64,000 nt of DNA from an uncultured Bacteroidales bacterium (lineage in GTDB: Bacteria; Bacteroidota; Bacteroidia; Bacteroidales; UBA932): positions 21,249-85,248 of the forward strand of contig CALUPK010000006.1 in assembly GCA_944322575.1 (NCBI GenBank). Reading direction: 5' to 3'. The first letter of the stretch is position 1, and each line of letters starts with the position of its first letter. Shown here in pieces: positions 1-64,000 of the stretch. The notes beneath the pieces are model-generated. The model saw nothing but the letters and a program-made list of their open reading frames with translations, did not search any database and was not told the DNA's origin. A program made the position numbers and the translations under genes.

Positions 1-882
1 CCGGCGTTAATCTATACGTATTTCAATGCGGGCACTCCTTCTGCCGGCGGCTGGGGTATCCCTATGGCTACGGACATAGCTTTTGCAATAGGAGTGCTGT
101 CGCTTCTCGGCAGCCGCTGCCCGTTAGGGCTCAAGGTGCTGCTCGTTGCTCTCGCTGTGGTGGATGATATCGGAGCCATCATAGTTCTGGCAGTATTCTA
201 TCCGGCCCATGAGATACACCTTGTCTATCTTTTGTATGCGGCAGTGGTGGTGGCTGCCCTGATCGCGCTTAACAGGGCCGGCATCCGGACGCTGCTTTTT
301 TACATAGTCCTCGGTATCGTGCTGTTTGTCTTTGTGTTCCTTTCAGGAATACATGCTACCATTGCCGGAGTCATACTTGCCATGACCATCCCGGCAAAGA
401 CGTCAACAGGAGATATCAGGGCGTTCACCGGACCGGATTCTCCGCTCGGGAAATTGGAAACAACGCTTCACCCTTGGGTCAATTTCCTTATTATGCCTAT
501 ATTTGCGCTCGCAAATGCGGGCGTGGTGATAGATTCATCCTCGCTTGCCGGAGGCGGGATGCCGGCTGTCATACCCGGAGTGTTCTTCGGCCTGCTTATT
601 GGAAAGCCAGTGGGGATTTTCGTGTTCAGCTGGATTGCAGTCAAGTTGCGTATAGCCGGTAAACCCGAGGGGACGAAATGGATTCAGATTCTCGCTTTGG
701 GAGTGCTGGGAGGTATAGGATTTACGATGTCGATATTTATTGACAATCTTGCATTTACCGATCCTTACCTGATCAATGCCGGGAAACTTGCAATCCTCGC
801 CACCTCCTTCCTGGCCGCCTGCCTCGGAATACTGGCACTGTATTTGACTACAAGCAAGAAAGATAAAACAAATATTATTTAA
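1..882 (+). CDS. nhaA: Na+/H+ antiporter NhaA (5' truncated by window edge)
   Basis: The reading frame is open from base 1, so the gene begins outside the window; the visible part is the C-terminal 293 residues. It opens with PALIYTYFN and GWGIPMATDIAFA, the NhaA signature region in which the paired Asp residues of the ion-binding site lie, and continues through several hydrophobic spans including GGIGFTMSIFI near the C-terminus. NhaA exchanges sodium for protons across the inner membrane for pH and salt homeostasis. The stop is only 2 bases before the FKBP lipoprotein gene, so the two are probably co-transcribed. Identity is from conserved family motifs and is secure; the N-terminal third is not visible. 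Confidence 0.95.
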   Translation, partial: PALIYTYFNAGTPSAGGWGIPMATDIAFAIGVLSLLGSRCPLGLKVLLVALAVVDDIGAIIVLAVFYPAHEIHLVYLLYAAVVVAALIALNRAGIRTLLFYIVLGIVLFVFVFLSGIHATIAGVILAMTIPAKTSTGDIRAFTGPDSPLGKLETTLHPWVNFLIMPIFALANAGVVIDSSSLAGGGMPAVIPGVFFGLLIGKPVGIFVFSWIAVKLRIAGKPEGTKWIQILALGVLGGIGFTMSIFIDNLAFTDPYLINAGKLAILATSFLAACLGILALYLTTSKKDKTNII

Positions 883-884
883 AA

Positions 885-1601
885 ATGAAAAAGACAATTA
901 TTGCAATCGTAGCCGCAGCCGCGGCAGTAACCGCCCTCTCTTCATGCGCCGGGACATATCAGAAAGGCGAAAGGAGGGCTGACATCACATCGGCTCAGAT
1001 AGATACGGTGAGCTATGCGCTCGGTATGTTCTACGGAAAGATGCTGACCTCGTCGCCGTTCGGTGAGATCAACCTTGCTCAGATTCAGAAAGGTTTCAGT
1101 GATGTGATCAACGGTAAGGAGACAAAGCTCGAGGAGCATCAGCTCAACATGATTATCCAGAGCCATCTGATGGCGCAGCAGCTTTATGAGACTACCCGTA
1201 ACGCAGAGGAGGGTGAGGCATTCCTCGCTGCCAATAAGGAAAAGGAAGGAGTGGTTGAGACAGAGTCCGGTCTTCAGTATAAGATAGAAGTCGAGGGTGC
1301 CGGTATATCTCCCGAGGCTACAGACACCGTAGAGGTCAACTATGAGGGCCGTCTTATCGACGGGACAGTCTTCGACTCATCATACGAAAGAGGCGAGAGC
1401 GTCAAGTTCCCCCTCAATGGAGTGATACCCGGCTGGACCGAGGGTCTGACCTACGTTAAGGAAGGCGGCCGTATCCAGCTCTTCATCCCCTCTGACCTGG
1501 CCTATGGCCAGCATGGCACCGGTCCCATTCCGGGCAACAGCACTCTGATTTTCGATGTGGAGCTCATCAAAGTCTTCAAGGCCGTGGATGAGAAGAAGTA
1601 A
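885..1601 (+). CDS. FKBP-type peptidyl-prolyl cis-trans isomerase lipoprotein
   Basis: A 238-residue protein with a lipoprotein signal (hydrophobic run, then LSSC with the lipidated Cys at residue 21). The middle is the helical N-terminal region seen in FkpA/Mip proteins, with a conserved YALG segment near residue 44. The C-terminal FKBP fold, about residues 140-232, includes VEVNYEGRLIDGTVFDSSY, VIPGWTEGL, FIPSDLAYG and LIFDVELI, which carry the usual active-site residues. It should assist folding of proteins in the periplasm or at a membrane surface. Stop-to-start spacing to nhaA is 2 bases and to the following gene 15 bases. Confidence 0.93.
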   Translation: MKKTIIAIVAAAAAVTALSSCAGTYQKGERRADITSAQIDTVSYALGMFYGKMLTSSPFGEINLAQIQKGFSDVINGKETKLEEHQLNMIIQSHLMAQQLYETTRNAEEGEAFLAANKEKEGVVETESGLQYKIEVEGAGISPEATDTVEVNYEGRLIDGTVFDSSYERGESVKFPLNGVIPGWTEGLTYVKEGGRIQLFIPSDLAYGQHGTGPIPGNSTLIFDVELIKVFKAVDEKK

Positions 1602-1616
1602 TCTGTCTGTAAAAGG

Positions 1617-3842
1617 ATGAACAAGAGGAGTATAATCGCCTGCACGATATTAGCGGTACTGCTGTTGGCGGGCATCGGATATCTCTTCTGGGCCTTGTTT
1701 TTCAGGGACGGGGGAGAAACTGTCAGAACAGACCGGCTTACTGACGGAGTGGAGGCAGTGCCTTCAGATGCCATATTCCTTTTTGAAGCCGGAACCTTTT
1801 CAGAGATAGTGAATATGACGGACAGCGGGAGTGCGCTGGGCAAGTTGCTCGGCAGCATTCCCGATGCCGCTTATGACTGGGAGGCCGCCCTGTCCATGCA
1901 TTATTCGAGCAAGAACACCGTGTCGCCTCTCATCGTGCTGTCTATTCCGCATGACGAGGATGCAGAAGCATTCATGGACAAAGTCATAGACAAATGCGGA
2001 GGAGTGATAGACAAACGCTACGGTCAGGTGACTGTGCACAAGGCCGCGGTGCCGGATGCCTCTTTCGCCCTGTACGGTCAGTTCGTGGTGGCGAGTCCTT
2101 CAATGGTGATAGTGGAAGCGTCCTTGAGGCATCTGGAGAACGGAACATCATTCAAGGACGAGCCTTTGTACTCCAGGATACAGGGTGTCACTTCCGATAG
2201 AGGTGTCCTCCATGTCAGCTTTGCCAACCTCGGAAAACTCTTCTCCGGAGCCGCTGCCCCTCAATATGTCCGCTACGCATCGTTTTTCCAAAGCTTTGCT
2301 GACTGGGGCGCATTCGGAATGGGGAACGGGGACTCTCCTCTGACCTTCGACGGGCGCCTGCTGAGTGTCCGGAGCGGGGAAAAGTTCTCAGACGTGCTGC
2401 TGACTCAGCGCGGCCGCAAGCCCGAGGTCTATTCCGTAGTACCATACAATGCTTCCTATGTGATAACTCTGCCCATAACCTCCTACCCGGATTATTACCG
2501 CGCATATACCTCCTATATCGCAGCGGACGGACGCAAGAAGGACTATGACTATATCAATGCCACCCTGCCGGGTGATATCTCTCCGACTTCTTTTGCAGAG
2601 TCTCTCAAGCTTTCCGAAGTAGCTGTCTTTTCGGTGGATATGGATGGAGAAAGAAAGATACTGGCTCTAAAGTGCGGGGATATCAAGCCTTTGGGAGATT
2701 ATGAAAGGCCGGTCTGCGAATACCGTTTCAAGGGGTATGTCCAGGCTCTGCTCGGCAATGTGTTCGCTCCTTCTTCAGAGGAGTCTTACTGTGTGTGGAA
2801 CGGCTGGGTGATGGTGGGAGGCAAGGAGGAGATAACAGCGCTCAAGTCATCGTTGACGGACGGAACATTCTTCAGTCTCGGAGACTATCTGTCCCAGACT
2901 CCGGCGGCGGAGGAACTTCGGGAGATATCCTGCCTGTCCGTTATGGTCAATATGGGACGATATGGCACTACAGCGGCCGGTTATCTGAAAAAGCCGTACG
3001 GCGGGACAGTCGCTCAGACGGCCGGTACCTATAATTTCGAGCTTCTCTCACTGAATATGTACAGGGTGGGCGACGGACTGGGTGTCCGGACTTCTCTGTA
3101 CAGGGAGGATCTCACGAGCCTGCCGCAGCCGTCTGCCGCCAAGAATGCAGAGGCCCCGTCTATTGTCGAGGATGTCCCTGTGGCTGTCCCCAAAGGACCG
3201 TTTAAAGTCAAGAATTTCATAGACGGCTCGACCAACTGGCTCGAACAGTTAGACAATTTCGACATACGTCTGCTCAACAGCGCCCGTAAGCCTGTGTGGA
3301 CAGTGAAGTTCGACAAACCTCTGTGCGGAACAGTCAGGCAGATAGACTACCTTAAAAATGACAAGCTCCAGATGCTTTTCGGAGCCGGTGACCGTATATA
3401 TCTTTTTGACCGTCTTGGCAGAAAAGTCGGACGTTTCCCGATCTCTCTCGGCAAGGAGATACTTCTCGGGCCGGATGTTTATGACTTCAAGGGCAACAAG
3501 GATTATACAGTGGTGGTGCTCCACACTGACAACACTCTCGTCCAGTATGACATAGACGGAAAGCCGGTATCGGACTGGAATACTGTCACTCTCAATGAGA
3601 GAATCATGTCCTTGCCCGAGATGGTCAAGGTAGGAGACAGTATAATCTGGGCTGTGAGAACTTCATATCAGACCCTGCTGTATGACGCTCATGGCACGAT
3701 ATGTGCAGATTTCTCCAAAAAGCGTAAACTGAAAAAAGATACTGAGGTGGAGCCCTTGTCCGCACATGAGGTGGGAGTAACCACGTCTGACGGGCGGGCT
3801 ATGGTCATAGACCTGAACGACGGCTCTTTCAGAAAAAGATAG
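1617..3842 (+). CDS. Large membrane-anchored/secreted protein, DUF3352-like
   Basis: A 741-residue protein with an N-terminal hydrophobic anchor (residues about 6-28, followed directly by charged residues) and no Cys lipobox, so it is probably tethered to the inner membrane with its bulk in the periplasm. Residues about 40-500 look like the repetitive beta-rich DUF3352-type region found in Bacteroidetes. The last 200 residues contain recurring segments ending in hydrophobic-aspartate turns (YLFDRLGRKVG, LVQYDIDGKPV, LLYDAHG), suggestive of a beta-propeller-like repeat. No catalytic motif is evident. It sits between the FKBP lipoprotein and the DUF4834 gene in one transcriptional unit. Function is unknown; the family name is a tentative call. 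Confidence 0.75.
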   Translation: MNKRSIIACTILAVLLLAGIGYLFWALFFRDGGETVRTDRLTDGVEAVPSDAIFLFEAGTFSEIVNMTDSGSALGKLLGSIPDAAYDWEAALSMHYSSKNTVSPLIVLSIPHDEDAEAFMDKVIDKCGGVIDKRYGQVTVHKAAVPDASFALYGQFVVASPSMVIVEASLRHLENGTSFKDEPLYSRIQGVTSDRGVLHVSFANLGKLFSGAAAPQYVRYASFFQSFADWGAFGMGNGDSPLTFDGRLLSVRSGEKFSDVLLTQRGRKPEVYSVVPYNASYVITLPITSYPDYYRAYTSYIAADGRKKDYDYINATLPGDISPTSFAESLKLSEVAVFSVDMDGERKILALKCGDIKPLGDYERPVCEYRFKGYVQALLGNVFAPSSEESYCVWNGWVMVGGKEEITALKSSLTDGTFFSLGDYLSQTPAAEELREISCLSVMVNMGRYGTTAAGYLKKPYGGTVAQTAGTYNFELLSLNMYRVGDGLGVRTSLYREDLTSLPQPSAAKNAEAPSIVEDVPVAVPKGPFKVKNFIDGSTNWLEQLDNFDIRLLNSARKPVWTVKFDKPLCGTVRQIDYLKNDKLQMLFGAGDRIYLFDRLGRKVGRFPISLGKEILLGPDVYDFKGNKDYTVVVLHTDNTLVQYDIDGKPVSDWNTVTLNERIMSLPEMVKVGDSIIWAVRTSYQTLLYDAHGTICADFSKKRKLKKDTEVEPLSAHEVGVTTSDGRAMVIDLNDGSFRKR

Positions 3843-3848
3843 AAGATT

Positions 3849-4118
3849 ATGATATTCAATTTTTTCCTTTTCATCATATTGGGAGTCCTGCTGCTTATAG
3901 TGGCTGTGCCGGTCCTGTTGTTCAGAGTCCTCGGCGGGCGCTTCCGCAATCCGGGCGGTCCTTCTGCACGGAGACCCTTCGCAGGATTCCGTCCGCATAA
4001 GGACAGCCGCGAGGGTGAGGTGACTGTGTCGGGTCAGGACGCTACGGCCGGAGAGAAAATCGTAGGAGACCACGTGGGAGAGTACGTGGACTATGAGGAA
4101 GTGGATGAAAGGAAATAA
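3849..4118 (+). CDS. DUF4834 family small membrane protein
   Basis: An 89-residue protein: a single N-terminal membrane span (about residues 2-25), a basic Gly/Arg/Pro-rich linker, and an acidic tail ending GEYVDYEEVDERK. This plan (short membrane span, basic linker, tail with VDYEE) matches the Bacteroidetes DUF4834 family, whose role is not known to me. It starts 6 bases after the previous stop, and its 3' end overlaps the start region of the ABC exporter gene, so it is embedded in the same operon. Confidence 0.8.
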   Translation: MIFNFFLFIILGVLLLIVAVPVLLFRVLGGRFRNPGGPSARRPFAGFRPHKDSREGEVTVSGQDATAGEKIVGDHVGEYVDYEEVDERK

Positions 4119-5961
4119 TACCAATAACTCATCGATGAGCGCATTTAAACGTATCCTGTCCTATGCTAAGCCCTACAGCCGCTTTTGGCCCGGGTATCTG
4201 GCATTCTCTATACTGTCGGTTATCTTCGGCGTGGTCAATTATGCTCTGATCAAGCCTCTGCTCGAAGTTCTTTTCGATCCGGACGCAGTGGAGAAGTTCT
4301 CGGAGATGCCCGAGTTCTCGCTTACAGTGGAATATTTCTATGGCGTGTTTCAGTATTACCTTACTAAGGTTCTGGAGGCCAACGGCGTGCTGAGAGGACT
4401 TCTGTTTGTGTGCGTGGTGCTTATCATCACATCCTTCCTGTCCAATCTCACCCGCTTCCTGTCCCAGAAGATTCTGGTAAACATGAAGACATACGTGATG
4501 AAGAACATCCGCACGGACTTGTTCAACAAGATTACCCGTCTCAATGTTGACTATTTCAAGCAGAAGCGTACAGGTGATATCCTTTCCAGTGTATCCAATG
4601 ACGTAAACGAGGTCCAGAACAGCGTGGCGAGCAGTTTCCATATCCTTTTCAGGGAGCCGCTGCTGATCATAGGTTTCCTGATAGGACTGTTCTATATGTC
4701 GCCCAAGCTGACAGTGCTGACATTGGTGACCCTGCCTATATCGGCGTTTGTTATAGGGGCTGTTACCCGCAGGCTCAAGAGCGGTGCAACCCGTGCACAG
4801 GAACTGATGGGCAGGATTATCAGTCATTTTGAGGAGGCAATCTCGGGTGCCAGGATCATTAAGGCATTCAATGCTCAGAAATATGTCAGGGATCATTTTG
4901 ACCGCACCAACGAGGAGCACAAGGCTGTCAGCCGCGCCATGTATACCCGTCAGGAACTGGCCTCGCCTCTGTCGGAGTTCCTCGGCATATCTGTGGCCGC
5001 CGCCGTCCTTTTCTACGGGGGCATCCTCCAGATGAAGGGGGAGTTGGGCATGAGCCTCTCGGGCTTTATAGTGTACATCGCATTTTACTGGAGGGTGCTG
5101 GAACCTTCCAAAGCTATAGCCTCAGCTTATTCCAACGTGCAGAAGGGCCTTGTGTCCGGCAACAGGATATTTGCCATTCTCGACGCCGTACCCTCCATCC
5201 GCAAAGCGGATCATCCAGTGCATATCTCTGATTTCAAGGATTCTGTGGAGTACCGCCATGTGTCTTTCAAGTATTCTGCGGACTATGTACTCAAGGATAT
5301 CAACGTGACGATACCCAAGGGCAGGATGATAGCAGTCGTAGGACCTTCCGGAGCGGGTAAGTCCACTTTGGCGGATCTGCTGCCGAGGTTCTATGATGTC
5401 ACGGAGGGCGGTATCTTTATCGACGGAGTGGACATCAGGCAGTATTATCCCAAGGAACTCATATCGCTTATGGGTATAGTGACCCAGGAGGCAATACTTT
5501 TCAATGACACTGTCCGGAACAACATCACCTTCGGCATGGAGAACGTCCCTGAGGAGGATGTCATCAGAGCTGCCAGGATAGCCAATGCCGATGAATTCAT
5601 CTCGCAGATGGAGCACGGCTACGACACCAATATCGGTGACCGCGGCGGCAAGCTCTCGGGGGGTCAGCGTCAGAGGATAGCTATTGCACGGGCCGTGCTC
5701 AAGAATCCTCCGATTCTCATTTTGGACGAGGCGACGTCCGCTCTCGATACTGAGAGTGAGCGCTTGGTGCAGGACGCCCTTACCAAACTGATGGAGAACA
5801 GGACTTCCATAGTCATTGCCCACCGCCTCTCAACCATCCGGCATGCCGATGAGATACTTGTCATGAAGGAGGGCAGCATAGTGGAGAGAGGAACCCATTC
5901 GGAGCTGCTGGCTTCCGGAGGTCTGTATTCGCACCTGTGCGAGATGCAGACATTTAACTAA
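4105..5961 (+). CDS. MsbA-like ABC transporter, fused permease/ATPase
   Basis: About 618 residues: an N-terminal six-helix exporter domain (roughly residues 15-330) and a C-terminal ATPase domain with Walker A GPSGAGKST, signature LSGGQRQRIAIARA, Walker B ILILDEATSALD and the switch His in IVIAHRLST. It is a half-transporter of the lipid A / multidrug exporter type and would work as a homodimer in the inner membrane. I chose the ATG at 4105 because GAGGA lies 5 bases upstream and the gene then overlaps the previous one by only 14 bases; ATGs at 4093 and 4135 are alternatives. Exported substrate cannot be told from sequence. Confidence 0.92.
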   Translation: MKGNNTNNSSMSAFKRILSYAKPYSRFWPGYLAFSILSVIFGVVNYALIKPLLEVLFDPDAVEKFSEMPEFSLTVEYFYGVFQYYLTKVLEANGVLRGLLFVCVVLIITSFLSNLTRFLSQKILVNMKTYVMKNIRTDLFNKITRLNVDYFKQKRTGDILSSVSNDVNEVQNSVASSFHILFREPLLIIGFLIGLFYMSPKLTVLTLVTLPISAFVIGAVTRRLKSGATRAQELMGRIISHFEEAISGARIIKAFNAQKYVRDHFDRTNEEHKAVSRAMYTRQELASPLSEFLGISVAAAVLFYGGILQMKGELGMSLSGFIVYIAFYWRVLEPSKAIASAYSNVQKGLVSGNRIFAILDAVPSIRKADHPVHISDFKDSVEYRHVSFKYSADYVLKDINVTIPKGRMIAVVGPSGAGKSTLADLLPRFYDVTEGGIFIDGVDIRQYYPKELISLMGIVTQEAILFNDTVRNNITFGMENVPEEDVIRAARIANADEFISQMEHGYDTNIGDRGGKLSGGQRQRIAIARAVLKNPPILILDEATSALDTESERLVQDALTKLMENRTSIVIAHRLSTIRHADEILVMKEGSIVERGTHSELLASGGLYSHLCEMQTFN

Positions 5962-5972
5962 AACATTGAATT

Positions 5973-7664
5973 ATGAACGACACTACTAAAACCGAAAGAA
6001 TGGAACAACCGAAATCACTTAACAAGATCATCGAAGCGAGCATTAAGAAGAACTGGGACTGTCCCGCCCTCTCCGACTACAACGGAGTGACTCTGTATTA
6101 CAGGGACGTGGCCCGCAGGATAGAGAAGATTCACATCATGCTCGAGACATGCGGCCTGCAGCGCGGCGACAAGATAGCCATCTGCTCGAGAAACCAGGCC
6201 AACTGGGCCGTGTCCTTTCTTGCCGCACTGACCTATGGGGCAGTACCCGTACCACTCCTGCATGAGTTCAAGAGCGGGAACATCTACCATCTCGTCAATC
6301 ACTCCGATGCCAGGGTATTTTTCGTTGGAGACATGGTCTGGGAAGGTCTATCCCAGTCGGAGATGCCGGGGCTGGATGCCATTATCCTGATGAACGATTT
6401 TTCCCTGCTCTACGCTTCCAATGACAAGATAACCCAGACCAGAGAGCACCTCAACGAGCTTTTCGGAAAGAAATACCCCAGGAGCTTCCATCCCGAGTGT
6501 GTCAACTATTACGAGGATTCCCCGGAGGAGCTGGCCATGATCAATTATACCTCCGGCACTTCCGGATTCTCAAAAGGAGTCATGCTGCCCTACCGCTCCA
6601 TACTCTCCAATATCCTTTTCGGCTTCGAGGTACACGGTCATCTGGACAATGCCTCCAACTGCGTCTCCATGCTTCCCACCGCCCATATGTACGGAATGAT
6701 GTTCGAGTTCTTGGTTGAGTTCTGTCTCGGCTGTCACGTTCACTTCCTTACCAGGCTTCCTACCCCGAAGATCATCCTCGATGCTATGGGTTCGGTGAAG
6801 CCGGACCTGATCGTTACCGTGCCCTTGGTTATTGAGAAGATATATAAGAAAAAGCTCGAGCCGATTATCAACCGCAGGGATATCCGTCTGCTGCTGAGGC
6901 TCCCCGTTATCGATGAGAAGATACTCCGGAAGATAAACAACCAGCTTGACGGAGCATTCGGAGGAAAGTTCGACGAGGTAATCATCGGAGGAGCTGCGTT
7001 CAACCGCGAGGCCGAGGCATTTTTCCGCCGTATAGGCTTCCGCTTCACTGTGGGCTATGGTATGACGGAGTGCGGCCCCATCATTACATACGCCCGCTGG
7101 AATCAGACCAAGCTCTACTCCTGCGGCAAGGCGGCTCCGAGGATGCAGGTCATGATAGACTCTACAGACCCTCAGAATGTCCCCGGAGAGATTTTAGTCA
7201 AGGGTGACAATGTGTTCCTCGGCTACTACAAGAACGAGGAGGCTACAGCCGAGGTCTTCACGGAAGACGGCTGGTTCCGTACCGGAGACATGGGCGTAAT
7301 CGACTCCGACGGTTTCCTTTTCATCAAGGGCCGCTGCAAGAGCATGATTCTCGGTCCTTCCGGACAGAATATCTACCCGGAGGAGATAGAGGGCGAGATC
7401 AACAACATGCCCTATGTCATCGAGTCTCTCGTCATCGAGGACAACGGGGGGCTCCGCGCCTTAGTGTACGCCGACTCAGAGCTGGCTGCCGCTGACGGGC
7501 TCTCCAAAGAGGAGCTGCTTGCAAAGATTCAGCAGAGCGTCAGGGAAATGAACGCACATCAGCCCAACTACTGCAAGGTCGGGGCAGTGGAGCTCTTCCC
7601 CGAGGAGTTCGAAAAGACGCCTAAAAAGAGCATCAAGAGATATCTTTATCAACGTACCAAATAA
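5973..7664 (+). CDS. AMP-dependent acyl-CoA synthetase (long-chain fatty acid CoA ligase family)
   Basis: A 563-residue ANL-superfamily enzyme. The P-loop-like motif YTSGTSGFSKGVML lies near residue 190, the adenylate-binding motif GYGMTECGP near 363, and the hinge GWFRTGD with the following region and the late Lys in KTPKKSIKR are all present. It activates a carboxylic acid with ATP and transfers it to CoA, most likely a fatty acid for lipid synthesis or degradation. It follows the exporter by 11 bases and precedes dCMP deaminase by 13, so it is in the same run of genes. Chain-length preference is not readable from sequence. Confidence 0.92.
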   Translation: MNDTTKTERMEQPKSLNKIIEASIKKNWDCPALSDYNGVTLYYRDVARRIEKIHIMLETCGLQRGDKIAICSRNQANWAVSFLAALTYGAVPVPLLHEFKSGNIYHLVNHSDARVFFVGDMVWEGLSQSEMPGLDAIILMNDFSLLYASNDKITQTREHLNELFGKKYPRSFHPECVNYYEDSPEELAMINYTSGTSGFSKGVMLPYRSILSNILFGFEVHGHLDNASNCVSMLPTAHMYGMMFEFLVEFCLGCHVHFLTRLPTPKIILDAMGSVKPDLIVTVPLVIEKIYKKKLEPIINRRDIRLLLRLPVIDEKILRKINNQLDGAFGGKFDEVIIGGAAFNREAEAFFRRIGFRFTVGYGMTECGPIITYARWNQTKLYSCGKAAPRMQVMIDSTDPQNVPGEILVKGDNVFLGYYKNEEATAEVFTEDGWFRTGDMGVIDSDGFLFIKGRCKSMILGPSGQNIYPEEIEGEINNMPYVIESLVIEDNGGLRALVYADSELAAADGLSKEELLAKIQQSVREMNAHQPNYCKVGAVELFPEEFEKTPKKSIKRYLYQRTK

Positions 7665-7677
7665 CCGATAGAAGAGA

Positions 7678-8100
7678 ATGACTAAACAAGAGCAGTTTGA
7701 CCGCAGTTACTTAGAAATGGCCAGGGTATGGGCCAAAAATTCCTACTGCACGCGCAGGAAGGTAGGAGCCCTGTTGGTCAAGGACCGTATGATTATCTCG
7801 GACGGCTTCAACGGGACTCCCTCCGGTTTCGAGAATATCTGTGAGGATCCCGCCACGGGCAAGACCAAACCATACGTGCTGCATGCGGAGGCCAATGCCA
7901 TCACTAAAGTGGCGAAGTCCGGCAACAACAGCGAGGGCGCTACCCTCTATGTAACCGACGCTCCCTGTTTAGAGTGCGCCAAGCTTATCATCCAGGCCGG
8001 AATCAGGCGGGTGGTATATCTTGTCGAGTACAGTGTACGGGACGGTATCGAACTGCTTCGCAGGGCAGGTATCGAGGTCTGCAAATATGATATACTTTGA
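7678..8100 (+). CDS. Deoxycytidylate (dCMP) deaminase family protein
   Basis: A 140-residue zinc-dependent cytidine-deaminase-fold protein. The catalytic HAE motif (LHAEANAI, about residue 68) and PCLEC zinc ligands (about residues 98-102) are intact, together with the N-terminal CTRRKVGALLVKD and the NGTPSGF segment typical of dCMP/ComE deaminases. It converts dCMP to dUMP, feeding thymidylate synthesis; thymidylate kinase lies elsewhere in this window at 57689. The stop at 8098-8100 is within a few bases of the next start, implying translational coupling to the protease. Confidence 0.92.
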   Translation: MTKQEQFDRSYLEMARVWAKNSYCTRRKVGALLVKDRMIISDGFNGTPSGFENICEDPATGKTKPYVLHAEANAITKVAKSGNNSEGATLYVTDAPCLECAKLIIQAGIRRVVYLVEYSVRDGIELLRRAGIEVCKYDIL

Positions 8101-8105
8101 CAGCC

Positions 8106-9701
8106 ATGCCGTCGCCTGACAGATACAACATACTCAGACTGGTCCTGTGGTCGGTGATTATGGCACTGATCGGGAGCATCATAACTAAGGCCATAGACCA
8201 TCGTTTCGACCGGAATCCGGCTTTGCGTCCGGGTCATGGCTGGGACAAGCTGGAGCTGGTTCTGCAGCAGATAGAGCAGAACTACGTAGACTCTATCGAT
8301 TACGACAAGGTGACAGAAGACATCCTGCCGGTGATTCTCGGCGAGCTTGATCCCCATTCGGTCTATCTGCCGCCCAAGAACATGGAGGAGGCCAATGCCG
8401 AGCTTGAGGGTAACTTCGACGGCATCGGAGTGACTTTCAACGTGCCGGAGGATACGGCCATCATCATAAGCGTGATAGCCGGAGGCCCCTCTGAACGGGC
8501 CGGACTGCTCTCCGGAGACAGGATAATCGCTGTGGACGGACGCAATGTGGCAGGTGTAAAGCTCGACCAGGACTCTCTGGTAGGCATGCTCAAAGGTCTC
8601 TCCGGGACAGCCGTGCATTTAGACATCATGCGCGACCGTGAGATGGTGGAGTTCGATGTGATACGGGACAAGATACCTGTCAAGAGTATCGATGTCGCAT
8701 ACATGATAGACGACACCACCGGATACATGAAACTCTCTAAGTTTACCCGGACCAGCTATACGGAATTTTGCGAAGCCGTGCCTTCCATGCTCTCAGCCGG
8801 AATGACGAGACTCATCTTTGACTTGCGTGACAACACCGGCGGATATCTGGATCAGGCCCTGCTCCTTTCCAACGAGTTCCTGCCTGCCGGCAGTCTTATC
8901 GTCTATATGGAGGGGACCCACCGCCCGCGCCAGAACTTCTTTGCAGACGGAACCGGTCAGTGTCAGAATATCGGACTTTCGGTGCTGGTCAATGAGAACA
9001 GTGCCTCGTCAAGCGAGATATTTGCAGGTGCCATGCAGGACAACGACCGCGGCACCATCTACGGCCGTCGCACATACGGCAAAGGCATGGTGCAGGAGCA
9101 GATATACTTTACCGACAACTCCGGAATCCGTCTGACTGTAGCCCGTTTTTACACGGCCACAGGCAGATGCATCCAGAAGCCCTATACTCCCGGAGATGAG
9201 CTCAGCTACGTCTACGATATATACCAGAGATACGAGCACGGTGAGATGACGGATGCCGACAGTATCGTCCGCAACGATTCGCTCAGATACGTTACGCCGG
9301 CCGGCAAGGTGGTCTATGGCGGAGGCGGTATCATACCCGATGTATTCGTACCTATAGATACAGTAGGAGTTACGGACCTGCTGGTGCGTATCAACCGTCA
9401 GGCATTGGCGGTCAAGTACTCTTCGGAAGTGGCCGACCGTTACCGTCAGAAACTCCGCGGAGTGAGTACGCTCGAAGAGCTTGACACTCTCCTTGACAGT
9501 ATGGACCTCGAATCCGGTTTCCTGGCATATCTCTCGCGCAGCGGGGTGACAGTCGATCCACATCAGTGGGAGATATCCGGAGATATCGTTCTTGTGCAGC
9601 TGAGGGCTCTGGTAGGCCGTTATTCGCCGCTGGACGACCGTGCTTTCTATCCCATCATAGCAGCTGTCGACAACGTGATAGAAGCCGCATTGGCCGGTTG
9701 A
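8106..9701 (+). CDS. S41 family C-terminal processing peptidase
   Basis: About 531 residues: an N-terminal membrane anchor/signal (around residues 8-25), a CTP N-terminal domain with DPHSVYLPP, a PDZ domain around residues 105-190, and the S41 protease core with the nucleophile in NSASSSEIF (about residue 302) and the catalytic Lys in YGKGMVQ (about 325). It should cleave periplasmic proteins from their C-termini. I use ATG 8106; an in-frame TTG at 8097 would overlap the dCMP deaminase stop. Length beyond the core (about 150 extra residues) is usual for Bacteroidetes members. Confidence 0.92.
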   Translation: MPSPDRYNILRLVLWSVIMALIGSIITKAIDHRFDRNPALRPGHGWDKLELVLQQIEQNYVDSIDYDKVTEDILPVILGELDPHSVYLPPKNMEEANAELEGNFDGIGVTFNVPEDTAIIISVIAGGPSERAGLLSGDRIIAVDGRNVAGVKLDQDSLVGMLKGLSGTAVHLDIMRDREMVEFDVIRDKIPVKSIDVAYMIDDTTGYMKLSKFTRTSYTEFCEAVPSMLSAGMTRLIFDLRDNTGGYLDQALLLSNEFLPAGSLIVYMEGTHRPRQNFFADGTGQCQNIGLSVLVNENSASSSEIFAGAMQDNDRGTIYGRRTYGKGMVQEQIYFTDNSGIRLTVARFYTATGRCIQKPYTPGDELSYVYDIYQRYEHGEMTDADSIVRNDSLRYVTPAGKVVYGGGGIIPDVFVPIDTVGVTDLLVRINRQALAVKYSSEVADRYRQKLRGVSTLEELDTLLDSMDLESGFLAYLSRSGVTVDPHQWEISGDIVLVQLRALVGRYSPLDDRAFYPIIAAVDNVIEAALAG

Positions 9702-9747
9702 CCTAATAGAAATTGATGCATGTTTTTTGTAAACGGAAAGTAGAGAA

Positions 9748-10821
9748 ATGGAAAAAATGGACAGAAAGTATTTTTTTAAAGTCATGGTCTTAACCGTCAT
9801 AGCGGCCATGACAGCAGTATCATGTAAGGATGATGAAGAGGAGGTGAGGGATTATATGGCGGGAGAAGTGACATTTGACTTTCCCTCCTATGGAGTAGTA
9901 GGACAGAAGATATCATCCTATGCCACGGGTATTACCACTCCGCCTCTGAGTGACCTGAGATACTTCTGGGTATCACTGGACATGGAGATAAGTGAGACGG
10001 ATACAGTGGAGGGACAGACTATAGAGGTAGTCCTGCCCGATAAGCCGGGAGACTATTCTATCTCGGCCTATGCCCAGTCCATATCCGGAGAGTATTATAC
10101 AAAATCGACTACGGCCCATGTCCAGGTAATCTATCCTAACCTCGAATCTTTAGGAGGCTGGAGGAGAGGCGAGACCTTCACAGATCCGAGGGACGGAGAG
10201 GAATATCATATCAGGACTATCGGAAACCTGCAGTGGTTTACTCAGAATCTCAGATACAGTGGTGGGGAGGACGGTCCGGTGTTAGGAGCATCCTATGACA
10301 ACGCTGACCTGATTGACCGTATTTTCGGTCGGCTGTACTCCTGGAACGATGCAACAGGCGGTGTCTCCGGCAGCGGTCTCGGCGGAGGCCCTCAGGGAGC
10401 CTGCCCGGAAGGCTGGTCAGTACCTACGGCTGAGGACTGGGAAGACCTGGCTCTGGCTGTGGGAGAAGAAGAGGTGGATTTTCTGGATCACTGGGACGGA
10501 ATAGGAGAGCTGCTGACAGCACCTGTGACGATCAACGGCACGTCCATGTGGCCTTATTCTCCCGATAACCTGCATACCAATATCGTAGGCTGGAACGGAT
10601 TCCCCACCGGTAACTCGAGGGACAATTACAGCGAGTTCGAGAATATCGCAGTTTACGGCATGTGGTGGTCCTCGGCGGAGATGGAGGGCGGAATGGTTCC
10701 CTACCGCTTTATCTATTACAACACCGGAACCTGCGATGCCTACTATACCGACAAGGATACTTACGGTGTCTCGGTAAGGTGCGTGAGACTCGCTGATAAC
10801 AGTCAAGACAATAATAATTAA
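9748..10821 (+). CDS. FISUMP-domain lipoprotein
   Basis: A 357-residue lipoprotein (lipobox TAVSC, Cys about residue 26). An Ig-like N-terminal part is followed, from about residue 145, by the Fibrobacter succinogenes major paralogous (FISUMP) domain: FTDPRDGEEYHIRTIGN, LQWFTQNLRY, RLYSWNDA, ACPEGWSVPT, WWSSAE and VSVRCVRL all match its characteristic blocks. These are surface or outer-membrane-associated proteins of unknown ligand. The 46-base spacer before it shows no clear TAnnTTTG box. Confidence 0.88.
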   Translation: MEKMDRKYFFKVMVLTVIAAMTAVSCKDDEEEVRDYMAGEVTFDFPSYGVVGQKISSYATGITTPPLSDLRYFWVSLDMEISETDTVEGQTIEVVLPDKPGDYSISAYAQSISGEYYTKSTTAHVQVIYPNLESLGGWRRGETFTDPRDGEEYHIRTIGNLQWFTQNLRYSGGEDGPVLGASYDNADLIDRIFGRLYSWNDATGGVSGSGLGGGPQGACPEGWSVPTAEDWEDLALAVGEEEVDFLDHWDGIGELLTAPVTINGTSMWPYSPDNLHTNIVGWNGFPTGNSRDNYSEFENIAVYGMWWSSAEMEGGMVPYRFIYYNTGTCDAYYTDKDTYGVSVRCVRLADNSQDNNN

Positions 10822-10836
10822 TCAAAAATAGTGAAA

Positions 10837-11430
10837 ATGAAACGAGGTTATGTAACACTCATCGTCATCGTGGCGGTGGTTCTGGTCCTGTTCTTCTGGA
10901 TCAAAGGAATGTATAACTCCATGGTGCGCACGGACGAGACCGTCTCCCAGGCATGGGCGCAGGTGGAGAATGTCTATCAGCGCAGGGCCGATCTGGTCCC
11001 CAATCTCGTGGCTACGGTCAAGGGCTACGCCGAGCATGAGTCGTCGACTCTCGAGGCAGTGGTGGAGGCCAGGGCCAAGGCTACTCAGGCTACCGTCGAC
11101 CCCTCCACTCTTTCCGAGGAGGAGCTCGCCCGCTTCATGAGTGCCCAGAATGAGCTCGGAACCGCCATCGGACGTCTGCTCGTCTCAGTCGAGCGCTATC
11201 CCGACCTGAAGGCCAACCATAACTTCTTAGAGCTCCAGGCCCAGCTTGAAGGTACCGAGAACCGGATTACCGTCGAGCGTCAGAAATTCAACGAGGCGGC
11301 CCGCAACTACAACGTGACCATCCGCCGCTTCCCCAACAATATCTTCGCCGGCATGTTCGGCTTCGAGAAGAAGGGTTACTTCGAGGCTTCCGAGGGAGCT
11401 GAGCAGGCACCCGTAGTCAGCTTCGAGTGA
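10837..11430 (+). CDS. LemA family membrane protein
   Basis: About 197 residues with one N-terminal transmembrane span (about 3-22) and the LemA helical domain: WAQVENVYQRRADLVPNLV, ARAKATQA, NFLELQAQLEGTENRITVER and YNVTIRRFPNNIFA are diagnostic. LemA proteins expose a helical bundle, and their biochemical role is not established. ATG 10837 is preferred over the GTG at 10831. It overlaps the following TPM gene by one base and forms a lemA-TPM-TPM set, a common association in many bacteria. Confidence 0.93.
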   Translation: MKRGYVTLIVIVAVVLVLFFWIKGMYNSMVRTDETVSQAWAQVENVYQRRADLVPNLVATVKGYAEHESSTLEAVVEARAKATQATVDPSTLSEEELARFMSAQNELGTAIGRLLVSVERYPDLKANHNFLELQAQLEGTENRITVERQKFNEAARNYNVTIRRFPNNIFAGMFGFEKKGYFEASEGAEQAPVVSFE

Positions 11431-11873
11431 TGACTGCCGGGGATCTGCTCAGGAAGGAGAGCAAGGAAGCCCTGGTAAGGGCCATTCAGACAGCGGAGAA
11501 GAATACCTCCGGCGAGATACGCGTACACTTAGAGCAGGTGTGCAAGGGCGATCCCTGCCTGCGGGCGGCCTACGTATTCTCAAAGTTAGGTATGTTCCGG
11601 ACCAAGGACCGCAACGGAGTGCTCATCTACCTGGCCCTCAAGTCCCACAAGTTCGCCATCATCGGGGACTCGGGAATCAATGAGAAGGTCGGCGCCGGTT
11701 TCTGGAACGAGGTCAAGGACGGCATGGCCGCGGATTTCCGCTCGGGGGACTTCACGGGCGGTATGTCGAGGGCGGTGCTGGCGGTGGGAGAGAAGCTCAA
11801 GGCCTTCTTCCCATATCAGAAAGACGATGTAAATGAACTTCCTGATGATATTTCCTATGAGGACAATCAGTAG
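11430..11873 (+). CDS. TPM domain protein, cytoplasmic type (no signal peptide)
   Basis: A 147-residue protein matching the TPM (TLP18.3/Psb32/MOLO-1) fold: SGEIRVHLEQ at the first strand, RNGVLIYLALKSHKFAIIGD for the central strands, and the closing helix with DFRSGDFTGGMSRAVLAVG. Unlike its neighbour it has no signal sequence or membrane span. The start ATG at 11430 shares its A with the lemA stop (TGATG), so translation is likely coupled. The 3' end overlaps the next TPM gene's start region. Role unknown; the family may act as phosphatase-like or assembly factors. Confidence 0.87.
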   Translation: MTAGDLLRKESKEALVRAIQTAEKNTSGEIRVHLEQVCKGDPCLRAAYVFSKLGMFRTKDRNGVLIYLALKSHKFAIIGDSGINEKVGAGFWNEVKDGMAADFRSGDFTGGMSRAVLAVGEKLKAFFPYQKDDVNELPDDISYEDNQ

Positions 11874-12663
11874 AATATTCAGGTCCATTCCGCTCCTCGC
11901 CGCAGCCTTAGTGCTGACGGTGAGCGCTTCTGCGCAGATTCCTCCCAAGCCCTCCGTGCCTATGGCGGTAAATGACTTCGCCGGGGTGTTCTCCCGCTCC
12001 GATGCGGAGTATATGAACCGGGTACTGGTGGATTTCGCCGACTCGACTTCCAACCGTATCGTGGTGGTTACGGTCGATGACCTCGGCGGCATGGAGCCGG
12101 CTATGTTTGCATACGGGATAGGGGAGCAGTGGGGGGTAGGCTCCGATAAGTTCGACAACGGGGTGGTGGTGCTGGTCAAGCCCAAGACATCCCGCTCCTC
12201 CGGTCAGGTCTATATCGCGGTGGGTTACGGTTTAGAAGGGGCGATTCCGGATGCCATAGCCAAACGTATCGTAGAGAATGAGATGATACCCCGTTTCAGG
12301 GAGAATGACTATACAGGTGGTGTGGCGGCAGCCCTGAATGTACTGATGCGGCTCGCAGCCGGAGAGATATCATACAAGGAATATGAGGACTCCATCGGCA
12401 CTGGCGGCTCGATAGCGATGATAGTCTTCGGACTGCTGTTTGTCCTTATAATACTCGGGGCGCTCTTCGGCAACAACGGCCCTAGAAACATCGGCAGCGG
12501 CGGCAGCCGTACGTCCTCGGTGGCGGATGCGATATTCTGGTCATCTATGCTGGGGGGCAGCCGCGGCGGCAGCGGTTTCGGCGGAGGAGGTTTCTCCGGC
12601 GGCTTCGGAGGCGGTTTCGGAGGCGGCTCATTCGGAGGAGGCGGAGCCGGCGGTTCCTGGTAG
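11857..12663 (+). CDS. TPM domain protein with signal peptide, TM span and Gly-rich tail
   Basis: About 268 residues. A signal peptide (residues about 1-26, ending SASA) precedes a periplasmic TPM domain beginning VNDFAGVFS, with FDNGVVVLVKP, VGYGLEGAIPDAIAKRI and FRENDYTGGV. A transmembrane span follows at about residues 185-207, and then a tail of Gly/Phe/Ser repeats ending in GGSW, the classic YgcG-like ending. I use ATG 11857; the upstream in-frame ATG at 11833 would put eight residues before the signal. It overlaps the previous gene by 17 bases and ends 10 bases from convergent phoH. Confidence 0.9.
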   Translation: MRTISRIFRSIPLLAAALVLTVSASAQIPPKPSVPMAVNDFAGVFSRSDAEYMNRVLVDFADSTSNRIVVVTVDDLGGMEPAMFAYGIGEQWGVGSDKFDNGVVVLVKPKTSRSSGQVYIAVGYGLEGAIPDAIAKRIVENEMIPRFRENDYTGGVAAALNVLMRLAAGEISYKEYEDSIGTGGSIAMIVFGLLFVLIILGALFGNNGPRNIGSGGSRTSSVADAIFWSSMLGGSRGGSGFGGGGFSGGFGGGFGGGSFGGGGAGGSW

Positions 12664-12673
12664 GAACGGACTC

Positions 12674-13635
<962 letters not shown>

Positions 13636-13639
<4 letters not shown>

Positions 13640-14655
13640 TTTTCGAACAGTGGTTTTAATCTATTGTATGTGTCCTTCATTTTCTGATAGTTGTGCCTGC
13701 TCATAAATTCATCACCCCGGTTTAGGAACTCCCGTACCGGCAGTACTGTGAACTCCTCCTGATATCCTCCTCCCCTTGAACACCATACAGGGATGGCTTC
13801 TCCGCCTGCGATGAATGTCCATCCTAAGGCGGTGACGGCGATGTCTATGCGGAACATCAGTCCGAGCTCAGTGTCCTTGCGGCTCATGTTGGACACGAAA
13901 TTCCCCAAGGAGTAAACCACAGGCAGCTCGACTTCCTGTACGACATGAGGATGGGAGCCGATCACGGCGTCCGCACCGCATCCTATGAGGAATTCAGCCC
14001 ACTCCCTCTGGCTTTCCGAGGCTTGTGTGCAGTATTCCTCACCCCAGTGCGGGAGGGCTATGATGATGTCGGCTTCTGCCTCGCGTGCTCTCTCGATAGC
14101 CTCTCTGACTGAGTGCCTGTCCATCATGTTTACGATGTAGGGCGCGGGAACCCTGACGCCGTTGGTGCCGTAGGTGAAGTTGACAAATGCTATTTTTATG
14201 CCTTTGATGACGGTGATGAGGGGATTGTCGTTCATCCAGCTGAGACTGTCACGGTATATGCCCGTTATGGGAACTCCGATTTCCGAGTATTTCTCGAACG
14301 AGGAAGCGAGTCCTCTGCGCCCCCGGTCACAGATGTGGTTGTTGGCGCAGAGAAACAGGCCGATTCCGGCTTCAGCAGCTTCTTCTGCGATGGATTCAGG
14401 TGCAGAGAAGGAGGGGTATCCGGTGTAGGGAGGTCCGCCAAGACAGAACTCCATATTGGCTACTGTAAGGTCGGCGCTGTCGATGTAGGGCCTTATATGT
14501 GTGAAATATGAGCTGTAGTCGTAAGATGAGGCGACAAGGGTGTCCGTACCGGGAATGTGGGCTGACTGCAGCTGCCGGCTGTGCTGCATGACATCCCCCA
14601 TAAAGAGTATCGACAGAGTGTCGACGACAGTCAACAGAAGGGTGGTGATGGACAT
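13636..14655 (-). CDS. CapA family metallophosphatase-fold protein
   Basis: A 339-residue protein of the CapA/PgsA (poly-gamma-glutamate synthesis) calcineurin-like fold family. The metal-site motifs are visible: FMGDVMQH near the start, ANMEFCLGG, CANNHICDRG (NH pair), ALPHWGEEY, and GADAVIGSHPHVVQEVE near residue 240. A weak hydrophobic N-terminus could act as a signal. There are no pgsB/C-type genes nearby, so capsule synthesis cannot be assumed. The gene starts 3 bases after the DUF389 gene ends and overlaps phoH by 4 bases. Confidence 0.9.
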
Positions 14656-14658
14656 CGG

Positions 14659-16017
14659 CTATTCCTGCAGGAGTTTTATGTTCTGGAAATCCAATCTGAC
14701 CATGAGCCACTTCCGTAGCTTCTCCATATTCTCGGCCGAGATGGTCTTCTCAGCATTCAGTATGATGATGATCTCCTCTTTACGGCCCAGAGAGTCGGTG
14801 CTGATCGTATATCCCCTGGTGAGAGTGACGTCGGAAAGGGACGGGTACTGGGCCATGAGCTCGTTGGTTATCTGCTCGCACGGCAGCTCTTTGGACTTGT
14901 ATGTCTGGAGCTCTTTCTCCATGTCGGAGATAATCTCCTCGCGCTTCCGTATCTCCTGGTCGCTGCGTTCGTAGATACTCTGTATGGCGAGCCGGTCCGT
15001 CATGTCGTTCTGGTCAGTTGCGGCCCTCTGGCTTATGATGATCTGGTCGTCTGTCAGACCGAGCTCGCGTGCGGAGACATAGACAGCGTTCAGCTCTTCC
15101 TGGCTCAGGGTCTCTCCGGCTATGTACAGCTCTATCTTTGGCGGTTTGCTGTGTGTGTAGATGCCGTAGTCGTAGATGTAGCTGCGGGACAACTCTTTAT
15201 TCTTGGCTATGAATTCTTTAGCTGTCTGATTGAAGTTGTTCTCCTGTATCATGACGATAGCCGAGTATACGCTTGGGATGATGATGACGACAGTAAGGAC
15301 TGCGACCCAGCGGCTTACCCTCTTCTTTTTGGCGGGGTCGGTAAATGTCGCCATGGGAAACTTCAGATACTTGACAGTCAGGAATGTGGCTATTGCGATG
15401 AAGATGCTGTTGATGAAAAAGAGGTACATCGCGCCTGCGAAATACTTCAGGCTTCCGGTAGCTAATCCGAATCCGGCTGTACAGAGAGGAGGCATCAGGG
15501 CAGTGGCGATGGCTACTCCGGAGATGACGGTGCCTTTGTCCCGGCGGCTAATCTCCACGATGCCGGCAAAGCCTCCGAACAGGGCTATCAGTACGTCGTA
15601 GATGGTGGGGTTGGTCCTCGCCAGCAGTTCTGTCGGATTCTCTAACTCCAAGGGTGAGATTAGGAAGAACAGGCCCGAGGCGAGGATGCTTATCACGACC
15701 ATGACTAACAGATTCTTGAAGGAGGTCTTCAGGAAGGATGTGTCGTTGGTCCCGAGTCCGTATCCTATTCCGAAAATAGGTCCCATGAGGGGGGATATGA
15801 GCATTGCGCCTATGATCACTGGAATGGAGTTGGTGTTTAGCCCCACGGACGCCACTACTATGGCAAAGGCGAGGATATATGCGTTGGGCCCCTTGAAATC
15901 AATGTTGCTGCGGATGTACTGGGAGGCCTTGTCAGTGTCAATGTGGTCGTTGAGGCTTACAATGTCACCGATATAGGCCTTCAGTCTGCCGAAAAAAGTC
16001 TTGAAGTTGTTGTCCAT
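14659..16017 (-). CDS. DUF389 multi-pass membrane protein
   Basis: A 452-residue protein whose first 240 residues hold about six hydrophobic spans with the DUF389 hallmark IIGAMLISPLMGPIFGIGYG and GVAIATALMPPLCTAGFGLA. Residues about 250-452 form a soluble tail with a predicted helical, coiled-coil-like stretch (about 355-385). Families with this core are widespread inner-membrane proteins of unknown transport function. It heads the minus-strand unit DUF389-capA-phoH. A weak -7-like TATATTTA (minus strand, 16044-16051) lies 26 bases upstream. Confidence 0.9.
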   Translation of the reverse strand: MDNNFKTFFGRLKAYIGDIVSLNDHIDTDKASQYIRSNIDFKGPNAYILAFAIVVASVGLNTNSIPVIIGAMLISPLMGPIFGIGYGLGTNDTSFLKTSFKNLLVMVVISILASGLFFLISPLELENPTELLARTNPTIYDVLIALFGGFAGIVEISRRDKGTVISGVAIATALMPPLCTAGFGLATGSLKYFAGAMYLFFINSIFIAIATFLTVKYLKFPMATFTDPAKKKRVSRWVAVLTVVIIIPSVYSAIVMIQENNFNQTAKEFIAKNKELSRSYIYDYGIYTHSKPPKIELYIAGETLSQEELNAVYVSARELGLTDDQIIISQRAATDQNDMTDRLAIQSIYERSDQEIRKREEIISDMEKELQTYKSKELPCEQITNELMAQYPSLSDVTLTRGYTISTDSLGRKEEIIIILNAEKTISAENMEKLRKWLMVRLDFQNIKLLQE

Positions 16018-16059
16018 CCGGCTTTTTTTTAATAATTCGGCTGTAAATATACATTTTTT

Positions 16060-16091
16060 TTTGCGCCTGTGTCATTATTTGAGTACTTTTG
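16060..16091 (+). promoter_or_regulatory. Bacteroidetes-type promoter for the SPOR lipoprotein
   Basis: TTTG at 16060-16063, a 20-base spacer, then TACTTTTG at 16084-16091, an exact fit to the -33 TTTG / -7 TAnnTTTG pattern known for Bacteroides. Transcription would begin near 16097, giving a leader of about 33 nt before ATG 16130. Confidence 0.7.
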
Positions 16092-16129
16092 TTGGATATA
16101 TTCGAAACGTAAAATTTAAATTTAAAGAA

Positions 16130-16621
16130 ATGAAAGCTTTTAGGTTAATCTCCATTTTGCTGGTCGCTTTAATGACTGTGACCGGCTGTGACTTTTTCCG
16201 CTCTATAGTAGGAAAGCCCACCTCCAAGGATCTTGAGAGGATGAAGCAGGAGGCACTGGAACAGTCCCGCAAGCAGAGGGAACTGGATTCCATCAACAGG
16301 GCAAAAGCTCTTGAGCTCGAAAAGGCTAAAGCCGCTGCAGAGCAGGCAAATCTGTTGGATGAGAGCGCAGGAAGATTCCATGTAATCATCGGCAGCTTCA
16401 AGGTGGACGGCAATGCCGGGAAGATGTGCGCCATGCTTGAGAAAAACGGCTATACTCCCAAGATTATCAAGTTCAACAACGGTTTTGATGTGGTCTCGGC
16501 GGCAGCCTACAACGACTACGGCCAGGCACTTAAGACCATGGAGGATATCAAGGAGTTCCAGTTCTGCCCCGAGGATGTATGGGTGTACGACATCAATCAG
16601 AAACTTCATGCGACACGTTAA
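16130..16621 (+). CDS. SPOR-domain lipoprotein
   Basis: About 163 residues: lipoprotein signal with Cys at residue 20 (TVTGC), a charged helical linker rich in Lys/Glu/Ala (about residues 30-78), and a C-terminal SPOR domain (RFHVIIGSFKV ... AAAYNDYGQALKTMEDI ... PEDVWVYD). SPOR domains bind denuded peptidoglycan glycan strands at division sites, so this is probably an outer-membrane lipoprotein touching septal wall. I chose ATG 16130 because the signal peptide starts there and the promoter boxes lie just upstream; longer in-frame extensions would run through the promoter. Confidence 0.88.
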   Translation: MKAFRLISILLVALMTVTGCDFFRSIVGKPTSKDLERMKQEALEQSRKQRELDSINRAKALELEKAKAAAEQANLLDESAGRFHVIIGSFKVDGNAGKMCAMLEKNGYTPKIIKFNNGFDVVSAAAYNDYGQALKTMEDIKEFQFCPEDVWVYDINQKLHATR

Positions 16622-16654
16622 ACAACAGTAATAACAGAATAAAATAAGTACAAT

Positions 16655-17764
16655 ATGAAGACCACAGCTTTTACCCAGAAGCACATCGCTCTGGGTGCCA
16701 AAATGGTTCCTTTCGCCGGATACAACATGCCGGTTGAATATGTAGGTATCAATGAGGAGCACAACACCGTGCGCAACGGTGTCGGAGTGTTCGATGTATC
16801 CCACATGGGTGAGTTCTGGGTGAAAGGCCCCAATGCCCTCGCTTTTGTCCAGTATGTGTCTTCCAATGATGCGTCTGTGCTCTATCCCGGCAAGATCCAG
16901 TACGACTGCTTCCCCAACGGAAAAGGCGGTATCGTGGATGACTTCCTTACCTACTGCGTAGACGGCCAGACATATCTGCTCGTAGTCAATGCGGCAAATA
17001 TCGAGAAGGACTGGAACCACCTCTGCGCCATCGCTCCCAAGTTCGGAATCACACCCGGCAAGGAACTCTACAACGCTTCCGATGAGATATGCCAGCTCGC
17101 AGTTCAGGGTCCCAAGGCCGTACAGGCCATGCAGAAGCTCTGCGATCAGGACCTGATGGGCATGGAGTACTATACTTTCAAGAAAGTGATGCTCGGCGGA
17201 GTAAGCGTCATCTTCTCTATTACCGGTTATACCGGCGCCGGCGGATGTGAGATCTACGCTGCCAACGAGGATGCCGACAAGCTCTGGAATGCCGTATTCG
17301 AGGCCGGTGCTGAGTTCGGAATCAAGCCTATCGGACTGGGAGCCCGCGATACTCTCAGGCTCGAGATGGGATTCTGCCTCTACGGCAACGATATAGATGA
17401 CACCACATCTCCTCTTGAGGCAGGTCTCGGCTGGATTACCAAGTTCAACGATACAAAGGGTGATTTCATCGACAAGGAATACCTCCTTGCCCAGAAGGCG
17501 GAGGGCCTCAAGCGTAAGCTCGTGGGATTTGAGCTCATCGACCGCGGAGTTCCCCGTCACGGCTATGAGATCTGCGATGCAGAGGGCAATGAGATAGGTC
17601 ACGTCACTTCCGGTACCATGTCTCCTTCGATGAATATACCTATCGGTATGGGTTATGTGAAGACTCCTTATTCAAAGGCCGATACAGAGATCTATATCAA
17701 AGTCCGCAACAGGCTGCTGAAGGCCAAGGTGGTGAAAGTCCCTTTCTATAAGGCATCCAAATAG
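16655..17764 (+). CDS. gcvT: Glycine cleavage system aminomethyltransferase (T protein)
   Basis: A 369-residue GcvT. Family blocks are intact: [69 protein letters not shown] and [11 protein letters not shown]. It transfers the methylene group of the aminomethyl-lipoyl intermediate to tetrahydrofolate and releases ammonia. GcvH and GcvP are not in this window. The 33-base spacer upstream lacks a TAnnTTTG box, so it may share the SPOR gene promoter. Its TAG stop shares a base with the next gene's GTG start (TAGTG). Confidence 0.96.
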
Positions 17765-19056
17765 TGAAAAGGGTAGCCTCCATCATCGCTCTTATCACTG
17801 TCTCCATAGTGCTGAACGCACAGTACTCGGAACATGTCGCATATCTTGCATCTGACTCGCTGAAGGGCCGCCTTGCCGGCTCTTCAGGCGAGAAAGCAGC
17901 GGCAGAATATATGTATGACTGTCTGTATGAAGCAGGAGTCACCATGTTGACACCGAGACTCGGGCAGGATTTTTCTATTGTCACCGGTGCCGATACGATT
18001 CATTCCCTTAACGTGGTGGGAGTCGTTGAAGGTTATGACCCGGTGCTGAAGAATCAATACATAGTGGTGGGTGCGAATCTGGATCATCTCGGCACCAATG
18101 TGCTGACAGTGGACGGCCGCCCTGTACGCCAGATATTCCCGGGAGCAAATGACAATGCTTCCGGGATTGCTTCTGTAATAGAGGTTGCCAAAAGAGTGGC
18201 CTCATCTTCATTTTTTTTCAGACGATCTGTCGTTTTTGTGGGCTTCGGGGCAAAGGAGCAGGGAATGGCCGGCTCATGGTATTTTGTCAACCGGGCATTC
18301 CAGGATATCGACAGTGTGTCTATGATGCTGGAGTTCAGGATGGTGGGCGGATCAGGTCCTGAAAGTCAGTTTTTGTACTATACCGGAGTCCCTAATCCGG
18401 AACTGAACCGCATAGTCTACAATCTGGCAGATGTGGGCGCGTTTTATACCCCATCCATGGGGGAGGGTGTGGTACCGATAGGAGATTATCTGCCTTTTTA
18501 TGAGAAAAATATACCGGTAATGCTGCTGACTTCCGGAACTGACCGCAATAACAGGACGACAAGGGACAAGGCAGATTTGTTAGATTACCAGACAATGGAT
18601 TATATTTGTGACTTCGCTTATAACTTCATACGGGAGGCGGCAAATCAGGACCTGATGATAGAGAGACCCATGAATGTGGAAGAGAGTGACGACAACGGAG
18701 GCGGAACGTATGGAGGGGAAAGGGTATACGCTCCTTTTGAAGTGGATGTCGCTCCGGAGTTTTTCAAAGGTGATGCCGGAACATTTCTTACAGAGTGGGT
18801 GTATACCTATCTGCGCTACCCCGATATCCCTCTTCGTGAGGGTGTTTCCGGGACAGTGACAGTGGAGTTTATAGTGGAGAAGGACGGCAGTGTTTCCAAT
18901 GTCAGGGCTGTCAGTGGCAATGACCAGTATCTGGAAGACGAGGCCGTCAGAGTAGTGTCCGCTTCTCCTAAGTGGAAGCCGGGTCTGCTCGGAGGAGAGA
19001 AGGTAAGGGTGAAATACTCTATACCGGTGGAATTTAGATTAAAGAAAAGGAAATAA
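17764..19056 (+). CDS. Catalytically dead M28-like protein fused to a TonB C-terminal domain
   Basis: A 430-residue secreted protein starting with GTG 17764 and a signal peptide ending near Ala19. Residues about 21-295 align by motif with M28 metallopeptidases (EHVAYLASDSLKGR, VVGANLDHLG, PGANDNASGIA, VVFVGFGAKEQGMAGS, IGDYLPFYEKNIPV). Using Aeromonas aminopeptidase as reference, the H97 ligand is Asn105, the E151 base is Lys164, the D179 ligand is Arg192 and the H256 ligand is Arg264; only Asp130 and Glu165 remain. After a Gly/Asp-rich linker (305-318), residues about 340-427 are a TonB C-terminal domain (LRYPDIPLREGVSGTVTVEF ... VSASPKWKPG). It is probably a periplasmic binding or scaffold protein rather than a peptidase. 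It lies between gcvT and leuS. Confidence 0.85.
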   Translation: MKRVASIIALITVSIVLNAQYSEHVAYLASDSLKGRLAGSSGEKAAAEYMYDCLYEAGVTMLTPRLGQDFSIVTGADTIHSLNVVGVVEGYDPVLKNQYIVVGANLDHLGTNVLTVDGRPVRQIFPGANDNASGIASVIEVAKRVASSSFFFRRSVVFVGFGAKEQGMAGSWYFVNRAFQDIDSVSMMLEFRMVGGSGPESQFLYYTGVPNPELNRIVYNLADVGAFYTPSMGEGVVPIGDYLPFYEKNIPVMLLTSGTDRNNRTTRDKADLLDYQTMDYICDFAYNFIREAANQDLMIERPMNVEESDDNGGGTYGGERVYAPFEVDVAPEFFKGDAGTFLTEWVYTYLRYPDIPLREGVSGTVTVEFIVEKDGSVSNVRAVSGNDQYLEDEAVRVVSASPKWKPGLLGGEKVRVKYSIPVEFRLKKRK

Positions 19057-19087
19057 TAGTTAGATAAGATAAAATAGTAGAGAAGAA

Positions 19088-21856
19088 ATGTCGACTGATT
19101 ACAATTTCTCAGAAATCGAGAAAAAGTGGCAGGAGTTCTGGGCCCAGAACAGAACTTTTCAGGTCACAGAGGATGCAGGCAAACCCAAGTTCTATGTGCT
19201 GGATATGTTTCCTTATCCCTCTGGTGCGGGACTGCATGTCGGGCATCCGCTCGGATACATAGCAAGTGATATCTACAGCCGTTACAAGAGGCTGAAGGGA
19301 TACAATGTCCTGCATCCCATGGGCTTTGATGCATTCGGACTGCCGGCGGAGCAGTATGCGGTCCAGACAGGACGGCACCCGGCCGAGACTACAGAAGAGA
19401 ATATCGCGAGATACAAGAGACAGTTGAACCGCATAGGTTTCTCCTTTGACTGGTCAAGAGAGGTAAGGACCTGTGATCCGAAGTACTACAAATGGACGCA
19501 GTGGGCTTTCCTGAAGATGTTCGGCAGCTGGTATGACAATTCCATTCAGAAGGTCCGCCCGATAGAGGAACTGACAGCGCATTTTTCAGAATCCGGTACT
19601 GACGGGATTGATGCAGCATGCTCGAGGGTCCTCAGCTTCACCGCCGCAGAGTGGAACGCCATGGATGAGGGCAGGCGTGCCGCAGTCCTGATGAATTACC
19701 GTATAGCTTATCTCGGCGAGACGTCTGTCAACTGGTGTCCTCAGTTAGGTACAGTGCTGGCCAACGATGAAGTTAAGGAGGGACTTTCCGTCCGCGGAGG
19801 CTATCCCGTGATACAGAAAAAGATGCAGCAGTGGCAGCTCAGAGTGTCCGCATATGCCCAGCGTCTGTTGGATGACCTTGACTCTTTGGAGTGGACTGAC
19901 TCGCTCAAGGAGATGCAGCGCAACTGGATAGGGCGTTCCGAGGGAGCGGAGATGATATTCAAGGTCTCCAATGGAGAGAATACATACGATATGACCATCT
20001 TCACGACCCGGGCGGATACCGTTTTCGGAGTGACATTCATGGTGCTCGCTCCTGAGAGTGAGTGGGTGCCCCGTCTTACTGCACCGGAGATGAAATCCTC
20101 TGTGGAGGAGTATCTTGCCTCGGCAGCCAAAAAGACTGAGAGGGAGAGAATCGCGGAGACACGCCAGGTGACAGGAGTATTCACCGGCTCGTACGCAGTC
20201 AATCCCATAACCGGAGCTAAAATCCCGGTCTGGATTTCAGAGTACGTGCTTTCCGGCTACGGCACAGGAGCCATCATGGCGGTTCCGGCACATGACAGCA
20301 GGGACTACGCATTTGCAAAGCATTTCAACCTCCCTATAGTGCCTCTTATCGAAGGATGCGACGTGTCGCAGGAGAGCTTCGATGCCAAGGAGGGAATCAT
20401 GTGCAATTCGGGATTCCTCAACGGCATGACAGTAAAAGAGGCTATACCTGCTGCTGTCCGGAAAATACAGGAGCTCGGTATCGGCCGCAAAAAGATCAAC
20501 TACAGGCTGAGGGACGCCATATTCTCGCGCCAGAGATACTGGGGCGAGCCGTTCCCGATCTATTATAAGGACGGAGTCGCAACTCCGATGGACATGTCCT
20601 GTCTGCCGTTGTGCCTGCCTGAGATAGACAGATATCAGCCGACCGAGAGCGGAGAGCCTCCCTTGGCCCGTGCTGTAGGCTGGGAATATCAGGGATGGCC
20701 TATAGAGAAGAGTACCATGCCGGGATTCGCAGGCAGCAGTGCGTACTATCTCAGATATATGGACCCCCACAATGACAGCGCAATAGTGGATCGTGCCAAG
20801 GATGAGTACTGGCGTGATGTGGACCTCTATGTCGGAGGTACGGAGCACGCTACGGGTCACTTGATATATTCCCGTTTCTGGAACAAGTTCCTCTACGATC
20901 TCGGATATGTGTGCGAGAAAGAGCCTTTCAGGAAATTGGTCAATCAGGGTATGATTCAGGGCCGTTCCAACTTCGTATACCGAATAAAGGGCACCAACAC
21001 CTTCGTCTCATACGGCCTTAAGGACAAGTACGAGACTACCGAGATACATGTGGATGTCAATATCGTGCACAATGACCGTCTGGATACCGAGGCCTTCAGG
21101 AAGTGGATGCCGGATTTCGCTACGGCCGAGTTTATCCTCGAGGACGGAGAGTACATCTGTGGCTGGGCGGTTGAGAAGATGAGCAAGTCTATGTTCAATG
21201 TGGTCAATCCTGACAATGTCTGCGACACCTATGGCGCGGATACACTCAGACTTTACGAGATGTTCCTCGGCCCGGTGGAGCAGTCAAAGCCATGGGACAC
21301 AAAGGGTATCGACGGAGTACACCGCTTCCTGAAAAAGTTCTGGAGGCTGTTCTACGGCAGGGACGGGGCTCTTTTCACAGATACCCCCGCTACAGCTGCG
21401 GAACTCAAAGTGCTGCATAACCTCATCCGTAAGGTGTCAGCGGATATCGAGAATTTCTCCATGAACACATCGGTCAGCGCTTTCATGATAGCAGTCAATG
21501 AGCTGACCGAGCTCGGATGCACCAGCCGGGAAATACTCGAGCCTATGGTCATCCTGCTCTCTCCTTTTGCACCCCATATCTGCGAGGAGCTCTGGAGCAG
21601 GTTGGGACACACTGCTTCTGTGGCAAATGCCGCATTCCCCGAGTATATCGAGAGCTATACAGTGGAGAACACTTTCGAGTATCCCGTGTCTTTCAACGGC
21701 AAGACCCGTTTCAAACTCGAGCTGCCTAAGGCCGTGGATCCGGCTGCTGCCGAAGCAGCGGTGCTGGCCTCGCCAAATACTGAAAAGTACCTTGCCGGAA
21801 AGCCGGTAAAGAAAATTATAGTAGTTCCCTCGAAGATAATCAATGTGGTATTCTGA
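19088..21856 (+). CDS. leuS: Leucyl-tRNA synthetase
   Basis: A 922-residue class I aminoacyl-tRNA synthetase. The HIGH motif appears as HVGH in [12 protein letters not shown] near residue 48, the KMSKS loop as KMSKSMFN near residue 697, and the CP1 editing domain is present ([35 protein letters not shown]). The C-terminal anticodon-binding helices and end domain follow. Full length for bacterial LeuRS. It charges tRNA-Leu in the cytoplasm. Its stop lies 1 base before the first yitT gene's ATG. Confidence 0.98.
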
Positions 21857-21857
21857 T

Positions 21858-22802
21858 ATGAACCCGACGTCAAAAAAGATCCTGATAACTCTCAAGGAGT
21901 ATGCGATCATAACTTTCGGTCTCGCGCTGTACTGCTTCAGCTGGACGGCATTCCTGATTCCAAAAGGTATAGTGGGCGGAGCGATACCGGGTCTCGCGAC
22001 ATTTGTCAACTATGCTACGGGAGGACTTATCCCCGTATCTGTCACTTATCTGTCCATCAATGTGGTCCTGCTCATCCTCGGCTTTCTTATATTGGGCCGC
22101 GGGTTCGGATTCAAGACCATCTACTGCATCCTGCTCAATACAGTCCTGCTGCAGGTTCTGCCGGATCTGATTCCGTGGGTATCCACTATCGAGGAGAAAT
22201 TCCTGAACGGACTGATAGGCGGATTCATAGGTGCAATAGGTATAGTGATGATATTCAATCAGGGCGGAAGTACCGGCGGAACAGACATCGTGGCGCTCAT
22301 CCTCGCCAAGTTCAGGGAGATATCTCCCGGACGAGTCTATCTCTTCTGTGACCTGATCATCGTGGGCTCAGTCCTGCTGCTGCCTGGTAAGTCCATCTCC
22401 GATGTGGTATACGGTTACATGCAGGTGATAGCTTTCTCTCAGGGTGTGGACATGCTCCTGACCGGAAACAAGCAGTCGGTGCAGGTGTTGATATTCTCGC
22501 AGAGGTATCAGGAGATAGCCGATGCGATAATCACCCAGCTCAAGCGGGGTGTTACGGCATTTGACGGTATCGGCTGGTATACTCAGGAGGCCCATAAGGT
22601 CCTCATAGTGGTAGCCCGCAAGCACCAGCTCAATGCAGTAAATAAGATAGTAAAGAATATTGACCGCACGGCATTTATGTCGATAACTCCGACAATGAGT
22701 GTCTACGGACGCGGTTTTGAAGAAATTAAAGGCGCAGAAAAGATATCATGGAAACGCAAACAAAATCAACTTCAAGGACAAGAAAAGTCCTCTCAGTCGT
22801 AA
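21858..22802 (+). CDS. YitT family membrane protein, copy 1 (DUF161/DUF2179)
   Basis: 314 residues from ATG 21858. Five to six hydrophobic spans (about residues 10-190) contain the YitT repeats IVGGAIPGLATF and NQGGSTGGTDIVALIL, followed by a cytosolic DUF2179 domain with QSVQVLIFSQRYQEI and RGVTAFDGIGWYT. The transport role of YitT proteins is unproven. An in-frame ATG at 21843 would overlap leuS. The gene overlaps the next, homologous gene by 55 bases, so the two are almost certainly co-translated. Confidence 0.9.
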   Translation: MNPTSKKILITLKEYAIITFGLALYCFSWTAFLIPKGIVGGAIPGLATFVNYATGGLIPVSVTYLSINVVLLILGFLILGRGFGFKTIYCILLNTVLLQVLPDLIPWVSTIEEKFLNGLIGGFIGAIGIVMIFNQGGSTGGTDIVALILAKFREISPGRVYLFCDLIIVGSVLLLPGKSISDVVYGYMQVIAFSQGVDMLLTGNKQSVQVLIFSQRYQEIADAIITQLKRGVTAFDGIGWYTQEAHKVLIVVARKHQLNAVNKIVKNIDRTAFMSITPTMSVYGRGFEEIKGAEKISWKRKQNQLQGQEKSSQS

Positions 22803-23695
22803 ATGACTATCTGATAATCACCCTCGGCCTGCTGTGCTACACCGGGGGCTGGTGTATCTTCATAATCCCCAACGGTATAGTCGGCGGAGGTGTCTCCGGT
22901 ATAGGTGCTATAGTACAGTACGCCACCAACGGAGACATACCCGTCAGCTACACATTCTTCGCAGTCAACTTAGTGCTGCTGATCATCGGCATCAAGACCC
23001 TCGGCAAGGCTTTTGGAGCCAAGACCGTCTACGCGGTCTTCGTTACGTCCCTCCTCTTCCGTATCCTGCCGGAGGTGATACCGCCGGCATTTATTGAGGA
23101 GATAGCTGTCGCAAACGGTAAACTGCTGTGCGCCCTCATCGGAGGTGCGATGTCAGGTTTAGGTATCGGAATGGCTTTCAGCAGAGGCGGCAGTACAGCC
23201 GGAACAGATGTCATAGCCCTTATCGTCAGCAAGTACCGCAATATTCCTCCCGGACGTATCATCCTGCTCTGTGATATTTTCATTGTGGGCTCATCGATTC
23301 TGCTTCCTTCTGACCTCAACTTCGGGGCCAGAATCGCCGGCATAATGTACGGCTATCTGGTAGTGGCTTCGTGCAGCTTCGTGGTGGATCTCTCAGTCGC
23401 CGGTAACAAGCAGTCTGTGCAGCTCTTCATCTTCTCGAAGCATTATGCTGAGATAGCGGATATGATATCCGGTTCCATGCACAGGGGTGTGACTGTCCTT
23501 GATGCACAGGGATGGTATACAAAGAATGACGAGAAGGTTCTCTTAGTCATGGTCCGCAAGGTAGAAGCCAACTATCTGCTTTCCATGATCAAGCAGATCG
23601 ACCGTCAGGCGTTTATCTCCATGGGTAGCGTAATGGGAGTATATGGTCTTGGTTTTGATGTGATTAGAGAAAAAAAGAAACTTAAAAAAGTATAA
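22748..23695 (+). CDS. YitT family membrane protein, copy 2 (DUF161/DUF2179)
   Basis: 315 residues with the same plan as the preceding gene: IVGGGVSGIGAI, SRGGSTAGTDVIALIVSKY and RNIPPGRIILLCDIFIVGS in the membrane part, then DUF2179 with QSVQLFIFSKHYAEI and HRGVTVLDAQGWYT. The two copies are clearly divergent paralogues, not a recent duplication, because many positions differ across the whole length. The pair may form a heteromer in the inner membrane. A large inverted repeat lies 42 bases after the stop and could terminate this transcript. Confidence 0.9.
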   Translation: METQTKSTSRTRKVLSVVNDYLIITLGLLCYTGGWCIFIIPNGIVGGGVSGIGAIVQYATNGDIPVSYTFFAVNLVLLIIGIKTLGKAFGAKTVYAVFVTSLLFRILPEVIPPAFIEEIAVANGKLLCALIGGAMSGLGIGMAFSRGGSTAGTDVIALIVSKYRNIPPGRIILLCDIFIVGSSILLPSDLNFGARIAGIMYGYLVVASCSFVVDLSVAGNKQSVQLFIFSKHYAEIADMISGSMHRGVTVLDAQGWYTKNDEKVLLVMVRKVEANYLLSMIKQIDRQAFISMGSVMGVYGLGFDVIREKKKLKKV

Positions 23696-23737
23696 AAACG
23701 TGTAATTCTGAGCAGGTTTTTTTAACTTTCTATAAGT

Positions 23738-23795
23738 AAAAGGTCTCCATCATAACTTTGAGGCAAATTTAACCTCAAAACGATGGAGACCTTTT
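23738..23795 (+). repeat. Perfect 14-bp inverted repeat with nested 7-bp repeat, covering the AraC-gene start codon
   Basis: AAAAGGTCTCCATC (23738-23751) and GATGGAGACCTTTT (23782-23795) are perfectly complementary. Between them TTTGAGG (23757-23763) pairs with CCTCAAA (23773-23779) around a 9-base loop. The 3' arm includes the start codon and first codons of the regulator at 23783, and a fifth T follows. It can act as a terminator of the yitT message or fold over the start codon. A TAACTTTG box (23753-23760) sits between the arms. Confidence 0.75.
23753..23760 (+). promoter_or_regulatory. Possible -7 box for the AraC-type regulator pair
   Basis: TAACTTTG fits TAnnTTTG exactly and would start transcription about 17 bases before ATG 23783. 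The -33 side is weak (TTTC at 23727-23730, spacing 22). It lies between the two arms of the inverted repeat, so a protein bound to the repeat would cover it. Confidence 0.35.
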
Positions 23796-25000
23796 TAATA
23801 CTGTCAACTTGCATTTTGCCTTGCGCTGTCTATCTGTCGATAGGGACTTTCGCCGTTCTTAAACAAAGAACCTGCGGAAACATCGGCAGCGAGGCCGTTC
23901 CCGGACTGTCAAAGGATATATCCACAGTCCTTTTTCTAATCGCCTGCTGCTATCTTGTAGGATGCGCTCAGGCCTTTTCCGATAATTTTGGAGGAGTGGA
24001 AGGAGTAATGGACCGGATGGTCTTCAAGATATATATCATATCTTCCGTCATTCCTTTTCTTATGCTGCGCAGATTTGTGTTCAAGGAACTGTCCTGGATA
24101 CAGTTCTATCTTCCTGCCGGTATCATGGCTTCTCTCATATTAGTTTCCGACATACTCATTCTCATCGGAGATATCGAGCTTTCGTTCAGGGTATTGTGCC
24201 GGGGTGCCGTCACTGTCAATCTGCTCGTTTTCCTTGTCAGTCTCTGCGAGTCTGTCCTCTATGGGCGCAGTTCCGGAAAAGCACGCGGTGATGCGGACAG
24301 CATAAGGCAGGAGTGTATAGTCCATATCGTTTTCCTGTCATTATATAATTTTCTTTTTCTCTTCTACTCGTTCGGCCTGCATGCCTTAGTTGATTATTTC
24401 ATCATGACGGCCGGCTTTGTCGTGATTCATTCTACGATAGCTGTCGCGTGGGCGAAAGGCAGGAGTGTGTCGTCTACTCTATGGAAGATAGCAGACAGGG
24501 GCGGATGGCTCAGGTACGGGAGCTGTAACGGTTATCTTTCCGGAAATCATGGAACCGGCTCTCCGCTCATAGAGGATGCGTCATGTGAAGATGGTCCGAA
24601 GGATCAGCCGGACCGAGACGATACAGGGCTCCCGCTGAAAGAGAGGCTGCTCGACTATTTCGAATGCGAGAAACCGTATCTGTCCAAGAACCTGACGATG
24701 GAGGAGGTGGCTATGAGGCTGTTTACGAACAAGTCCTATCTTTCCAAGACAATCAATATGGAAATGAACAAGAACTTCAGGGAACTGGTCAACTATTTCA
24801 GGGTCAAGGAAGCAGTGCGTATTTTCTCATCAGATATGGATATTTCCATGAATGAGCTTAGGGACAAATGCGGATTCAACAACAACGCATCATTTACCAG
24901 TGCCTTCAAACTCAACACCGGCTTTACTCCAGGAGAGTGGTGCCGCGATATGAGAAGCCGGCGTATAAAAGCTATAGAAAAGGATAAGAAGTGTGTATGA
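23783..25000 (+). CDS. Seven-span membrane AraC-type transcription regulator
   Basis: 405 residues. Seven hydrophobic spans can be drawn in the first 220 residues (starting METFLILSTCILPC), followed by a linker of about 60 residues and a C-terminal AraC/XylS DNA-binding domain: LTMEEVAMRLFTNKSYLSKTI, FRELVNYFRVKEAVRIF and CGFNNNASFTSAFKLNTGFTP. This is a one-piece membrane sensor-regulator. The start codon lies inside the inverted repeat at 23738-23795; the next Met is some 75 residues on and would remove two spans, so 23783 is preferred. Its stop overlaps the ATG of the next gene (ATGA). Ligand and targets unknown. Confidence 0.85.
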   Translation: METFLILSTCILPCAVYLSIGTFAVLKQRTCGNIGSEAVPGLSKDISTVLFLIACCYLVGCAQAFSDNFGGVEGVMDRMVFKIYIISSVIPFLMLRRFVFKELSWIQFYLPAGIMASLILVSDILILIGDIELSFRVLCRGAVTVNLLVFLVSLCESVLYGRSSGKARGDADSIRQECIVHIVFLSLYNFLFLFYSFGLHALVDYFIMTAGFVVIHSTIAVAWAKGRSVSSTLWKIADRGGWLRYGSCNGYLSGNHGTGSPLIEDASCEDGPKDQPDRDDTGLPLKERLLDYFECEKPYLSKNLTMEEVAMRLFTNKSYLSKTINMEMNKNFRELVNYFRVKEAVRIFSSDMDISMNELRDKCGFNNNASFTSAFKLNTGFTPGEWCRDMRSRRIKAIEKDKKCV

Positions 25001-25380
25001 ATAAGTCTTTAGATATGATTTTTGACCGGATGGACGTTAAGATGAGGGAGGAGAAGCTCTTTCTTGACCCGGATATGACTCTTGCCGGTCTGTCACAGCG
25101 TACAGGGACCAACAGAACGTATGCCTCCAATGCTGTATGCTCGCGATACAGGAATTTCAGAGAGTACCTCAATTCCCTGAGAGTAGAGCATCTGCTTCAG
25201 GATATACGTGAGGGTATATGCACAGAGATAGACCAGGCGGACGGGGATGACTTCGCAATGCGTTACGGTTTCCGTTCGCGCAGGAGTTTAGACAGGGTCT
25301 TGGTGAGGGAGACCGGATGTACGTACTTGAAGATAGTCCGCAGGCGTGTGGGGCTTAAGAAGCAAGGATGCGGCCGATGA
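24997..25380 (+). CDS. Small stand-alone AraC-type DNA-binding-domain protein
   Basis: 127 residues, no membrane or ligand domain. It resembles the AraC domain: EEKLFLDPDMTLAGLSQRTGTNRTY, then YRNFREYLNSLRVEHLLQDI, then FAMRYGFRSRRSLDRVLVRETGCTY. The first helix-turn-helix is well kept and the second is looser. ATG 24997 overlaps the stop of the membrane regulator, so the two proteins are probably made together and may pair on DNA. Its last 26 bases overlap the convergent holA gene. An alternative is a decaying duplicate of its neighbour's C-terminal domain, but the frame is intact. Confidence 0.75.
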   Translation: MNKSLDMIFDRMDVKMREEKLFLDPDMTLAGLSQRTGTNRTYASNAVCSRYRNFREYLNSLRVEHLLQDIREGICTEIDQADGDDFAMRYGFRSRRSLDRVLVRETGCTYLKIVRRRVGLKKQGCGR

Positions 25381-26389
25381 GCTCTTCGAGCAGGTCTGCG
25401 TCGGAGGCGTTGCCTCCGGAGTTGCTCTTGCTGCGGTAGTCGCATTCCCGTATCATGGAGATTATCCGCATGGTCCTGCGCAGACTGTAGTTGCTGACTG
25501 CTGAGAGGTAGGGGGCCGCGTAGCTGTAGTAGACCCCGGCTTTGGCGGCTGCGTCCTTAGCGCTGATTCTGTCGCGGAGCATGAGCGCGTGGATCATCTC
25601 TACTTTAGAGAAAAAGAAAAACAGAAAACCGAGTGTCATCTGAAGAGGATACTGCTTTGGAGATTCTCCGAAGAACCAGGCTGTTCTGAAAGCCTTGTCT
25701 CCATTTCGGGATGCAAGGGCGGAGGCGAGCTCGGCAGTGTTGAACTCCCTGCTGATGCCGGTGTTCTGTTCAATGTCGCCTGCTGTGATGACTTTCTGCT
25801 CTTCTGGAACGGCTTTCAGCAGCTTGTCTGCCTCTACGGAGATCTTGCGGAGGTCGTTGCCTGCGTATTCGGTCAGCAGCATGGCGCCTTGTGGCTCGAT
25901 TGACTTGCCGATACTGCGGAAGTATGTTTCGATCCAGCGAGGCATGGCTTCCTCACGGATCTTTACGGATTCGAAAACTACACAGGATTTGGACGCTTTC
26001 TTGTAGAAAGACGTACGCTTGTCCATATTTTTCCCTGAGAACAGCAGAATCAGTACGGTGGTGGGGGAGATGTGGTCCAAGTAGATGCTGAGTCCTTCCG
26101 GCTTTTTCAGAGCCTGTGCCTCCCGGACTACGACTAAAGTCCTTTCCACCATCATCGGGTATCTTTCGCATACTGAGATGATATCGTCCACGGATGTGTC
26201 CGGACCGTAGAGAATGGTCTGGTTGAAGTCCCTTTCGTGCGGCTGGAGAGCTTTGTCCATGATGAGGGCACACAGTTTCTCCGGGTAGAACGGTTCTTCT
26301 CCCATGAGGATGTATACCGGGTGAAACACCCCTGCTTCCACTTCTTTGCGGAGTGCCTCGAACTGTCCTGCTGAATCGATTTTAGCCAT
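25355..26389 (-). CDS. holA: DNA polymerase III delta subunit
   Basis: 344 residues matching HolA: N-terminal VYILMGEEPFYPEKL (modified P-loop region), PTTVLILLFSGKNMDKR, LTEYAGNDLRKISVEADKLL in the middle, and FNTAELASALASRNGDKAF at the start of the collar domain. It is the clamp-loader subunit that opens the beta sliding clamp. ATG 26389 lies 5 bases after an exact TAnnTTTG box on the minus strand, which predicts a leaderless message. Its 3' end overlaps the small AraC gene. Confidence 0.93.
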   Translation of the reverse strand: MAKIDSAGQFEALRKEVEAGVFHPVYILMGEEPFYPEKLCALIMDKALQPHERDFNQTILYGPDTSVDDIISVCERYPMMVERTLVVVREAQALKKPEGLSIYLDHISPTTVLILLFSGKNMDKRTSFYKKASKSCVVFESVKIREEAMPRWIETYFRSIGKSIEPQGAMLLTEYAGNDLRKISVEADKLLKAVPEEQKVITAGDIEQNTGISREFNTAELASALASRNGDKAFRTAWFFGESPKQYPLQMTLGFLFFFFSKVEMIHALMLRDRISAKDAAAKAGVYYSYAAPYLSAVSNYSLRRTMRIISMIRECDYRSKSNSGGNASDADLLEELIGRILAS

Positions 26390-26394
26390 AGCTG

Positions 26395-26402
26395 CAAATT
26401 TA
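26395..26402 (-). promoter_or_regulatory. -7 box for holA (predicted leaderless)
   Basis: On the minus strand the sequence is TAAATTTG, followed by 5 bases and then the holA ATG. With transcription normally starting a few bases after this element, the mRNA would begin at or next to the start codon. Confidence 0.5.
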
Positions 26403-26414
26403 GTATTTTATCAC

Positions 26415-26422
26415 TAACTTTG
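26415..26422 (+). promoter_or_regulatory. -7 box for the HsdR-N domain gene (predicted leaderless)
   Basis: TAACTTTG on the plus strand with 6 bases to ATG 26429. It is back to back with the holA -7 box in a 39-base spacer. No good TTTG -33 is visible; the TGCAAA stretch at the expected place belongs to the opposing -7 box. Confidence 0.5.
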
Positions 26423-26428
26423 CAGGCT

Positions 26429-26821
26429 ATGGACACGATTTTCGATCCGTTGAGAAAGACAGAAGTGGCCCTTACCCCGGAGGAACAGGTCCGTCAGGGT
26501 GTTATTGCATGGCTGCACGGTCAGATGGGGATTCCGCTGGTGATGATGGCCTCGGAATATGCATTCCGGTACAACGGAAGGCAGTACAGGGCCGATATCG
26601 TGGTCTTCGGCAGGGATGCCGCCCCGCTGCTGCTGGTGGAGTGCAAGGCTCCGGGGGTGAGGATTGACAGGGAGGTGATAGAGCAGGGTATACGCTACAA
26701 CCGTGTCCTTAACGTGAAGTATATGATGTTTACCAACGGTGAGAAAATGTATTTCTGCGAGAGGACCGGAGACGGCCCGGAGTACAGGTTCCTGCCGCAA
26801 ATACCGGAAATAAAGATTTAA
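26429..26821 (+). CDS. Stand-alone HsdR N-terminal-domain (PD-(D/E)xK) protein
   Basis: 130 residues matching the type I restriction HsdR N-terminal nuclease domain (HSDR_N_2). The core is complete: EEQVRQGVIAWLHGQMG, then RADIVVFGRDAAPLLLVECK with the acidic residue and E-x-K of the nuclease triad, then GIRYNRVLNVKYMMFTNG. There is no helicase or translocase domain and no modification gene nearby, so this is not a restriction system; single-domain copies are common in Bacteroidetes and of unknown role. It is followed after 1 base by the cca-type gene. Confidence 0.85.
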   Translation: MDTIFDPLRKTEVALTPEEQVRQGVIAWLHGQMGIPLVMMASEYAFRYNGRQYRADIVVFGRDAAPLLLVECKAPGVRIDREVIEQGIRYNRVLNVKYMMFTNGEKMYFCERTGDGPEYRFLPQIPEIKI

Positions 26822-26822
26822 G

Positions 26823-28226
26823 ATGATACTCGACTGTTCAAAACCGATATTCGGAGTCATATCCGAGGAGGCCCGTAGGATGGGGGTCCGCGCCTATGTG
26901 ATAGGAGGCTATGTACGGGACCAGATTCTGGGACGGCACAGCAAGGATATAGACGTGGTGGTGGAGGGGGACGGCCCGGCCCTGGCCCGCAGAGTGGGAG
27001 AGAGGACCGGCTCGCACGTGGCCATATTCGCCCGTTTCGGGACGGCGATGATACACTCCTCCGAGGGGGAGGAGGTGGAGTTCGTGGGGGCCCGGAAGGA
27101 GTCCTACTCGAGCGATTCGCGCAAGCCCAGCGTGAGCCGCGGAACCCTGAGGGACGACCAGCTCCGCCGCGACTTTACTATCAACGCCCTCTCATTTTCC
27201 CTGCAGCCGGAGGACATGGGAACTGTCTACGACCCTTTCAACGGACTGGAGGACCTTCGCAACGGGCTGATCCGCACTCCATTGGACCCTGATGCCACTT
27301 TCTCCGACGATCCCCTGAGGATGGTGAGGGCCATACGCTTTGCGACGCAGTTAGGATTTACCATTGTTCCTGAGGCTTTAGAGTCGATACGGCGCAACAG
27401 GGGCAGGATGGCCATTCTTTCCCCGGAGCGGGTGAGCGAGGAACTGCACAAGATACTGATGTCGCCGAAGCCTTCGGTGGGATTCGACCTGATGGACAGG
27501 ACTACTCTGCTGGAACTGATCCTGCCGGTTATAAGTGCTCTGAAGGGGGTGGAGACGCAGGAGGGACGCGGGCACAAGGACAATTACCGTCATACCCTGC
27601 AGGTGGTGGACAATATCGTGCCGCATACCGATAATCTATGGCTGAGGTGGGCCGCCCTGCTGCACGATATCGGCAAGCCGGCGACCAAGCGGTATGAGAA
27701 AGGGACCGGTTGGACTTTCCACGGACACGAGGTGGTGGGGGCGAAGATGGTCTACGAGGTGTTCAAGTATCTCCGTATGCCGCTGAATGAGAAGATGAAG
27801 TATGTGCAGAAGTTAGTGTTTCTGCATCTGAGGCCGATTGCCCTGGTTCAGGAGGAGGTGACGGACTCGGCGGTGCGCCGTCTGCTCTTCGACGCGGGGG
27901 ATGACATAGATGACCTGATGACTCTCTGCGAGGCGGACATCACTTCGAAGAATGACCGGACGGTGGCCCGGCATATAGCCAATTTCCAGTTAGTTCGGCG
28001 CAAGCTGCAGGAGGTCGAGGAGAAGGACCGGATCCGCAACTTCCAGCCTCCCGTGACCGGTGAGATGATCATGGAGACCTACGGCATTCCTCCCTGCCGC
28101 GAGATAGGCGTCATCAAGGAGTACATAAAGGACGCCATCCTGGACGGCCGTATTTCCAACGACCGTGACGCCGCACTCGCCCTCATGCGTGAAAAAGCCT
28201 CTGAACTCGGTTTGAAAGAAATATAG
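26823..28226 (+). CDS. cca: CCA-adding-type tRNA nucleotidyltransferase with HD domain
   Basis: 467 residues. The class II nucleotidyltransferase head has YVIGGYVRDQILG and DIDVVVEGDG (metal-binding DxD), then the RRDFTINAL motif and RMVRAIRFATQLGF. A C-terminal HD phosphohydrolase domain (RWAALLHDIGKPATK) follows from about residue 265. It probably adds or repairs the CCA end of tRNAs, although poly(A) polymerases share the same head. Its 3' end lies in the left arm of a 13-bp inverted repeat shared with the spacer to folE. Confidence 0.92.
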   Translation: MILDCSKPIFGVISEEARRMGVRAYVIGGYVRDQILGRHSKDIDVVVEGDGPALARRVGERTGSHVAIFARFGTAMIHSSEGEEVEFVGARKESYSSDSRKPSVSRGTLRDDQLRRDFTINALSFSLQPEDMGTVYDPFNGLEDLRNGLIRTPLDPDATFSDDPLRMVRAIRFATQLGFTIVPEALESIRRNRGRMAILSPERVSEELHKILMSPKPSVGFDLMDRTTLLELILPVISALKGVETQEGRGHKDNYRHTLQVVDNIVPHTDNLWLRWAALLHDIGKPATKRYEKGTGWTFHGHEVVGAKMVYEVFKYLRMPLNEKMKYVQKLVFLHLRPIALVQEEVTDSAVRRLLFDAGDDIDDLMTLCEADITSKNDRTVARHIANFQLVRRKLQEVEEKDRIRNFQPPVTGEMIMETYGIPPCREIGVIKEYIKDAILDGRISNDRDAALALMREKASELGLKEI

Positions 28227-28266
28227 AGGGCGGCTAGTCTTTTCTCGTTGCTTTATATTTCTTTCA
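28213..28266. repeat. AT-rich 13-bp perfect inverted repeat at the cca/folE junction
   Basis: TGAAAGAAATATA (28213-28225) and TATATTTCTTTCA (28254-28266) are perfect complements separated by 28 bases; the left arm overlaps the last codons and stop of cca. The stems are too AT-rich for a classic intrinsic terminator, but the position between convergent genes suggests a bidirectional transcript end. Confidence 0.65.
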
Positions 28267-28280
28267 GGCTTACTGTGTGA

Positions 28281-28880
28281 CTAATGCAGTGACACTCCTA
28301 TCAGCCGCATGAATTCACTTCTGGTACGCTCGTCCTTGAGGAAACCTCCGGTGAAAGCCGAGGTGGTGGTGATGGAGTTCTGTTTCTGGACTCCGCGGAT
28401 CTGCATGCACATGTGGGAGGCCTCGATGACCACGCCCACTCCGAGAGGATGCAGGGTGTTCTGGATGCAGTCGCGTATCTGCACGGTCAGTCGCTCCTGT
28501 ACCTGAAGGCGGCGGGCATAGCACTCGACGACGCGGGCTATCTTGCTGAGCCCGGTGATGTAGCCGTTGGGAATATAGGCGACGTGGGCCTTGCCGTAGA
28601 AGGGCAGCAGGTGATGCTCGCACATGGAGTACAGCTCGATGTCCTTGACCACCACCATCTGACGGTAGTCTTCCTTGAACATGGCCGAGCGAAGGATCTC
28701 GGCGCCGTCCATGTAGTAGCCCTGGGTGAGGAACTGCATGCTCTTGGCCACCCTCTCCGGAGTCTTGAGCAGTCCCTCGCGCTCAGGATCCTCCCCGAGC
28801 AGATGCAAAACCTCTTTATAGTGTACTGCAAGCTCCTTGGTGGCCTGCGGATCATATTCCTCGATTTTCTTGAATGCCAT
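28281..28880 (-). CDS. folE: GTP cyclohydrolase I
   Basis: 199 residues from ATG 28880 ([10 protein letters not shown]). Motifs: [19 protein letters not shown], the zinc/active-site run [40 protein letters not shown] and [14 protein letters not shown]. It forms dihydroneopterin triphosphate from GTP for folate or related pteridines. A longer frame to 28967 would run through the promoter region, so I rejected it. Complete and of normal length. Confidence 0.96.
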
Positions 28881-28901
28881 TTCGGTAAAATTTTTGAAGC
28901 G

Positions 28902-28932
28902 CAATATTAAGGAAAATGTTGTAGACTGCCAA
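28902..28932 (-). promoter_or_regulatory. Probable folE promoter
   Basis: On the minus strand TTGG (28932-28929), a 19-base spacer, then TAATATTG (28909-28902), one mismatch from TAnnTTTG. It overlaps the divergent promoter for the ABC ATPase gene. Confidence 0.4.
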
Positions 28933-28948
28933 TAAATTATTACTTTAG
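28918..28948 (+). promoter_or_regulatory. Probable promoter for the LolD-like ATPase gene
   Basis: GTTG (28918-28921), 19 bases, TACTTTAG (28941-28948), one mismatch from the -7 consensus. It occupies the same bases as the folE promoter, so the two would compete. Confidence 0.35.
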
Positions 28949-28975
28949 ACGCCGATTTCAAATACAAAGATTATT

Positions 28976-29692
28976 ATGGCGAAAGCGGATGAGATTATCA
29001 GACTCGAGGATATCCGCAGGATATACCGGGTCGGAAATCAGGAGGTGAGAGCTTTGGACGGGGTCTCGCTTTCTGTTTACCAAAACGAGTACGTAGCAAT
29101 TATGGGCCCTTCGGGCTCGGGAAAGTCCACACTTATGAACATTCTAGGCTGCTTGGATTCCCCCAGCAACGGCCATTACATCCTCAATGGGGTGGATGTA
29201 AGCGAGATGGAGGACGGCGAGCTGGCCGATGTCCGCAACCGCGAGATCGGCTTCGTCTTTCAGTCCTTCAACTTGCTTCCACGGTACAATGCCATAGAGA
29301 ACGTCGCCCTGCCCATGGTCTATGCCGGAGTGCCGGCCAAGGAGCGCATGGAGAGGGCGGCGGCAGCCTTAGAGAGCGTGGCCCTGTCGGAACGGATGGA
29401 CCACAAGCCCAACGAACTGTCCGGCGGTCAGAAGCAGAGGGTGGCTCTGGCCAGGGCTCTTATCAACAACCCTTCCATCATCCTGGCGGACGAGCCCACC
29501 GGCAACCTGGACACCCACACTTCCATCGAGATAATGCGGCTGTTCGACGAGATTCACAGCCGGGGCAATACGGTGATAGTGGTAACTCATGAGGAGGACA
29601 TAGCGGCTTACGCCCACCGCATCATCCGGCTCAGGGACGGAAAAGTGGAGTCGGACACTGAGAACAAAGACTATACTAAAACATTTAATTGA
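28976..29692 (+). CDS. ABC transporter ATP-binding protein, LolD/MacB type
   Basis: 238 residues: Walker [11 protein letters not shown]-loop in [13 protein letters not shown], signature [15 protein letters not shown], Walker [14 protein letters not shown] and switch His in VVTHEEDIA. The [13 protein letters not shown]-like region and FNLLPR mark the MacB/LolD/FtsE subfamily, which powers membrane-protein or lipoprotein extraction rather than import. No partner permease is adjacent. The next gene, an adenosyltransferase, starts 7 bases on. Confidence 0.92.
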
Positions 29693-29699
29693 CAACAGC

Positions 29700-30230
29700 A
29701 TGAAAATCTACACGAAAACCGGCGACTCCGGTGAGACCTCCCTGGTGGGAGGCAAGAGAGTATCAAAGGCCTCCCTCAGAGTCTGCGCCTACGGGGATAT
29801 GGACGAGCTTATCTCCTATATCGGCCTGCTGCGCTGCGGGATTCCTCAGAGCGATGCTTTCCTGCGCAGGGTGCAGGCCGTCCTGATGACCGGTTCGGCC
29901 CATATAGCCTCGGAGGTGGAGAATCCGCGTCTGACGCCCTTCCCATATGAGGAGATCCGTACGCTTGAGGATGAAATAGACCGTCTGAGTGCCCTGATGC
30001 CTCCCATGAAGTCGTTTGTACTGCCGGCAGGACCTGCCGCTGCCGCTCATTGTCATATCGCCAGATGCGTGTGCCGCCGCAGCGAGCGCTCATGTGTGGC
30101 CATAGGCGACCACCGGCCGGACGTGCAGGATGTGATACGGTATCTCAACCGTCTGTCCGACCTGCTTTTCACTCTCGGCCGCTATCAGTGCCACGCAAGT
30201 AACATTCCCGAAGATTTTTGGACCGAGTAG
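29700..30230 (+). CDS. PduO-type cob(I)alamin adenosyltransferase
   Basis: 176 residues. The N-terminal ATP-binding motif YTKTGDSGETSLVGGKRV, the YGDMDELISYIGLLR helix, and the C-terminal CRRSERSCVAI and VIRYLNRLSDLLFTLGRY segments are intact. The enzyme transfers the adenosyl group of ATP to cob(I)alamin, making coenzyme B12. In this window it may relate functionally to the corrinoid/iron-type importer at 59687-62914, but that is only an inference. It sits directly behind the LolD-like ATPase. Confidence 0.93.
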   Translation: MKIYTKTGDSGETSLVGGKRVSKASLRVCAYGDMDELISYIGLLRCGIPQSDAFLRRVQAVLMTGSAHIASEVENPRLTPFPYEEIRTLEDEIDRLSALMPPMKSFVLPAGPAAAAHCHIARCVCRRSERSCVAIGDHRPDVQDVIRYLNRLSDLLFTLGRYQCHASNIPEDFWTE

Positions 30231-30250
30231 AATTATTTTGTTTATATTTG
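30217..30250 (+). promoter_or_regulatory. Promoter for the DUF2795 gene
   Basis: TTTG (30217-30220), 22-base spacer, then TATATTTG (30243-30250), an exact -7 box. Transcription would start near 30256, leaving a leader of about 39 nt before ATG 30295. The -33 box lies inside the last codons of the adenosyltransferase gene. Confidence 0.55.
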
Positions 30251-30294
30251 CCGCCCAAAAATCAACAAAGAAAACATTTAAAGTACAAGACGCT

Positions 30295-30516
30295 ATGTAT
30301 TGGACACTTGAATTGGCCTCAAAGCTCGAAGACGCTCCCTGGCCTGCAACAAAAGACGAATTGATCGACTATGCTACCCGTTCCGGTGCACCCCTTGAGG
30401 TTATAGAGAACCTCGAAGACTTGGAGGACGACGGGGAAGTATACGAAAGCATAGAGGAAATCTGGCCCGACTATCCCAGCAAGGAGGACTTTTTCTTCAA
30501 CGAGGACGAGTACTAA
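30295..30516 (+). CDS. DUF2795 family small acidic protein
   Basis: 73 residues from MYWTLELASKLED. The conserved core APWPATKDELIDYATRSGAP and a strongly acidic C-terminus (LEDLEDDGEVYESIEEIWPDY ... NEDEY) match the short DUF2795 proteins found across Bacteroidetes. Own promoter and own strong terminator make it a monocistronic unit. A longer frame to 30238 would begin inside the -7 box, so 30295 is preferred. No known function. Confidence 0.9.
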   Translation: MYWTLELASKLEDAPWPATKDELIDYATRSGAPLEVIENLEDLEDDGEVYESIEEIWPDYPSKEDFFFNEDEY

Positions 30517-30547
30517 GATTCCCTGCGCGACAGGCAATAAGAAATTC

Positions 30548-30592
30548 AGCGGGACGACCGGAGTTATGCCGGTTGTCCCGCTTGTGTTTTTT
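30548..30592 (+). terminator. Intrinsic terminator after the DUF2795 gene
   Basis: AGCGGGAC (30548-30555) pairs with GTCCCGCT (30575-30582), with an inner ACCGG/CCGGT stem (30557-30561 / 3069-73 offset, i.e. 30569-30573), followed by TTTTTT at 30587-30592. It lies 15 bases beyond the convergent argH stop and may also stop that transcript, although the minus-strand T run is weaker. Confidence 0.85.
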
Positions 30593-30606
30593 GGGTGCCT
30601 GCAGGG

Positions 30607-31902
30607 TCAGCGGGTGAAGTCGGCGGCCGCGGCCATCTTGGCGGCGATGCGTTCGGTGGCGAGGTTGCCGATGCTGCCGGTGTGGGTGTGGCGGAGGGTG
30701 CGGTCTGCCTTGAAGGTGCCGGAGCTGACTTCCTGGCCGACGGCTTTGTAGGCGTCGCGGAAGGGGGTGCCGGAGAGGACCCTTCGGTTGACCTCCTCGA
30801 CAGTGAACAGGCAGTCGTAGAGCGGAGAGTCCATGATGTGCGCGTTGACGGTGATGTGCCCGAGCATATAGATGGTCATGTCTATGCAGCTGTGCAGCAG
30901 GCTCAGGGCAGGGAAGAGGATGTCCTTGAGCAGCTGGAAGTCGCGGTGGTAGCCGTGGGGCATGTTGCTGCACAGCATGGCCGTCTGGGTCCAGCAGGAC
31001 ATGATGCGGTTGCAGTTGCCGCGGATGATTTCCCAGACATCTGGATTCTTCTTGTGGGGCATGATGCTGGAGCCGGTGGTGAGTTCGGCCGGGAAGGAGA
31101 TGAATCCGAAATTGGGGCACATGTACAGGCAGCAGTCGGAGGCGAATTTATTGAGGGTAAGGGCAATGGAACCCATGGCGGCGGCTACTGCCAGTTCTGT
31201 CCTTCCGCGGCTCATCTGGGCGGCGACGGAATTATAGCTCATGCTGCCGAAGCCCAGCAGGCGGGTGGTCATCTCCCGGTCGAGGGGAAAGGAACTGCCG
31301 TAGCCGGCCGCGGACCCGAGTGGGTTCTGGTCCGCCACCCTGTACGCCCCGTGCAGCATGTACATGTCCTCTGACAGGGCTTCCGCGTAGGCTCCGAACC
31401 ACAGGCCGAAGGACGAGGGCATGGCCGTTTGTCCGTGGGTATAGCCCGGCAGGAGGATGTACTTGTGCTTCTCACTGAGTTCCTGAAGGATGGCAAACAG
31501 ATCCAGGACCTGCAGGCGGAAGCGTAGGATCTCATCCTTGAGGAAGAGCTTGATGTCCACCAGCACCTGGTCGTTCCTGGACCGGCCCGAGTGTATCTTC
31601 TTCCCGATGTCTCCTATTCTTCGGGTAAGGAGAAGCTCTATCTGTGAGTGTATGTCCTCGACATCGTCCTCCAAGGTGAACCTCCCTGCATCGATGTCCT
31701 TTTCAATTTCATCTAATCCGGATGTGAGAGCCGTCAGCTCACCGGCAGTGAGCAGCCCGATGCTCTCTAACATCCTGATGTGGGCCTTGGAACCCTGTAC
31801 ATCGTATTTCGCGAGGCGAAGGTCGAGGACCCTGTCGTCCCCGACCGTGAAATTCTCCACTGCTGCGGCAGCTTCAGCCCCTTTGCTCCAAAGTGTTGCC
31901 AT
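30607..31902 (-). CDS. argH: Argininosuccinate lyase
   Basis: 431 residues of the fumarase/aspartase superfamily. ArgH-specific blocks: DVEDIHSQIELLL, GRSRNDQVLVDIKLFLKDEI, PGYTHGQTAMPSSFGLW and the signature TGSSIMPHKKNPDVWE. It splits argininosuccinate into arginine and fumarate, the last step of the pathway. Its start overlaps the end of the upstream M20 gene by 29 bases, and it is the last gene of the arginine operon. Slightly shorter than the usual 450-460 residues at the C-terminus. Confidence 0.96.
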   Translation of the reverse strand: MATLWSKGAEAAAAVENFTVGDDRVLDLRLAKYDVQGSKAHIRMLESIGLLTAGELTALTSGLDEIEKDIDAGRFTLEDDVEDIHSQIELLLTRRIGDIGKKIHSGRSRNDQVLVDIKLFLKDEILRFRLQVLDLFAILQELSEKHKYILLPGYTHGQTAMPSSFGLWFGAYAEALSEDMYMLHGAYRVADQNPLGSAAGYGSSFPLDREMTTRLLGFGSMSYNSVAAQMSRGRTELAVAAAMGSIALTLNKFASDCCLYMCPNFGFISFPAELTTGSSIMPHKKNPDVWEIIRGNCNRIMSCWTQTAMLCSNMPHGYHRDFQLLKDILFPALSLLHSCIDMTIYMLGHITVNAHIMDSPLYDCLFTVEEVNRRVLSGTPFRDAYKAVGQEVSSGTFKADRTLRHTHTGSIGNLATERIAAKMAAAADFTR

Positions 31903-33031
31903 AATCTGTGATTTTAAGGAAATGTCTGATAAAGTGTATGTATGTTCTTATTCCGTCCTCTATCTCCCCGACCGTTACGTATTCGTCCCTGCGGTGCGAT
32001 CTGGACGAGTCTCCCGGCCCCATCTTCACCGCATCGCAGTCAAGCCGGATCCAGTCGGAGGCGGTAGGGGAGACGAATGTCTCTATGCCGAGTTCCGCGG
32101 CGCACCACAGCAGGGGGGATCCTGCCTTGGTGGAGGAGGACCTGTTGTGGAGATTCCGCGGGGTCAGACGGCTGAGGCATACCTCCTGGAGCATGTCCAG
32201 GATAGAAGAGTTGGTGTATTCTCCGTTGGGGCGTATGTCCACGACGAAGGAGCATCTGTCCGGAATGACGTTGTGCGCAGTTCCTGCCTCTATCTGAGTC
32301 ACATTGACGTGAACCTCCCCCATCAGCGGGGATATCCTGTCGAAACGGAAGTTCCTGATCCGGTTGATGTCGTCTATGGCAGTGTACAGGGCATTGACCC
32401 CTTCGTTCCTTGCAGCATGGCCGCTCTCTCCGGAGGCGGTTCCGTCGAGGACCAGAAGCCCGCGCTCTGCAATCGCCGCCTTCATTCCCGTAGGCTCTCC
32501 GACTATTGCCCAGTCAGGTGTGCGGAGGGTCAGGCCATTTTCGTACAGCAGTCCCTCCTTCAGAGCGGCACACACCGCTTCCATACCGCCGGAGCCGGAG
32601 CGCTCTTCCTCTACGCTGAGCACGAGCATGAGGTTGATCGGTAGCCGGAGACTGTAGAAATACCGCATGGCCGCAATCATGGCTACGGCGGAGGCTCCGT
32701 CATCATTGGCGCCTAACCCGGCCACTACTGAGGCAGCTTCCGGACAGGTGCCGGAGATGGACGGCCGGTAAGGGTCGAACGAGTAACCTTCGGCCGGGAG
32801 CACTGTGTCTAAATGGGCGCAGAGCATGAGTGTCTTTCTGTCCGGAGAATATCCGGAGTTGACGGATATGATGTTGTTCCTGAGCCGTACATGCATTATG
32901 CCTGCCGCGGTCAGAAAGTCCGAAACATGCTGGCTGACCTTCTCTTCCTCAAAGGAAGGGGAGGGGATGGCTATCATCTCCCTGAGCAGGCGGACGGCGT
33001 CGTTCAAAAGGGTACGGATATCTTCTTTCAT
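31874..33031 (-). CDS. argE: M20 family deacylase, probable N-acyl(succinyl)-ornithine deacylase
   Basis: 385 residues. Binuclear metal site residues are intact: LCAHLDTVLP (His, catalytic Asp), GLGANDDGASA (bridging Asp), VLSVEEERSGSGG (Glu pair). The dimerisation domain follows around residues 170-290. In this operon the enzyme should release the acyl group from N-acylcitrulline or N-acylornithine. Because the carbamoyltransferase here looks succinyl-specific, the natural substrate is likely the N-succinyl compound. It lies between argB and argH. Confidence 0.85.
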   Translation of the reverse strand: MKEDIRTLLNDAVRLLREMIAIPSPSFEEEKVSQHVSDFLTAAGIMHVRLRNNIISVNSGYSPDRKTLMLCAHLDTVLPAEGYSFDPYRPSISGTCPEAASVVAGLGANDDGASAVAMIAAMRYFYSLRLPINLMLVLSVEEERSGSGGMEAVCAALKEGLLYENGLTLRTPDWAIVGEPTGMKAAIAERGLLVLDGTASGESGHAARNEGVNALYTAIDDINRIRNFRFDRISPLMGEVHVNVTQIEAGTAHNVIPDRCSFVVDIRPNGEYTNSSILDMLQEVCLSRLTPRNLHNRSSSTKAGSPLLWCAAELGIETFVSPTASDWIRLDCDAVKMGPGDSSRSHRRDEYVTVGEIEDGIRTYIHFIRHFLKITDYGNTLEQRG

Positions 33032-33035
33032 AGGC

Positions 33036-33809
33036 TTAGAGTATGATTTTAGTGCCTTTGCCGCTCAGCAGGCTGCGGGCATGGGTGACTGTGATTTCAC
33101 TCACTCCGTTCCTGAGGGCCGCGAAGGCGTTGTCCAGTTTGGGTATCATGCCGGCGGCAATCCGGCCCTCGCTTCTGAGGGACCGGTACATCCCGGAGCT
33201 TATCTCCGGAATGACGCTGCTGTCATCGTCCTTGTCGTACAGTACGCCGTCCTTCTCGAAACAGTAGGTCAGGGAAATATGTCCGGTCTGGGCCAGAGCA
33301 GCGGCAAGGCAGGATGCGACGGTGTCGGCATTGGTGTTGAGCAGCTGTCCGCACCCGTCATGAGTGACGGCGCAGAACACCGGAGTGATTCCGGCCCGCA
33401 GCAGCAGTGTCAGGAAGTCCGTATTGATACTTTCCGGGGTTATGTCCCCCACGTACCCGTAGTCGACCGGGACGGGCGCTCTCCTGACAGCCCTGATAAG
33501 GTCCGCGTCGGCCCCTGAGACTCCTATGGCGCTGCATCCGAGGCTCTGCAGGCCGGCGACTATGTTCTTGCCGCACCATCCGGCGTAGACCATGACCACG
33601 GCTTTGAGGGCCTGCTCATCCGTGACCCGGCGTCCGTCCACCATGACAGGCTGCTGTCCGAGCGCTTTCTGCAGCCGGCTGGCCATCACTCCGCCTCCAT
33701 GTACCAGTATTTTCGCTCCGGAGATGGAGGCGAAGTCCTGGAGAAACCGCTGCAGCTGCTCCGGGGAGTCGATGATGCTGCCGCCTATTTTCACTATTGT
33801 GCAGTCCAT
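33036..33809 (-). CDS. argB: Acetylglutamate (acylglutamate) kinase
   Basis: 257 residues of the amino-acid kinase fold: TIVKIGGSII, KILVHGGGVMASRL, VMVYAGWCGKNIVAGLQ and GISGADAD-like GVSGADADLIRA, then the C-terminal GRIAAGMIPKLDNAFAALRNGV. It phosphorylates the gamma-carboxyl of N-acylglutamate. The Gly-rich loops and the Lys in KIGG are present. In a succinyl pathway it would act on N-succinylglutamate. Ends 4 bases before argE starts. Confidence 0.94.
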   Translation of the reverse strand: MDCTIVKIGGSIIDSPEQLQRFLQDFASISGAKILVHGGGVMASRLQKALGQQPVMVDGRRVTDEQALKAVVMVYAGWCGKNIVAGLQSLGCSAIGVSGADADLIRAVRRAPVPVDYGYVGDITPESINTDFLTLLLRAGITPVFCAVTHDGCGQLLNTNADTVASCLAAALAQTGHISLTYCFEKDGVLYDKDDDSSVIPEISSGMYRSLRSEGRIAAGMIPKLDNAFAALRNGVSEITVTHARSLLSGKGTKIIL

Positions 33810-33819
33810 GACCTGGGGC

Positions 33820-34779
33820 TTATTTGTCCATATTCAGGAGAATCTCTTTCAGGACTGTCTGCGCCGAGACTATGCGGTTGGCCGCCTCGGGGATGACTAT
33901 CGAGCGGGGGCTCTCTATCACCTCGTCGGTTACTATCATGTTCCGGCGCACCGGGAGGCAGTGCATGAACCAGGCATTGTCCGTGAGGGCCATCTTGGCG
34001 CTGTCTACGGTCCAGCTGCGGTCGGTGGACAGCACCTTGCCGTAATTGTCACCACTGTACGCCGCCCAGTTCTTGGCATAGATGAAATGTGCGCCCTCGA
34101 ATGCCTTCCGCTGGTCGTACTCTATGACGGCGCCTGCAGTGAAGGCGGGGTCGAGCTCATATCCGCGGGGATGAGTAATTACAAATTCGTATCCGGTCAT
34201 GCGGATTCCCTCCGCAAATGAGTTGGGAACGGCCTGTGGCAGGGCCTTGGGATGCGGGGCCCAGGTCATTACGACCTTCGGCCGTTCCACCTGCTTGTAC
34301 TCCTCGATGGTAATCAGGTCGGCGAATGTCTGGAGCGGATGCCTTGTCGCCGCCTCCATGCTTATGACAGGCTTGCCTGAGTATTTGATGAACTGGTTGA
34401 GAATGACTTCATTGTAGTCGTCCTCCTTGCTCTCGAAGCGGGCAAATGAGCGCACGCCTATGATATCGCAGCAGCAGCCCATCACCGGAATCGCCTCTAA
34501 CAGATGCTCAGGCTTGTCGCCGTCCATGACCACTCCGCGTTCGGTCTCGAGTTTCCAGGCTCCCTGGTTGATGTCTAAGACTATGACGTTCATGCCTAAG
34601 TTGAGGGCGGCTTTCTGGGTGCTGAGCCGGGTCCTGAGGCTGGAGTTGAAGAATATCATGAGCAGTGTCCTGTTCCGGCCGAGTTCCTGATCGGCGTAGG
34701 GGTGCTCCTTGACGTATTTAGCTTTGGTGCAGGCGGCTTTCAGATCGCCTATTTGCAGGATGGATGTAAATGTCTTCAT
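33820..34779 (-). CDS. argF': N-succinylornithine (acylornithine) carbamoyltransferase
   Basis: 319 residues of the transcarbamylase fold with the carbamoyl-phosphate motif as FNSSLRTRLSTQKA, HPLQTFADL and the C-terminal FMHCLPVRRNMIV. These are features of the acetyl/succinylornithine branch rather than classic ornithine carbamoyltransferase. Residue 90 is Pro (DGDKPEH, codon 34510-34512). In the Bacteroides fragilis enzyme Pro90 marks succinyl specificity, whereas the Xanthomonas acetylornithine enzyme has Glu there. It converts N-succinylornithine to N-succinylcitrulline in the cytoplasm. Located between argD and argB in the operon. Confidence 0.93.
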   Translation of the reverse strand: MKTFTSILQIGDLKAACTKAKYVKEHPYADQELGRNRTLLMIFFNSSLRTRLSTQKAALNLGMNVIVLDINQGAWKLETERGVVMDGDKPEHLLEAIPVMGCCCDIIGVRSFARFESKEDDYNEVILNQFIKYSGKPVISMEAATRHPLQTFADLITIEEYKQVERPKVVMTWAPHPKALPQAVPNSFAEGIRMTGYEFVITHPRGYELDPAFTAGAVIEYDQRKAFEGAHFIYAKNWAAYSGDNYGKVLSTDRSWTVDSAKMALTDNAWFMHCLPVRRNMIVTDEVIESPRSIVIPEAANRIVSAQTVLKEILLNMDK

Positions 34780-34783
34780 GGTT

Positions 34784-35932
34784 TTAATTTTTTTCGGTTG
34801 AGGTGAGTCTATGCCAGCTCTTCATGAATCCGGCGGCTGTCTCAAATGAAAGGGTGAGCGGAGGCAGGAGGCGTATGACGTCTGGTCCTGCCGCTCCGGT
34901 GAAAATATGCTCCCGCACTAAGAGCATCTCCCTGAGTCCGGAGTATTGCGGCTTGAGCTGCAGTCCGATCATCAGGCCGCGGCCGCGGTATTGCTCTAAG
35001 GCGGGGTCGAGCTGTCCGGAGGGATGAAAGGCTTTCAGGAAATATTCTCCTTTCTTGGCGGCATTCTCCACTAAATGTTCGTTCTCGATGACGTCGAGGA
35101 CGGCTAAGGCTGCGGTGCAGGCGAGGTGGTTGCCTCCGAAAGTGGTGCCGAGGAGGCCGTATGAGGGCTTTATCTCAGGAGAGATGATGACCCCTCCGAT
35201 GGGAAATCCGTTTGCCATGCCTTTGGCAGTGGTGACGATGTCCGCGCGGATGCCGGAGAACTGGTGGGCGAAGAACTTGCCGGTGCGGCCGTAGCCGGAC
35301 TGAACCTCGTCCACAATCAGTACAGCCCCGTATCTGCTGCACATCCGGCGGAGTTCCACGAGAAAAGCGTCATCCGGCATGTGTATTCCGGCCACGCCCT
35401 GTATTCCCTCAATGATGACACCGGCATAGGTGCCGCGGGAGAGTTCCCGCTCCACTGCCTCCGTATCGCTGAGGGAAATGTATGTGACCCTCTCCGCGGA
35501 GTTGAAGGGAGAGCGCAGCCCGGGGTTGTCGGTGACAGCCGCAGCTCCTGACGTCCTGCCGTGGAAAGAGCCGGAGAAGGCGAGTATCCGGCTTTTCCCG
35601 GTATGGAAGGAGGCCAGTTTCAAAGCGTTCTCGTTGGCTTCGGCTCCGGAGTTGCAGAGGAAGAGGGAGTAGTCGTCATAGCCGCTGGCCCGGCCTATCC
35701 TGTGCGCCAGTTCCTTCTGAAGGGAATTCTGCACGGCGTTGGAGTAGAAGCCGAGTCTGGCAAGCTGTTCCGAAATCATTCTGATGTAATGCGGGTGACT
35801 GTGCCCGATGGATATCACGGCATGGCCTCCGTACATGTCGGTATATTCGTTGCCGTCCTTGTCCCAGAGGGTGGTGTCTATCCCTCTGACGGGCTCGATG
35901 TCCCATAGTCTGTATACTTTGAACAGGTCCAT
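34784..35932 (-). CDS. argD: N-acyl(succinyl)ornithine aminotransferase
   Basis: 382 residues, class III PLP-dependent aminotransferase. GGHAVISIGHSHPHY, FLCNSGAEANENALKLA, FSGSFHGRTSGAAAVT, LIVDEVQSGYGRTGKFFAHQ and the PLP lysine in VTTAKGMANGFPIG are all present. It interconverts N-acylglutamate semialdehyde and N-acylornithine. Starts 24 bases after argC and ends 4 bases before argF'. A normal-length member. Confidence 0.95.
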   Translation of the reverse strand: MDLFKVYRLWDIEPVRGIDTTLWDKDGNEYTDMYGGHAVISIGHSHPHYIRMISEQLARLGFYSNAVQNSLQKELAHRIGRASGYDDYSLFLCNSGAEANENALKLASFHTGKSRILAFSGSFHGRTSGAAAVTDNPGLRSPFNSAERVTYISLSDTEAVERELSRGTYAGVIIEGIQGVAGIHMPDDAFLVELRRMCSRYGAVLIVDEVQSGYGRTGKFFAHQFSGIRADIVTTAKGMANGFPIGGVIISPEIKPSYGLLGTTFGGNHLACTAALAVLDVIENEHLVENAAKKGEYFLKAFHPSGQLDPALEQYRGRGLMIGLQLKPQYSGLREMLLVREHIFTGAAGPDVIRLLPPLTLSFETAAGFMKSWHRLTSTEKN

Positions 35933-35956
35933 ATAAATGCTGTTTAAAAGGTGAGG

Positions 35957-36928
35957 TTAAAATGCCGATGGCTTCAGTCTCAGGCCGCAGTCCTCGGGAA
36001 GGGAGAACATAAGGTTCATATTCTGTACGGCCTGCCCGGCAGCCCCTTTCAGCAGATTGTCTATGACTGAGCTGATGTGGATGTATCCGTCGTGCAGCTC
36101 TGCGTGCAGCAGGGCCTTGTTGGTGTTGACCACTTCTTTCAGGGATACCGGCTCTGCGGAGTGGAATACGGACGGGGAAGAGGAGTAGTACTCCTCGAAC
36201 AGTCTTACGTAAGCCTCTTCCGTCATTCCTCCGGCAGCGCGGGTGTAGACGCTGGCGAAGATGCCGCGGGTAAAGTCTCCCCGGAATGGTACGAAGTTGA
36301 CGGTCGGAATACTGCCCGAGATGCTTCCGATATTTTTCCGGATCTCGGCGAGATGCTGGTGGGAGAAGAGTTTGTAGATGGAGAGGTTGTTGTCCCTGTA
36401 ACTGAAATGGGTGGTCTCTCCGGGCTTTTTCCCTGCACCGGTGGAACCGGTGACGGCGCTTGCGTGTACTTCGTCCCGGATCAGTCCGTTTGCCGCCAAT
36501 GGAAGCAGGGCTAACTGGATGGCAGTGGCGAAGCAGCCGGGATTGGCGATGTTTCCCGCACTGCGGATTTCCCCGCGGGCACTCTCCGTGAGGCCGTAGA
36601 CGAAGTGCCTGCCGGCATAGTCCGCATCGAGCCGGAAATCATTGCCAAGGTCGATGATCCTGCATCCGCTGCCTATGCTGTGGGTGTCGATGAACTCCCG
36701 CGAGAGGCCGTGTCCCAGGCAGAGAAAGAGTACGTCCGGATCATTGAGCTCCGTCCCGAAGCACAGGTCGGTATCTCCTATGAGGTCCCTGTGGACTGAT
36801 GTCACGGGCTTCCCGTCGGCCGAGGTGGTGAGGACTGAGACGACATCCGTCTCGGGATGGTGGAGCAGTATCCTCAGCAGCTCTCCTCCGGTGTAGCCGG
36901 TACCTCCTGCTATAGCTGCGCGTATCAT
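35957..36928 (-). CDS. argC: N-acetyl(acyl)-gamma-glutamyl-phosphate reductase
   Basis: 323 residues. N-terminal NAD(P)-binding motif GGTGYTGGELLRIL; DVLFLCLGHGLSREF; active-site Cys in NIANPGCFATAIQLAL; GSTGAGKKP; and the C-terminal His region IFASVYTRAAGG. It reduces the acylglutamyl phosphate made by ArgB to the semialdehyde used by ArgD. Ends 24 bases before argD and begins 2 bases after argG. Confidence 0.95.
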   Translation of the reverse strand: MIRAAIAGGTGYTGGELLRILLHHPETDVVSVLTTSADGKPVTSVHRDLIGDTDLCFGTELNDPDVLFLCLGHGLSREFIDTHSIGSGCRIIDLGNDFRLDADYAGRHFVYGLTESARGEIRSAGNIANPGCFATAIQLALLPLAANGLIRDEVHASAVTGSTGAGKKPGETTHFSYRDNNLSIYKLFSHQHLAEIRKNIGSISGSIPTVNFVPFRGDFTRGIFASVYTRAAGGMTEEAYVRLFEEYYSSSPSVFHSAEPVSLKEVVNTNKALLHAELHDGYIHISSVIDNLLKGAAGQAVQNMNLMFSLPEDCGLRLKPSAF

Positions 36929-36930
36929 GG

Positions 36931-38139
36931 TCAGTCTGCTGTTTTTATGATATCGGTTCCGTTGACGCTGTAGTAGATTTTCAGCGGGTTGGCGAGCACC
37001 TTAGTGAATCCGACCACGTCGGCGCCTGTGTAGGAGCGGTTGATCTCTCCGTAGGTGCCGAACTTAGAGCTCATAAGGTCATGTGCGCTGCTGCATCCGA
37101 GTACGGAGAAGCTGTAGGGCCGCAGTCCGACTTCCACCTCTCCGCTTACCTTCTGCTCCATGCTGTCCATCATGGCTTCCATATCCCTCATGACAGGATC
37201 TAAGTACATGGCTTCATGCATCTGCTGTCCGTACCAGCCGGCTATCTGATCCTTCCAGTAGAGCTGTCCCTTTGTGAGCACGTGCTTCTCGAGCAGGTGG
37301 TGTGCCTTGATCAGAATGAGAGGGGCTGCGGCCTCGAAAGCCACTCTTCCCTTTATGCCGATGATGGTGTCTCCGACGTGGATGTCCCGTCCGATACCGT
37401 AGGGGGCGGCTATAGCGTGCAGCTCCTTGATCAGCTCCACCGGGTCCATCTTCTTGCCGTTCAGGGATACCGGCTCGCCCTTTTCAAAACCGATGCGGAC
37501 GTGTTCGCTGCCGTGCTTTGTCACCTGCACCGGGTAGGCCTCCTCGGGAAGCCATCCGTCAGAGGTGAGGGTCTCCACGCCTCCTACGCTGGTGCCCCAC
37601 AGACCCTGGTTGATGGAGTATCTGGATTTCTCCCAGGAGTAATCGAAGCCATGTGCGGCAAGATAATCTATCTCTTCCTGACGGGTGAGGGACTTCTCGC
37701 GTATGGGGGCGATAATCCTGATATCGGGAGACAGGATTTCGAAGACGATGTCGAAGCGGACCTGGTCGTTCCCGGCTCCGGTGCTGCCGTGCGCTACGCT
37801 GCCTGCACCTGTCCTGCGTACATGCCTGTACACCTCGAGGGCCTGGAAAACTCTCTCGGAACTGACGGAAAGGGGGTAGGTGGCGTTTTTGAGGATATTG
37901 CCGAATATAAGATACTTAAGCCCTTTTTCGTAGTAGGTGTGCGAGGCGTCTACAGTTACGTGGGATGCGGCTCCCAATGCTATGGCCCTGGCCTCGATAG
38001 CCTTGACCTCGCTGTCGGAAAATCCGCCTGTATTGACCGTGATGGTATGGACCTCGAGTCCCTTTTCGTTTTTGAGATACGGGACACAGAAGGAAGTGTC
38101 CAGTCCGCCGCTGAATGCGAGTACTACTTTGTTGTTCAT
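36931..38139 (-). CDS. argG: Argininosuccinate synthase
   Basis: 402 residues. ATP-binding motif VLAFSGGLDTSFCVPYL, the citrulline/aspartate-binding AHGSTGAGNDQVRFD, and FDYSWEKSRYSINQGLWG are diagnostic. It joins citrulline and aspartate to form argininosuccinate. Its ATG overlaps the stop of the upstream acetyltransferase gene in an ATGA arrangement, so translation of the second gene in the operon is likely coupled to the first. Confidence 0.97.
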   Translation of the reverse strand: MNNKVVLAFSGGLDTSFCVPYLKNEKGLEVHTITVNTGGFSDSEVKAIEARAIALGAASHVTVDASHTYYEKGLKYLIFGNILKNATYPLSVSSERVFQALEVYRHVRRTGAGSVAHGSTGAGNDQVRFDIVFEILSPDIRIIAPIREKSLTRQEEIDYLAAHGFDYSWEKSRYSINQGLWGTSVGGVETLTSDGWLPEEAYPVQVTKHGSEHVRIGFEKGEPVSLNGKKMDPVELIKELHAIAAPYGIGRDIHVGDTIIGIKGRVAFEAAAPLILIKAHHLLEKHVLTKGQLYWKDQIAGWYGQQMHEAMYLDPVMRDMEAMMDSMEQKVSGEVEVGLRPYSFSVLGCSSAHDLMSSKFGTYGEINRSYTGADVVGFTKVLANPLKIYYSVNGTDIIKTAD

Positions 38140-38726
38140 GATGCTGATTGTTTTTTCGTTTTATGAATGTTTTTTATTGTCCTTATGCGGATGTGTTCGA
38201 ACGGGTCGTAGAGCAGGCCGGTGCACAGGCACATACGGAAACCGTTCTTTTCCAGGATAGGGTAGTTTCTGCAGCCCCGGCAGCCTTTCCAGAACTCCGG
38301 ATCGCCGGTGAGTTCGGAGAAGGGTACGGGTCGGAATCCCATCTCGTAGTTGATCTTCATCACAGCGGATCCTGTGGTGATGCTGAATATCCTGGCGAAG
38401 GGGAACAGCTCGCGGGAGAGCAGGAAGACCTTCTTCTTAATCCTTTTGGCCAGTCCGATTCCCCTGAACTCGTGAGCGACAATGAGGCCGGAATTGGCTA
38501 CGTACCTCTTGCCTTCCCACGACTCAATGTAGGAGAATCCGGCGAACCTTCCGTCTTCGGTGACGGCTATTACGGCTTTCCCGGCCTGCATTTTTCCGAG
38601 GATATATTCGGGAGTTCTCTTTGCGATGCCAGTACCTCTCTCCTGTGCGGAGATGTACATCTCATCGCAGATCTCCTGCGTGAAACGGTAGTGGCTGCTG
38701 TCAGCCACCATGACGTCAATTCTCAT
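38136..38726 (-). CDS. GNAT acyltransferase heading the arginine operon, candidate N-acylglutamate synthase
   Basis: 196 residues of the GNAT fold: FAGFSYIESWEGKRYVANSG, then the acyl-CoA-binding motif VAHEFRGIGLAKRIKKKV (RxxGxA-type). As first gene of a complete arginine operon with no other argA or argJ, the obvious role is the first step, acylating glutamate (by analogy with the succinyl pathway, probably from succinyl-CoA). The C-terminus has four cysteines, C149, C152, C166 and C168, in a CxxC-x13-CxC pattern that could bind metal; this is unusual for GNAT proteins. Overlaps argG by 4 bases. Confidence 0.8.
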   Translation of the reverse strand: MRIDVMVADSSHYRFTQEICDEMYISAQERGTGIAKRTPEYILGKMQAGKAVIAVTEDGRFAGFSYIESWEGKRYVANSGLIVAHEFRGIGLAKRIKKKVFLLSRELFPFARIFSITTGSAVMKINYEMGFRPVPFSELTGDPEFWKGCRGCRNYPILEKNGFRMCLCTGLLYDPFEHIRIRTIKNIHKTKKQSAS

Positions 38727-38836
38727 TTTTCAATAATAGGTGTTTGGAGTAAATAAATACACGAAGCCCCTAATGGCAAGACAAACCGCGATTGTCGATT
38801 GCAATCAGAAAACCTCGCTGTGTCAGAGGAAGTATG

Positions 38837-38947
38837 GGAGGGGGTCCGGAAGCCGTTACCCTCCTAAATTCGGACGAGAGCACAGGTGGACTCAGCATGG
38901 TGCCGGATGCGCCTTGCAGAGAAATTGAATGCTGTTATGTCACCTGT
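38837..38947 (-). ncRNA. Structured leader of the arginine operon (candidate attenuator)
   Basis: Several perfect complementarities lie in the leader (forward coordinates): 38882-38888 with 38941-38947 (7 bp, ACAGGTG/CACCTGT); nested 38893-38898 with 38929-38934 (6 bp); then 38844-38848 with 38871-38875 (GTCCG/CGGAC) interleaved with 38837-38842 with 38859-38864 (GGAGGG/CCCTCC). The last two are either a pseudoknot or alternatives. A further short stem CCTC/GAGG followed by TTTT (minus strand, 38829-38809) is terminator-like but weak. The first two stems lie within a 30-codon ORF rich in Arg codons. I do not recognise it as a known riboswitch class. Confidence 0.5.
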
Positions 38948-38956
38948 ATAAGTCAT
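38864..38956 (-). CDS. Candidate arginine leader peptide (30 aa)
   Basis: ATG at 38956 to TAG at 38866-38864. The peptide has Arg at positions 15, 16, 18 and 29, with the run SARRIRHH encoded by AGG CGC ATC CGG CAC CAT. The ATG lies 9 bases after an exact -7 box, so it would be at the extreme 5' end of the arg operon mRNA, an arrangement shared with other predicted leaderless genes in this window. Placement before a complete arginine operon, Arg codon clustering and flanking inverted repeats argue for a stalling leader peptide. It is short, and chance cannot be excluded without homologues. Confidence 0.5.
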   Translation of the reverse strand: MTYTGDITAFNFSARRIRHHAESTCALVRI

Positions 38957-38965
38957 TATTGAGCG

Positions 38966-38998
38966 CAAATATATTGTTTTTTTCCAAAACCGCGCAAC
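38966..38998 (-). promoter_or_regulatory. Promoter of the arginine operon
   Basis: On the minus strand, GTTG (38998-38995), a 21-base spacer, then TATATTTG (38973-38966), an exact -7 box. Transcription should start near 38960, about 234 bases before the GNAT start codon, so the mRNA has a long leader. A second TTTG at 38988-38985 is too close (11 bases) to serve as the -33 box. Confidence 0.6.
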
Positions 38999-39039
38999 AG
39001 TATGACTCTGTTTTTAATGAAAAAAATAGTCCGGCCGCT

Positions 39040-39621
39040 TTAGAAGAGGCTTGCGATATTCGATACGAATAGCTTGACGGCGATGGCAAGGAGAATGATT
39101 CCGAAGAACTTGCGGAGGATGTATACTCCGCCCTTACCGAGTATTCTTTCGGCTAAGTTGAGGTACTTGAGAACGAAATATACTATCACCATATTGAGCA
39201 GTATCGCAGTGATGATGTTCTCCACATGGTATTCGGCTCTGAGGGAGAGGACAGTGGTGAGTGCTCCCGCTCCGGCTATCAAGGGGAAGATGATGGGCAC
39301 TATGGTGGCGGAGCCGCCCGGGCCGTTGTATTTGAAAATCTCTATGTCAAGAACCATCTCGCAGGCCAGAATGAGGATGATAATCGAACCGGCCACGGCG
39401 AAGGACTGGATATCTACTCCGAAGAGGGACAGGATGGCATCTCCGAGGAAGAGAAACAGCAGGAAGATGATGAATGAGAAGATGGCTGCCTTGCCCGGCT
39501 CTACCTTCAGGCCTTTTTCTTTCAGTCCTATTATGACGGGTGTGGAACCGGTGATGTCTATTACGGCAAACAGTACCATGAAGGCGCTGAGAATCTCTTT
39601 GAAGCTGAAATTTAAATCCAT
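39040..39621 (-). CDS. MarC family integral membrane protein
   Basis: 193 residues with six hydrophobic spans. The N-terminal MVLFAVIDITGSTPVIIGL and the middle FPLIAGAGALTTVLSL are MarC (UPF0056) signatures. Despite the name, these inner-membrane proteins are not proven to give antibiotic resistance; transport function is unknown. The gene is monocistronic, with its own minus-strand -7 box TACTTTTG at 39659-39652 and a 6-bp hairpin at the start of the leader. Confidence 0.9.
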   Translation of the reverse strand: MDLNFSFKEILSAFMVLFAVIDITGSTPVIIGLKEKGLKVEPGKAAIFSFIIFLLFLFLGDAILSLFGVDIQSFAVAGSIIILILACEMVLDIEIFKYNGPGGSATIVPIIFPLIAGAGALTTVLSLRAEYHVENIITAILLNMVIVYFVLKYLNLAERILGKGGVYILRKFFGIILLAIAVKLFVSNIASLF

Positions 39622-39636
39622 ATAGTTGATAAATGA

Positions 39637-39659
39637 TGCACTAAATCAGTGCAAAAGTA
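39637..39659 (-). promoter_or_regulatory. marC -7 box with a 5' leader hairpin
   Basis: Minus-strand TACTTTTG (39659-39652) fits the -7 box. Immediately after it TGCACT/AGTGCA (39637-39642 / 39648-39653) can form a 6-bp stem with a 5-base loop, partly at the mRNA 5' end. No clear TTTG -33 box. Confidence 0.4.
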
Positions 39660-39690
39660 AGAAAAATAGCATGATTTGGAAAATAATTCC

Positions 39691-39698
39691 TATATTTG
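39691..39698 (+). promoter_or_regulatory. -7 box for the Hc1-like gene
   Basis: TATATTTG, exact -7 consensus, 28 bases before ATG 39727. The nearest TTTG (39675-39678) is only 12 bases upstream, so the -33 element is not convincing. Confidence 0.45.
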
Positions 39699-39726
39699 GC
39701 TCCGTAACATAATTCAAATAACAAAC

Positions 39727-39900
39727 ATGAAAGAACTTATTGAAAAGATCAATGCGGAAATCGCAGCTTTCCAGAAAGACGCAGAAGCTCAGCTTGAAAA
39801 AGGAAACAAGGCAGCCGGTACACGTGCTCGTAAGGCTTCCCTTGAACTGACAAAACTTCTGAAGGAATTCAGAAAGGCGTCAATCGAGAGCGCGAAGTAG
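39727..39900 (+). CDS. Histone H1-like (Hc1-type) DNA-binding protein
   Basis: 57 residues, basic: MKELIEKINAEIAAFQKDA, then EKGNKAAGTRARKASLELTKL and a KEFRKAS tail. This matches the short histone H1-like proteins highly conserved in Bacteroidetes, which are thought to bind the nucleoid. It has its own promoter and is followed at 39931 by a strong intrinsic terminator, so it is a single-gene transcript. ATG 39727 is preferred over upstream in-frame starts because these would include the -7 box. Confidence 0.9.
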   Translation: MKELIEKINAEIAAFQKDAEAQLEKGNKAAGTRARKASLELTKLLKEFRKASIESAK

Positions 39901-39930
39901 TCGTCAATCCGCATTCAGCTTAGTTACAGG

Positions 39931-39954
39931 GCGGCCCCATCCGGGCCGCTTTTT
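39931..39954 (+). terminator. Intrinsic terminator after the Hc1-like gene
   Basis: GCGGCCC (39931-39937), loop CATCC, GGGCCGC (39943-39949), then TTTTT (39950-39954). Textbook plus-strand terminator, 30 bases after the stop. Confidence 0.92.
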
Positions 39955-39956
39955 AT

Positions 39957-40391
39957 TTATAGCTCCGAGGTGTTGATGATGATGCCGGTGTAGTTTTCGG
40001 CACTCCACAGCCAGATAAGGTCTCCGTCCTTTCTGGCGCATTCGAGATGGCTCATGCTTGAGACCAGTTCTCCCGGGCTTCTATAGTCGATGGATGTGGT
40101 GATATGCACGCCGGCACTCTGGGGCAGGGCGTCTAAAATGACATTGAGACAGGTGTCCTGTCCGTCTGTCTGAATTCTGTACTGCATGCGGCCCGGGTTG
40201 GCGGCCCGCTGGTGTGACTGTGGATTGAATTTAAAGAGAGCCTCTCCGTTGCGGTAGAAGCCTTCTGTACTCTCCCGGAGGAACATCTCCTTTTCCAAGG
40301 AGTCTATCATGATGACATCTTCCCTGCAGGCTGTGCAGGCAAGTAGTGCTGTCAGTACCGAGAGTGTCAGTATGGGGCGGAGTCTATTCAT
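39957..40391 (-). CDS. Hypothetical lipoprotein
   Basis: 144 residues with a hydrophobic signal and candidate lipid-attachment Cys at 19 or 22 (LLACTAC). The remainder is beta-rich and short, with no motif I recognise. The start codon lies inside the end of the M6 protease gene (8-base overlap), so the two are co-translated and possibly act together outside the cell. It ends 2 bases beyond the Hc1 terminator on the opposite strand. Confidence 0.75.
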   Translation of the reverse strand: MNRLRPILTLSVLTALLACTACREDVIMIDSLEKEMFLRESTEGFYRNGEALFKFNPQSHQRAANPGRMQYRIQTDGQDTCLNVILDALPQSAGVHITTSIDYRSPGELVSSMSHLECARKDGDLIWLWSAENYTGIIINTSEL

Positions 40392-42528
40392 CGTCAGGAT
40401 CTTTAATGATGGCGTCTGTTACGGTAATGGTTTTGATTACGGTCTCGGTACTTTTGTCCGAGGCGTATTCTATGACGGCTTTGACTGTGTATTCTCCGGG
40501 TTGCCGGAATACGTATCTGTCGCTCAGTGCACGGGTGCCGTTGATGTACCATATTGTGGAGTTGACATTCTCCGCAATATTGTTTACAACCAGATCGATG
40601 GTGTCGTTTGTGAAGTAGTTGATCCTCTTTGAGTATATGTAGGGATAGGGGGAGGTGAGGGGCATGGTGCTGAATCTTACAGCGACGGTGTCTCCGTTGC
40701 CGCGCTCTCCTATGTGGTACATCAGGCAGAAGTATTCTGTCCTTGGGGTCAGATGCTCGAAAGTGTATCTTGTCGCCACTGCAGTGTCTCTGTACGGTTT
40801 CTTGTCAAAGCTTGTTTCTCCCCAAATAATGCCCCAGCGGTAGGTGCCGTAACGGCCGGCTTTCCATGTGGCGACAGCCCTGTTCTGATAGGCATCCACC
40901 TCTAATCCGACTGGGGTCAGAAGGACTTCGGAACTGTCTTCCACGAGATCAAATGTCACTGTCCCCGAGTGGACGGATATGTTGGTCAGTTTCACCCCGG
41001 CGGGTGTGCCGTCCCAGGCGATGAAGGCCGGATCACCGGATGCTGAGAGTTCTGTGATACCGGCCTGGCCGGGGAAGAATATCTGGCTGATGTGCTCTGC
41101 CTTGCTGTAGGCCTCAATCAGGTCGGCGCATTCGTGAGAGGCACTGGCGTTGACTAAGTTCGTCGTCCAGCGGGTAGCGGCTGATATTCCGTCAGCGATG
41201 TTGGAGGACTTGTCCACATGGTATACAGCCATGCCGTAGCCGTCTATGTATGCGTCCCATCCGGAGTTGTCCCTGTTCTCTATCAGGAAATACTCACCGT
41301 TGTTGGATGTGGGGATGCGTATGATGTCTCCGCTTGAGCCGATGGGGGAAAGAGAGACAGTGGTGCCTGTCCGGACATTGATATAATTGGCTGAACCGGC
41401 CAGCTCTCGGTCTATGGCGCAGAAGTTCGGAGGTGTGCGCCCGGAGTTGTTGAAATTACCCTCATCCATAACAGACAGCCTGCCCCAAAGACACTGGCTC
41501 ATGCCTCCGCTGCCGTAGTCGGTGTCGTACAGGTCTACGAGTCCGAGGAAATGGCCGAACTCGTGGCAGAATGTCCCTATGCCGGATGTCAGAGTGCTGC
41601 TGGATTCTCCCAAGTCGCTGCCTGCCAGCTCTGATGCGCAGGCAAACATGCCTATTCTCGTGCCGTCGCAGGTAATGCCTTCGGAGGAAATATTGTTGAC
41701 CTGTGGCCAGATGGTGTTGTCGTCTCCGCTCTCAGCCTCGTTGTATCCGGCAAAGTAGAAGAAGATGAAGTCAGCCTGCCCGTCTCCATCGTTGTCGTAG
41801 TCCTTGAAATTGACAGAGGGATCTACTGACTTGCAGGCCTCGGAGACCATTCTGTTCAGGTTGGCGTCATAGGTTATGACGGAAGGCGTGCTGATGTCGT
41901 TCGTTCCATAGTACGTATAGGACTGGCTGAGCGTGACCGGATCCGTGACATCGAAGGTGAAAGTCCATCCCGGCATGTTGTCTTCAAAATAATCCTTTGC
42001 AGAACCCGTACCTCCCCGCTCGGAATATCCCGGTGTATTCAGCATGCTGAAGAAATGATCTTTCGGTGAGGGAACGGAGAACTTTAAGTCAGAGAATTCT
42101 ACGGGGATGACCAGAACCCTGACTGTCTTGGATGCAGCCGGACTCAGCGTCATGATACCGCCTGCGGCGCTGAGCCTGCTCAGGCTTTTTGACCTGAAAG
42201 CAGATGCAGCCGCTCTCATATTCTCTTCGGTACGTCCTATGCTGTTGATCGATATGGAGGACGGGGATATGGAGGATGAGGCTTTAGTCTTGGACATCTC
42301 TATCCCGGAGGGACTGTATGAGGCATAATAGAAGAAACCGTCCTTTCCTTTGGCCACTGTTCTCCCATCCGCTGTCATGGTGTAGCGGAAGTGCTCGTCT
42401 CCCCTGATGATGAGGGTGAGGGTGCTGCCGTCAGGCTGTCTGACAATGACAGGGCGCGGATACGCTTTCACTGCCAAGGCAGTGTTGATGGAGGCTATAA
42501 GTAAAATTATGACGCAGATTGAACGCAT
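40384..42528 (-). CDS. Secreted M6 family metalloprotease with C-terminal Ig/PKD-like domains
   Basis: 714 residues. A signal peptide (about 1-19) and N-terminal prodomain (GDEHFRYTMTADGRTV, PSGI) precede the catalytic M6 domain, which contains the zinc motif in FCHEFGHFLGLVDLYD, preceded by the DYFEDNM and DYDNDGDGQADFIFFYFAG segments. The last 190 residues hold two beta-sandwich domains (fibronectin/PKD-like). It should be exported and digest extracellular protein. The downstream lipoprotein overlaps it. Its -7 box overlaps the first base of the divergent PCMD-like gene. Confidence 0.92.
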   Translation of the reverse strand: MRSICVIILLIASINTALAVKAYPRPVIVRQPDGSTLTLIIRGDEHFRYTMTADGRTVAKGKDGFFYYASYSPSGIEMSKTKASSSISPSSISINSIGRTEENMRAAASAFRSKSLSRLSAAGGIMTLSPAASKTVRVLVIPVEFSDLKFSVPSPKDHFFSMLNTPGYSERGGTGSAKDYFEDNMPGWTFTFDVTDPVTLSQSYTYYGTNDISTPSVITYDANLNRMVSEACKSVDPSVNFKDYDNDGDGQADFIFFYFAGYNEAESGDDNTIWPQVNNISSEGITCDGTRIGMFACASELAGSDLGESSSTLTSGIGTFCHEFGHFLGLVDLYDTDYGSGGMSQCLWGRLSVMDEGNFNNSGRTPPNFCAIDRELAGSANYINVRTGTTVSLSPIGSSGDIIRIPTSNNGEYFLIENRDNSGWDAYIDGYGMAVYHVDKSSNIADGISAATRWTTNLVNASASHECADLIEAYSKAEHISQIFFPGQAGITELSASGDPAFIAWDGTPAGVKLTNISVHSGTVTFDLVEDSSEVLLTPVGLEVDAYQNRAVATWKAGRYGTYRWGIIWGETSFDKKPYRDTAVATRYTFEHLTPRTEYFCLMYHIGERGNGDTVAVRFSTMPLTSPYPYIYSKRINYFTNDTIDLVVNNIAENVNSTIWYINGTRALSDRYVFRQPGEYTVKAVIEYASDKSTETVIKTITVTDAIIKDPDDE

Positions 42529-42534
42529 TTTTTC

Positions 42535-42542
42535 TAAATTTG
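42535..42542 (+). promoter_or_regulatory. -7 box for the PCMD-like gene
   Basis: TAAATTTG, exact, 23 bases before ATG 42566. It lies in a 37-base divergent spacer that also holds the M6 gene's -7 box. Confidence 0.5.
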
Positions 42543-42558
42543 CCCGCTGAGTTTATTG

Positions 42559-42566
42559 CAAATGTA
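42559..42566 (-). promoter_or_regulatory. -7 box for the M6 protease gene
   Basis: Minus-strand TACATTTG, exact, 30 bases before the M6 ATG at 42528; its first base is also the A of the divergent gene's ATG. Confidence 0.5.
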
Positions 42567-43531
42567 TGAAAAGATTTAGAATATCGGGACTGATACTTCT
42601 GCTATTTGTGTCTGTTTATGTTTCAGCCGCGGCTCCGGATACAGATTCGCTCATCAATGAAAAGGGTAAGTTTGACCACTGGCGGGTATACGAACTGGAG
42701 GAGTCCGGCATCATAGGAGGCAATATTAAGACTATTTACAAGCTCTCCGAGGGTGATACCCTCCGGGGTCAGGAACCCTGTCCTGTCCGTCAGGAGGATG
42801 TCTTCGCGCCATGTAACATCATGGCCAATGTAGTAGGTATCATAAAGGGCAGCAACTCGGTTTTCCCCGAACCCCGCGGCGACGGCTACTGCGCCCGTCT
42901 TTCGGTGATAATGGAGAAAGTGAGGGTGCTCGGGATGATCAATATGGAAGTGCTGGTTCAGGGGACCATCCTCTCAGGATATTTCCATGAGCCCATTCGC
43001 GACACAAAGGGCGCTTATTCCAAATTGGACTGCGGCATCCCTTTTACGGAACGCCCTTCGGCTGTACAGTACGACTATAAGGCGGAGGTCGGTCATCCGG
43101 TCATCCGTGCCACCGGTTTCTCGCCTAAGAAGGAAATGGAGGGAGAGGACTTTCCTTTCATTGCAGTGTTCCTTCAGCACAGGGAGGAGGATGAGAATGG
43201 CAGGGTCACGGCTTCGAGAGTGGGTACGGCTTACAAGAAATTCAGTGAGAATCAGAAAGAATGGAAGAACGGTGAGACGATACCTGTACGCTATGGGGAT
43301 ATAAGCGCCGAAGCGGATTTCATCCCCGAGATGGATCTTAAGAACGGAGATATCATCTACTACTGCCGCAACAGTAAGGGCAAGATAGTGCCCATTGAGG
43401 AAAATCTCTGGGCTTCTCCGGATGAAGAGCCCACTCATGTTATAATCTGGATATCCTCTTCAAACGGAGAGGCGTTCTACGGCGGGCTCGGCAACACGTT
43501 CTGGGTTGACAATTTCAAGTTTATCTATTGA
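42566..43531 (+). CDS. Secreted PCMD-like domain protein
   Basis: 321 residues with a signal peptide ending near residue 22 (SAAA). The body resembles the Bacteroidetes PCMD (putative carbohydrate metabolism) beta-sandwich: an opening GKFDHWRVYELEE, a middle with many short strands, and the closing ISSSNGEAFYGGLGNTFWVDNF. Such proteins may bind glycans or form part of surface complexes. It is followed 4 bases later by an Omp85-type barrel gene. Domain call is by resemblance and tentative. Confidence 0.65.
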   Translation: MKRFRISGLILLLFVSVYVSAAAPDTDSLINEKGKFDHWRVYELEESGIIGGNIKTIYKLSEGDTLRGQEPCPVRQEDVFAPCNIMANVVGIIKGSNSVFPEPRGDGYCARLSVIMEKVRVLGMINMEVLVQGTILSGYFHEPIRDTKGAYSKLDCGIPFTERPSAVQYDYKAEVGHPVIRATGFSPKKEMEGEDFPFIAVFLQHREEDENGRVTASRVGTAYKKFSENQKEWKNGETIPVRYGDISAEADFIPEMDLKNGDIIYYCRNSKGKIVPIEENLWASPDEEPTHVIIWISSSNGEAFYGGLGNTFWVDNFKFIY

Positions 43532-43535
43532 CAAC

Positions 43536-44687
43536 ATGCTCCGTGCGGTAGGATATATAGCCCTGTCGCTGGCGCTTTTTCTTCTGTTTCCGCCGAGGAC
43601 AGAGGCGCAGGTCTATGACTCGGCGTATATGGCGAAGGTGCGGGATACCGTGGAGAGATATTACCGCCTGCATCCCCGTCAGAAAGCGGACAAGGAAGAA
43701 CGCTCTTTCAGGGCGGTGCCTTTGTATGGAGTGATGTATACCGAGGAGACAAAGTTTACGGCAATGGGCGGATTTATGGGTGTTTACCGCACATCCCAAG
43801 ACTCCATTGTCCCCATGTCATCTGTAGGTGCGGTAGCGATGATATCCACCAATCTTTCCGGAGGGGGAGCGGTGACAGGCTCGTGGTATGCCCCTTTCGG
43901 CCGTTTCAAGATAGAGTACTCTGCCCGTTTCGTACACAGTCCCCGCCGTTTCTGGGGAACAGGCTTTGAGGCGGCCTCGGATCCCTCGGGTGCCGGCAGT
44001 CTGACGGCGAGGAGAGTGAGAGGGCGTGCGGATTTTCTCTACCGTCATGCCGGGACACTGCTGGCAGGAGCATTTGCCGGATATGAGTTCTATCATGCTG
44101 TGGAAATCTCTGCTCCTTCCGCTGCGGGGATGACTCCTGTGCGTACGCATTACCTGACAGCGGGAGTGAGGATAGACGTGGATACCAGAAACGATGTGAC
44201 GTCTCCGTCACGCGGGGTGTTTCTGAATGTGGAACAGAGTCTCAATATACCTGCGGGCGGTGCCGGAGGTCTGTTCGGAAGGACAGAAGTGACGGCGGAT
44301 TTCTTCTGCCCGGTGTGGAAGGGTGGGGTGATGGCCGTGGATGTCTACGGCAATATCAGTACGTCGGGTGCTCCGTGGACGATGTGGCCCGAGGCCGGGG
44401 GAGACGTACGTCTGCGCGGGTATTATCAGGGCCGCTACAGGGACCGGAATCTGCTTGCCGCTCAGGTAGAACTCAGACAGAAGGTGTACCGCGGGCACGG
44501 AGTGGCTGTATGGGGTGGTGCCGGATGGGTGTTTCCCTCGTTTGGGGGATTCGACATAAAAAATACCCTGCCCACGTACGGGGCAGGGTACCGTTTTTCG
44601 TTCTTGGGCATCGTACTGAGGCTCGATGTCGGTTTTGGCCTACCGGGTCAGTACGCTGTCATCGCCGGTCTCAGTCATTCTTTTTGA
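43536..44687 (+). CDS. BamA/Omp85-superfamily outer-membrane barrel without POTRA domains
   Basis: 383 residues. Signal peptide ends around residue 25 (TEAQ). After a short linker the sequence is alternating beta strands with Omp85 C-terminal features: TRNDVTSPSRGVFLNVEQS, GGDVRLRGYYQGRYRDRNLLAAQVELRQ (VRGY-like lid motif), GAGYRFSFLGIVLRLDVGFG and a final Phe. No POTRA repeats fit before the barrel. The last 100 codons contain a perfect terminator-like hairpin (44564-44590). ATG 43536 is preferred, as earlier starts would overlap the preceding gene. Its 3' end overlaps aspA by 17 bases. Confidence 0.8.
   Translation: MLRAVGYIALSLALFLLFPPRTEAQVYDSAYMAKVRDTVERYYRLHPRQKADKEERSFRAVPLYGVMYTEETKFTAMGGFMGVYRTSQDSIVPMSSVGAVAMISTNLSGGGAVTGSWYAPFGRFKIEYSARFVHSPRRFWGTGFEAASDPSGAGSLTARRVRGRADFLYRHAGTLLAGAFAGYEFYHAVEISAPSAAGMTPVRTHYLTAGVRIDVDTRNDVTSPSRGVFLNVEQSLNIPAGGAGGLFGRTEVTADFFCPVWKGGVMAVDVYGNISTSGAPWTMWPEAGGDVRLRGYYQGRYRDRNLLAAQVELRQKVYRGHGVAVWGGAGWVFPSFGGFDIKNTLPTYGAGYRFSFLGIVLRLDVGFGLPGQYAVIAGLSHSF
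44564..44590 (-). terminator. Terminator of aspA embedded in the Omp85-type gene
   Basis: TACCCTGCCC (44564-44573) pairs perfectly with GGGCAGGGTA (44581-44590) around a 7-base loop. On the minus strand the stem is followed at once by TTTTTTAT, a strong intrinsic terminator about 80 bases past the aspA stop. On the plus strand TTTTT follows after 3 bases, but translation would hide it. Confidence 0.8.
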
Positions 44688-46116
44688 TGTCGGCAATCAT
44701 GCTCGGGTGAATCATGTTCTTAGGGTTCAGAATCACGTCAAGCTGTTTTTTGGTCAGCAGGTTGCGCTCTAAGACAAGGTCGTATACGCTCTTTCCTGAC
44801 TCGAGGGCCTCCTTCGCGATCTCAGTGCAGTTGGAGTAGCCGATGTAGGGCTTGAGAGCTGTGACGATACCGATGCTGTGCTTAACCTGCTCCTCGCAGT
44901 GCTTCTTGTTGGCCTGGATGCCCTCGATGCACTCTATGCGCAGGGTGTCGAATGCGCGTGTCATCCAGGTTGCGGACTCTACGAGCGACTCTACCATGAC
45001 GGGTTCCATCACGTTGAGCTCAAGCTGTGCGGCCTCGGATGCCATAGTGACGGCAAAGTCGTTTCCGATGACCTTGAAGCAGATCTGATTGACCACTTCT
45101 GGAATGACGGGGTTGACCTTTCCGGGCATGATGGACGAGCCGGGCTGTTTGGGAGGCAGCTTGATCTCCTCGATACCTGTGCGGGGACCGGAGGACATCA
45201 GGCGCAGGTCGTTGCATATCTTCGAGAGGCGGATGGCGATGGACTTCAGGGCCGAGGAGTATGCCACCAGACAGGATGTGTCGTGGGTGGCTTCGATCAG
45301 GTTCCTCGAGAGCTTGATGTCTAAGCCGGAAATCTCGCGGAGGTACTCCGTGCAGTACTTGGCGTAGTTGGGCTCGGCGGTGATGCCGGTACCGATGGCT
45401 GTGGCTCCCATGTTGTTGTAGAGGAACTCGTCGGCGGCTTTCTGGAGGCGTGCGGACTCATGTCTCATGGCGTCGGCAAAGGCTCCGAAGGACTGGCCGA
45501 GAGTCATGGGCACTGCATCCTGAAGCTGGGTACGGCCCATCTTGATGATGTTGGCGAACTCCTTCTTCTTGTCGTCAAAGGCCTTGATCAGGTCCTTGAG
45601 GGCTGCCTGTACCTTTACGTTGATGTAGTAGAGTCCGAGATGCATGGCGCTGGGATAGGCGTCGTTGGTGGACTGGGCCATGTTGATGTGGTCGTTGGGG
45701 TGGCAGTACTGATACTCGCCGCGCTGGTGACCCATGAGCTCGAGGGCGCGGTTGGCGATGACCTCATTGGCATTCATGTTCATGCTGGTGCCGGCGCCGC
45801 CCTGCATCATGTCGATGGGGAAGTATTCAAGATGCTTTCCGTCGATGAGTTCCTGGCATGCCTCCACTACGGCATCCTTGACCTGGTCTGTGACGAGGCC
45901 GAGCTTGTGGTTGGCCTTGATGGCGGCCATCTTGACGATACCGAATGCCTTGATGAACTCAGGGTAGTCGCAGAGATGGTAGTTGCTGATATTGAAGTTC
46001 TCAATACACCTGAGGGTCTGGATTCCGAAGAGGGCTTCTACGGGAACTTCCTTGTAGCCTAAAAGATCATGTTCAGTGCGGGTCTTGCCCGAAACAGGAA
46101 ATTTGTACTGTATCAT
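44671..46116 (-). CDS. aspA: Aspartate ammonia-lyase
   Basis: 481 residues with aspartase features: EHDLLGYKEVPVEALFGIQT at the start, QGGAGTSMNMNANEVIANRA, MAQSTNDAYPSAMHLGL, the GRTQLQDAVPMTLGQ block and the superfamily signature GSSIMPGKVNPVIPEV. It reversibly deaminates aspartate to fumarate, a usual route into fumarate respiration in Bacteroidetes. It lies 17 bases after trkA on the same strand and ends in the terminator inside the neighbouring gene. Purely by motif it is aspartase rather than fumarase. Confidence 0.95.
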   Translation of the reverse strand: MIQYKFPVSGKTRTEHDLLGYKEVPVEALFGIQTLRCIENFNISNYHLCDYPEFIKAFGIVKMAAIKANHKLGLVTDQVKDAVVEACQELIDGKHLEYFPIDMMQGGAGTSMNMNANEVIANRALELMGHQRGEYQYCHPNDHINMAQSTNDAYPSAMHLGLYYINVKVQAALKDLIKAFDDKKKEFANIIKMGRTQLQDAVPMTLGQSFGAFADAMRHESARLQKAADEFLYNNMGATAIGTGITAEPNYAKYCTEYLREISGLDIKLSRNLIEATHDTSCLVAYSSALKSIAIRLSKICNDLRLMSSGPRTGIEEIKLPPKQPGSSIMPGKVNPVIPEVVNQICFKVIGNDFAVTMASEAAQLELNVMEPVMVESLVESATWMTRAFDTLRIECIEGIQANKKHCEEQVKHSIGIVTALKPYIGYSNCTEIAKEALESGKSVYDLVLERNLLTKKQLDVILNPKNMIHPSMIADIKKND

Positions 46117-46133
46117 GTTTATAAGTTTAAAAT

Positions 46134-47480
46134 TTATAAAAAGAATTTGTCTACTTTGTCCACGGCGTCCGGATTGGCGAAGACTACCACCTGGTCGTAC
46201 GGCCGGATGGTACTCTCGCTGTCGGCGATAAAGCTCTCGTTACCCCTGACGAAGCCTCCGATGATGGCTTCTTCGGGGAAGCCCAAGTCCTTGAGCTTGC
46301 CTGTGGTTATCTTGCTGTTGGTATTTACTATGAATTCGAGGACCACTGCGTCGGTTCCGTTGAGAACCTTGATAGAGCGGACCTTGTTGGAGAGTGTAAA
46401 GCGGAAGATCTTGCCGGCAGTGATAAGCTTTTTATTGATGACTGAGTCCACGCCCATCTCCTCCGCCAGCTTGATGTACTCAAAATTCTCCACCTCCGCT
46501 ATGACTTTGGGAATACCCATCCTTTTGGCCACTACGCATGAAAGGATATTTGTCTCCGAGCTGCTGGTGACAGCTACGAATGCCTCCATGTCCCGGATGC
46601 CCTCCTGAATAAGAAGGTCCGAGTTGCGTCCGTCGCCGTTGATGACCAGTGTCTTGTCGAGTGTTTCGGAAAGATGTCCGCATTTCTCCGGTTTCAGTTC
46701 TATGAGCCGGATATTCTCTGCCTGCTTCTCCATGGACCGGGCCACCATCTCGCCGATGCGTCCGCCTCCGATGATCATCAGATTGCGGATGGCCACCTTG
46801 GACTTGCCTGAAAGCGACAGAGCCTGCTCCATACCTTCTTTTTTGGATACGAGATAGACCACATCCCCTAATTTGAATCGGGTCGCGCTTTTGGGAATGA
46901 TGGTCTTACTGTCCCTGGATATGGCCACGCATCGGAACATGTTCTGGGTCCTTTCACGGAGCTCAGCTACTGTCCTGTCCACCATGGGAGAACACTCCTC
47001 GAGCTTGTAGACGATGAGCTGAAGCTTCCCGTGGGAGTAACTCATGAACTCCGATGCGGTATTCTGCTTCAGTAAGTTGACTATCTCGGTCGCGGCTATC
47101 TTCTCCGGGTAGAAAAGAGAGTCGATACCGAGGTCTGTGAAGAGTATGCGGTTGTCATTTTTCTGATACTCCTCGTTGTTGATTCGGGCCGTAACTTTCT
47201 TGGCCCCGAGCTTTTTAGCCAAGGCCGCAGATACGATATTGACATCCTGGAGGGTGTCGGGATTGACTGCTATGAACAGGTCGGCCTCACGTGTGCCGGC
47301 CTTGACGAGAGTGTCGATGGATGTGGGATGACCCTCCACCGTCACTATGTCGGACTCGCTGCTCAGCTTGTCGAGGTTCTCTTCATCCGGGCTTATGACA
47401 GTGATTTCATGGTATTCCATGCTCAGCATCTTGGCCAGATGGCTTCCTATCTCTCCTGCTCCGGCTATTACGATCTTCAT
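46134..47480 (-). CDS. trkA: Trk potassium uptake regulator TrkA
   Basis: 448 residues made of two tandem RCK units. The first NAD-binding loop is IVIAGAGEIGSHLAKML, the second LMIIGGGRIGEMVARSM near residue 235, and each is followed by a TrkA-C domain. It gates a TrkH-type potassium channel; no trkH is in view upstream or downstream, which is unusual since the pair is often adjacent. It sits in a minus-strand set behind small envelope genes and ahead of aspA. Confidence 0.94.
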   Translation of the reverse strand: MKIVIAGAGEIGSHLAKMLSMEYHEITVISPDEENLDKLSSESDIVTVEGHPTSIDTLVKAGTREADLFIAVNPDTLQDVNIVSAALAKKLGAKKVTARINNEEYQKNDNRILFTDLGIDSLFYPEKIAATEIVNLLKQNTASEFMSYSHGKLQLIVYKLEECSPMVDRTVAELRERTQNMFRCVAISRDSKTIIPKSATRFKLGDVVYLVSKKEGMEQALSLSGKSKVAIRNLMIIGGGRIGEMVARSMEKQAENIRLIELKPEKCGHLSETLDKTLVINGDGRNSDLLIQEGIRDMEAFVAVTSSSETNILSCVVAKRMGIPKVIAEVENFEYIKLAEEMGVDSVINKKLITAGKIFRFTLSNKVRSIKVLNGTDAVVLEFIVNTNSKITTGKLKDLGFPEEAIIGGFVRGNESFIADSESTIRPYDQVVVFANPDAVDKVDKFFL

Positions 47481-47494
47481 AAAAGTGCTTCCAG

Positions 47495-47764
47495 TCAGTC
47501 TCTGTTCCTTCTCGCTCTTACTAAGTTCCGGATAAAGTCAACGCTCCGGTAGAGGAAATTGAAAGAAGGACTGTGCGAGGCGATAGCCCTGCAGCCCATG
47601 TCCAAAAGATTTGAGGGAGAGATGAATTCCCACACACAGCGCAGCTTGTACATCACCATTATCTCCTGATGGTCGATGCGCGATGACAGGAGCCTGCGGT
47701 GGTACTGCAGCTCCTGAAGGTTCCGTATGCTGCGGTAGTCGGATGTCCTATTTTCGTTTTCCAT
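47495..47764 (-). CDS. Hypothetical protein (about 89 aa)
   Basis: A short basic protein starting MENENRTSDYRSIRNL with later SRIDHQEIMVMYKLRC and a basic tail LVRARRNRD. No motif recognised and no membrane span. It overlaps the end of the holin-X gene by 17 bases with the ATG chosen (47764); ATG 47779 is also possible. Position in a tight operon (14 bases before trkA) and sustained frame support it being real. Confidence 0.65.
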   Translation of the reverse strand: MENENRTSDYRSIRNLQELQYHRRLLSSRIDHQEIMVMYKLRCVWEFISPSNLLDMGCRAIASHSPSFNFLYRSVDFIRNLVRARRNRD

Positions 47765-48128
47765 TCTTTCTGTCATCAAAAAACATTTTTAAGAACATTC
47801 TGAGCGGGCTGTTGATGAGGAATCTGTCCTTGAAAAGGCACAGTACCAGTATGGTGAGCGCAAAAAGTCCTGCGGTGATGAGAAGTCCCGCCGTCCTGTT
47901 GCCGACGAGTACGGTGAACCAGGAGGCGAGCGCGGCCGCTACTATGCCGAGGACCACGCCGACGAGAATAAACAGCAGGAAGAAGAAAATAATCCTGCTG
48001 AATATCTTGGCGAGGTTCTCAGCCAGAGCTAACTTTATCTCATCAATACGCAGGTCTACGTAGCACTTGATGGAGGAAAAGAGATCTCCGAGCGGATTGC
48101 TGTTGTTCGGGTTCTGGCTGTCCATCAC
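47748..48128 (-). CDS. Holin-X / phage-holin-family membrane protein
   Basis: 126 residues: an amphipathic N-terminal helix (LGDLFSSIKCYVDLRIDEIKLA) followed by two strong membrane spans (about residues 48-78 and 84-108). This is the Actinobacterial Holin-X (DUF1469) pattern. These small membrane proteins are ordinary chromosomal genes, usually beside a YtxH protein as here; there is no prophage context. Starts 6 bases after the ytxH gene ends. Confidence 0.87.
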   Translation of the reverse strand: MMDSQNPNNSNPLGDLFSSIKCYVDLRIDEIKLALAENLAKIFSRIIFFFLLFILVGVVLGIVAAALASWFTVLVGNRTAGLLITAGLFALTILVLCLFKDRFLINSPLRMFLKMFFDDRKNGKRK

Positions 48129-48134
48129 GGGGTC

Positions 48135-48371
48135 TTATTCGGAAATAATCTCTTCAGCTGCCTTGGCTTTGGCGGAAGTATAGGCGTCTGCGGCTGCCTT
48201 GGCGCGGGTTTCGAGGCTGTTGATTTTGTCTTTCAGACCCTGATACTCCTTGTCAAAAGTATCTTTGATCTTCTTGCGGGTCTCTTCTCCGGACTCGGGG
48301 GCGAAGAGAATGGCGACGGCGGCTCCTACGAGCATTCCGCCGAGGAATGTGAATAAATTGTCCGTTTTCAT
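48135..48371 (-). CDS. YtxH-domain small membrane protein
   Basis: 78 residues from MKTDNLFTFLGGMLVGAAV: one membrane span with the YtxH glycine pattern and LFAPESGEETRKKIKD, then a helical Lys/Ala/Glu-rich tail ending in EIISE. Family members are envelope-associated and often stress-linked. First gene of a minus-strand operon; the -7 box TAACTTTG (48402-48395) lies 23 bases upstream. Longer upstream extensions of the frame would cross that promoter. Confidence 0.9.
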   Translation of the reverse strand: MKTDNLFTFLGGMLVGAAVAILFAPESGEETRKKIKDTFDKEYQGLKDKINSLETRAKAAADAYTSAKAKAAEEIISE

Positions 48372-48394
48372 ATCTTTAGTGTTTTGAATAAATA

Positions 48395-48402
48395 CAAAGT
48401 TA
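48395..48402 (-). promoter_or_regulatory. -7 box for the ytxH-holinX-trkA-aspA operon
   Basis: Minus-strand TAACTTTG, exact consensus, 23 bases before the ytxH ATG. It lies 12 bases from the divergent -7 box at 48414. No clear -33 box. Confidence 0.45.
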
Positions 48403-48413
48403 CAAATTAATTC

Positions 48414-48421
48414 TATATTTG
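48414..48421 (+). promoter_or_regulatory. -7 box for the C11 protease gene
   Basis: TATATTTG, exact consensus, 32 bases before ATG 48454. The nearest upstream TTTG is at a spacing of 27 and is not a convincing -33 element. Confidence 0.45.
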
Positions 48422-48453
48422 TCCCCGATTTGCGAAAAAGAATTAGAAAAAGG

Positions 48454-49665
48454 ATGAAAGGCTGTAAAAAAACTATATGCGTTCTGACCCTTTGCCTTGC
48501 AGCTCTCGCGGCAGTCTCCTGCAGGATAGGCGTAGAGGACGGCCCTGATATGAAGATAGGCAGTACGCTGCTTGTGTATATGGCGGCTGACAACAACCTC
48601 GCTTCCAATGCGCGGGCGGATATCGAGGAGATGATGAAGGGGGACGTTCCATATTATTTCAACGAAGGTGAGGGAGATGTCCTTCTCGTGTATGCCGATA
48701 TAAGCGGTGAGGCTCCCCGGCTGATACGTATCAGCAAAGACAGTTACGGTGCAGTCAATCAGGAGGTACTGATGGAGTATGAGGAACAGAACTCTTTGAG
48801 TGATACTGTGATGCGCTCTGTCCTCTCTTATGCTGCGGAACTTTTTCCTTCTGAAAACAACGGTCTGGTGCTGTGGTCCCACGGTACTGGCTGGCTGCCG
48901 GAAGGGTATTACAGCAAGCCTTACTCTGTCTCTGCCGGAGGGCAGGCAGTGCCCGTGCAGGTGATGGAAGATCCGTATGCTGCCTTTGTGAAGAGTTTCG
49001 GAAGCAGTCCTGACGGGGAGATGGATATAAAAGATCTGGCGGAGGCTCTGCCACTGCGCTACTCCTATATAGTGATGGACGCATGTCTGATGGGCGGTGT
49101 GGAAGTGGCCTACGAACTGAAGGACAGATGCAGATATTTTGTTGGGTCGGCTGCTGAGATACTGGCGCAGGGTTTTCCCTATGACAAGGTCTTGGGATGC
49201 CTGTTGGACGGAAGTCTGGATTCTCTCAAGATGGCCTGTCGTCATTTTTATGACAGCTATGCCGATCAGGGCGCCACAATATCTGTGGTGGATACCTATG
49301 CCCTGAATTCCTTAGCAGAGGCCTGCGTCGACATTTTCCTCTCTACGAGACCGGCTGTCTCTTCCTTGAATATGTCTATGCTCCAGAGATATTACAGACT
49401 CAATAAACACTGGTTCTACGACCTGGAGGACTTTGTGTGCAATCTGTCACCGTCAGAGGAGATGCTCGACAGGTTCCGGAGCGCCATGGCCCGGACTGTC
49501 GTGTACAGGCTCGCTACGGAGAATTTCATTATTGGCGCGACTAATTGCTTCCCTATAAAAACATTTTCGGGACTGAGCACCTATGTGCCCAATCCCGAAA
49601 ATTCAGTCTTGGAAGAGTATTACAAGACCCTCGCCTGGAACAGGGCGGTGATGCTGGTCGAGTAA
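48454..49665 (+). CDS. Clostripain-type (C11) cysteine protease lipoprotein
   Basis: 403 residues. Signal with lipobox AVSC (Cys about residue 23). The C11/CD-clan catalytic dyad is visible: His in VLWSHGTGW (about residue 143) and Cys in VMDACLMGGVEV (about residue 211), with the following GSAAEI strand. The C-terminus ends shortly after a LSTYVPNPEN segment. It is probably an exported lipoprotein protease, as with fragipain-like enzymes of Bacteroides, which are also C11. ATG 48454 starts the signal sequence directly; an earlier ATG at 48430 would add a basic extension. Confidence 0.87.
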   Translation: MKGCKKTICVLTLCLAALAAVSCRIGVEDGPDMKIGSTLLVYMAADNNLASNARADIEEMMKGDVPYYFNEGEGDVLLVYADISGEAPRLIRISKDSYGAVNQEVLMEYEEQNSLSDTVMRSVLSYAAELFPSENNGLVLWSHGTGWLPEGYYSKPYSVSAGGQAVPVQVMEDPYAAFVKSFGSSPDGEMDIKDLAEALPLRYSYIVMDACLMGGVEVAYELKDRCRYFVGSAAEILAQGFPYDKVLGCLLDGSLDSLKMACRHFYDSYADQGATISVVDTYALNSLAEACVDIFLSTRPAVSSLNMSMLQRYYRLNKHWFYDLEDFVCNLSPSEEMLDRFRSAMARTVVYRLATENFIIGATNCFPIKTFSGLSTYVPNPENSVLEEYYKTLAWNRAVMLVE

Positions 49666-49675
49666 TACACTGGCA

Positions 49676-50236
49676 TTACTTCTTCTCTCCGAAGAATCTC
49701 TTGTACAGACCCTCAAAGGCCTGGCCGTGACGCGCCTCGTCCTTGCACATCTCGTGCACGGTGTCGTGGATGGCGTCGAGGTTGAGCTGCTTAGCCTTGG
49801 TGGCGATGCGCTTCTTGTCGGCGCAGGCGTCGGCCTCGGCGTGCATTCTCTTCTCGAGGTTGGTCTTGGTGTCCCATACCACCTCTCCGAGAAGCTCTGC
49901 GAACTTAGCTGCGTGGTCTGCCTCCTCGTAGGCGATACGGCGGTAAGCCTCGGCAATCTCGGGATATCCCTCCCTGTCGGCCTGGCGGCTCATTGCGATG
50001 TACATACCTACTTCAGAGCATTCGCCTGCGAAGTGTGTCTGCAGGCCTTCCCATATTTCCTGGTCGCAGCCTTTAGCCACTCCGAGGGTGTGACCGTCGG
50101 CCCATGAAATCTCATTGGCGTCTTCCTTAATCTCTACAAACTTGCTTGCGGGGGCTTTGCAGAGGGGGCATTTCTCAGGAGGGTTGTCTCCTGTGTGCAC
50201 ATAACCGCATACGGTGCATCTCCATTTCTTTTCCAT
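49676..50236 (-). CDS. Reverse rubrerythrin (rubredoxin domain first)
   Basis: 186 residues. The N-terminal rubredoxin-type iron site has [20 protein letters not shown] (two CxxC), followed by a di-iron ferritin-like domain with [26 protein letters not shown] and [11 protein letters not shown]. The order rubredoxin then di-iron is the reverse of classic rubrerythrin. It should reduce hydrogen peroxide in the cytoplasm, fitting an anaerobe. Single gene, 10 bases from the C11 gene stop. Confidence 0.94.
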
Positions 50237-50285
50237 AAAATGTGATACTAAATGTTGTTAATTCGTCCGTGCAAGATACAAATTT

Positions 50286-50316
50286 TTTGCCAAAAATGAA
50301 AATTTGGCTACTTTTG
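50286..50316 (+). promoter_or_regulatory. Promoter of rplY-pth
   Basis: TTTG (50286-50289), 19-base spacer, TACTTTTG (50309-50316): a full consensus promoter. Start of transcription near 50322, leaving a leader of about 75 nt before rplY. Confidence 0.72.
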
Positions 50317-50324
50317 CAGCCCCT

Positions 50325-50370
50325 AAAAGCCATGAGGCTTTTGGTGCAATGGGGTCCGGAAAGCCCGGAC
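50325..50370 (+). promoter_or_regulatory. Two-hairpin leader before rplY
   Basis: AAAAGCC (50325-50331), loop ATGA, GGCTTTT (50336-50342) forms a perfect 7-bp hairpin at the mRNA 5' end; GTCCGG (50354-50359), 5-base loop, CCGGAC (50365-50370) forms a second. L25 binds 5S rRNA, so autogenous control is plausible but unproven. A 13-codon ORF (50332-50373) spans both hairpins. Confidence 0.55.
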
Positions 50371-50396
50371 TGAGTAACACATTTTAAACCAATATC

Positions 50397-51008
50397 ATGA
50401 AACACATTACATTACACGGCACAGCAAGGACTAAGGGCCGCAAGTCGCTCACCAAGAGCATCCGCAGAGAGGGTCAGGTACCCTGCAATCTCTACGGCAA
50501 CGGAATCGAGAACGTTCTCTTCTCAGTAGACTCAAGGGACCTCAAGGCTCTTACCCACACCCCCAACAGCTACATCGTGGACCTCGACATAGACGGCAAG
50601 AACTATCTCGCCATCCTGCACGAGCTTCAGTTCCACCCTGTTACTGACAACACCATCCACGCTGACTTCTTAGCCATCTCGGCTGACAAGCCCGTGACCA
50701 TCAACGTGCCTCTGAACATCTTCGGTAACTGCGCCGGAGTGAAGGCCGGCGGTAAGCTCCTCATCGAGGCCCGCAAGCTCAGGGTATGCGGTCTGCCCGA
50801 CCAGATACCCGATGTACTCGACATCGACATCACCAACCTCAAGCTCGGCAAGCAGATTGTGGCCGGAGACCTCTCTTACGAGGGCATCAAGATTGTAAGC
50901 CCCAAGACTACAGGTGTCTGCACAGTTAAGCACACCCGTGCCGCCATGGCTGGTGCAGCTGAGGAGGAGGCACCCGCAGAGGAGGCAGCAGCACCCGCAG
51001 CTGAGTAA
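50397..51008 (+). CDS. rplY: 50S ribosomal protein L25 (general stress protein Ctc type)
   Basis: 203 residues: an N-terminal L25 domain (RTKGRKSLTKSIRREGQVPC, YGNGIENVLFS) that binds 5S rRNA, a C-terminal TL5/Ctc beta domain (PVTINVPLNIFGNCAGVKAGG, LRVCGLPDQIPDVLDIDITNL) and an Ala/Glu-rich tail typical of Bacteroidetes. Its leader has two hairpins and a consensus promoter. It is followed 11 bases later by pth, a common pairing. Confidence 0.96.
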   Translation: MKHITLHGTARTKGRKSLTKSIRREGQVPCNLYGNGIENVLFSVDSRDLKALTHTPNSYIVDLDIDGKNYLAILHELQFHPVTDNTIHADFLAISADKPVTINVPLNIFGNCAGVKAGGKLLIEARKLRVCGLPDQIPDVLDIDITNLKLGKQIVAGDLSYEGIKIVSPKTTGVCTVKHTRAAMAGAAEEEAPAEEAAAPAAE

Positions 51009-51019
51009 TCGTCCCGCTC

Positions 51020-51583
51020 ATGACATATCTCATAGTCGGATTGGGAAATATCGGGTACGAATACGTCGGTACCCGCCACAATATGGGATTTTCGGTATTG
51101 GACACCTGGGCTCAGGCGTCCAATACTCTTTTTACGACAGTCCGTTACGGCGACATGGCGGAGATACGGCTCAAGGGCCGCACCTTCGTCCTGCTCAAAC
51201 CCTCGACCTACATGAACCTGAGCGGCAAGGCCGTGGCCTACTGGCTGGATAAGAAAAACATCCCTGTGGAGAACCTATTAGTGATAGCGGACGACATGAA
51301 CCTGCCGTTCGGAGCCCTGCGCATGCGCAAGGGCGGCAGTGCCGGCGGGCACAACGGACTGGCCAATATCGCGGAGATGCTCGGGACCCAGGACTATCCC
51401 CGCCTGCGCGTGGGCATAGGCTCGCATGTGGGACGCGGCCCTCAGATAGACTTCGTCCTGGGAAAATGGGACGAGGAGGAGCTCAGGCAGCTTCCTGAAA
51501 TAAGGGAAAGGGCGGTGGAGGCAGTCAAATCCTTCGGTCTGGCCGGCATAGAGCGGACCATGACCCAGTTCAATCGACAATAA
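51020..51583 (+). CDS. pth: Peptidyl-tRNA hydrolase
   Basis: 187 residues. LIVGLGNIGYEYVGTRHNMGF carries the catalytic His of the TRHN motif; LLKPSTYMNLSGKAV, VIADDMNLPFGALRMRKGGSAGGHNGL and LRVGIGS complete the family pattern. It recycles tRNA from stalled peptidyl-tRNA. Co-transcribed with rplY. The end overlaps the convergent DivIC-like gene by 14 bases. Confidence 0.96.
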   Translation: MTYLIVGLGNIGYEYVGTRHNMGFSVLDTWAQASNTLFTTVRYGDMAEIRLKGRTFVLLKPSTYMNLSGKAVAYWLDKKNIPVENLLVIADDMNLPFGALRMRKGGSAGGHNGLANIAEMLGTQDYPRLRVGIGSHVGRGPQIDFVLGKWDEEELRQLPEIRERAVEAVKSFGLAGIERTMTQFNRQ

Positions 51584-51932
51584 ACACTTCCTCGTCCTCC
51601 CGGTGGAAGTAGTACTCCTCCCGGGCGAATTTCTCTAAGGAATCGCGGTCCGAGGTCAGCTGGTCTATTTTGCGGTCCAGTTCTTCTATGTCCCGGGTAT
51701 ACTGGCGGATGACCCTTTCCTGACGCAGGACCTCGAGATAGTCTCCGGCCCAGCGGATGAGGTTGTTGCGGTCCACGAAGAGGACTATCACCGCGAAAAC
51801 GAATGAAACGATGAAGTACTTGTTCGTGAGCACTTTCACGAACTTCCTGCGGGGCCGCTGCTTTTCTTCCGGCTGCCTGTTCTCCGCCGGAGCAGCAGGC
51901 TGTTCCATATTCTGGTGTACTTCTTCTTCCAT
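51570..51932 (-). CDS. Septum formation initiator (DivIC/FtsB-like) protein
   Basis: 120 residues from MEEEVHQNMEQP: a disordered Pro/Gln/Glu-rich N-terminal part, one transmembrane span (about residues 40-57), then a coiled coil (LEVLRQERVIRQYTRDIEELDRKIDQL) and EKFAREEYYFHREDEEVFIVD, typical of DivIC/FtsB division proteins of Bacteroidetes. ATG 51932 is 5 bases after a consensus -7 box, suggesting a leaderless message. It lies in the periplasm except for the N-terminus. Confidence 0.87.
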   Translation of the reverse strand: MEEEVHQNMEQPAAPAENRQPEEKQRPRRKFVKVLTNKYFIVSFVFAVIVLFVDRNNLIRWAGDYLEVLRQERVIRQYTRDIEELDRKIDQLTSDRDSLEKFAREEYYFHREDEEVFIVD

Positions 51933-51937
51933 GGACG

Positions 51938-51945
51938 CAAAGTTA
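51938..51945 (-). promoter_or_regulatory. -7 box for the DivIC-like gene (predicted leaderless)
   Basis: Minus-strand TAACTTTG, exact consensus, ending 5 bases before ATG 51932, the same spacing as for holA. Confidence 0.5.
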
Positions 51946-51957
51946 TTATTAATTGTG

Positions 51958-51965
51958 TATCTTTG
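51958..51965 (+). promoter_or_regulatory. -7 box for the CPBP-manA-S4 operon
   Basis: Plus-strand TATCTTTG, exact consensus, 28 bases before ATG 51994. It lies in the same 61-base divergent spacer as the DivIC-like promoter. Confidence 0.5.
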
Positions 51966-51993
51966 AAAAATTTTTGAAAAACCCTGACCGAAC

Positions 51994-52875
51994 ATGCTTA
52001 GAACGCTGACATATTCCCTCCCTGACCTGAAGCAGGCCTGGCTTGTTCTCTTCCTCTTCGTGCTGGGGCAGCTGGCCGCCTCCGTGCTGCTGGGCTTTAT
52101 TTTCGGTATCTTTCACATCCAGGATACTCAGAATCTCGCGATGCCCCTGTCGTATGCCCTGTCCTACGTCCTGCCATTGCTCTATCTCTACTGGAAAGGA
52201 CTGCGCAGGCTGAACGACCCGCTGAAGGAAGGGCAACCGGAGTACGATGAGATCCGTCTGAACCGCCCTTGTCTCGGAGGCATGCGCCTGTGGGCCTTCA
52301 TTCCTTTAGTGATAATAGTCATGCTGGCGGTGATAATCCTGCTGAGCTGTCTGCCCGAGGGCCGGGAGATGCCCGACTGGTTCCGTCAGGCCCTGAGTCA
52401 GGTATACGGGATGAAGCTGGCCGTCAATCTGCTGACGATGGGAGTCCTGGCTCCGGTGCTGGAGGAGTTCCTGTTCCGCGGAATCATCCTTACCGGCCTG
52501 TCCCGCCGTATGGACCCGTGGTGGGCGATACTCTGGTCGTCAGTGCTCTTCGGCATAGCCCACCTCAATCCCTGGCAGGCCCTTCCGGCCTTCGCCATGG
52601 GCTGCTTCTTCGGCTGGCTCTATTACAGGACGCGCAGCCTCTGGACAGTAATCGGACTGCACTCGCTGAACAATGTCATGGCCATCGTCGCCGCGGCTCT
52701 CTTCGGAGTGGAGGAGGTCACCCAGGAGAATATCCAGTCTGTCTTCGGAGAGACGGCGGCATATATCATGGTGGCTGTCTCGGCCATCGTGCTGGTAGCA
52801 GGCATAGGACTGATCAATAAATACATACCCGCAAAAAACAAGAGTTACAATGAAAAAGGCGATATATCCCATTAA
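51994..52875 (+). CDS. CPBP family intramembrane metalloprotease
   Basis: 293 residues with about eight hydrophobic spans. The CPBP/Abi catalytic motifs are present: EEFLFRGIILTGL (about residue 157), FGIAHLNPWQALPAFAMG (FxxxH) and HSLNNVMAIVAA (HxxxN). Members cleave or process membrane substrates; in other bacteria some are immunity or CAAX-processing proteins. It overlaps manA by 26 bases, so this is one operon with manA and the S4 protein. Confidence 0.92.
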   Translation: MLRTLTYSLPDLKQAWLVLFLFVLGQLAASVLLGFIFGIFHIQDTQNLAMPLSYALSYVLPLLYLYWKGLRRLNDPLKEGQPEYDEIRLNRPCLGGMRLWAFIPLVIIVMLAVIILLSCLPEGREMPDWFRQALSQVYGMKLAVNLLTMGVLAPVLEEFLFRGIILTGLSRRMDPWWAILWSSVLFGIAHLNPWQALPAFAMGCFFGWLYYRTRSLWTVIGLHSLNNVMAIVAAALFGVEEVTQENIQSVFGETAAYIMVAVSAIVLVAGIGLINKYIPAKNKSYNEKGDISH

Positions 52876-53875
52876 GTTCATCCCCCAGCCCAAGGAGCGT
52901 GTCTGGGGAGGCCGCCGTCTGGCCGCACAGTTCCACAAACCCTTCGACCCTGACGCTGTGATAGGCGAGAGCTGGGAGGTCTCCGGTTTTGAGGACGACA
53001 GCTCGGTGATAGAAAGCGGCTGGCTGGAGGATAACCCTCTCTTCGATGTCATCGAGACCTACATGGACGAGATAGTGGGAGAGGACAACTACAAGCGCTT
53101 CGGCAACGAGTTCCCCATCTTAGTCAAGCTGCTCGATATCCAGGAGCGGCTCTCCGTCCAGGTGCATCCTGACGACGAGACGGCCTTCGACCGGCACAAC
53201 TCCTACGGCAAGACTGAGGCCTGGTATGTCCTCGAGGCTGACCCTACGGCCCGTATCTACATGGGATTCAACAAGGACATAGATGCCCGCGAGTTCCTGG
53301 ACCGCTGCGCTGCCGGGACCCTCGAGGAGGTGCTGAACGTCGTGACTCCGAAGAAGGGCGACTTCTTCTTCATCGAGGCCGGTACCGTGCACTCGGCCGG
53401 AGGCGGGCTGGTGATAGCCGAGATCCAGCAGCTCTCCGACGTGACCTACCGCATCTACGACTGGGGCCGGGAGAATAACCCCGCGACCGCCCGTCAGATG
53501 CACGTGGACCTGGCCCTGACCTGCATCAATTACCGGAAGTACGACGGCTCCGGCTTTGTCCCCGCCGGCGGAAACTCCCCCTCGAAGAAGCTCGTCGAGT
53601 GCAAATACTTTACGGCCAACGAGCTGCTGCTGACCGATCCGCTCCGGGTATGGCCAGACCGCTACGAGAGCTTTCTGCTCTACTGCTGCTTAGAGGGAGA
53701 GGCGGTGATCACCCCCTCGGACTCCTCGCAGCCGACGCCTCTGCTGCGAGGAGAGTGGGTGCTGATACCTGCCGCCATGTCCGACTTCGTCCTCTCGGCC
53801 ATCACGGCCGGTACCCGTCTGATGGAAGTGTATATCGGTAAGGTCGAGGAGAAGGACAGTTATATAAAGGAGTAG
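52850..53875 (+). CDS. manA: Class I mannose-6-phosphate isomerase
   Basis: 341 residues. The cupin-type fold carries the zinc ligands in LSVQVHPDDE (about residues 95-104) and in the following IEAGTVHSAGGGLVIAEIQQLSDVTYRIYDW. It interconverts fructose-6-phosphate and mannose-6-phosphate, supplying mannose for surface glycans. N-terminal FIPQPKERVWGGRRLA is typical of the short, Bacteroidetes-type enzyme. Its start lies within the end of the CPBP gene, and it ends 5 bases before the S4 gene. Confidence 0.95.
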   Translation: MKKAIYPIKFIPQPKERVWGGRRLAAQFHKPFDPDAVIGESWEVSGFEDDSSVIESGWLEDNPLFDVIETYMDEIVGEDNYKRFGNEFPILVKLLDIQERLSVQVHPDDETAFDRHNSYGKTEAWYVLEADPTARIYMGFNKDIDAREFLDRCAAGTLEEVLNVVTPKKGDFFFIEAGTVHSAGGGLVIAEIQQLSDVTYRIYDWGRENNPATARQMHVDLALTCINYRKYDGSGFVPAGGNSPSKKLVECKYFTANELLLTDPLRVWPDRYESFLLYCCLEGEAVITPSDSSQPTPLLRGEWVLIPAAMSDFVLSAITAGTRLMEVYIGKVEEKDSYIKE

Positions 53876-53880
53876 CGGGG

Positions 53881-54264
53881 ATGGAACAGCAGGTACGCAT
53901 AGACAAATTTCTCTGGTCCATCCGCGTCTACAAGACCCGCACGGAGGCGGCGGACGCCTGCCGCAGCGGCAAGGTCAGTGTCAACGGGGCCGAGGCCAAG
54001 GCTTCCCGGGACATAAAGGCGGGGGACACCGTCTCGGTGCGCAAGGGCAGCGTGCATTTCTATTACCGGGTCATAGTGCCGATAGGCAACCGGGTAGGGG
54101 CCAAGCTCGTTCCCGAGTTCGCGGAGGACATCACTCCGCAGGAGGAACTGGACAAGCTCAATGCTCCTTTCGAGACCGTCTACGTCAGACGTGACCGGGG
54201 AACCGGCCGTCCCACCAAGAAGGAACGCCGAGACCTGGACCGCCTTATGGACGACTTATTCTGA
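53881..54264 (+). CDS. S4-domain RNA-binding protein (Hsp15/HslR-like)
   Basis: 127 residues. The N-terminal S4 domain is clear: RIDKFLWSIRVYKTRTEAADACRSGKVSVNG, with DTVSVRKGSVHFYYRV continuing the fold. Hsp15-type proteins rescue or recycle 50S subunits carrying tRNA. The C-terminal tail RRDRGTGRPTKKERRDLDRL is basic and common in this family. It overlaps the convergent HAD hydrolase gene by 9 bases. Confidence 0.93.
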   Translation: MEQQVRIDKFLWSIRVYKTRTEAADACRSGKVSVNGAEAKASRDIKAGDTVSVRKGSVHFYYRVIVPIGNRVGAKLVPEFAEDITPQEELDKLNAPFETVYVRRDRGTGRPTKKERRDLDRLMDDLF

Positions 54265-55020
54265 TTTGTAGAGCGGGGTGAGGTCGGAGGACTCGTAGGT
54301 GGCATGGGAGATGGCGCGGTTGCCTTTGTGGTTGTAGTAGAACTGATCGATGCCGAAGATCTGGGCGCCCTCGATGTCATTGACCGGATCATCTCCGATC
54401 ATGAGGGTTTGCCGCTTGGCCTCGCGCCATGCCTCGGGGTCGTCCTGCCGCCGTATGCCGGAGAGCTGCTCCACTGCGTAGGCGAAGATGCCGGGACGGG
54501 GCTTCAGGCATCCGGCCTCCTCGGAAACCACGACGGCGGAGAAATATTCCGAGATGTCGGCTCCCCGCAGCTTGCGGTACTGCACCTCGCGGAAACCGTT
54601 GCTCAGAATCGCCATTTTACCTCCTGACGACCGTATTGCCTCTAACATTTCCTTAGCTCCGGGCATAAGCCTGTTCTCGCAGACCATCTGTTCGAGGTAG
54701 TCCTCCCCGAACTGCCGTGCTATAGCCTCATCCTCCACTCCGTACCAGCGGAATGCTTCGTGGAACCGCTTCCACCGCAGGTCTTCCTTGCTCATTGCTC
54801 CGCTTTCGTACTGGGCCCAGAGCTTGTGATTGAGCACGTCGTAGCGCATAAAGAAACGGTGCAGGGAATCATCCCCGCACCCTTCCTTCTCCTGTACTGC
54901 CTGAAGGAGTACCGGGTTGCGGGAGACGAGCAGGCTGATGGCGTGCTCGGAGTTGCTGTCGAAATCCCACAGGGTCCGGTCTAAGTCGATCAGGTAGTAA
55001 CGGTATGGTCTTATCGTCAT
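54256..55020 (-). CDS. HAD hydrolase, YjjG-type pyrimidine nucleotidase
   Basis: 254 residues of the HAD superfamily: motif I YLIDLDRTLWDFD (nucleophile and acid/base Asp), motif II MAILSNGFRE, motif III Lys in the CLKPRPGIFAYAVEQL segment and motif IV LMIGDDPVNDIEGAQ. The length and helical cap match YjjG-like noncanonical pyrimidine nucleotidases. Its ATG shares a base with the M64 protease stop (TAATG), so it is translationally coupled. Confidence 0.9.
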   Translation of the reverse strand: MTIRPYRYYLIDLDRTLWDFDSNSEHAISLLVSRNPVLLQAVQEKEGCGDDSLHRFFMRYDVLNHKLWAQYESGAMSKEDLRWKRFHEAFRWYGVEDEAIARQFGEDYLEQMVCENRLMPGAKEMLEAIRSSGGKMAILSNGFREVQYRKLRGADISEYFSAVVVSEEAGCLKPRPGIFAYAVEQLSGIRRQDDPEAWREAKRQTLMIGDDPVNDIEGAQIFGIDQFYYNHKGNRAISHATYESSDLTPLYKSE

Positions 55021-56276
55021 TATCTGCAGTAGAAGTCTATCATCCGGCTTATGGCCCTCTGGCATACGGGGCAGAAGTCCGGTGCGGTGTTGGTGTTCAT
55101 GCGGCAGTCATTGCGTGGACGGTACACACCCTTGGCCATGTATCCGCCGCCCTCGTAGACACCTACCTGCTCCTCGCTCCACTTGCCGGAGTCGATCATG
55201 TCCTTCCACTTGCTTTCGAAGTTCACGAGAGTGGTGATGTTGGGCTCCCATGGCTCTGTCTCTATGTTGTAGAAGTTCTCGTAGGCCACCTCAGAGGTGT
55301 AGTACTCGTCCCCCAGACCTGCGAAACTGTGGCCGAACTCGTGAATGAATACCTGATAGGACAGCTCGTTGCCGGCAGTACCGAGAGCGTAGGAGTTGTA
55401 GATGCCTCCGCCGCCGTATTTCTCCTCATTGACCACGATGAAAAGTGCATCGAAGGGGGCGCCGGCTACGTTGTCGGCTATCGATTTGTGGTCGGTGATG
55501 GTCAGATAGCGGTCTATGTAGAAGGTGTAGAAGTGCGAGTTGAGGGCAGTGTGCTTCCAGATGTCCTGATTGGGGATGTCGGTGCCCTGCTCTGGGGATA
55601 CTACGTCCACTGCGGTGACGTTGAAGTCACTCTTGCGGGACTTGTAGGGTTCCATCGAGAAGAGGTACTCCATGAACTTGCGGCAGTCGCGGTGGAACTG
55701 GTCCATCTGGTCGGCGGTGTATCCCTCGGCTACGAAGAGCAGGTCCACCTTGTGCTCCATGTCTCCGGAGGTGAGAAGAGGGGTGACCGTATAGTCAGGA
55801 GCGGCCTCACGGCTGATGAGGGCATCCTCCGGATCGACGCTGCAGGAGAATATCTCGCGGAACTCACCTGTGGCCTTTACTCTCTCTGAAAGGGTTATGC
55901 GTATGTCGCCCTTGGGGAAAGGCATCCATACGGCCTGGGTATAGGCCTTGGAGACCTCGCGGGCCTCGGCAGTCGTCCTCCATTCCTGGAAGAGGGTGGA
56001 GAAGCCGCGGGAGTAGATCAGGGTCTCGCCGGACCAGGCCTCGAACATGTATTCTCCGTAGCGGAACGGGTCGATCAGTGAGGCGTGCGAGCCTGCCCAC
56101 GCGCATTCTTTCCTCAGACCGGCTACATAGGCGTGCTGCGCCTGTGCGTCTCCTGCGAGGATGAAATCAATACGGAGGCGGTCGTCAGTGAAATATTTGT
56201 CGTATTCGGGAGCCTGAGCCCCGAGCATGCCGGCTGACAGTACGGCAGCGGCAAGAATGACTGTCAAACGTTTCAT
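55020..56276 (-). CDS. Secreted M64 (IgA-type) metallopeptidase
   Basis: 418 residues with a signal peptide ending about residue 20 (LGAQ). The peptidase M64 domain occupies residues about 150-400: VDLLFVAEGYTADQMDQFH, TDIPNQDIWKHTALNSHFYTF, and the zinc motif in QVFIHEFGHSFAGLGDEYYTS. Members include the IgA1/IgA2 protease of gut Clostridium and many Bacteroides secreted enzymes. It starts 3 bases after purB ends; the enzyme is probably exported. Confidence 0.92.
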   Translation of the reverse strand: MKRLTVILAAAVLSAGMLGAQAPEYDKYFTDDRLRIDFILAGDAQAQHAYVAGLRKECAWAGSHASLIDPFRYGEYMFEAWSGETLIYSRGFSTLFQEWRTTAEAREVSKAYTQAVWMPFPKGDIRITLSERVKATGEFREIFSCSVDPEDALISREAAPDYTVTPLLTSGDMEHKVDLLFVAEGYTADQMDQFHRDCRKFMEYLFSMEPYKSRKSDFNVTAVDVVSPEQGTDIPNQDIWKHTALNSHFYTFYIDRYLTITDHKSIADNVAGAPFDALFIVVNEEKYGGGGIYNSYALGTAGNELSYQVFIHEFGHSFAGLGDEYYTSEVAYENFYNIETEPWEPNITTLVNFESKWKDMIDSGKWSEEQVGVYEGGGYMAKGVYRPRNDCRMNTNTAPDFCPVCQRAISRMIDFYCR

Positions 56277-56279
56277 ATC

Positions 56280-57614
56280 TTATCTTCCGGTATAGTTGAA
56301 TGGTGTAAGTCTTCTGAGCTCGTCCTTGACGGATTCGGAGATGTCGAGAGAGTCAATGAACTCGCGGATGGTGCGGTCCGATACAGCCTGTCCGGTGCGG
56401 GTGAGGGCCTTGAGGGTCTCGTAGGGGTTGGGGTAGCCTTCGCGGCGGAGGATGGTCTGGATACCCTCGGCCACTACCTCCCAGTTGTCGGAGAGGTCGC
56501 GCTCGATGGCCTCCCGGTTGAGGATAAGTTTGTCGAGGCCTTTTTTGAGGGACTTGAGGGCGATGAGGGTGTGGGCTATGGGTACTCCGACGTTGCGCAG
56601 GGTGGTCGAGTCGGTCAGGTCTCTCTGGAGACGGGAGATGGGAAGCTTCGAGGCGAGGAACTCGCAGACAGCGTTGGCCATGAGGAGGTTGCCCTCGGCA
56701 TTTTCGAAGTCTATGGGGTTGACCTTGTGGGGCATGGCGGAGGAACCTACCTCTCCCTCTTTGATCTTCTGCTTGAAATACTCCATCGAGATGTAGGTCC
56801 AGATGTCGCGGCAGAGGTCCACAAGGATGTTGTTGATGCGCTTGATGGCATCGAAGAGGGCCGCGGTGTTGTCATAGTGCTCGATCTGGGTCGTGGGCCA
56901 GGAGCGTTTCAGCCCGAGGCGGTCTTCTACGAAATCTACTGCGAAGGCGTTCCAGTCGATGCCGGGATAGGCAGCGAAGTGAGCGTTGAAGTTGCCGGTG
57001 GCTCCGCCGAACTTGGCTGAGAAGGGTACGGCGAGGAGCATCTTCTGCTGTTCTCTCAGGCGGGCGGTGAACACTGCGATCTCCTTGCCGAGGCGGGTGG
57101 GGGAGGCGGGCTGTCCGTGGGTATGGGCCAGCATGGGGATGTCCTTCCACTCCTCGGCCATGCTGTCGAGTGTGTTGAGCACCTCGTAGAGCTGGGGCAG
57201 GTAGACGTCCTGGATGCCCTCCATCAGGCTCAGGGGCACTGCAGTGTTGTTGATATCCTGTGATGTGAGGCCGAAGTGTACGAACTCCTTGTAGCGGGGG
57301 TCGATGCCGAGTCCGTCGAATCTCCTTTTAATATAGTACTCCACTGCCTTGACATCGTGGTTTGTAGTCTTTTCTATCTCCTTGACCTGTGCTGCCTCGT
57401 CCTCGGTCATGTCCTGATATATCCCGCGCAGGGTCTCGAAGAGGCTGTGGTCGAAGCCTTCGAGCTGCGGCAGGGGAATCTCGCAGAGGGCGATGAAATA
57501 TTCTATCTCAACTCTTACCCTGTATCTGATCAGGGCAAACTCGGAATAGTAGGAGGACAGGTCGCGCACCTGCCTGTAGTACCTTCCGTCTATCGGGGAA
57601 ATCGATGTTAACAT
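56280..57614 (-). CDS. purB: Adenylosuccinate lyase
   Basis: 444 residues starting MLTSISPIDGRYY. Family blocks: HFGLTSQDINNTAVPL, PMLAHTHGQPASPTRLGKE, KFGGATGNFNAH and the fumarase-superfamily signature GSSAMPHKVNPIDFEN. It catalyses two steps in purine biosynthesis, including release of AMP and fumarate. A longer frame starting at 57638 would extend into the promoter region; 57614 is the normal start. First gene of the minus-strand purB-M64-YjjG set. Confidence 0.96.
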   Translation of the reverse strand: MLTSISPIDGRYYRQVRDLSSYYSEFALIRYRVRVEIEYFIALCEIPLPQLEGFDHSLFETLRGIYQDMTEDEAAQVKEIEKTTNHDVKAVEYYIKRRFDGLGIDPRYKEFVHFGLTSQDINNTAVPLSLMEGIQDVYLPQLYEVLNTLDSMAEEWKDIPMLAHTHGQPASPTRLGKEIAVFTARLREQQKMLLAVPFSAKFGGATGNFNAHFAAYPGIDWNAFAVDFVEDRLGLKRSWPTTQIEHYDNTAALFDAIKRINNILVDLCRDIWTYISMEYFKQKIKEGEVGSSAMPHKVNPIDFENAEGNLLMANAVCEFLASKLPISRLQRDLTDSTTLRNVGVPIAHTLIALKSLKKGLDKLILNREAIERDLSDNWEVVAEGIQTILRREGYPNPYETLKALTRTGQAVSDRTIREFIDSLDISESVKDELRRLTPFNYTGR

Positions 57615-57635
57615 GACTGTAGTATGATTAAAACA

Positions 57636-57643
57636 CAAATATA
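57636..57643 (-). promoter_or_regulatory. -7 box for purB
   Basis: Minus-strand TATATTTG, exact, 21 bases before ATG 57614. It lies 5 bases from the divergent tmk -7 boxes, so the two polymerase sites overlap. Confidence 0.45.
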
Positions 57644-57648
57644 GGTTA

Positions 57649-57664
57649 TAATTTTGTACATTTG
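57649..57664 (+). promoter_or_regulatory. Two adjacent -7 boxes before tmk
   Basis: TAATTTTG (57649-57656) is directly followed by TACATTTG (57657-57664); both fit TAnnTTTG. They lie 24-40 bases before ATG 57689. No strong -33 box is seen for either. Confidence 0.45.
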
Positions 57665-57688
57665 CAAAGTTTCATTAAAAACGGATTT

Positions 57689-58360
57689 ATGCTGATAGTA
57701 ATTGAGGGTCTGGACGGCTCAGGCAAGTCCACCCAGGTGGCCAAGACGATAGAATATCTTACTGAGCGTTCGGGGCGCAGGCCTGAATACCTGCATTTCC
57801 CCCGCTTCGATGCTCCGGTGGTAGGGGATATGATCGCCCGCTTTCTGAGAGGTGAGTTCGGAAAGATGGAAGACGTTCATCCGATGATCGTGGCCCTGCT
57901 CTTCGCCGAGGACCGCAGGGACGCCTCCTCCCTTATCCGGCAGTGGCTTTCCGAGGGACGCACTGTCCTTCTGGACAGGTATGTGTATTCCAATATTGCA
58001 TTTCAGTGCGCGAAGCTCTCCTCTGAAGAGGAATCCCTCGCTCTCGAGGACTGGATTCTGAAGACCGAATACGGGATATACGGTATTCCGAGGCCGGACC
58101 TGAATATTTTCTTAGACGTGCCCCTCGCCTTTGTCAGCGGACGGCTCAAGGAGCAGCGCGGCGGCAGCGACAGGGAGTATCTGCACGGCGGGCAGGATAT
58201 CCATGAAGCGGATATGGACTTTCAGAGCCGGGTCCGCGAGGTGTATCTGAGACTGTGCCGCAAGGACCCGTCATTCCGGAGGGTTGCCTGTGCTGATGCC
58301 GGCGGTCTGATGCCCTCTCCTGACGAAGTCTTCAAGCGTGTGAAGGAGGTGCTCGTATGA
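57689..58360 (+). CDS. tmk: Thymidylate kinase
   Basis: 223 residues. P-loop VIEGLDGSGKSTQVAKT, YLHFPRFDAPVVG, the DRYVYSNIAFQCAKL DRX motif and the lid-like segment SGRLKEQRGGSDREYLHGG. It phosphorylates dTMP to dTDP. ATG 57689 starts the P-loop domain in the usual way. The stop overlaps the next gene's ATG (ATGA), so it is co-translated with the DoxX-like protein. Confidence 0.93.
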   Translation: MLIVIEGLDGSGKSTQVAKTIEYLTERSGRRPEYLHFPRFDAPVVGDMIARFLRGEFGKMEDVHPMIVALLFAEDRRDASSLIRQWLSEGRTVLLDRYVYSNIAFQCAKLSSEEESLALEDWILKTEYGIYGIPRPDLNIFLDVPLAFVSGRLKEQRGGSDREYLHGGQDIHEADMDFQSRVREVYLRLCRKDPSFRRVACADAGGLMPSPDEVFKRVKEVLV

Positions 58361-59724
58361 GACTGCTGCGCATCCTGATGTTTCTCTTCCGGTTGGTATT
58401 CGGCGTAACCTACATTCTGTCCGGATTTTTCAAGCTGACAGACCCGGTGGGCACGGGGCTGATAGTGGAGGCGTACCTCAATACCCTCGGCCTCGGATTT
58501 CTCCGTTTCGGCGCCGTGCCTTTCGGAATGGCTCTTTCCCTTACGGAGTTCCTGATAGGTATAGCCATACTGATGTGTGTGCGGATGAGGGTGGCGGCCG
58601 TGGCTGGATTGGTGATGAATATATTTTTCACGGTGCTGACATTTTTCCTTGCCTATTTTGACGCGATAGAGGAATGCGGCTGTTTCGGCGAGGCGGTGCA
58701 GCTGACGATGTGGGAGACATTTTTCAAGAATGTGGTGCTGACGGTGTGCATCGTTCCTGTATTTTTCTTCCGCAGGAAGTTCAAGCCGGTGGCGCCGGTG
58801 CCGGCCGAATGGGCATTCTTGGGAACGTACGGAGTGCTGGCCCTGAGCTGTTCGCTGTATTCGTATGTCAATATTCCGCTGATGGACTTCGGCAATTTCC
58901 GTGTAGGCACCAACCTGTCAGCCAAGATTGACGACATCACCAATACGGACAACTTCGCGACTGTATTTATCTATGAGAAGGATGGCCGGCAGGAGTATTT
59001 TGATTTGGACAGCCTGCCCGATACTACCTGGTCTTACGTCAGTACCGAGTCGCTGTATCTCGGGGACGAGGACAATATGCTTTTCGACATGACCCTGTCC
59101 AATCATGCGGGGGATATAGTTACTGAGGATATCGTCAGTTCCGATGTTCCGGTATTCATATTCACTGTCCTTCGGCCCTCTGAACTGCCGGAGAGTTACT
59201 GGACAAAGGTGACAGAGTGCATGGACTCGGTCGCTTTCCGGGGCGGAAGGACATTGGTGGCCGTGCCCGCCATGGATTCGGTGATGGAAGCGGTGGCGCT
59301 GAGATACCCTGATGTACAGAGGTCACTGGTGTTCGGAGATTACAAGACCCTGATATCCATGGTGCGTTCCAACGGAGGGGTGATGTTCATACACAACGGT
59401 GTGGTGGTCCGGAAATGGGCCGGATGGAGGTTCTCTCCTGAAGATGTGTCCCGCTCTTTCAGATTGGACTCGGAGGAGGTGACAGCGCGGGAGATGATAG
59501 CCCAGAGGCTGTTCTACGAGGTGTCCATTCTGATACTTTTCTTAGTGATAGTGATATTCCGCTATGTATGCGGCATCGTATACGGCAGGAGATTCCATGG
59601 ACTGAGTGCAAGGGAAAGACTGAGAAGGCGCCGGAGATCGGCAAGGCGGGCGGCAAAGAAGATTCTGAAACAAAAAGGCAGTAACAATGGCTCAGAAGAC
59701 GGCGACGCGTCACGGGAACAGTAG
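58357..59724 (+). CDS. DoxX/MauE-like membrane protein, BT_3928-like family
   Basis: 455 residues. The first 150 residues hold four membrane spans of DoxX/MauE type: FRLVFGVTYILSGFFKLTDP, LTEFLIGIAILM, a cysteine pair in EECGCFGEAV and KNVVLTVCIVPVFF. A later region (about 190-350) is soluble and beta-rich, followed by one more span (about 387-407) and a very basic tail. Bacteroidetes proteins of this plan are often named BT_3928-like; the CGC motif suggests redox function. It overlaps tmk by 4 bases and the next permease by 38. Confidence 0.8.
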   Translation: MRLLRILMFLFRLVFGVTYILSGFFKLTDPVGTGLIVEAYLNTLGLGFLRFGAVPFGMALSLTEFLIGIAILMCVRMRVAAVAGLVMNIFFTVLTFFLAYFDAIEECGCFGEAVQLTMWETFFKNVVLTVCIVPVFFFRRKFKPVAPVPAEWAFLGTYGVLALSCSLYSYVNIPLMDFGNFRVGTNLSAKIDDITNTDNFATVFIYEKDGRQEYFDLDSLPDTTWSYVSTESLYLGDEDNMLFDMTLSNHAGDIVTEDIVSSDVPVFIFTVLRPSELPESYWTKVTECMDSVAFRGGRTLVAVPAMDSVMEAVALRYPDVQRSLVFGDYKTLISMVRSNGGVMFIHNGVVVRKWAGWRFSPEDVSRSFRLDSEEVTAREMIAQRLFYEVSILILFLVIVIFRYVCGIVYGRRFHGLSARERLRRRRRSARRAAKKILKQKGSNNGSEDGDASREQ

Positions 59725-60733
59725 GGCGCATCGGATATATGTGGTCCTGATACCGCTGCTGGTGCTGTCGGCGGTGGTCAACCTGTTCTATGGGGCGGTT
59801 CCTATTCCTCCCGGAGAGGTGATGGACATTCTCTTCGGAGACGGCGGGGACAACCCTGCATGGCGTATTATCATCACGGGCTCCCGTCTGCCCCAGGCTG
59901 CGACGGCCATGCTTGCCGGGGCGGCTCTTGCTGTGAGCGGACTCCTGTTGCAGACTCTGTTCCACAACCCGCTGGCAGGTCCGTCCATCCTCGGAGTCAG
60001 CGACGGAGCCAATCTCGGGGTGGCTCTCGTGATGCTTGCCTTCGGAGGCTCCGTGGGGTCATTCGGCGGCTATATGGCTACTGTCGCGGGAGCGCTTGCC
60101 GGGGCTTTCGCAGTATTGGCGGTAATAGTGTTTTTCTCCAAGAAGGTAGGGAACAGTGTGATGCTGCTTATCATCGGCATCATGGTGGGATACCTCGTCT
60201 CCTCCTGCATATCCATATTGAATTACTATGCATCGGCGGACAAGGTCCGGCAGTTCGTGATGTGGGGGATGGGGGATTTCTCGGCTGTGTCTCCCGATTC
60301 ACTGCCGTTCTTCGCTGCGGCTGCCCTTGTCGGTCTGCTGTACTCTCTGCTGCTCGTCAAGTCGCTCAACGCCCTGCTGCTCGGCGAGAAGTATGCGGCG
60401 AACCTCGGAGTCAATGTCGCCGCGGCACGCATCTCTGTGCTGGTCTGCACCGGCCTGATGACTGCTGTTGTGACAGCTTTCTGCGGTCCGATATCCTTTA
60501 TCGGACTGGCTGTCCCTCATGTGGCCCGTATGCTTTCAGGCACTTCTGACCATACGGTGCTGGTTCCTGCCACGATGCTGTCAGGAGCCTGCATCGCATT
60601 GATATGCAACGCTCTCACCGTTATTCCCGGGACGGGTGCCCTTCTGCCCTTGGGTGCCGTGACTCCTCTCTTCGGGGCTCCGGTGATAATCTATGTTATC
60701 ATGAACCGCAAGCGGATCCAATATTTCAACTGA
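59687..60733 (+). CDS. FecCD/BtuC-type ABC importer permease
   Basis: 348 residues, about nine to ten spans. GGDNPAWRIIITGSRLPQAATAMLAG matches the conserved N-terminal cytoplasmic region, then LQTLFHNPLAGPSILGVSDGANLG, RQFVMWGMGDFSAVS and VPHVARMLSGTSDHTVLVPATML with the coupling-helix region. The class imports iron siderophores, heme or vitamin B12 across the inner membrane. The next gene, 1 base on, is its ATPase; the likely binding protein is convergent at 61760. Confidence 0.92.
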   Translation: MAQKTATRHGNSRAHRIYVVLIPLLVLSAVVNLFYGAVPIPPGEVMDILFGDGGDNPAWRIIITGSRLPQAATAMLAGAALAVSGLLLQTLFHNPLAGPSILGVSDGANLGVALVMLAFGGSVGSFGGYMATVAGALAGAFAVLAVIVFFSKKVGNSVMLLIIGIMVGYLVSSCISILNYYASADKVRQFVMWGMGDFSAVSPDSLPFFAAAALVGLLYSLLLVKSLNALLLGEKYAANLGVNVAAARISVLVCTGLMTAVVTAFCGPISFIGLAVPHVARMLSGTSDHTVLVPATMLSGACIALICNALTVIPGTGALLPLGAVTPLFGAPVIIYVIMNRKRIQYFN

Positions 60734-60734
60734 T

Positions 60735-61763
60735 ATGCCTGCAAAAGTGAACAATATCCCCGTTTTGACTGCCTCTTCCTTGGCCATAGGCTATCCTGCC
60801 GGGAAAAGTCAGGGGCAGTGGAAGGTGGTGCATCCCTGTGTGGAGTTCTCACTCTTTTCAGGAGAACTTACGTCTCTGATAGGACTAAACGGTGCCGGTA
60901 AGTCCACGCTCATCCGTACCCTGTGCGGATTTCAGCCCCCGCTGCGCGGTTCGGTGACAGTGAAGGGCCGCGGAATAGAGACTTTTTCGCCCCATGAGTT
61001 TGCTCTGACTGTGGGAGTGGTACTGACAGACAGGACCAATGCAGGAGGTCTTACGGTAAGAGAGCTGGTATCGCTCGGCCGGCAGCCCCACACCGGCTTC
61101 TTCGGCCGGCTTGGAGAGAGGGACCGGCGGGTGGTCTCGGAAGCAATGTCTGCTGTAGGAGTAGCCCATAAGGCGGATTCCTATGTCTCGGAGCTGTCAG
61201 ACGGTGAGCGGCAGAGGGCGATGATCGCCAAGGCTCTGGCTCAGGAGTGTCCGCTGATAGTGCTGGACGAGCCTACGGCATTTCTCGATGTGGCCAGCAG
61301 GATAGAGACGATGGAACTGCTGCACCGCACGGCCCGGGAGCAGGGCAAGGCGATACTTTTGTCCACTCACGATATAGACAATGCCCTGATGTATTCGGAC
61401 CGGCTGCTGCTGCTCTCTTCCGGGACAGCCGTGGTGGCGGGAGCTCCTGAGGACTTGGTCTTGGACGGAAGTCTCGGGGAGTTCTTCGGAAGGAGGGGAA
61501 TGAATTTCGACTTGCGTTCCGGCCGTCTGTCCACCGGCGTGTCCGGGCCTGAGGTCGGGGTAGACGGAGATGGCCTTACAGCCCGCTGGATGGCCAATGC
61601 ATTGGCCCGCAACGGCTTCACTCCTGTGCTTCCTGCAGCAGGACTGCCTTGTGTACACTGCGTCTCGGCTGTGTGCCTCGAAGTGACGGCAGCCGGTGGA
61701 GTGGAGCCAGTGACTGTGCAGAGCATTTCCAGGGCAGTGTCGCTCCTTGCAGATGATATCTAA
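60735..61763 (+). CDS. FecE/BtuD-type ABC importer ATPase
   Basis: 342 residues: Walker A GLNGAGKSTLIRTLCG, Q-loop and VVLTDRTNAGGLTVRELVSLGR, signature LSDGERQRAMIAKAL, Walker B LIVLDEPTAFLDV and switch His in LLSTHDIDNAL. The C-terminal extension of about 90 residues after the ATPase core is found in other Bacteroidetes FecE homologues and may be regulatory. It overlaps the convergent binding-protein gene by 4 bases. Confidence 0.93.
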   Translation: MPAKVNNIPVLTASSLAIGYPAGKSQGQWKVVHPCVEFSLFSGELTSLIGLNGAGKSTLIRTLCGFQPPLRGSVTVKGRGIETFSPHEFALTVGVVLTDRTNAGGLTVRELVSLGRQPHTGFFGRLGERDRRVVSEAMSAVGVAHKADSYVSELSDGERQRAMIAKALAQECPLIVLDEPTAFLDVASRIETMELLHRTAREQGKAILLSTHDIDNALMYSDRLLLLSSGTAVVAGAPEDLVLDGSLGEFFGRRGMNFDLRSGRLSTGVSGPEVGVDGDGLTARWMANALARNGFTPVLPAAGLPCVHCVSAVCLEVTAAGGVEPVTVQSISRAVSLLADDI

Positions 61764-62914
61764 TTCAGAGGCAGGGGCTGAAAATATTTTCTCCCGTAGC
61801 CTTCCATAAGATCCGGATGGAATACCGCCGCCAAGTCAGCGAGAATCCATGCCGGGTGCAGGACTATGTCATCGTAGTAGGTGGAAGAAAAGGTGTTGCA
61901 GCCGAAGATGCGGTGCTGGCGGAATGCCTTGAACTGCGTATACAGATGATACTCTTCCTGAAGGGAAGCGTAGGTCATGGGACGTTCGCTCCAGTATTTG
62001 AGAACCCAGATATCGGCGTCGATGCCCTCCTTGAGTACATTCTCGAAAGACATGTTGACATTGGCCGTGGAGGCATTGTTCCCGAAGATGTAGTCAGCTC
62101 CTGCATCCTCGTAGAGCCGGACCATGTAGCTCGCACCGCCAGGAACGTCCCACGAGGCTCCGTACTTGCGTTCGGCCAGCAGGGTGGGGCGGTGGGAGTC
62201 TCCGCCGCGGTCTTCTATGTGCTGTGTTACCTTGTTCTTGATATCATTGTACTCGGATTCCGCTTTTAGAAAGAGTGAGTCTGCTTTCTCAGGGCAGTCG
62301 AGCAGGGCTCCGAAGAGCCGCACCCATTCGGTCCTGCCGAGCGGGAGATTCTCCATATAGTCGGCTGCCTCAATGATGGGTATGCCGAGTTTGCCGGCGG
62401 CTCCGTAACCGCTGTTTGCGAAGGGAGAGGCGATGATGACCTGGCCGCCTGCGTCCGCTATCCGCTCGATGCTGGGTGAGACGGAGTTGCCGCAGTCTAT
62501 GATGGTGCCTGCTGCGATGCCGCGCCTGACGGCTCCGCATGTCATATATTCGGGCTCGCATACTCCGGCTATGCGGCCGGCTTCCCCGAGCATGTCTATG
62601 ATCGAGGCGTGTACCGAAGAGTAGACGATAATCCGGTCTATGGGGGTGCGTATGAGTGTGCCCTCAGGAAGGTTGGCCGGCAGCGTGCTGTCGGAGGGGA
62701 CGAGGATATAACGGTGAAGCAGGCGGGCGGTGTCCCAAGGGTTGGTGATGTCCGCGATGGTGCAGTTGCCGAGGTCAGTGATGGAGAGGTAGGCGGCGTA
62801 TCTCATAGGCAGTGGCTGACCGTCTTCTGTGTGCGTCTGTCCTCCGCCGCAAGAGGTAAGGACGGTGAGGACTGCAGCGGTCAGCATGGATGACAGGAGT
62901 GATGCGGGTCTCAT
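61760..62914 (-). CDS. Periplasmic binding lipoprotein of the FecB/BtuF type
   Basis: 384 residues. Lipoprotein signal with LTSC (Cys about residue 22). The class III binding-protein fold is visible: IIVYSSVHASIIDMLGEAGRIAGVCEP, SPSIERIADAGGQVIIASPF and the closing SSTYYDDIVLHPAWILADLAAVFHPDLM. It should deliver substrate (corrinoid or ferric siderophore) to the permease/ATPase encoded on the opposite strand. The convergent arrangement is odd for such a set. Upstream, a minus-strand -7 box gives only about 20 nt of leader, so no cobalamin riboswitch fits. Confidence 0.9.
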   Translation of the reverse strand: MRPASLLSSMLTAAVLTVLTSCGGGQTHTEDGQPLPMRYAAYLSITDLGNCTIADITNPWDTARLLHRYILVPSDSTLPANLPEGTLIRTPIDRIIVYSSVHASIIDMLGEAGRIAGVCEPEYMTCGAVRRGIAAGTIIDCGNSVSPSIERIADAGGQVIIASPFANSGYGAAGKLGIPIIEAADYMENLPLGRTEWVRLFGALLDCPEKADSLFLKAESEYNDIKNKVTQHIEDRGGDSHRPTLLAERKYGASWDVPGGASYMVRLYEDAGADYIFGNNASTANVNMSFENVLKEGIDADIWVLKYWSERPMTYASLQEEYHLYTQFKAFRQHRIFGCNTFSSTYYDDIVLHPAWILADLAAVFHPDLMEGYGRKYFQPLPLN

Positions 62915-62937
62915 ATTTTCTGTTCTGATTTTGCAGG

Positions 62938-62945
62938 CAAATATA
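62938..62945 (-). promoter_or_regulatory. -7 box for the binding-lipoprotein gene
   Basis: Minus-strand TATATTTG, exact, 23 bases before ATG 62914. It is separated by 31 bases from the divergent CDF -7 box. Confidence 0.45.
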
Positions 62946-62952
62946 GCTTAAT

Positions 62953-62984
62953 ATTGGATAAATGGCCGCCGAGGACTATATTTG
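62953..62984 (+). promoter_or_regulatory. Promoter of the CDF transporter gene
   Basis: ATTG (62953-62956), 20-base spacer, TATATTTG (62977-62984), exact -7 box. Transcription would start near 62990, just ahead of ATG 62996. Confidence 0.55.
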
Positions 62985-62995
62985 CGGACTCAGAC

Positions 62996-63913
62996 ATGAG
63001 TATGGGCAAGCAAAAAACGATAGAAGATCAGATACTTGCAGCTTCCTATGTCAGCATCATCGGCAACGGAGTGCTGTCTGTGGCCAAGATAGTCACGGGT
63101 ATCATAAGCGGCAGTTTTGCCGTGATAGGCGACGGTATAGACTCCGCTTCAGATGTCGCTGTGTCCGTAGTCATGATAGCTGCCGCCAAGATCATGGGCC
63201 GTAAACCTAACAAGAAGTATGTCTACGGCTATGCCAAGGCCGAGTCCATCGCTACTAAGATCCTTTCGATGCTTATCTTCTTCGCGGGAGCGGAGATGTT
63301 TATCTCTGCGCTCGGTCATCTCTTCTCACATGAGGAAAGAGTCATGCCCGGTGCCGTGGCTGTCTACGTGACCGTGGCCTCCATCGTCTGCAAGCTCCTG
63401 CTGTCTGTGTACCAGACGCGGGTAGGCCGCCGGACCGGCTCCTCCATGCTGATAGCCAATGGCGTCAACATGCGCAACGACATGATCATCTCGCTGAGCG
63501 TCCTTGTCGGCCTGTTCTTCTCGTTTATCCTTGATCTGCCGGTGCTCGACTCAGTCACGGCGCTGCTCGTAAGCTGCTTTATCGTCCGCTCTTCGATTAA
63601 GATCTTCATGGACTCCAACATCGAGCTGATGGACGGTGTAAAGGATGTTTCCGTTTACCAGAAAATCTTCGATGCCATCAGCAAGGTCGACGGCATCAGT
63701 AACCCGCACCGTGTCCGCTCCCGCAGCATCGGAGGCAAATACATGATTACTCTCGATGTCGAGGCTGACGGCAGTATGACCCTCTCCGAGGCCCACGCCC
63801 TTGCCAACCAGATCGAGCAGAACATCCGCGGGAGTATCCCCGAAGTCTACGACATAGTCGTCCACATCGAGCCCTTCGGTACGCATCCGGAGGATGTGTT
63901 CGGGGTCAAATAG
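62996..63913 (+). CDS. Cation diffusion facilitator (CDF) transporter
   Basis: 305 residues from ATG 62996 (ATG 63002 is equally possible). Six spans: the metal-site residues in SFAVIGDGIDSASDVAVSV (DxxxD) and VNMRNDMIISLSVLVG (second metal motif), followed by a cytoplasmic C-terminal domain with GISNPHRVRSRSIGGKYMITLDVEAD. CDF proteins exchange zinc, iron or manganese for protons, exporting excess cation from the cytoplasm. The DxxxD/NxxxD pattern does not by itself say which metal. Ends just before a strong terminator. Confidence 0.92.
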   Translation: MSMGKQKTIEDQILAASYVSIIGNGVLSVAKIVTGIISGSFAVIGDGIDSASDVAVSVVMIAAAKIMGRKPNKKYVYGYAKAESIATKILSMLIFFAGAEMFISALGHLFSHEERVMPGAVAVYVTVASIVCKLLLSVYQTRVGRRTGSSMLIANGVNMRNDMIISLSVLVGLFFSFILDLPVLDSVTALLVSCFIVRSSIKIFMDSNIELMDGVKDVSVYQKIFDAISKVDGISNPHRVRSRSIGGKYMITLDVEADGSMTLSEAHALANQIEQNIRGSIPEVYDIVVHIEPFGTHPEDVFGVK

Positions 63914-63915
63914 AA

Positions 63916-63955
63916 GATGTGCCGTCTCTGTGAAAGAGACGGCACATCGTTTTTT
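63916..63955 (+). terminator. Intrinsic terminator after the CDF gene
   Basis: GATGTGCCGTCTCT (63916-63929), 5-base loop, AGAGACGGCACATC (63935-63948), then G and TTTTTT (63950-63955). A perfect 14-bp stem, 3 bases after the stop codon. Confidence 0.95.
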
Positions 63956-63966
63956 GTACATTGGTG

Positions 63967-63997
63967 CAAAGTTAATTATTCTTAGTACACAGACAAA
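63967..63997 (-). promoter_or_regulatory. Consensus minus-strand promoter pointing back into the CDF gene
   Basis: Minus-strand TTTG (63997-63994), 19-base spacer, TAACTTTG (63974-63967). Transcription would start near 63961 and run through the CDF terminator stem and gene in antisense. No credible minus-strand gene is seen downstream; a 136-codon frame starting 5 bases after the -7 box looks like an antisense shadow. Confidence 0.5.
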
Positions 63998-64000
63998 AAA

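Follow-up and report, generated by a model that had tools for sequence, protein, structure and literature searches.

A probable arginine attenuator with a CGA codon beside the leader stop, and a candidate second RNA element, upstream of an arginine operon in Bacteroidales

In ribosome-mediated attenuators such as those of the trp, his and leu operons, a short open reading frame (ORF) rich in codons for the end-product amino acid precedes the operon and is followed by structured RNA. Codon choice within such leaders has been reported to be biased (PMC1183508), and a test in a his leader indicated that CGA is poorly read compared with the other arginine codons (PMC4046918). Within the Bacteroidota, a report on Flavobacterium psychrophilum regards leader-peptide attenuation as likely ahead of amino-acid operons (PMC9723704), and short ORFs resembling leader peptides were described in Bacteroides thetaiotaomicron (PMC7366714). 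An earlier reading of the DNA studied here, based on its letters and ORFs only (the sequence-only reading), had held that such attenuators are little described in this phylum, which, in view of the F. psychrophilum report, is only partly correct. The candidate leaders of F. psychrophilum share with the present locus the phylum, the promoter box and the association with amino-acid operons; they differ in that arginine is not named, while pheA and hisG appear among the structured 5' elements whose conservation extends to other genera, and the sole mention of arginine in the main text of that report concerns cyanophycin (PMC9723704). Judged by titles and the beginnings of abstracts, none of the papers listed by our searches of the open-licence literature describes an arginine leader peptide or arginine attenuator in Bacteroidota or alongside ArgR. 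Leader-peptide attenuation as such is thus already known, and the second hairpin presented below is undescribed as far as literature searches show.

The locus lies within a 64,000-nucleotide stretch of DNA, here called the window. It resembles the trp, his and leu systems in its short ORF with end-product codons ahead of the operon, in the structured RNA that follows and in a biased codon choice, here for CGA (for codon bias compare PMC1183508). It is unlike them in that arginine would be the amino acid sensed, that the putative control codon stands beside the stop codon, that the mRNA appears to start almost at the initiation codon and that the window has no clear terminator. Two of the features expected of an attenuator, namely end-product codons clustered in a leader ORF and conservation of both the ORF and its control codons in relatives, are present. 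Overall, the comparisons set out below support arginine-tRNA-dependent attenuation, and we consider it highly probable that this stretch acts in cis as an arginine attenuator, substituting for ArgR.

The operon itself, GNAT-argGCDFBEH, extends from 38726 to 30607 on the minus strand, and its gene order, as proposed by the sequence-only reading, was borne out by ORFs and family matches. The first gene (38136..38726) is GNAT-like, with a PF13508 match below the Pfam cut-off, and is followed by argG, argC, argD, an argF-like gene, argB, an argE-like gene and argH (30607..38139, minus strand). When these were checked against Pfam and NCBIfam, argG, argC, argB and argH scored above an NCBIfam cut-off, while argD, argF and argE matched the expected families with scores below the cut-offs; the argF product was closest to N-acetylornithine carbamoyltransferase, again below the cut-off. 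On the other side of the intergenic stretch lies marC (39621-39040, minus strand). In the GNAT-like protein the cysteines C149, C152, C166 and C168 are invariant across 16 aligned relatives; the protein could be the acetyl- or succinylglutamate synthase that is otherwise missing.

The intergenic stretch carries a -7 box, TATATTTG, which matches TAnnTTTG exactly (38966..38973, minus strand), and, after a gap of 9 nt, the start of a 30-codon ORF at 38956 (MTYTGDITAFNFSARRIRHHAESTCALVRI; 38864..38956, minus strand). This ORF has arginine at codons 15, 16, 18 and 29 and ends with TAG at 38866-38864. Codons 15-18 form an internal cluster, AGG CGC ATC CGG (38903..38914, minus strand), and two perfect inverted repeats, given here without an estimate of chance occurrence, lie within the ORF: ACAGGTG/CACCTGT (38947-38941 with 38888-38882) and CAGCAT/ATGCTG (38934-38929 with 38898-38893). 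All of these elements had been described by the sequence-only reading and were found where it had placed them. It had overlooked the conserved CGA at codon 29 (38870..38872, minus strand), which a single further codon separates from the stop; the window leader has no other CGA. In F. psychrophilum, a box of this type spans -12 to -5 (PMC9723704); by analogy, transcription in the window would start near 38961, leaving a 5' untranslated region of about 5 nt.

Comparison of related upstream regions for an arginine-rich short ORF had been suggested by the sequence-only reading. We gathered those of GNAT orthologues from 83 loci of the window's family, 28 loci of the order and 78 usable contigs out of 80 named ones. 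Eight of these 189 loci duplicated others in the set, and their removal left 181 distinct upstream regions. A strict finder demanded TAnnTTTG followed by 3-12 nt, ATG or GTG, and 8-45 codons with at least two arginines, at least one of them among the last five codons. It detected a leader and no adjacent argR in 90 of the 181 regions, an adjacent argR only in 39, neither in 52 and both in none. Within the window's family (n = 83, before removal of duplicates), 47 loci had only the leader, 6 only an adjacent argR, 30 neither and 0 both; the corresponding counts were 1, 20, 7 and 0 in the order set (n = 28) and 48, 13, 17 and 0 among the named contigs (n = 78). In the order's other families as sampled, a leader passed the strict finder in only 1/28 loci. 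The same finder fired on 0/5919 random 420-nt segments of the window, on 21/5720 mononucleotide shuffles of the upstream regions and on 1/286 antisense regions. Leader ORFs were also present in records of Proteiniphilum, Fermentimonas and Flavobacterium, so that the arrangement extends beyond a single family. Leaders whose final five codons include no arginine (L030, L031, L032), with a single arginine (L158, L159) or with variant boxes (L019, L046, L078) escape the strict finder and were recognised by eye or with a looser finder. From this comparison we conclude that the short arginine ORF at 38956-38864 is real and, together with its arginine codons, conserved.

Several lineages showed peculiarities of their own. 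The Flavobacterium leaders at L214, L216, L218, L219, L220, L222 and L226 have S-R-T and PEVR motifs in common, start 4-5 nt after the box and lie about 230-240 nt from the GNAT gene; at L214 and L216, a TTTGTCC/GGACAAA hairpin stands between leader and GNAT gene. At L003, L004, L005, L020 and L026, each leader has two arginine clusters, one internal and one terminal, both with an RTCCGA stretch. In the g14 relatives L006, L007, L015 and L021, and in L162, the arginine leader is followed by a further conserved block, consisting of a hairpin with the loop GATTTCAGCTC and the hairpin GGGACAGCAGAATCCC, which is seemingly a lineage-specific RNA of its own. In favour of leader-peptide control in the family, His-rich short ORFs (at least four histidines) occurred within 400 nt upstream of the presumed first his gene at 5/20 family loci (L308, L312, L321, L322, L323), a count that is indicative only as the first gene was taken to be the longest ORF of 275-310 amino acids and was at times another his gene.

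Position and codon choice were quantified with the looser finder, which accepted the box TAnnTTT[GA], demanded at least one arginine in the last six codons, retained the most arginine-rich candidate and was applied to all loci with a GNAT match. It returned 107 dereplicated leaders, and removal of six by eye (L016, L086, L100, L150, L246, L202) left 101. These are 11-32 residues long and differ widely in length and sequence among genera, with compact relatives retaining only the terminal arginine (e.g. MIILRNILVRI). Their stop codons lie 56-251 nt (median 124) from the GNAT start. In 79/101 leaders, the start codon follows the box at a distance of 7-9 nt, suggesting that the mRNA is probably nearly leaderless, a claim that depends on this peak within the 3-12 nt admitted by the finders. 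The last arginine codon is located 1-3 codons ahead of the stop in 92/101 leaders, where the finder had demanded one in the last six. CGA accounts for 171/361 arginine codons of the leaders, as compared to 36/939 in the GNAT genes downstream at the same loci and 5/346 in 17 genes of the window, and the pair GTC-CGA occurs 80 times across the 101 leaders. The internal cluster is encoded by different codons in several relatives and is absent from the compact leaders. Hence, the proposed arginine-codon leader before the operon is upheld, arginine codons included, but not the assignment of control to the internal AGG-CGC-x-CGG cluster: as judged from the comparison, the conserved control codons are the CGA beside the stop. 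CGA at this position would provide a sharp, testable prediction of the starvation-sensing arginine codon in the phylum.

ArgR (PF01316) was found in 8/119 genomes of the family, and none of the GNAT genes in those genomes is preceded by a leader; in one of them (G084), argR sits on a different contig from its two GNAT genes. The window genome (G000, 92% complete) gave no PF01316 match, while 9/14 control genomes did. For genomes picked by named locus, 39 leader-bearing ones were chosen, of which 38 were examined, along with 11 leaderless ones; ArgR was present in 2/38 leader-bearing genomes versus 10/11 without leader. Three of the 38 loci also belong to the first orthologue set, and the two ArgR tests thus overlap slightly. 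The exceptions are L188 and L203, with both leader and ArgR, and L169, with neither. Leader and ArgR therefore nearly exclude each other. Compared with ArgR-controlled arg operons, the target operon is the same, since argR directly precedes the same GNAT gene in the 39 regions counted above; the difference is that the window genome is without an ArgR match and that leader and adjacent argR never co-occur in the 181 regions. If our reading is correct, many Bacteroidota would regulate arginine synthesis by a cis switch of about 230 bases, while their relatives use the ArgR repressor.

We then considered the RNA behind the leader. A stop-codon hairpin, predicted from sequence and folding, pairs GGAGGG (38864-38859) with CCCTCC (38842-38837; whole element 38837..38864, minus strand), and an interleaved alternative would pair GTCCG (38875-38871) with CGGAC (38848-38844; 38844..38875, minus strand). 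Both had been proposed as stems just past the stop codon. Their coordinates are correct, but the GTCCG arm is located inside the ORF, where it encodes Val28-Arg29, and the first G of the GGAGGG arm doubles as the third base of the stop codon. A short CCTC..GAGG-TTTT stem is likewise present at 38829-38809 (minus strand), as had been described. A strong hairpin at the leader end proved to be common: across the 101 leaders, the strongest hairpin with its 5' end at this site averaged -14.1 kcal/mol versus -8.3 kcal/mol in dinucleotide shuffles, and 44/101 leaders versus 13/202 shuffles reached -15 kcal/mol or lower, which supports a strong structure at the end of the leader. Folding z-scores agree, with medians of -0.75 and -0.77 around the stop versus -0.05 to -0.53 elsewhere.

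Evidence from covariation, which had also been suggested as a check, was modest. The nearest relatives share the GGAGGG/CCCTCC hairpin with the window. In the window's group, interleaved pairing was noticed by eye, and a stretch complementary to the stop-hairpin arm recurs, again by eye, in 18/18 sequences, which had been selected by the pattern TAGGAGGG. In a sister subgroup of 23 sequences, the arm with the arginine codon, CCGAAGAT, pairs with ATCTTCGG around the stop hairpin in 85% of cells, with 2/8 pairs of this outer stem changed on both sides, while the stop hairpin itself is invariant. A third helix, GGAAATTC/GAATTTTC, shares bases with the second arm; it was paired in 95% of cells, shuffles were equally good, and it was not retained. 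Compensatory changes are few, overlapping arms occur in one subgroup, and many pairs never vary.

Terminators were sought in two ways. A program-based scan found no U-tract terminator in the window. Our own scan gave a single window candidate, an extended form of a second hairpin (38761..38818, minus strand; -20.9 kcal/mol) followed by GTATTTATT, which is a possible terminator not detected by the program; as the yield of our scan was barely above background (43/101 leaders versus 164/505 shuffles), we refrain from assigning a terminator to the window. In several genera (L015, L023, L192), a U-tract directly follows the leader-end hairpin. Hairpins of -12 kcal/mol or lower were present in 66 leaders, and 19/101 combined this with a T-rich tail versus 4/202 shuffles; at a threshold of -6 kcal/mol, the numbers with a T-rich tail were 37/101 and 39/202.

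The second hairpin, which the sequence-only reading had overlooked, lies at 38776..38802 (minus strand). It is 27 nt long, follows the pattern GCAA-UN-GACAA-UCNMGGU-UUGUC-UUGC, was recognised by sequence comparison and is common to many of the closest relatives of the window. Rfam returned no match at the gathering threshold in the window, including T-boxes, riboswitches and other curated cis-regulatory motifs, and none at E up to 5 in 38700-39040. With at most one mismatch, the pattern occurs in 6/119 family genomes, once in each, and its backwards control matched none of the 119. When 250 genomes of g22, a sister genus within the family, were searched with up to three mismatches, at least 62 had an exact match, and among the matches listed one had a single mismatch and seven had two; this dominance of exact matches indicates that true copies of the hairpin hardly vary. 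A covariance model gave strong E-values only in the genera g1 (that of the window), g22 and g2, and weaker matches comprised six at E 0.00125-0.065 among 198 genomes of the order and two, at E 0.022 and 0.061, among the 119 family genomes. At all 82 element loci examined, some of which represent the same place more than once (all loci together gave 70 distinct sequences), a GNAT gene lies downstream on the same strand, its start codon 26-157 nt (median 61) after the 22-nt core of the element. The hairpin may be regarded as a candidate for a new, taxon-restricted and nearly invariant regulatory RNA linked to one operon. Five loci (L164, L166, L246, L248, L250) have the hairpin, close to the inferred 5' end or at it, but no conserved arginine leader, which suggests that the hairpin has a function of its own. 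When the window leader was folded with the ribosome at four different positions, the second hairpin persisted in all of them, and it cannot alone account for switching.

Other roles for this element were considered and set aside. Pairing of a leader CCGA with a UCGG loop of the hairpin in compact leaders was dismissed, as CAGG, GAGG, AAGG and TAGG loops cannot pair in this way. A coding role as I-D-N-x-G-L-S was rejected as well: L164 and L166 have it in different frames with respect to the nearest start, the codon CNM alters the amino acid, and most third positions are invariant, in part because of selection by the pattern. At these two loci, a GCAAGTCAGAC[CT]GACAAA stretch lies downstream of the hairpin and might act like an expression platform by competing for its 3' arm.

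According to the mechanism we favour, transcription would begin a few bases ahead of the ATG and the ribosome would translate the short ORF almost leaderlessly. With ample Arg-tRNA, it would read the CGA codon or codons and depart at the stop, whereupon the stop-codon hairpin would form and operon expression would fall, through termination of transcription where a genus has a U-tract and, in the lineage of the window, probably likewise, perhaps via the extended second hairpin. With Arg-tRNA scarce, the ribosome would pause at the poorly read CGA, and its footprint would extend over the stop codon into the hairpin's 5' arm, so that no hairpin could form and the arg genes would be expressed. The 27-nt hairpin, nearer to the first gene, would act as a second cis element in the lineage of the window. 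Conservation, codon choice and position, the hairpin and the near-exclusion with ArgR were observed, from which transcription start, stalling, termination and the response to arginine are inferred. Against this account speak the lack of a U-tract terminator in the program-based scan of the window, the near-background yield of our own scan, the scarcity of compensatory changes, the persistence of the second hairpin at all four ribosome positions, the two leader-bearing genomes that also encode ArgR (L188, L203) and the 52 of 181 upstream regions with neither leader nor adjacent argR.

Control might instead act on translation, with the stalled ribosome opening the RNA for translation of the first gene and the second hairpin gating its start. 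The lack of a clear terminator in the window would fit, as would the spacing of the second element, which at the shorter end of its range places the GNAT start within gating distance, and the finding that only 19/101 leaders have a T-rich tail although 66 reach -12 kcal/mol; but the U-tracts right after the hairpin in several genera (L015, L023, L192) argue for termination, and the leader stop is mostly too distant from the GNAT start for the stop hairpin to hide it directly, so that we regard translational control as possible but doubtful. Masking of a Rho loading site by a ribosome paused near the stop has a precedent in E. coli TnaC, where a ribosome waiting near the stop codon does just this. 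The location of the control codons at the stop in 92/101 leaders would suit masking of the RNA immediately behind the ORF; this model leaves the common strong hairpin superfluous and sits poorly with the U-tract terminators of some genera, and it appears rather improbable. That the ORF encodes a small protein with a function of its own, or an arrest peptide whose amino-acid sequence is what is recognised, seems very improbable: a repeated V-R-R ending and arginine-rich sequences could be taken in its favour, but length and sequence are very variable between genera, and what recurs is arginine, chiefly as CGA, a codon choice that should make no difference to a protein function.

As for the second hairpin, it could function not as RNA but as a DNA operator or as a conserved spacer. 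Its core is nearly invariant, and the pairs thus largely evade a covariation test: 8/13 never vary in 54 sequences, an alignment (A3) picked by an exact pattern that dictates its columns 15-16, 18-24 and 27-36. The unequal halves (GCAA-UN-GACAA versus UUGUC-UUGC), however, are more easily reconciled with a bulged hairpin than with a palindrome in DNA, and one core pair is changed on both sides, from C-G to U-A, in 1/54 sequences (L013); both observations favour RNA. Furthermore, some 160 bp separate the element from the inferred start site upstream of it in the window. We consider a role as DNA operator or spacer unlikely. As an RNA, it might be a minimal arginine-binding element. In HIV TAR and 7SK RNA, the arginine sandwich motif consists of an A-U pair, a bulge beginning with U and a next-but-one A-U pair (PMC6189040). 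The second hairpin has the same order of pairs and bulge, a resemblance in secondary structure only; organism and role differ, the shared bases of bulge and upper stem are fixed by the search pattern, and the second bulge base is variable (T 48, C 3, G 3; n = 54). That the hairpin is an arginine sensor with a sandwich-like bulge, and the operon thus equipped with two stacked arginine sensors, we regard as very unlikely; if so, the leader peptide would serve to sense charged tRNA, and the RNA to sense free arginine or an arginine-rich nascent peptide.

Finally, we asked where the operon came from. The seven other genomes of the window's genus gave no match to the GNAT gene and none to argG, and the closest relatives of the window's GNAT (81-83% identity) are in a g22 genome and in a record of Candidatus Cryptobacteroides; by inference, g22 would be Cryptobacteroides. 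For the neighbouring marC, identity to two genus mates is 90% and 77%, and the three g22 genomes sampled gave no match. In the window, the arg operon and its leader lie between a DUF2795 gene and marC (30517-39039). The g11 genome at L345 has, in succession, matches to the window's genes for an ABC-transporter ATPase and a cobalamin adenosyltransferase, to its DUF2795 gene, to marC and to the next two genes, with the DUF2795 gene and marC as direct neighbours and no arg operon between them. Since different genes stand behind marC in the genus mate L343, the empty site is demonstrated in g11 and not in g1. Taken together, the arg operon, with leader and hairpin, was probably inserted between the DUF2795 gene and marC by horizontal transfer. 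A self-contained switch can travel with its operon, and this seems to have been the case here.
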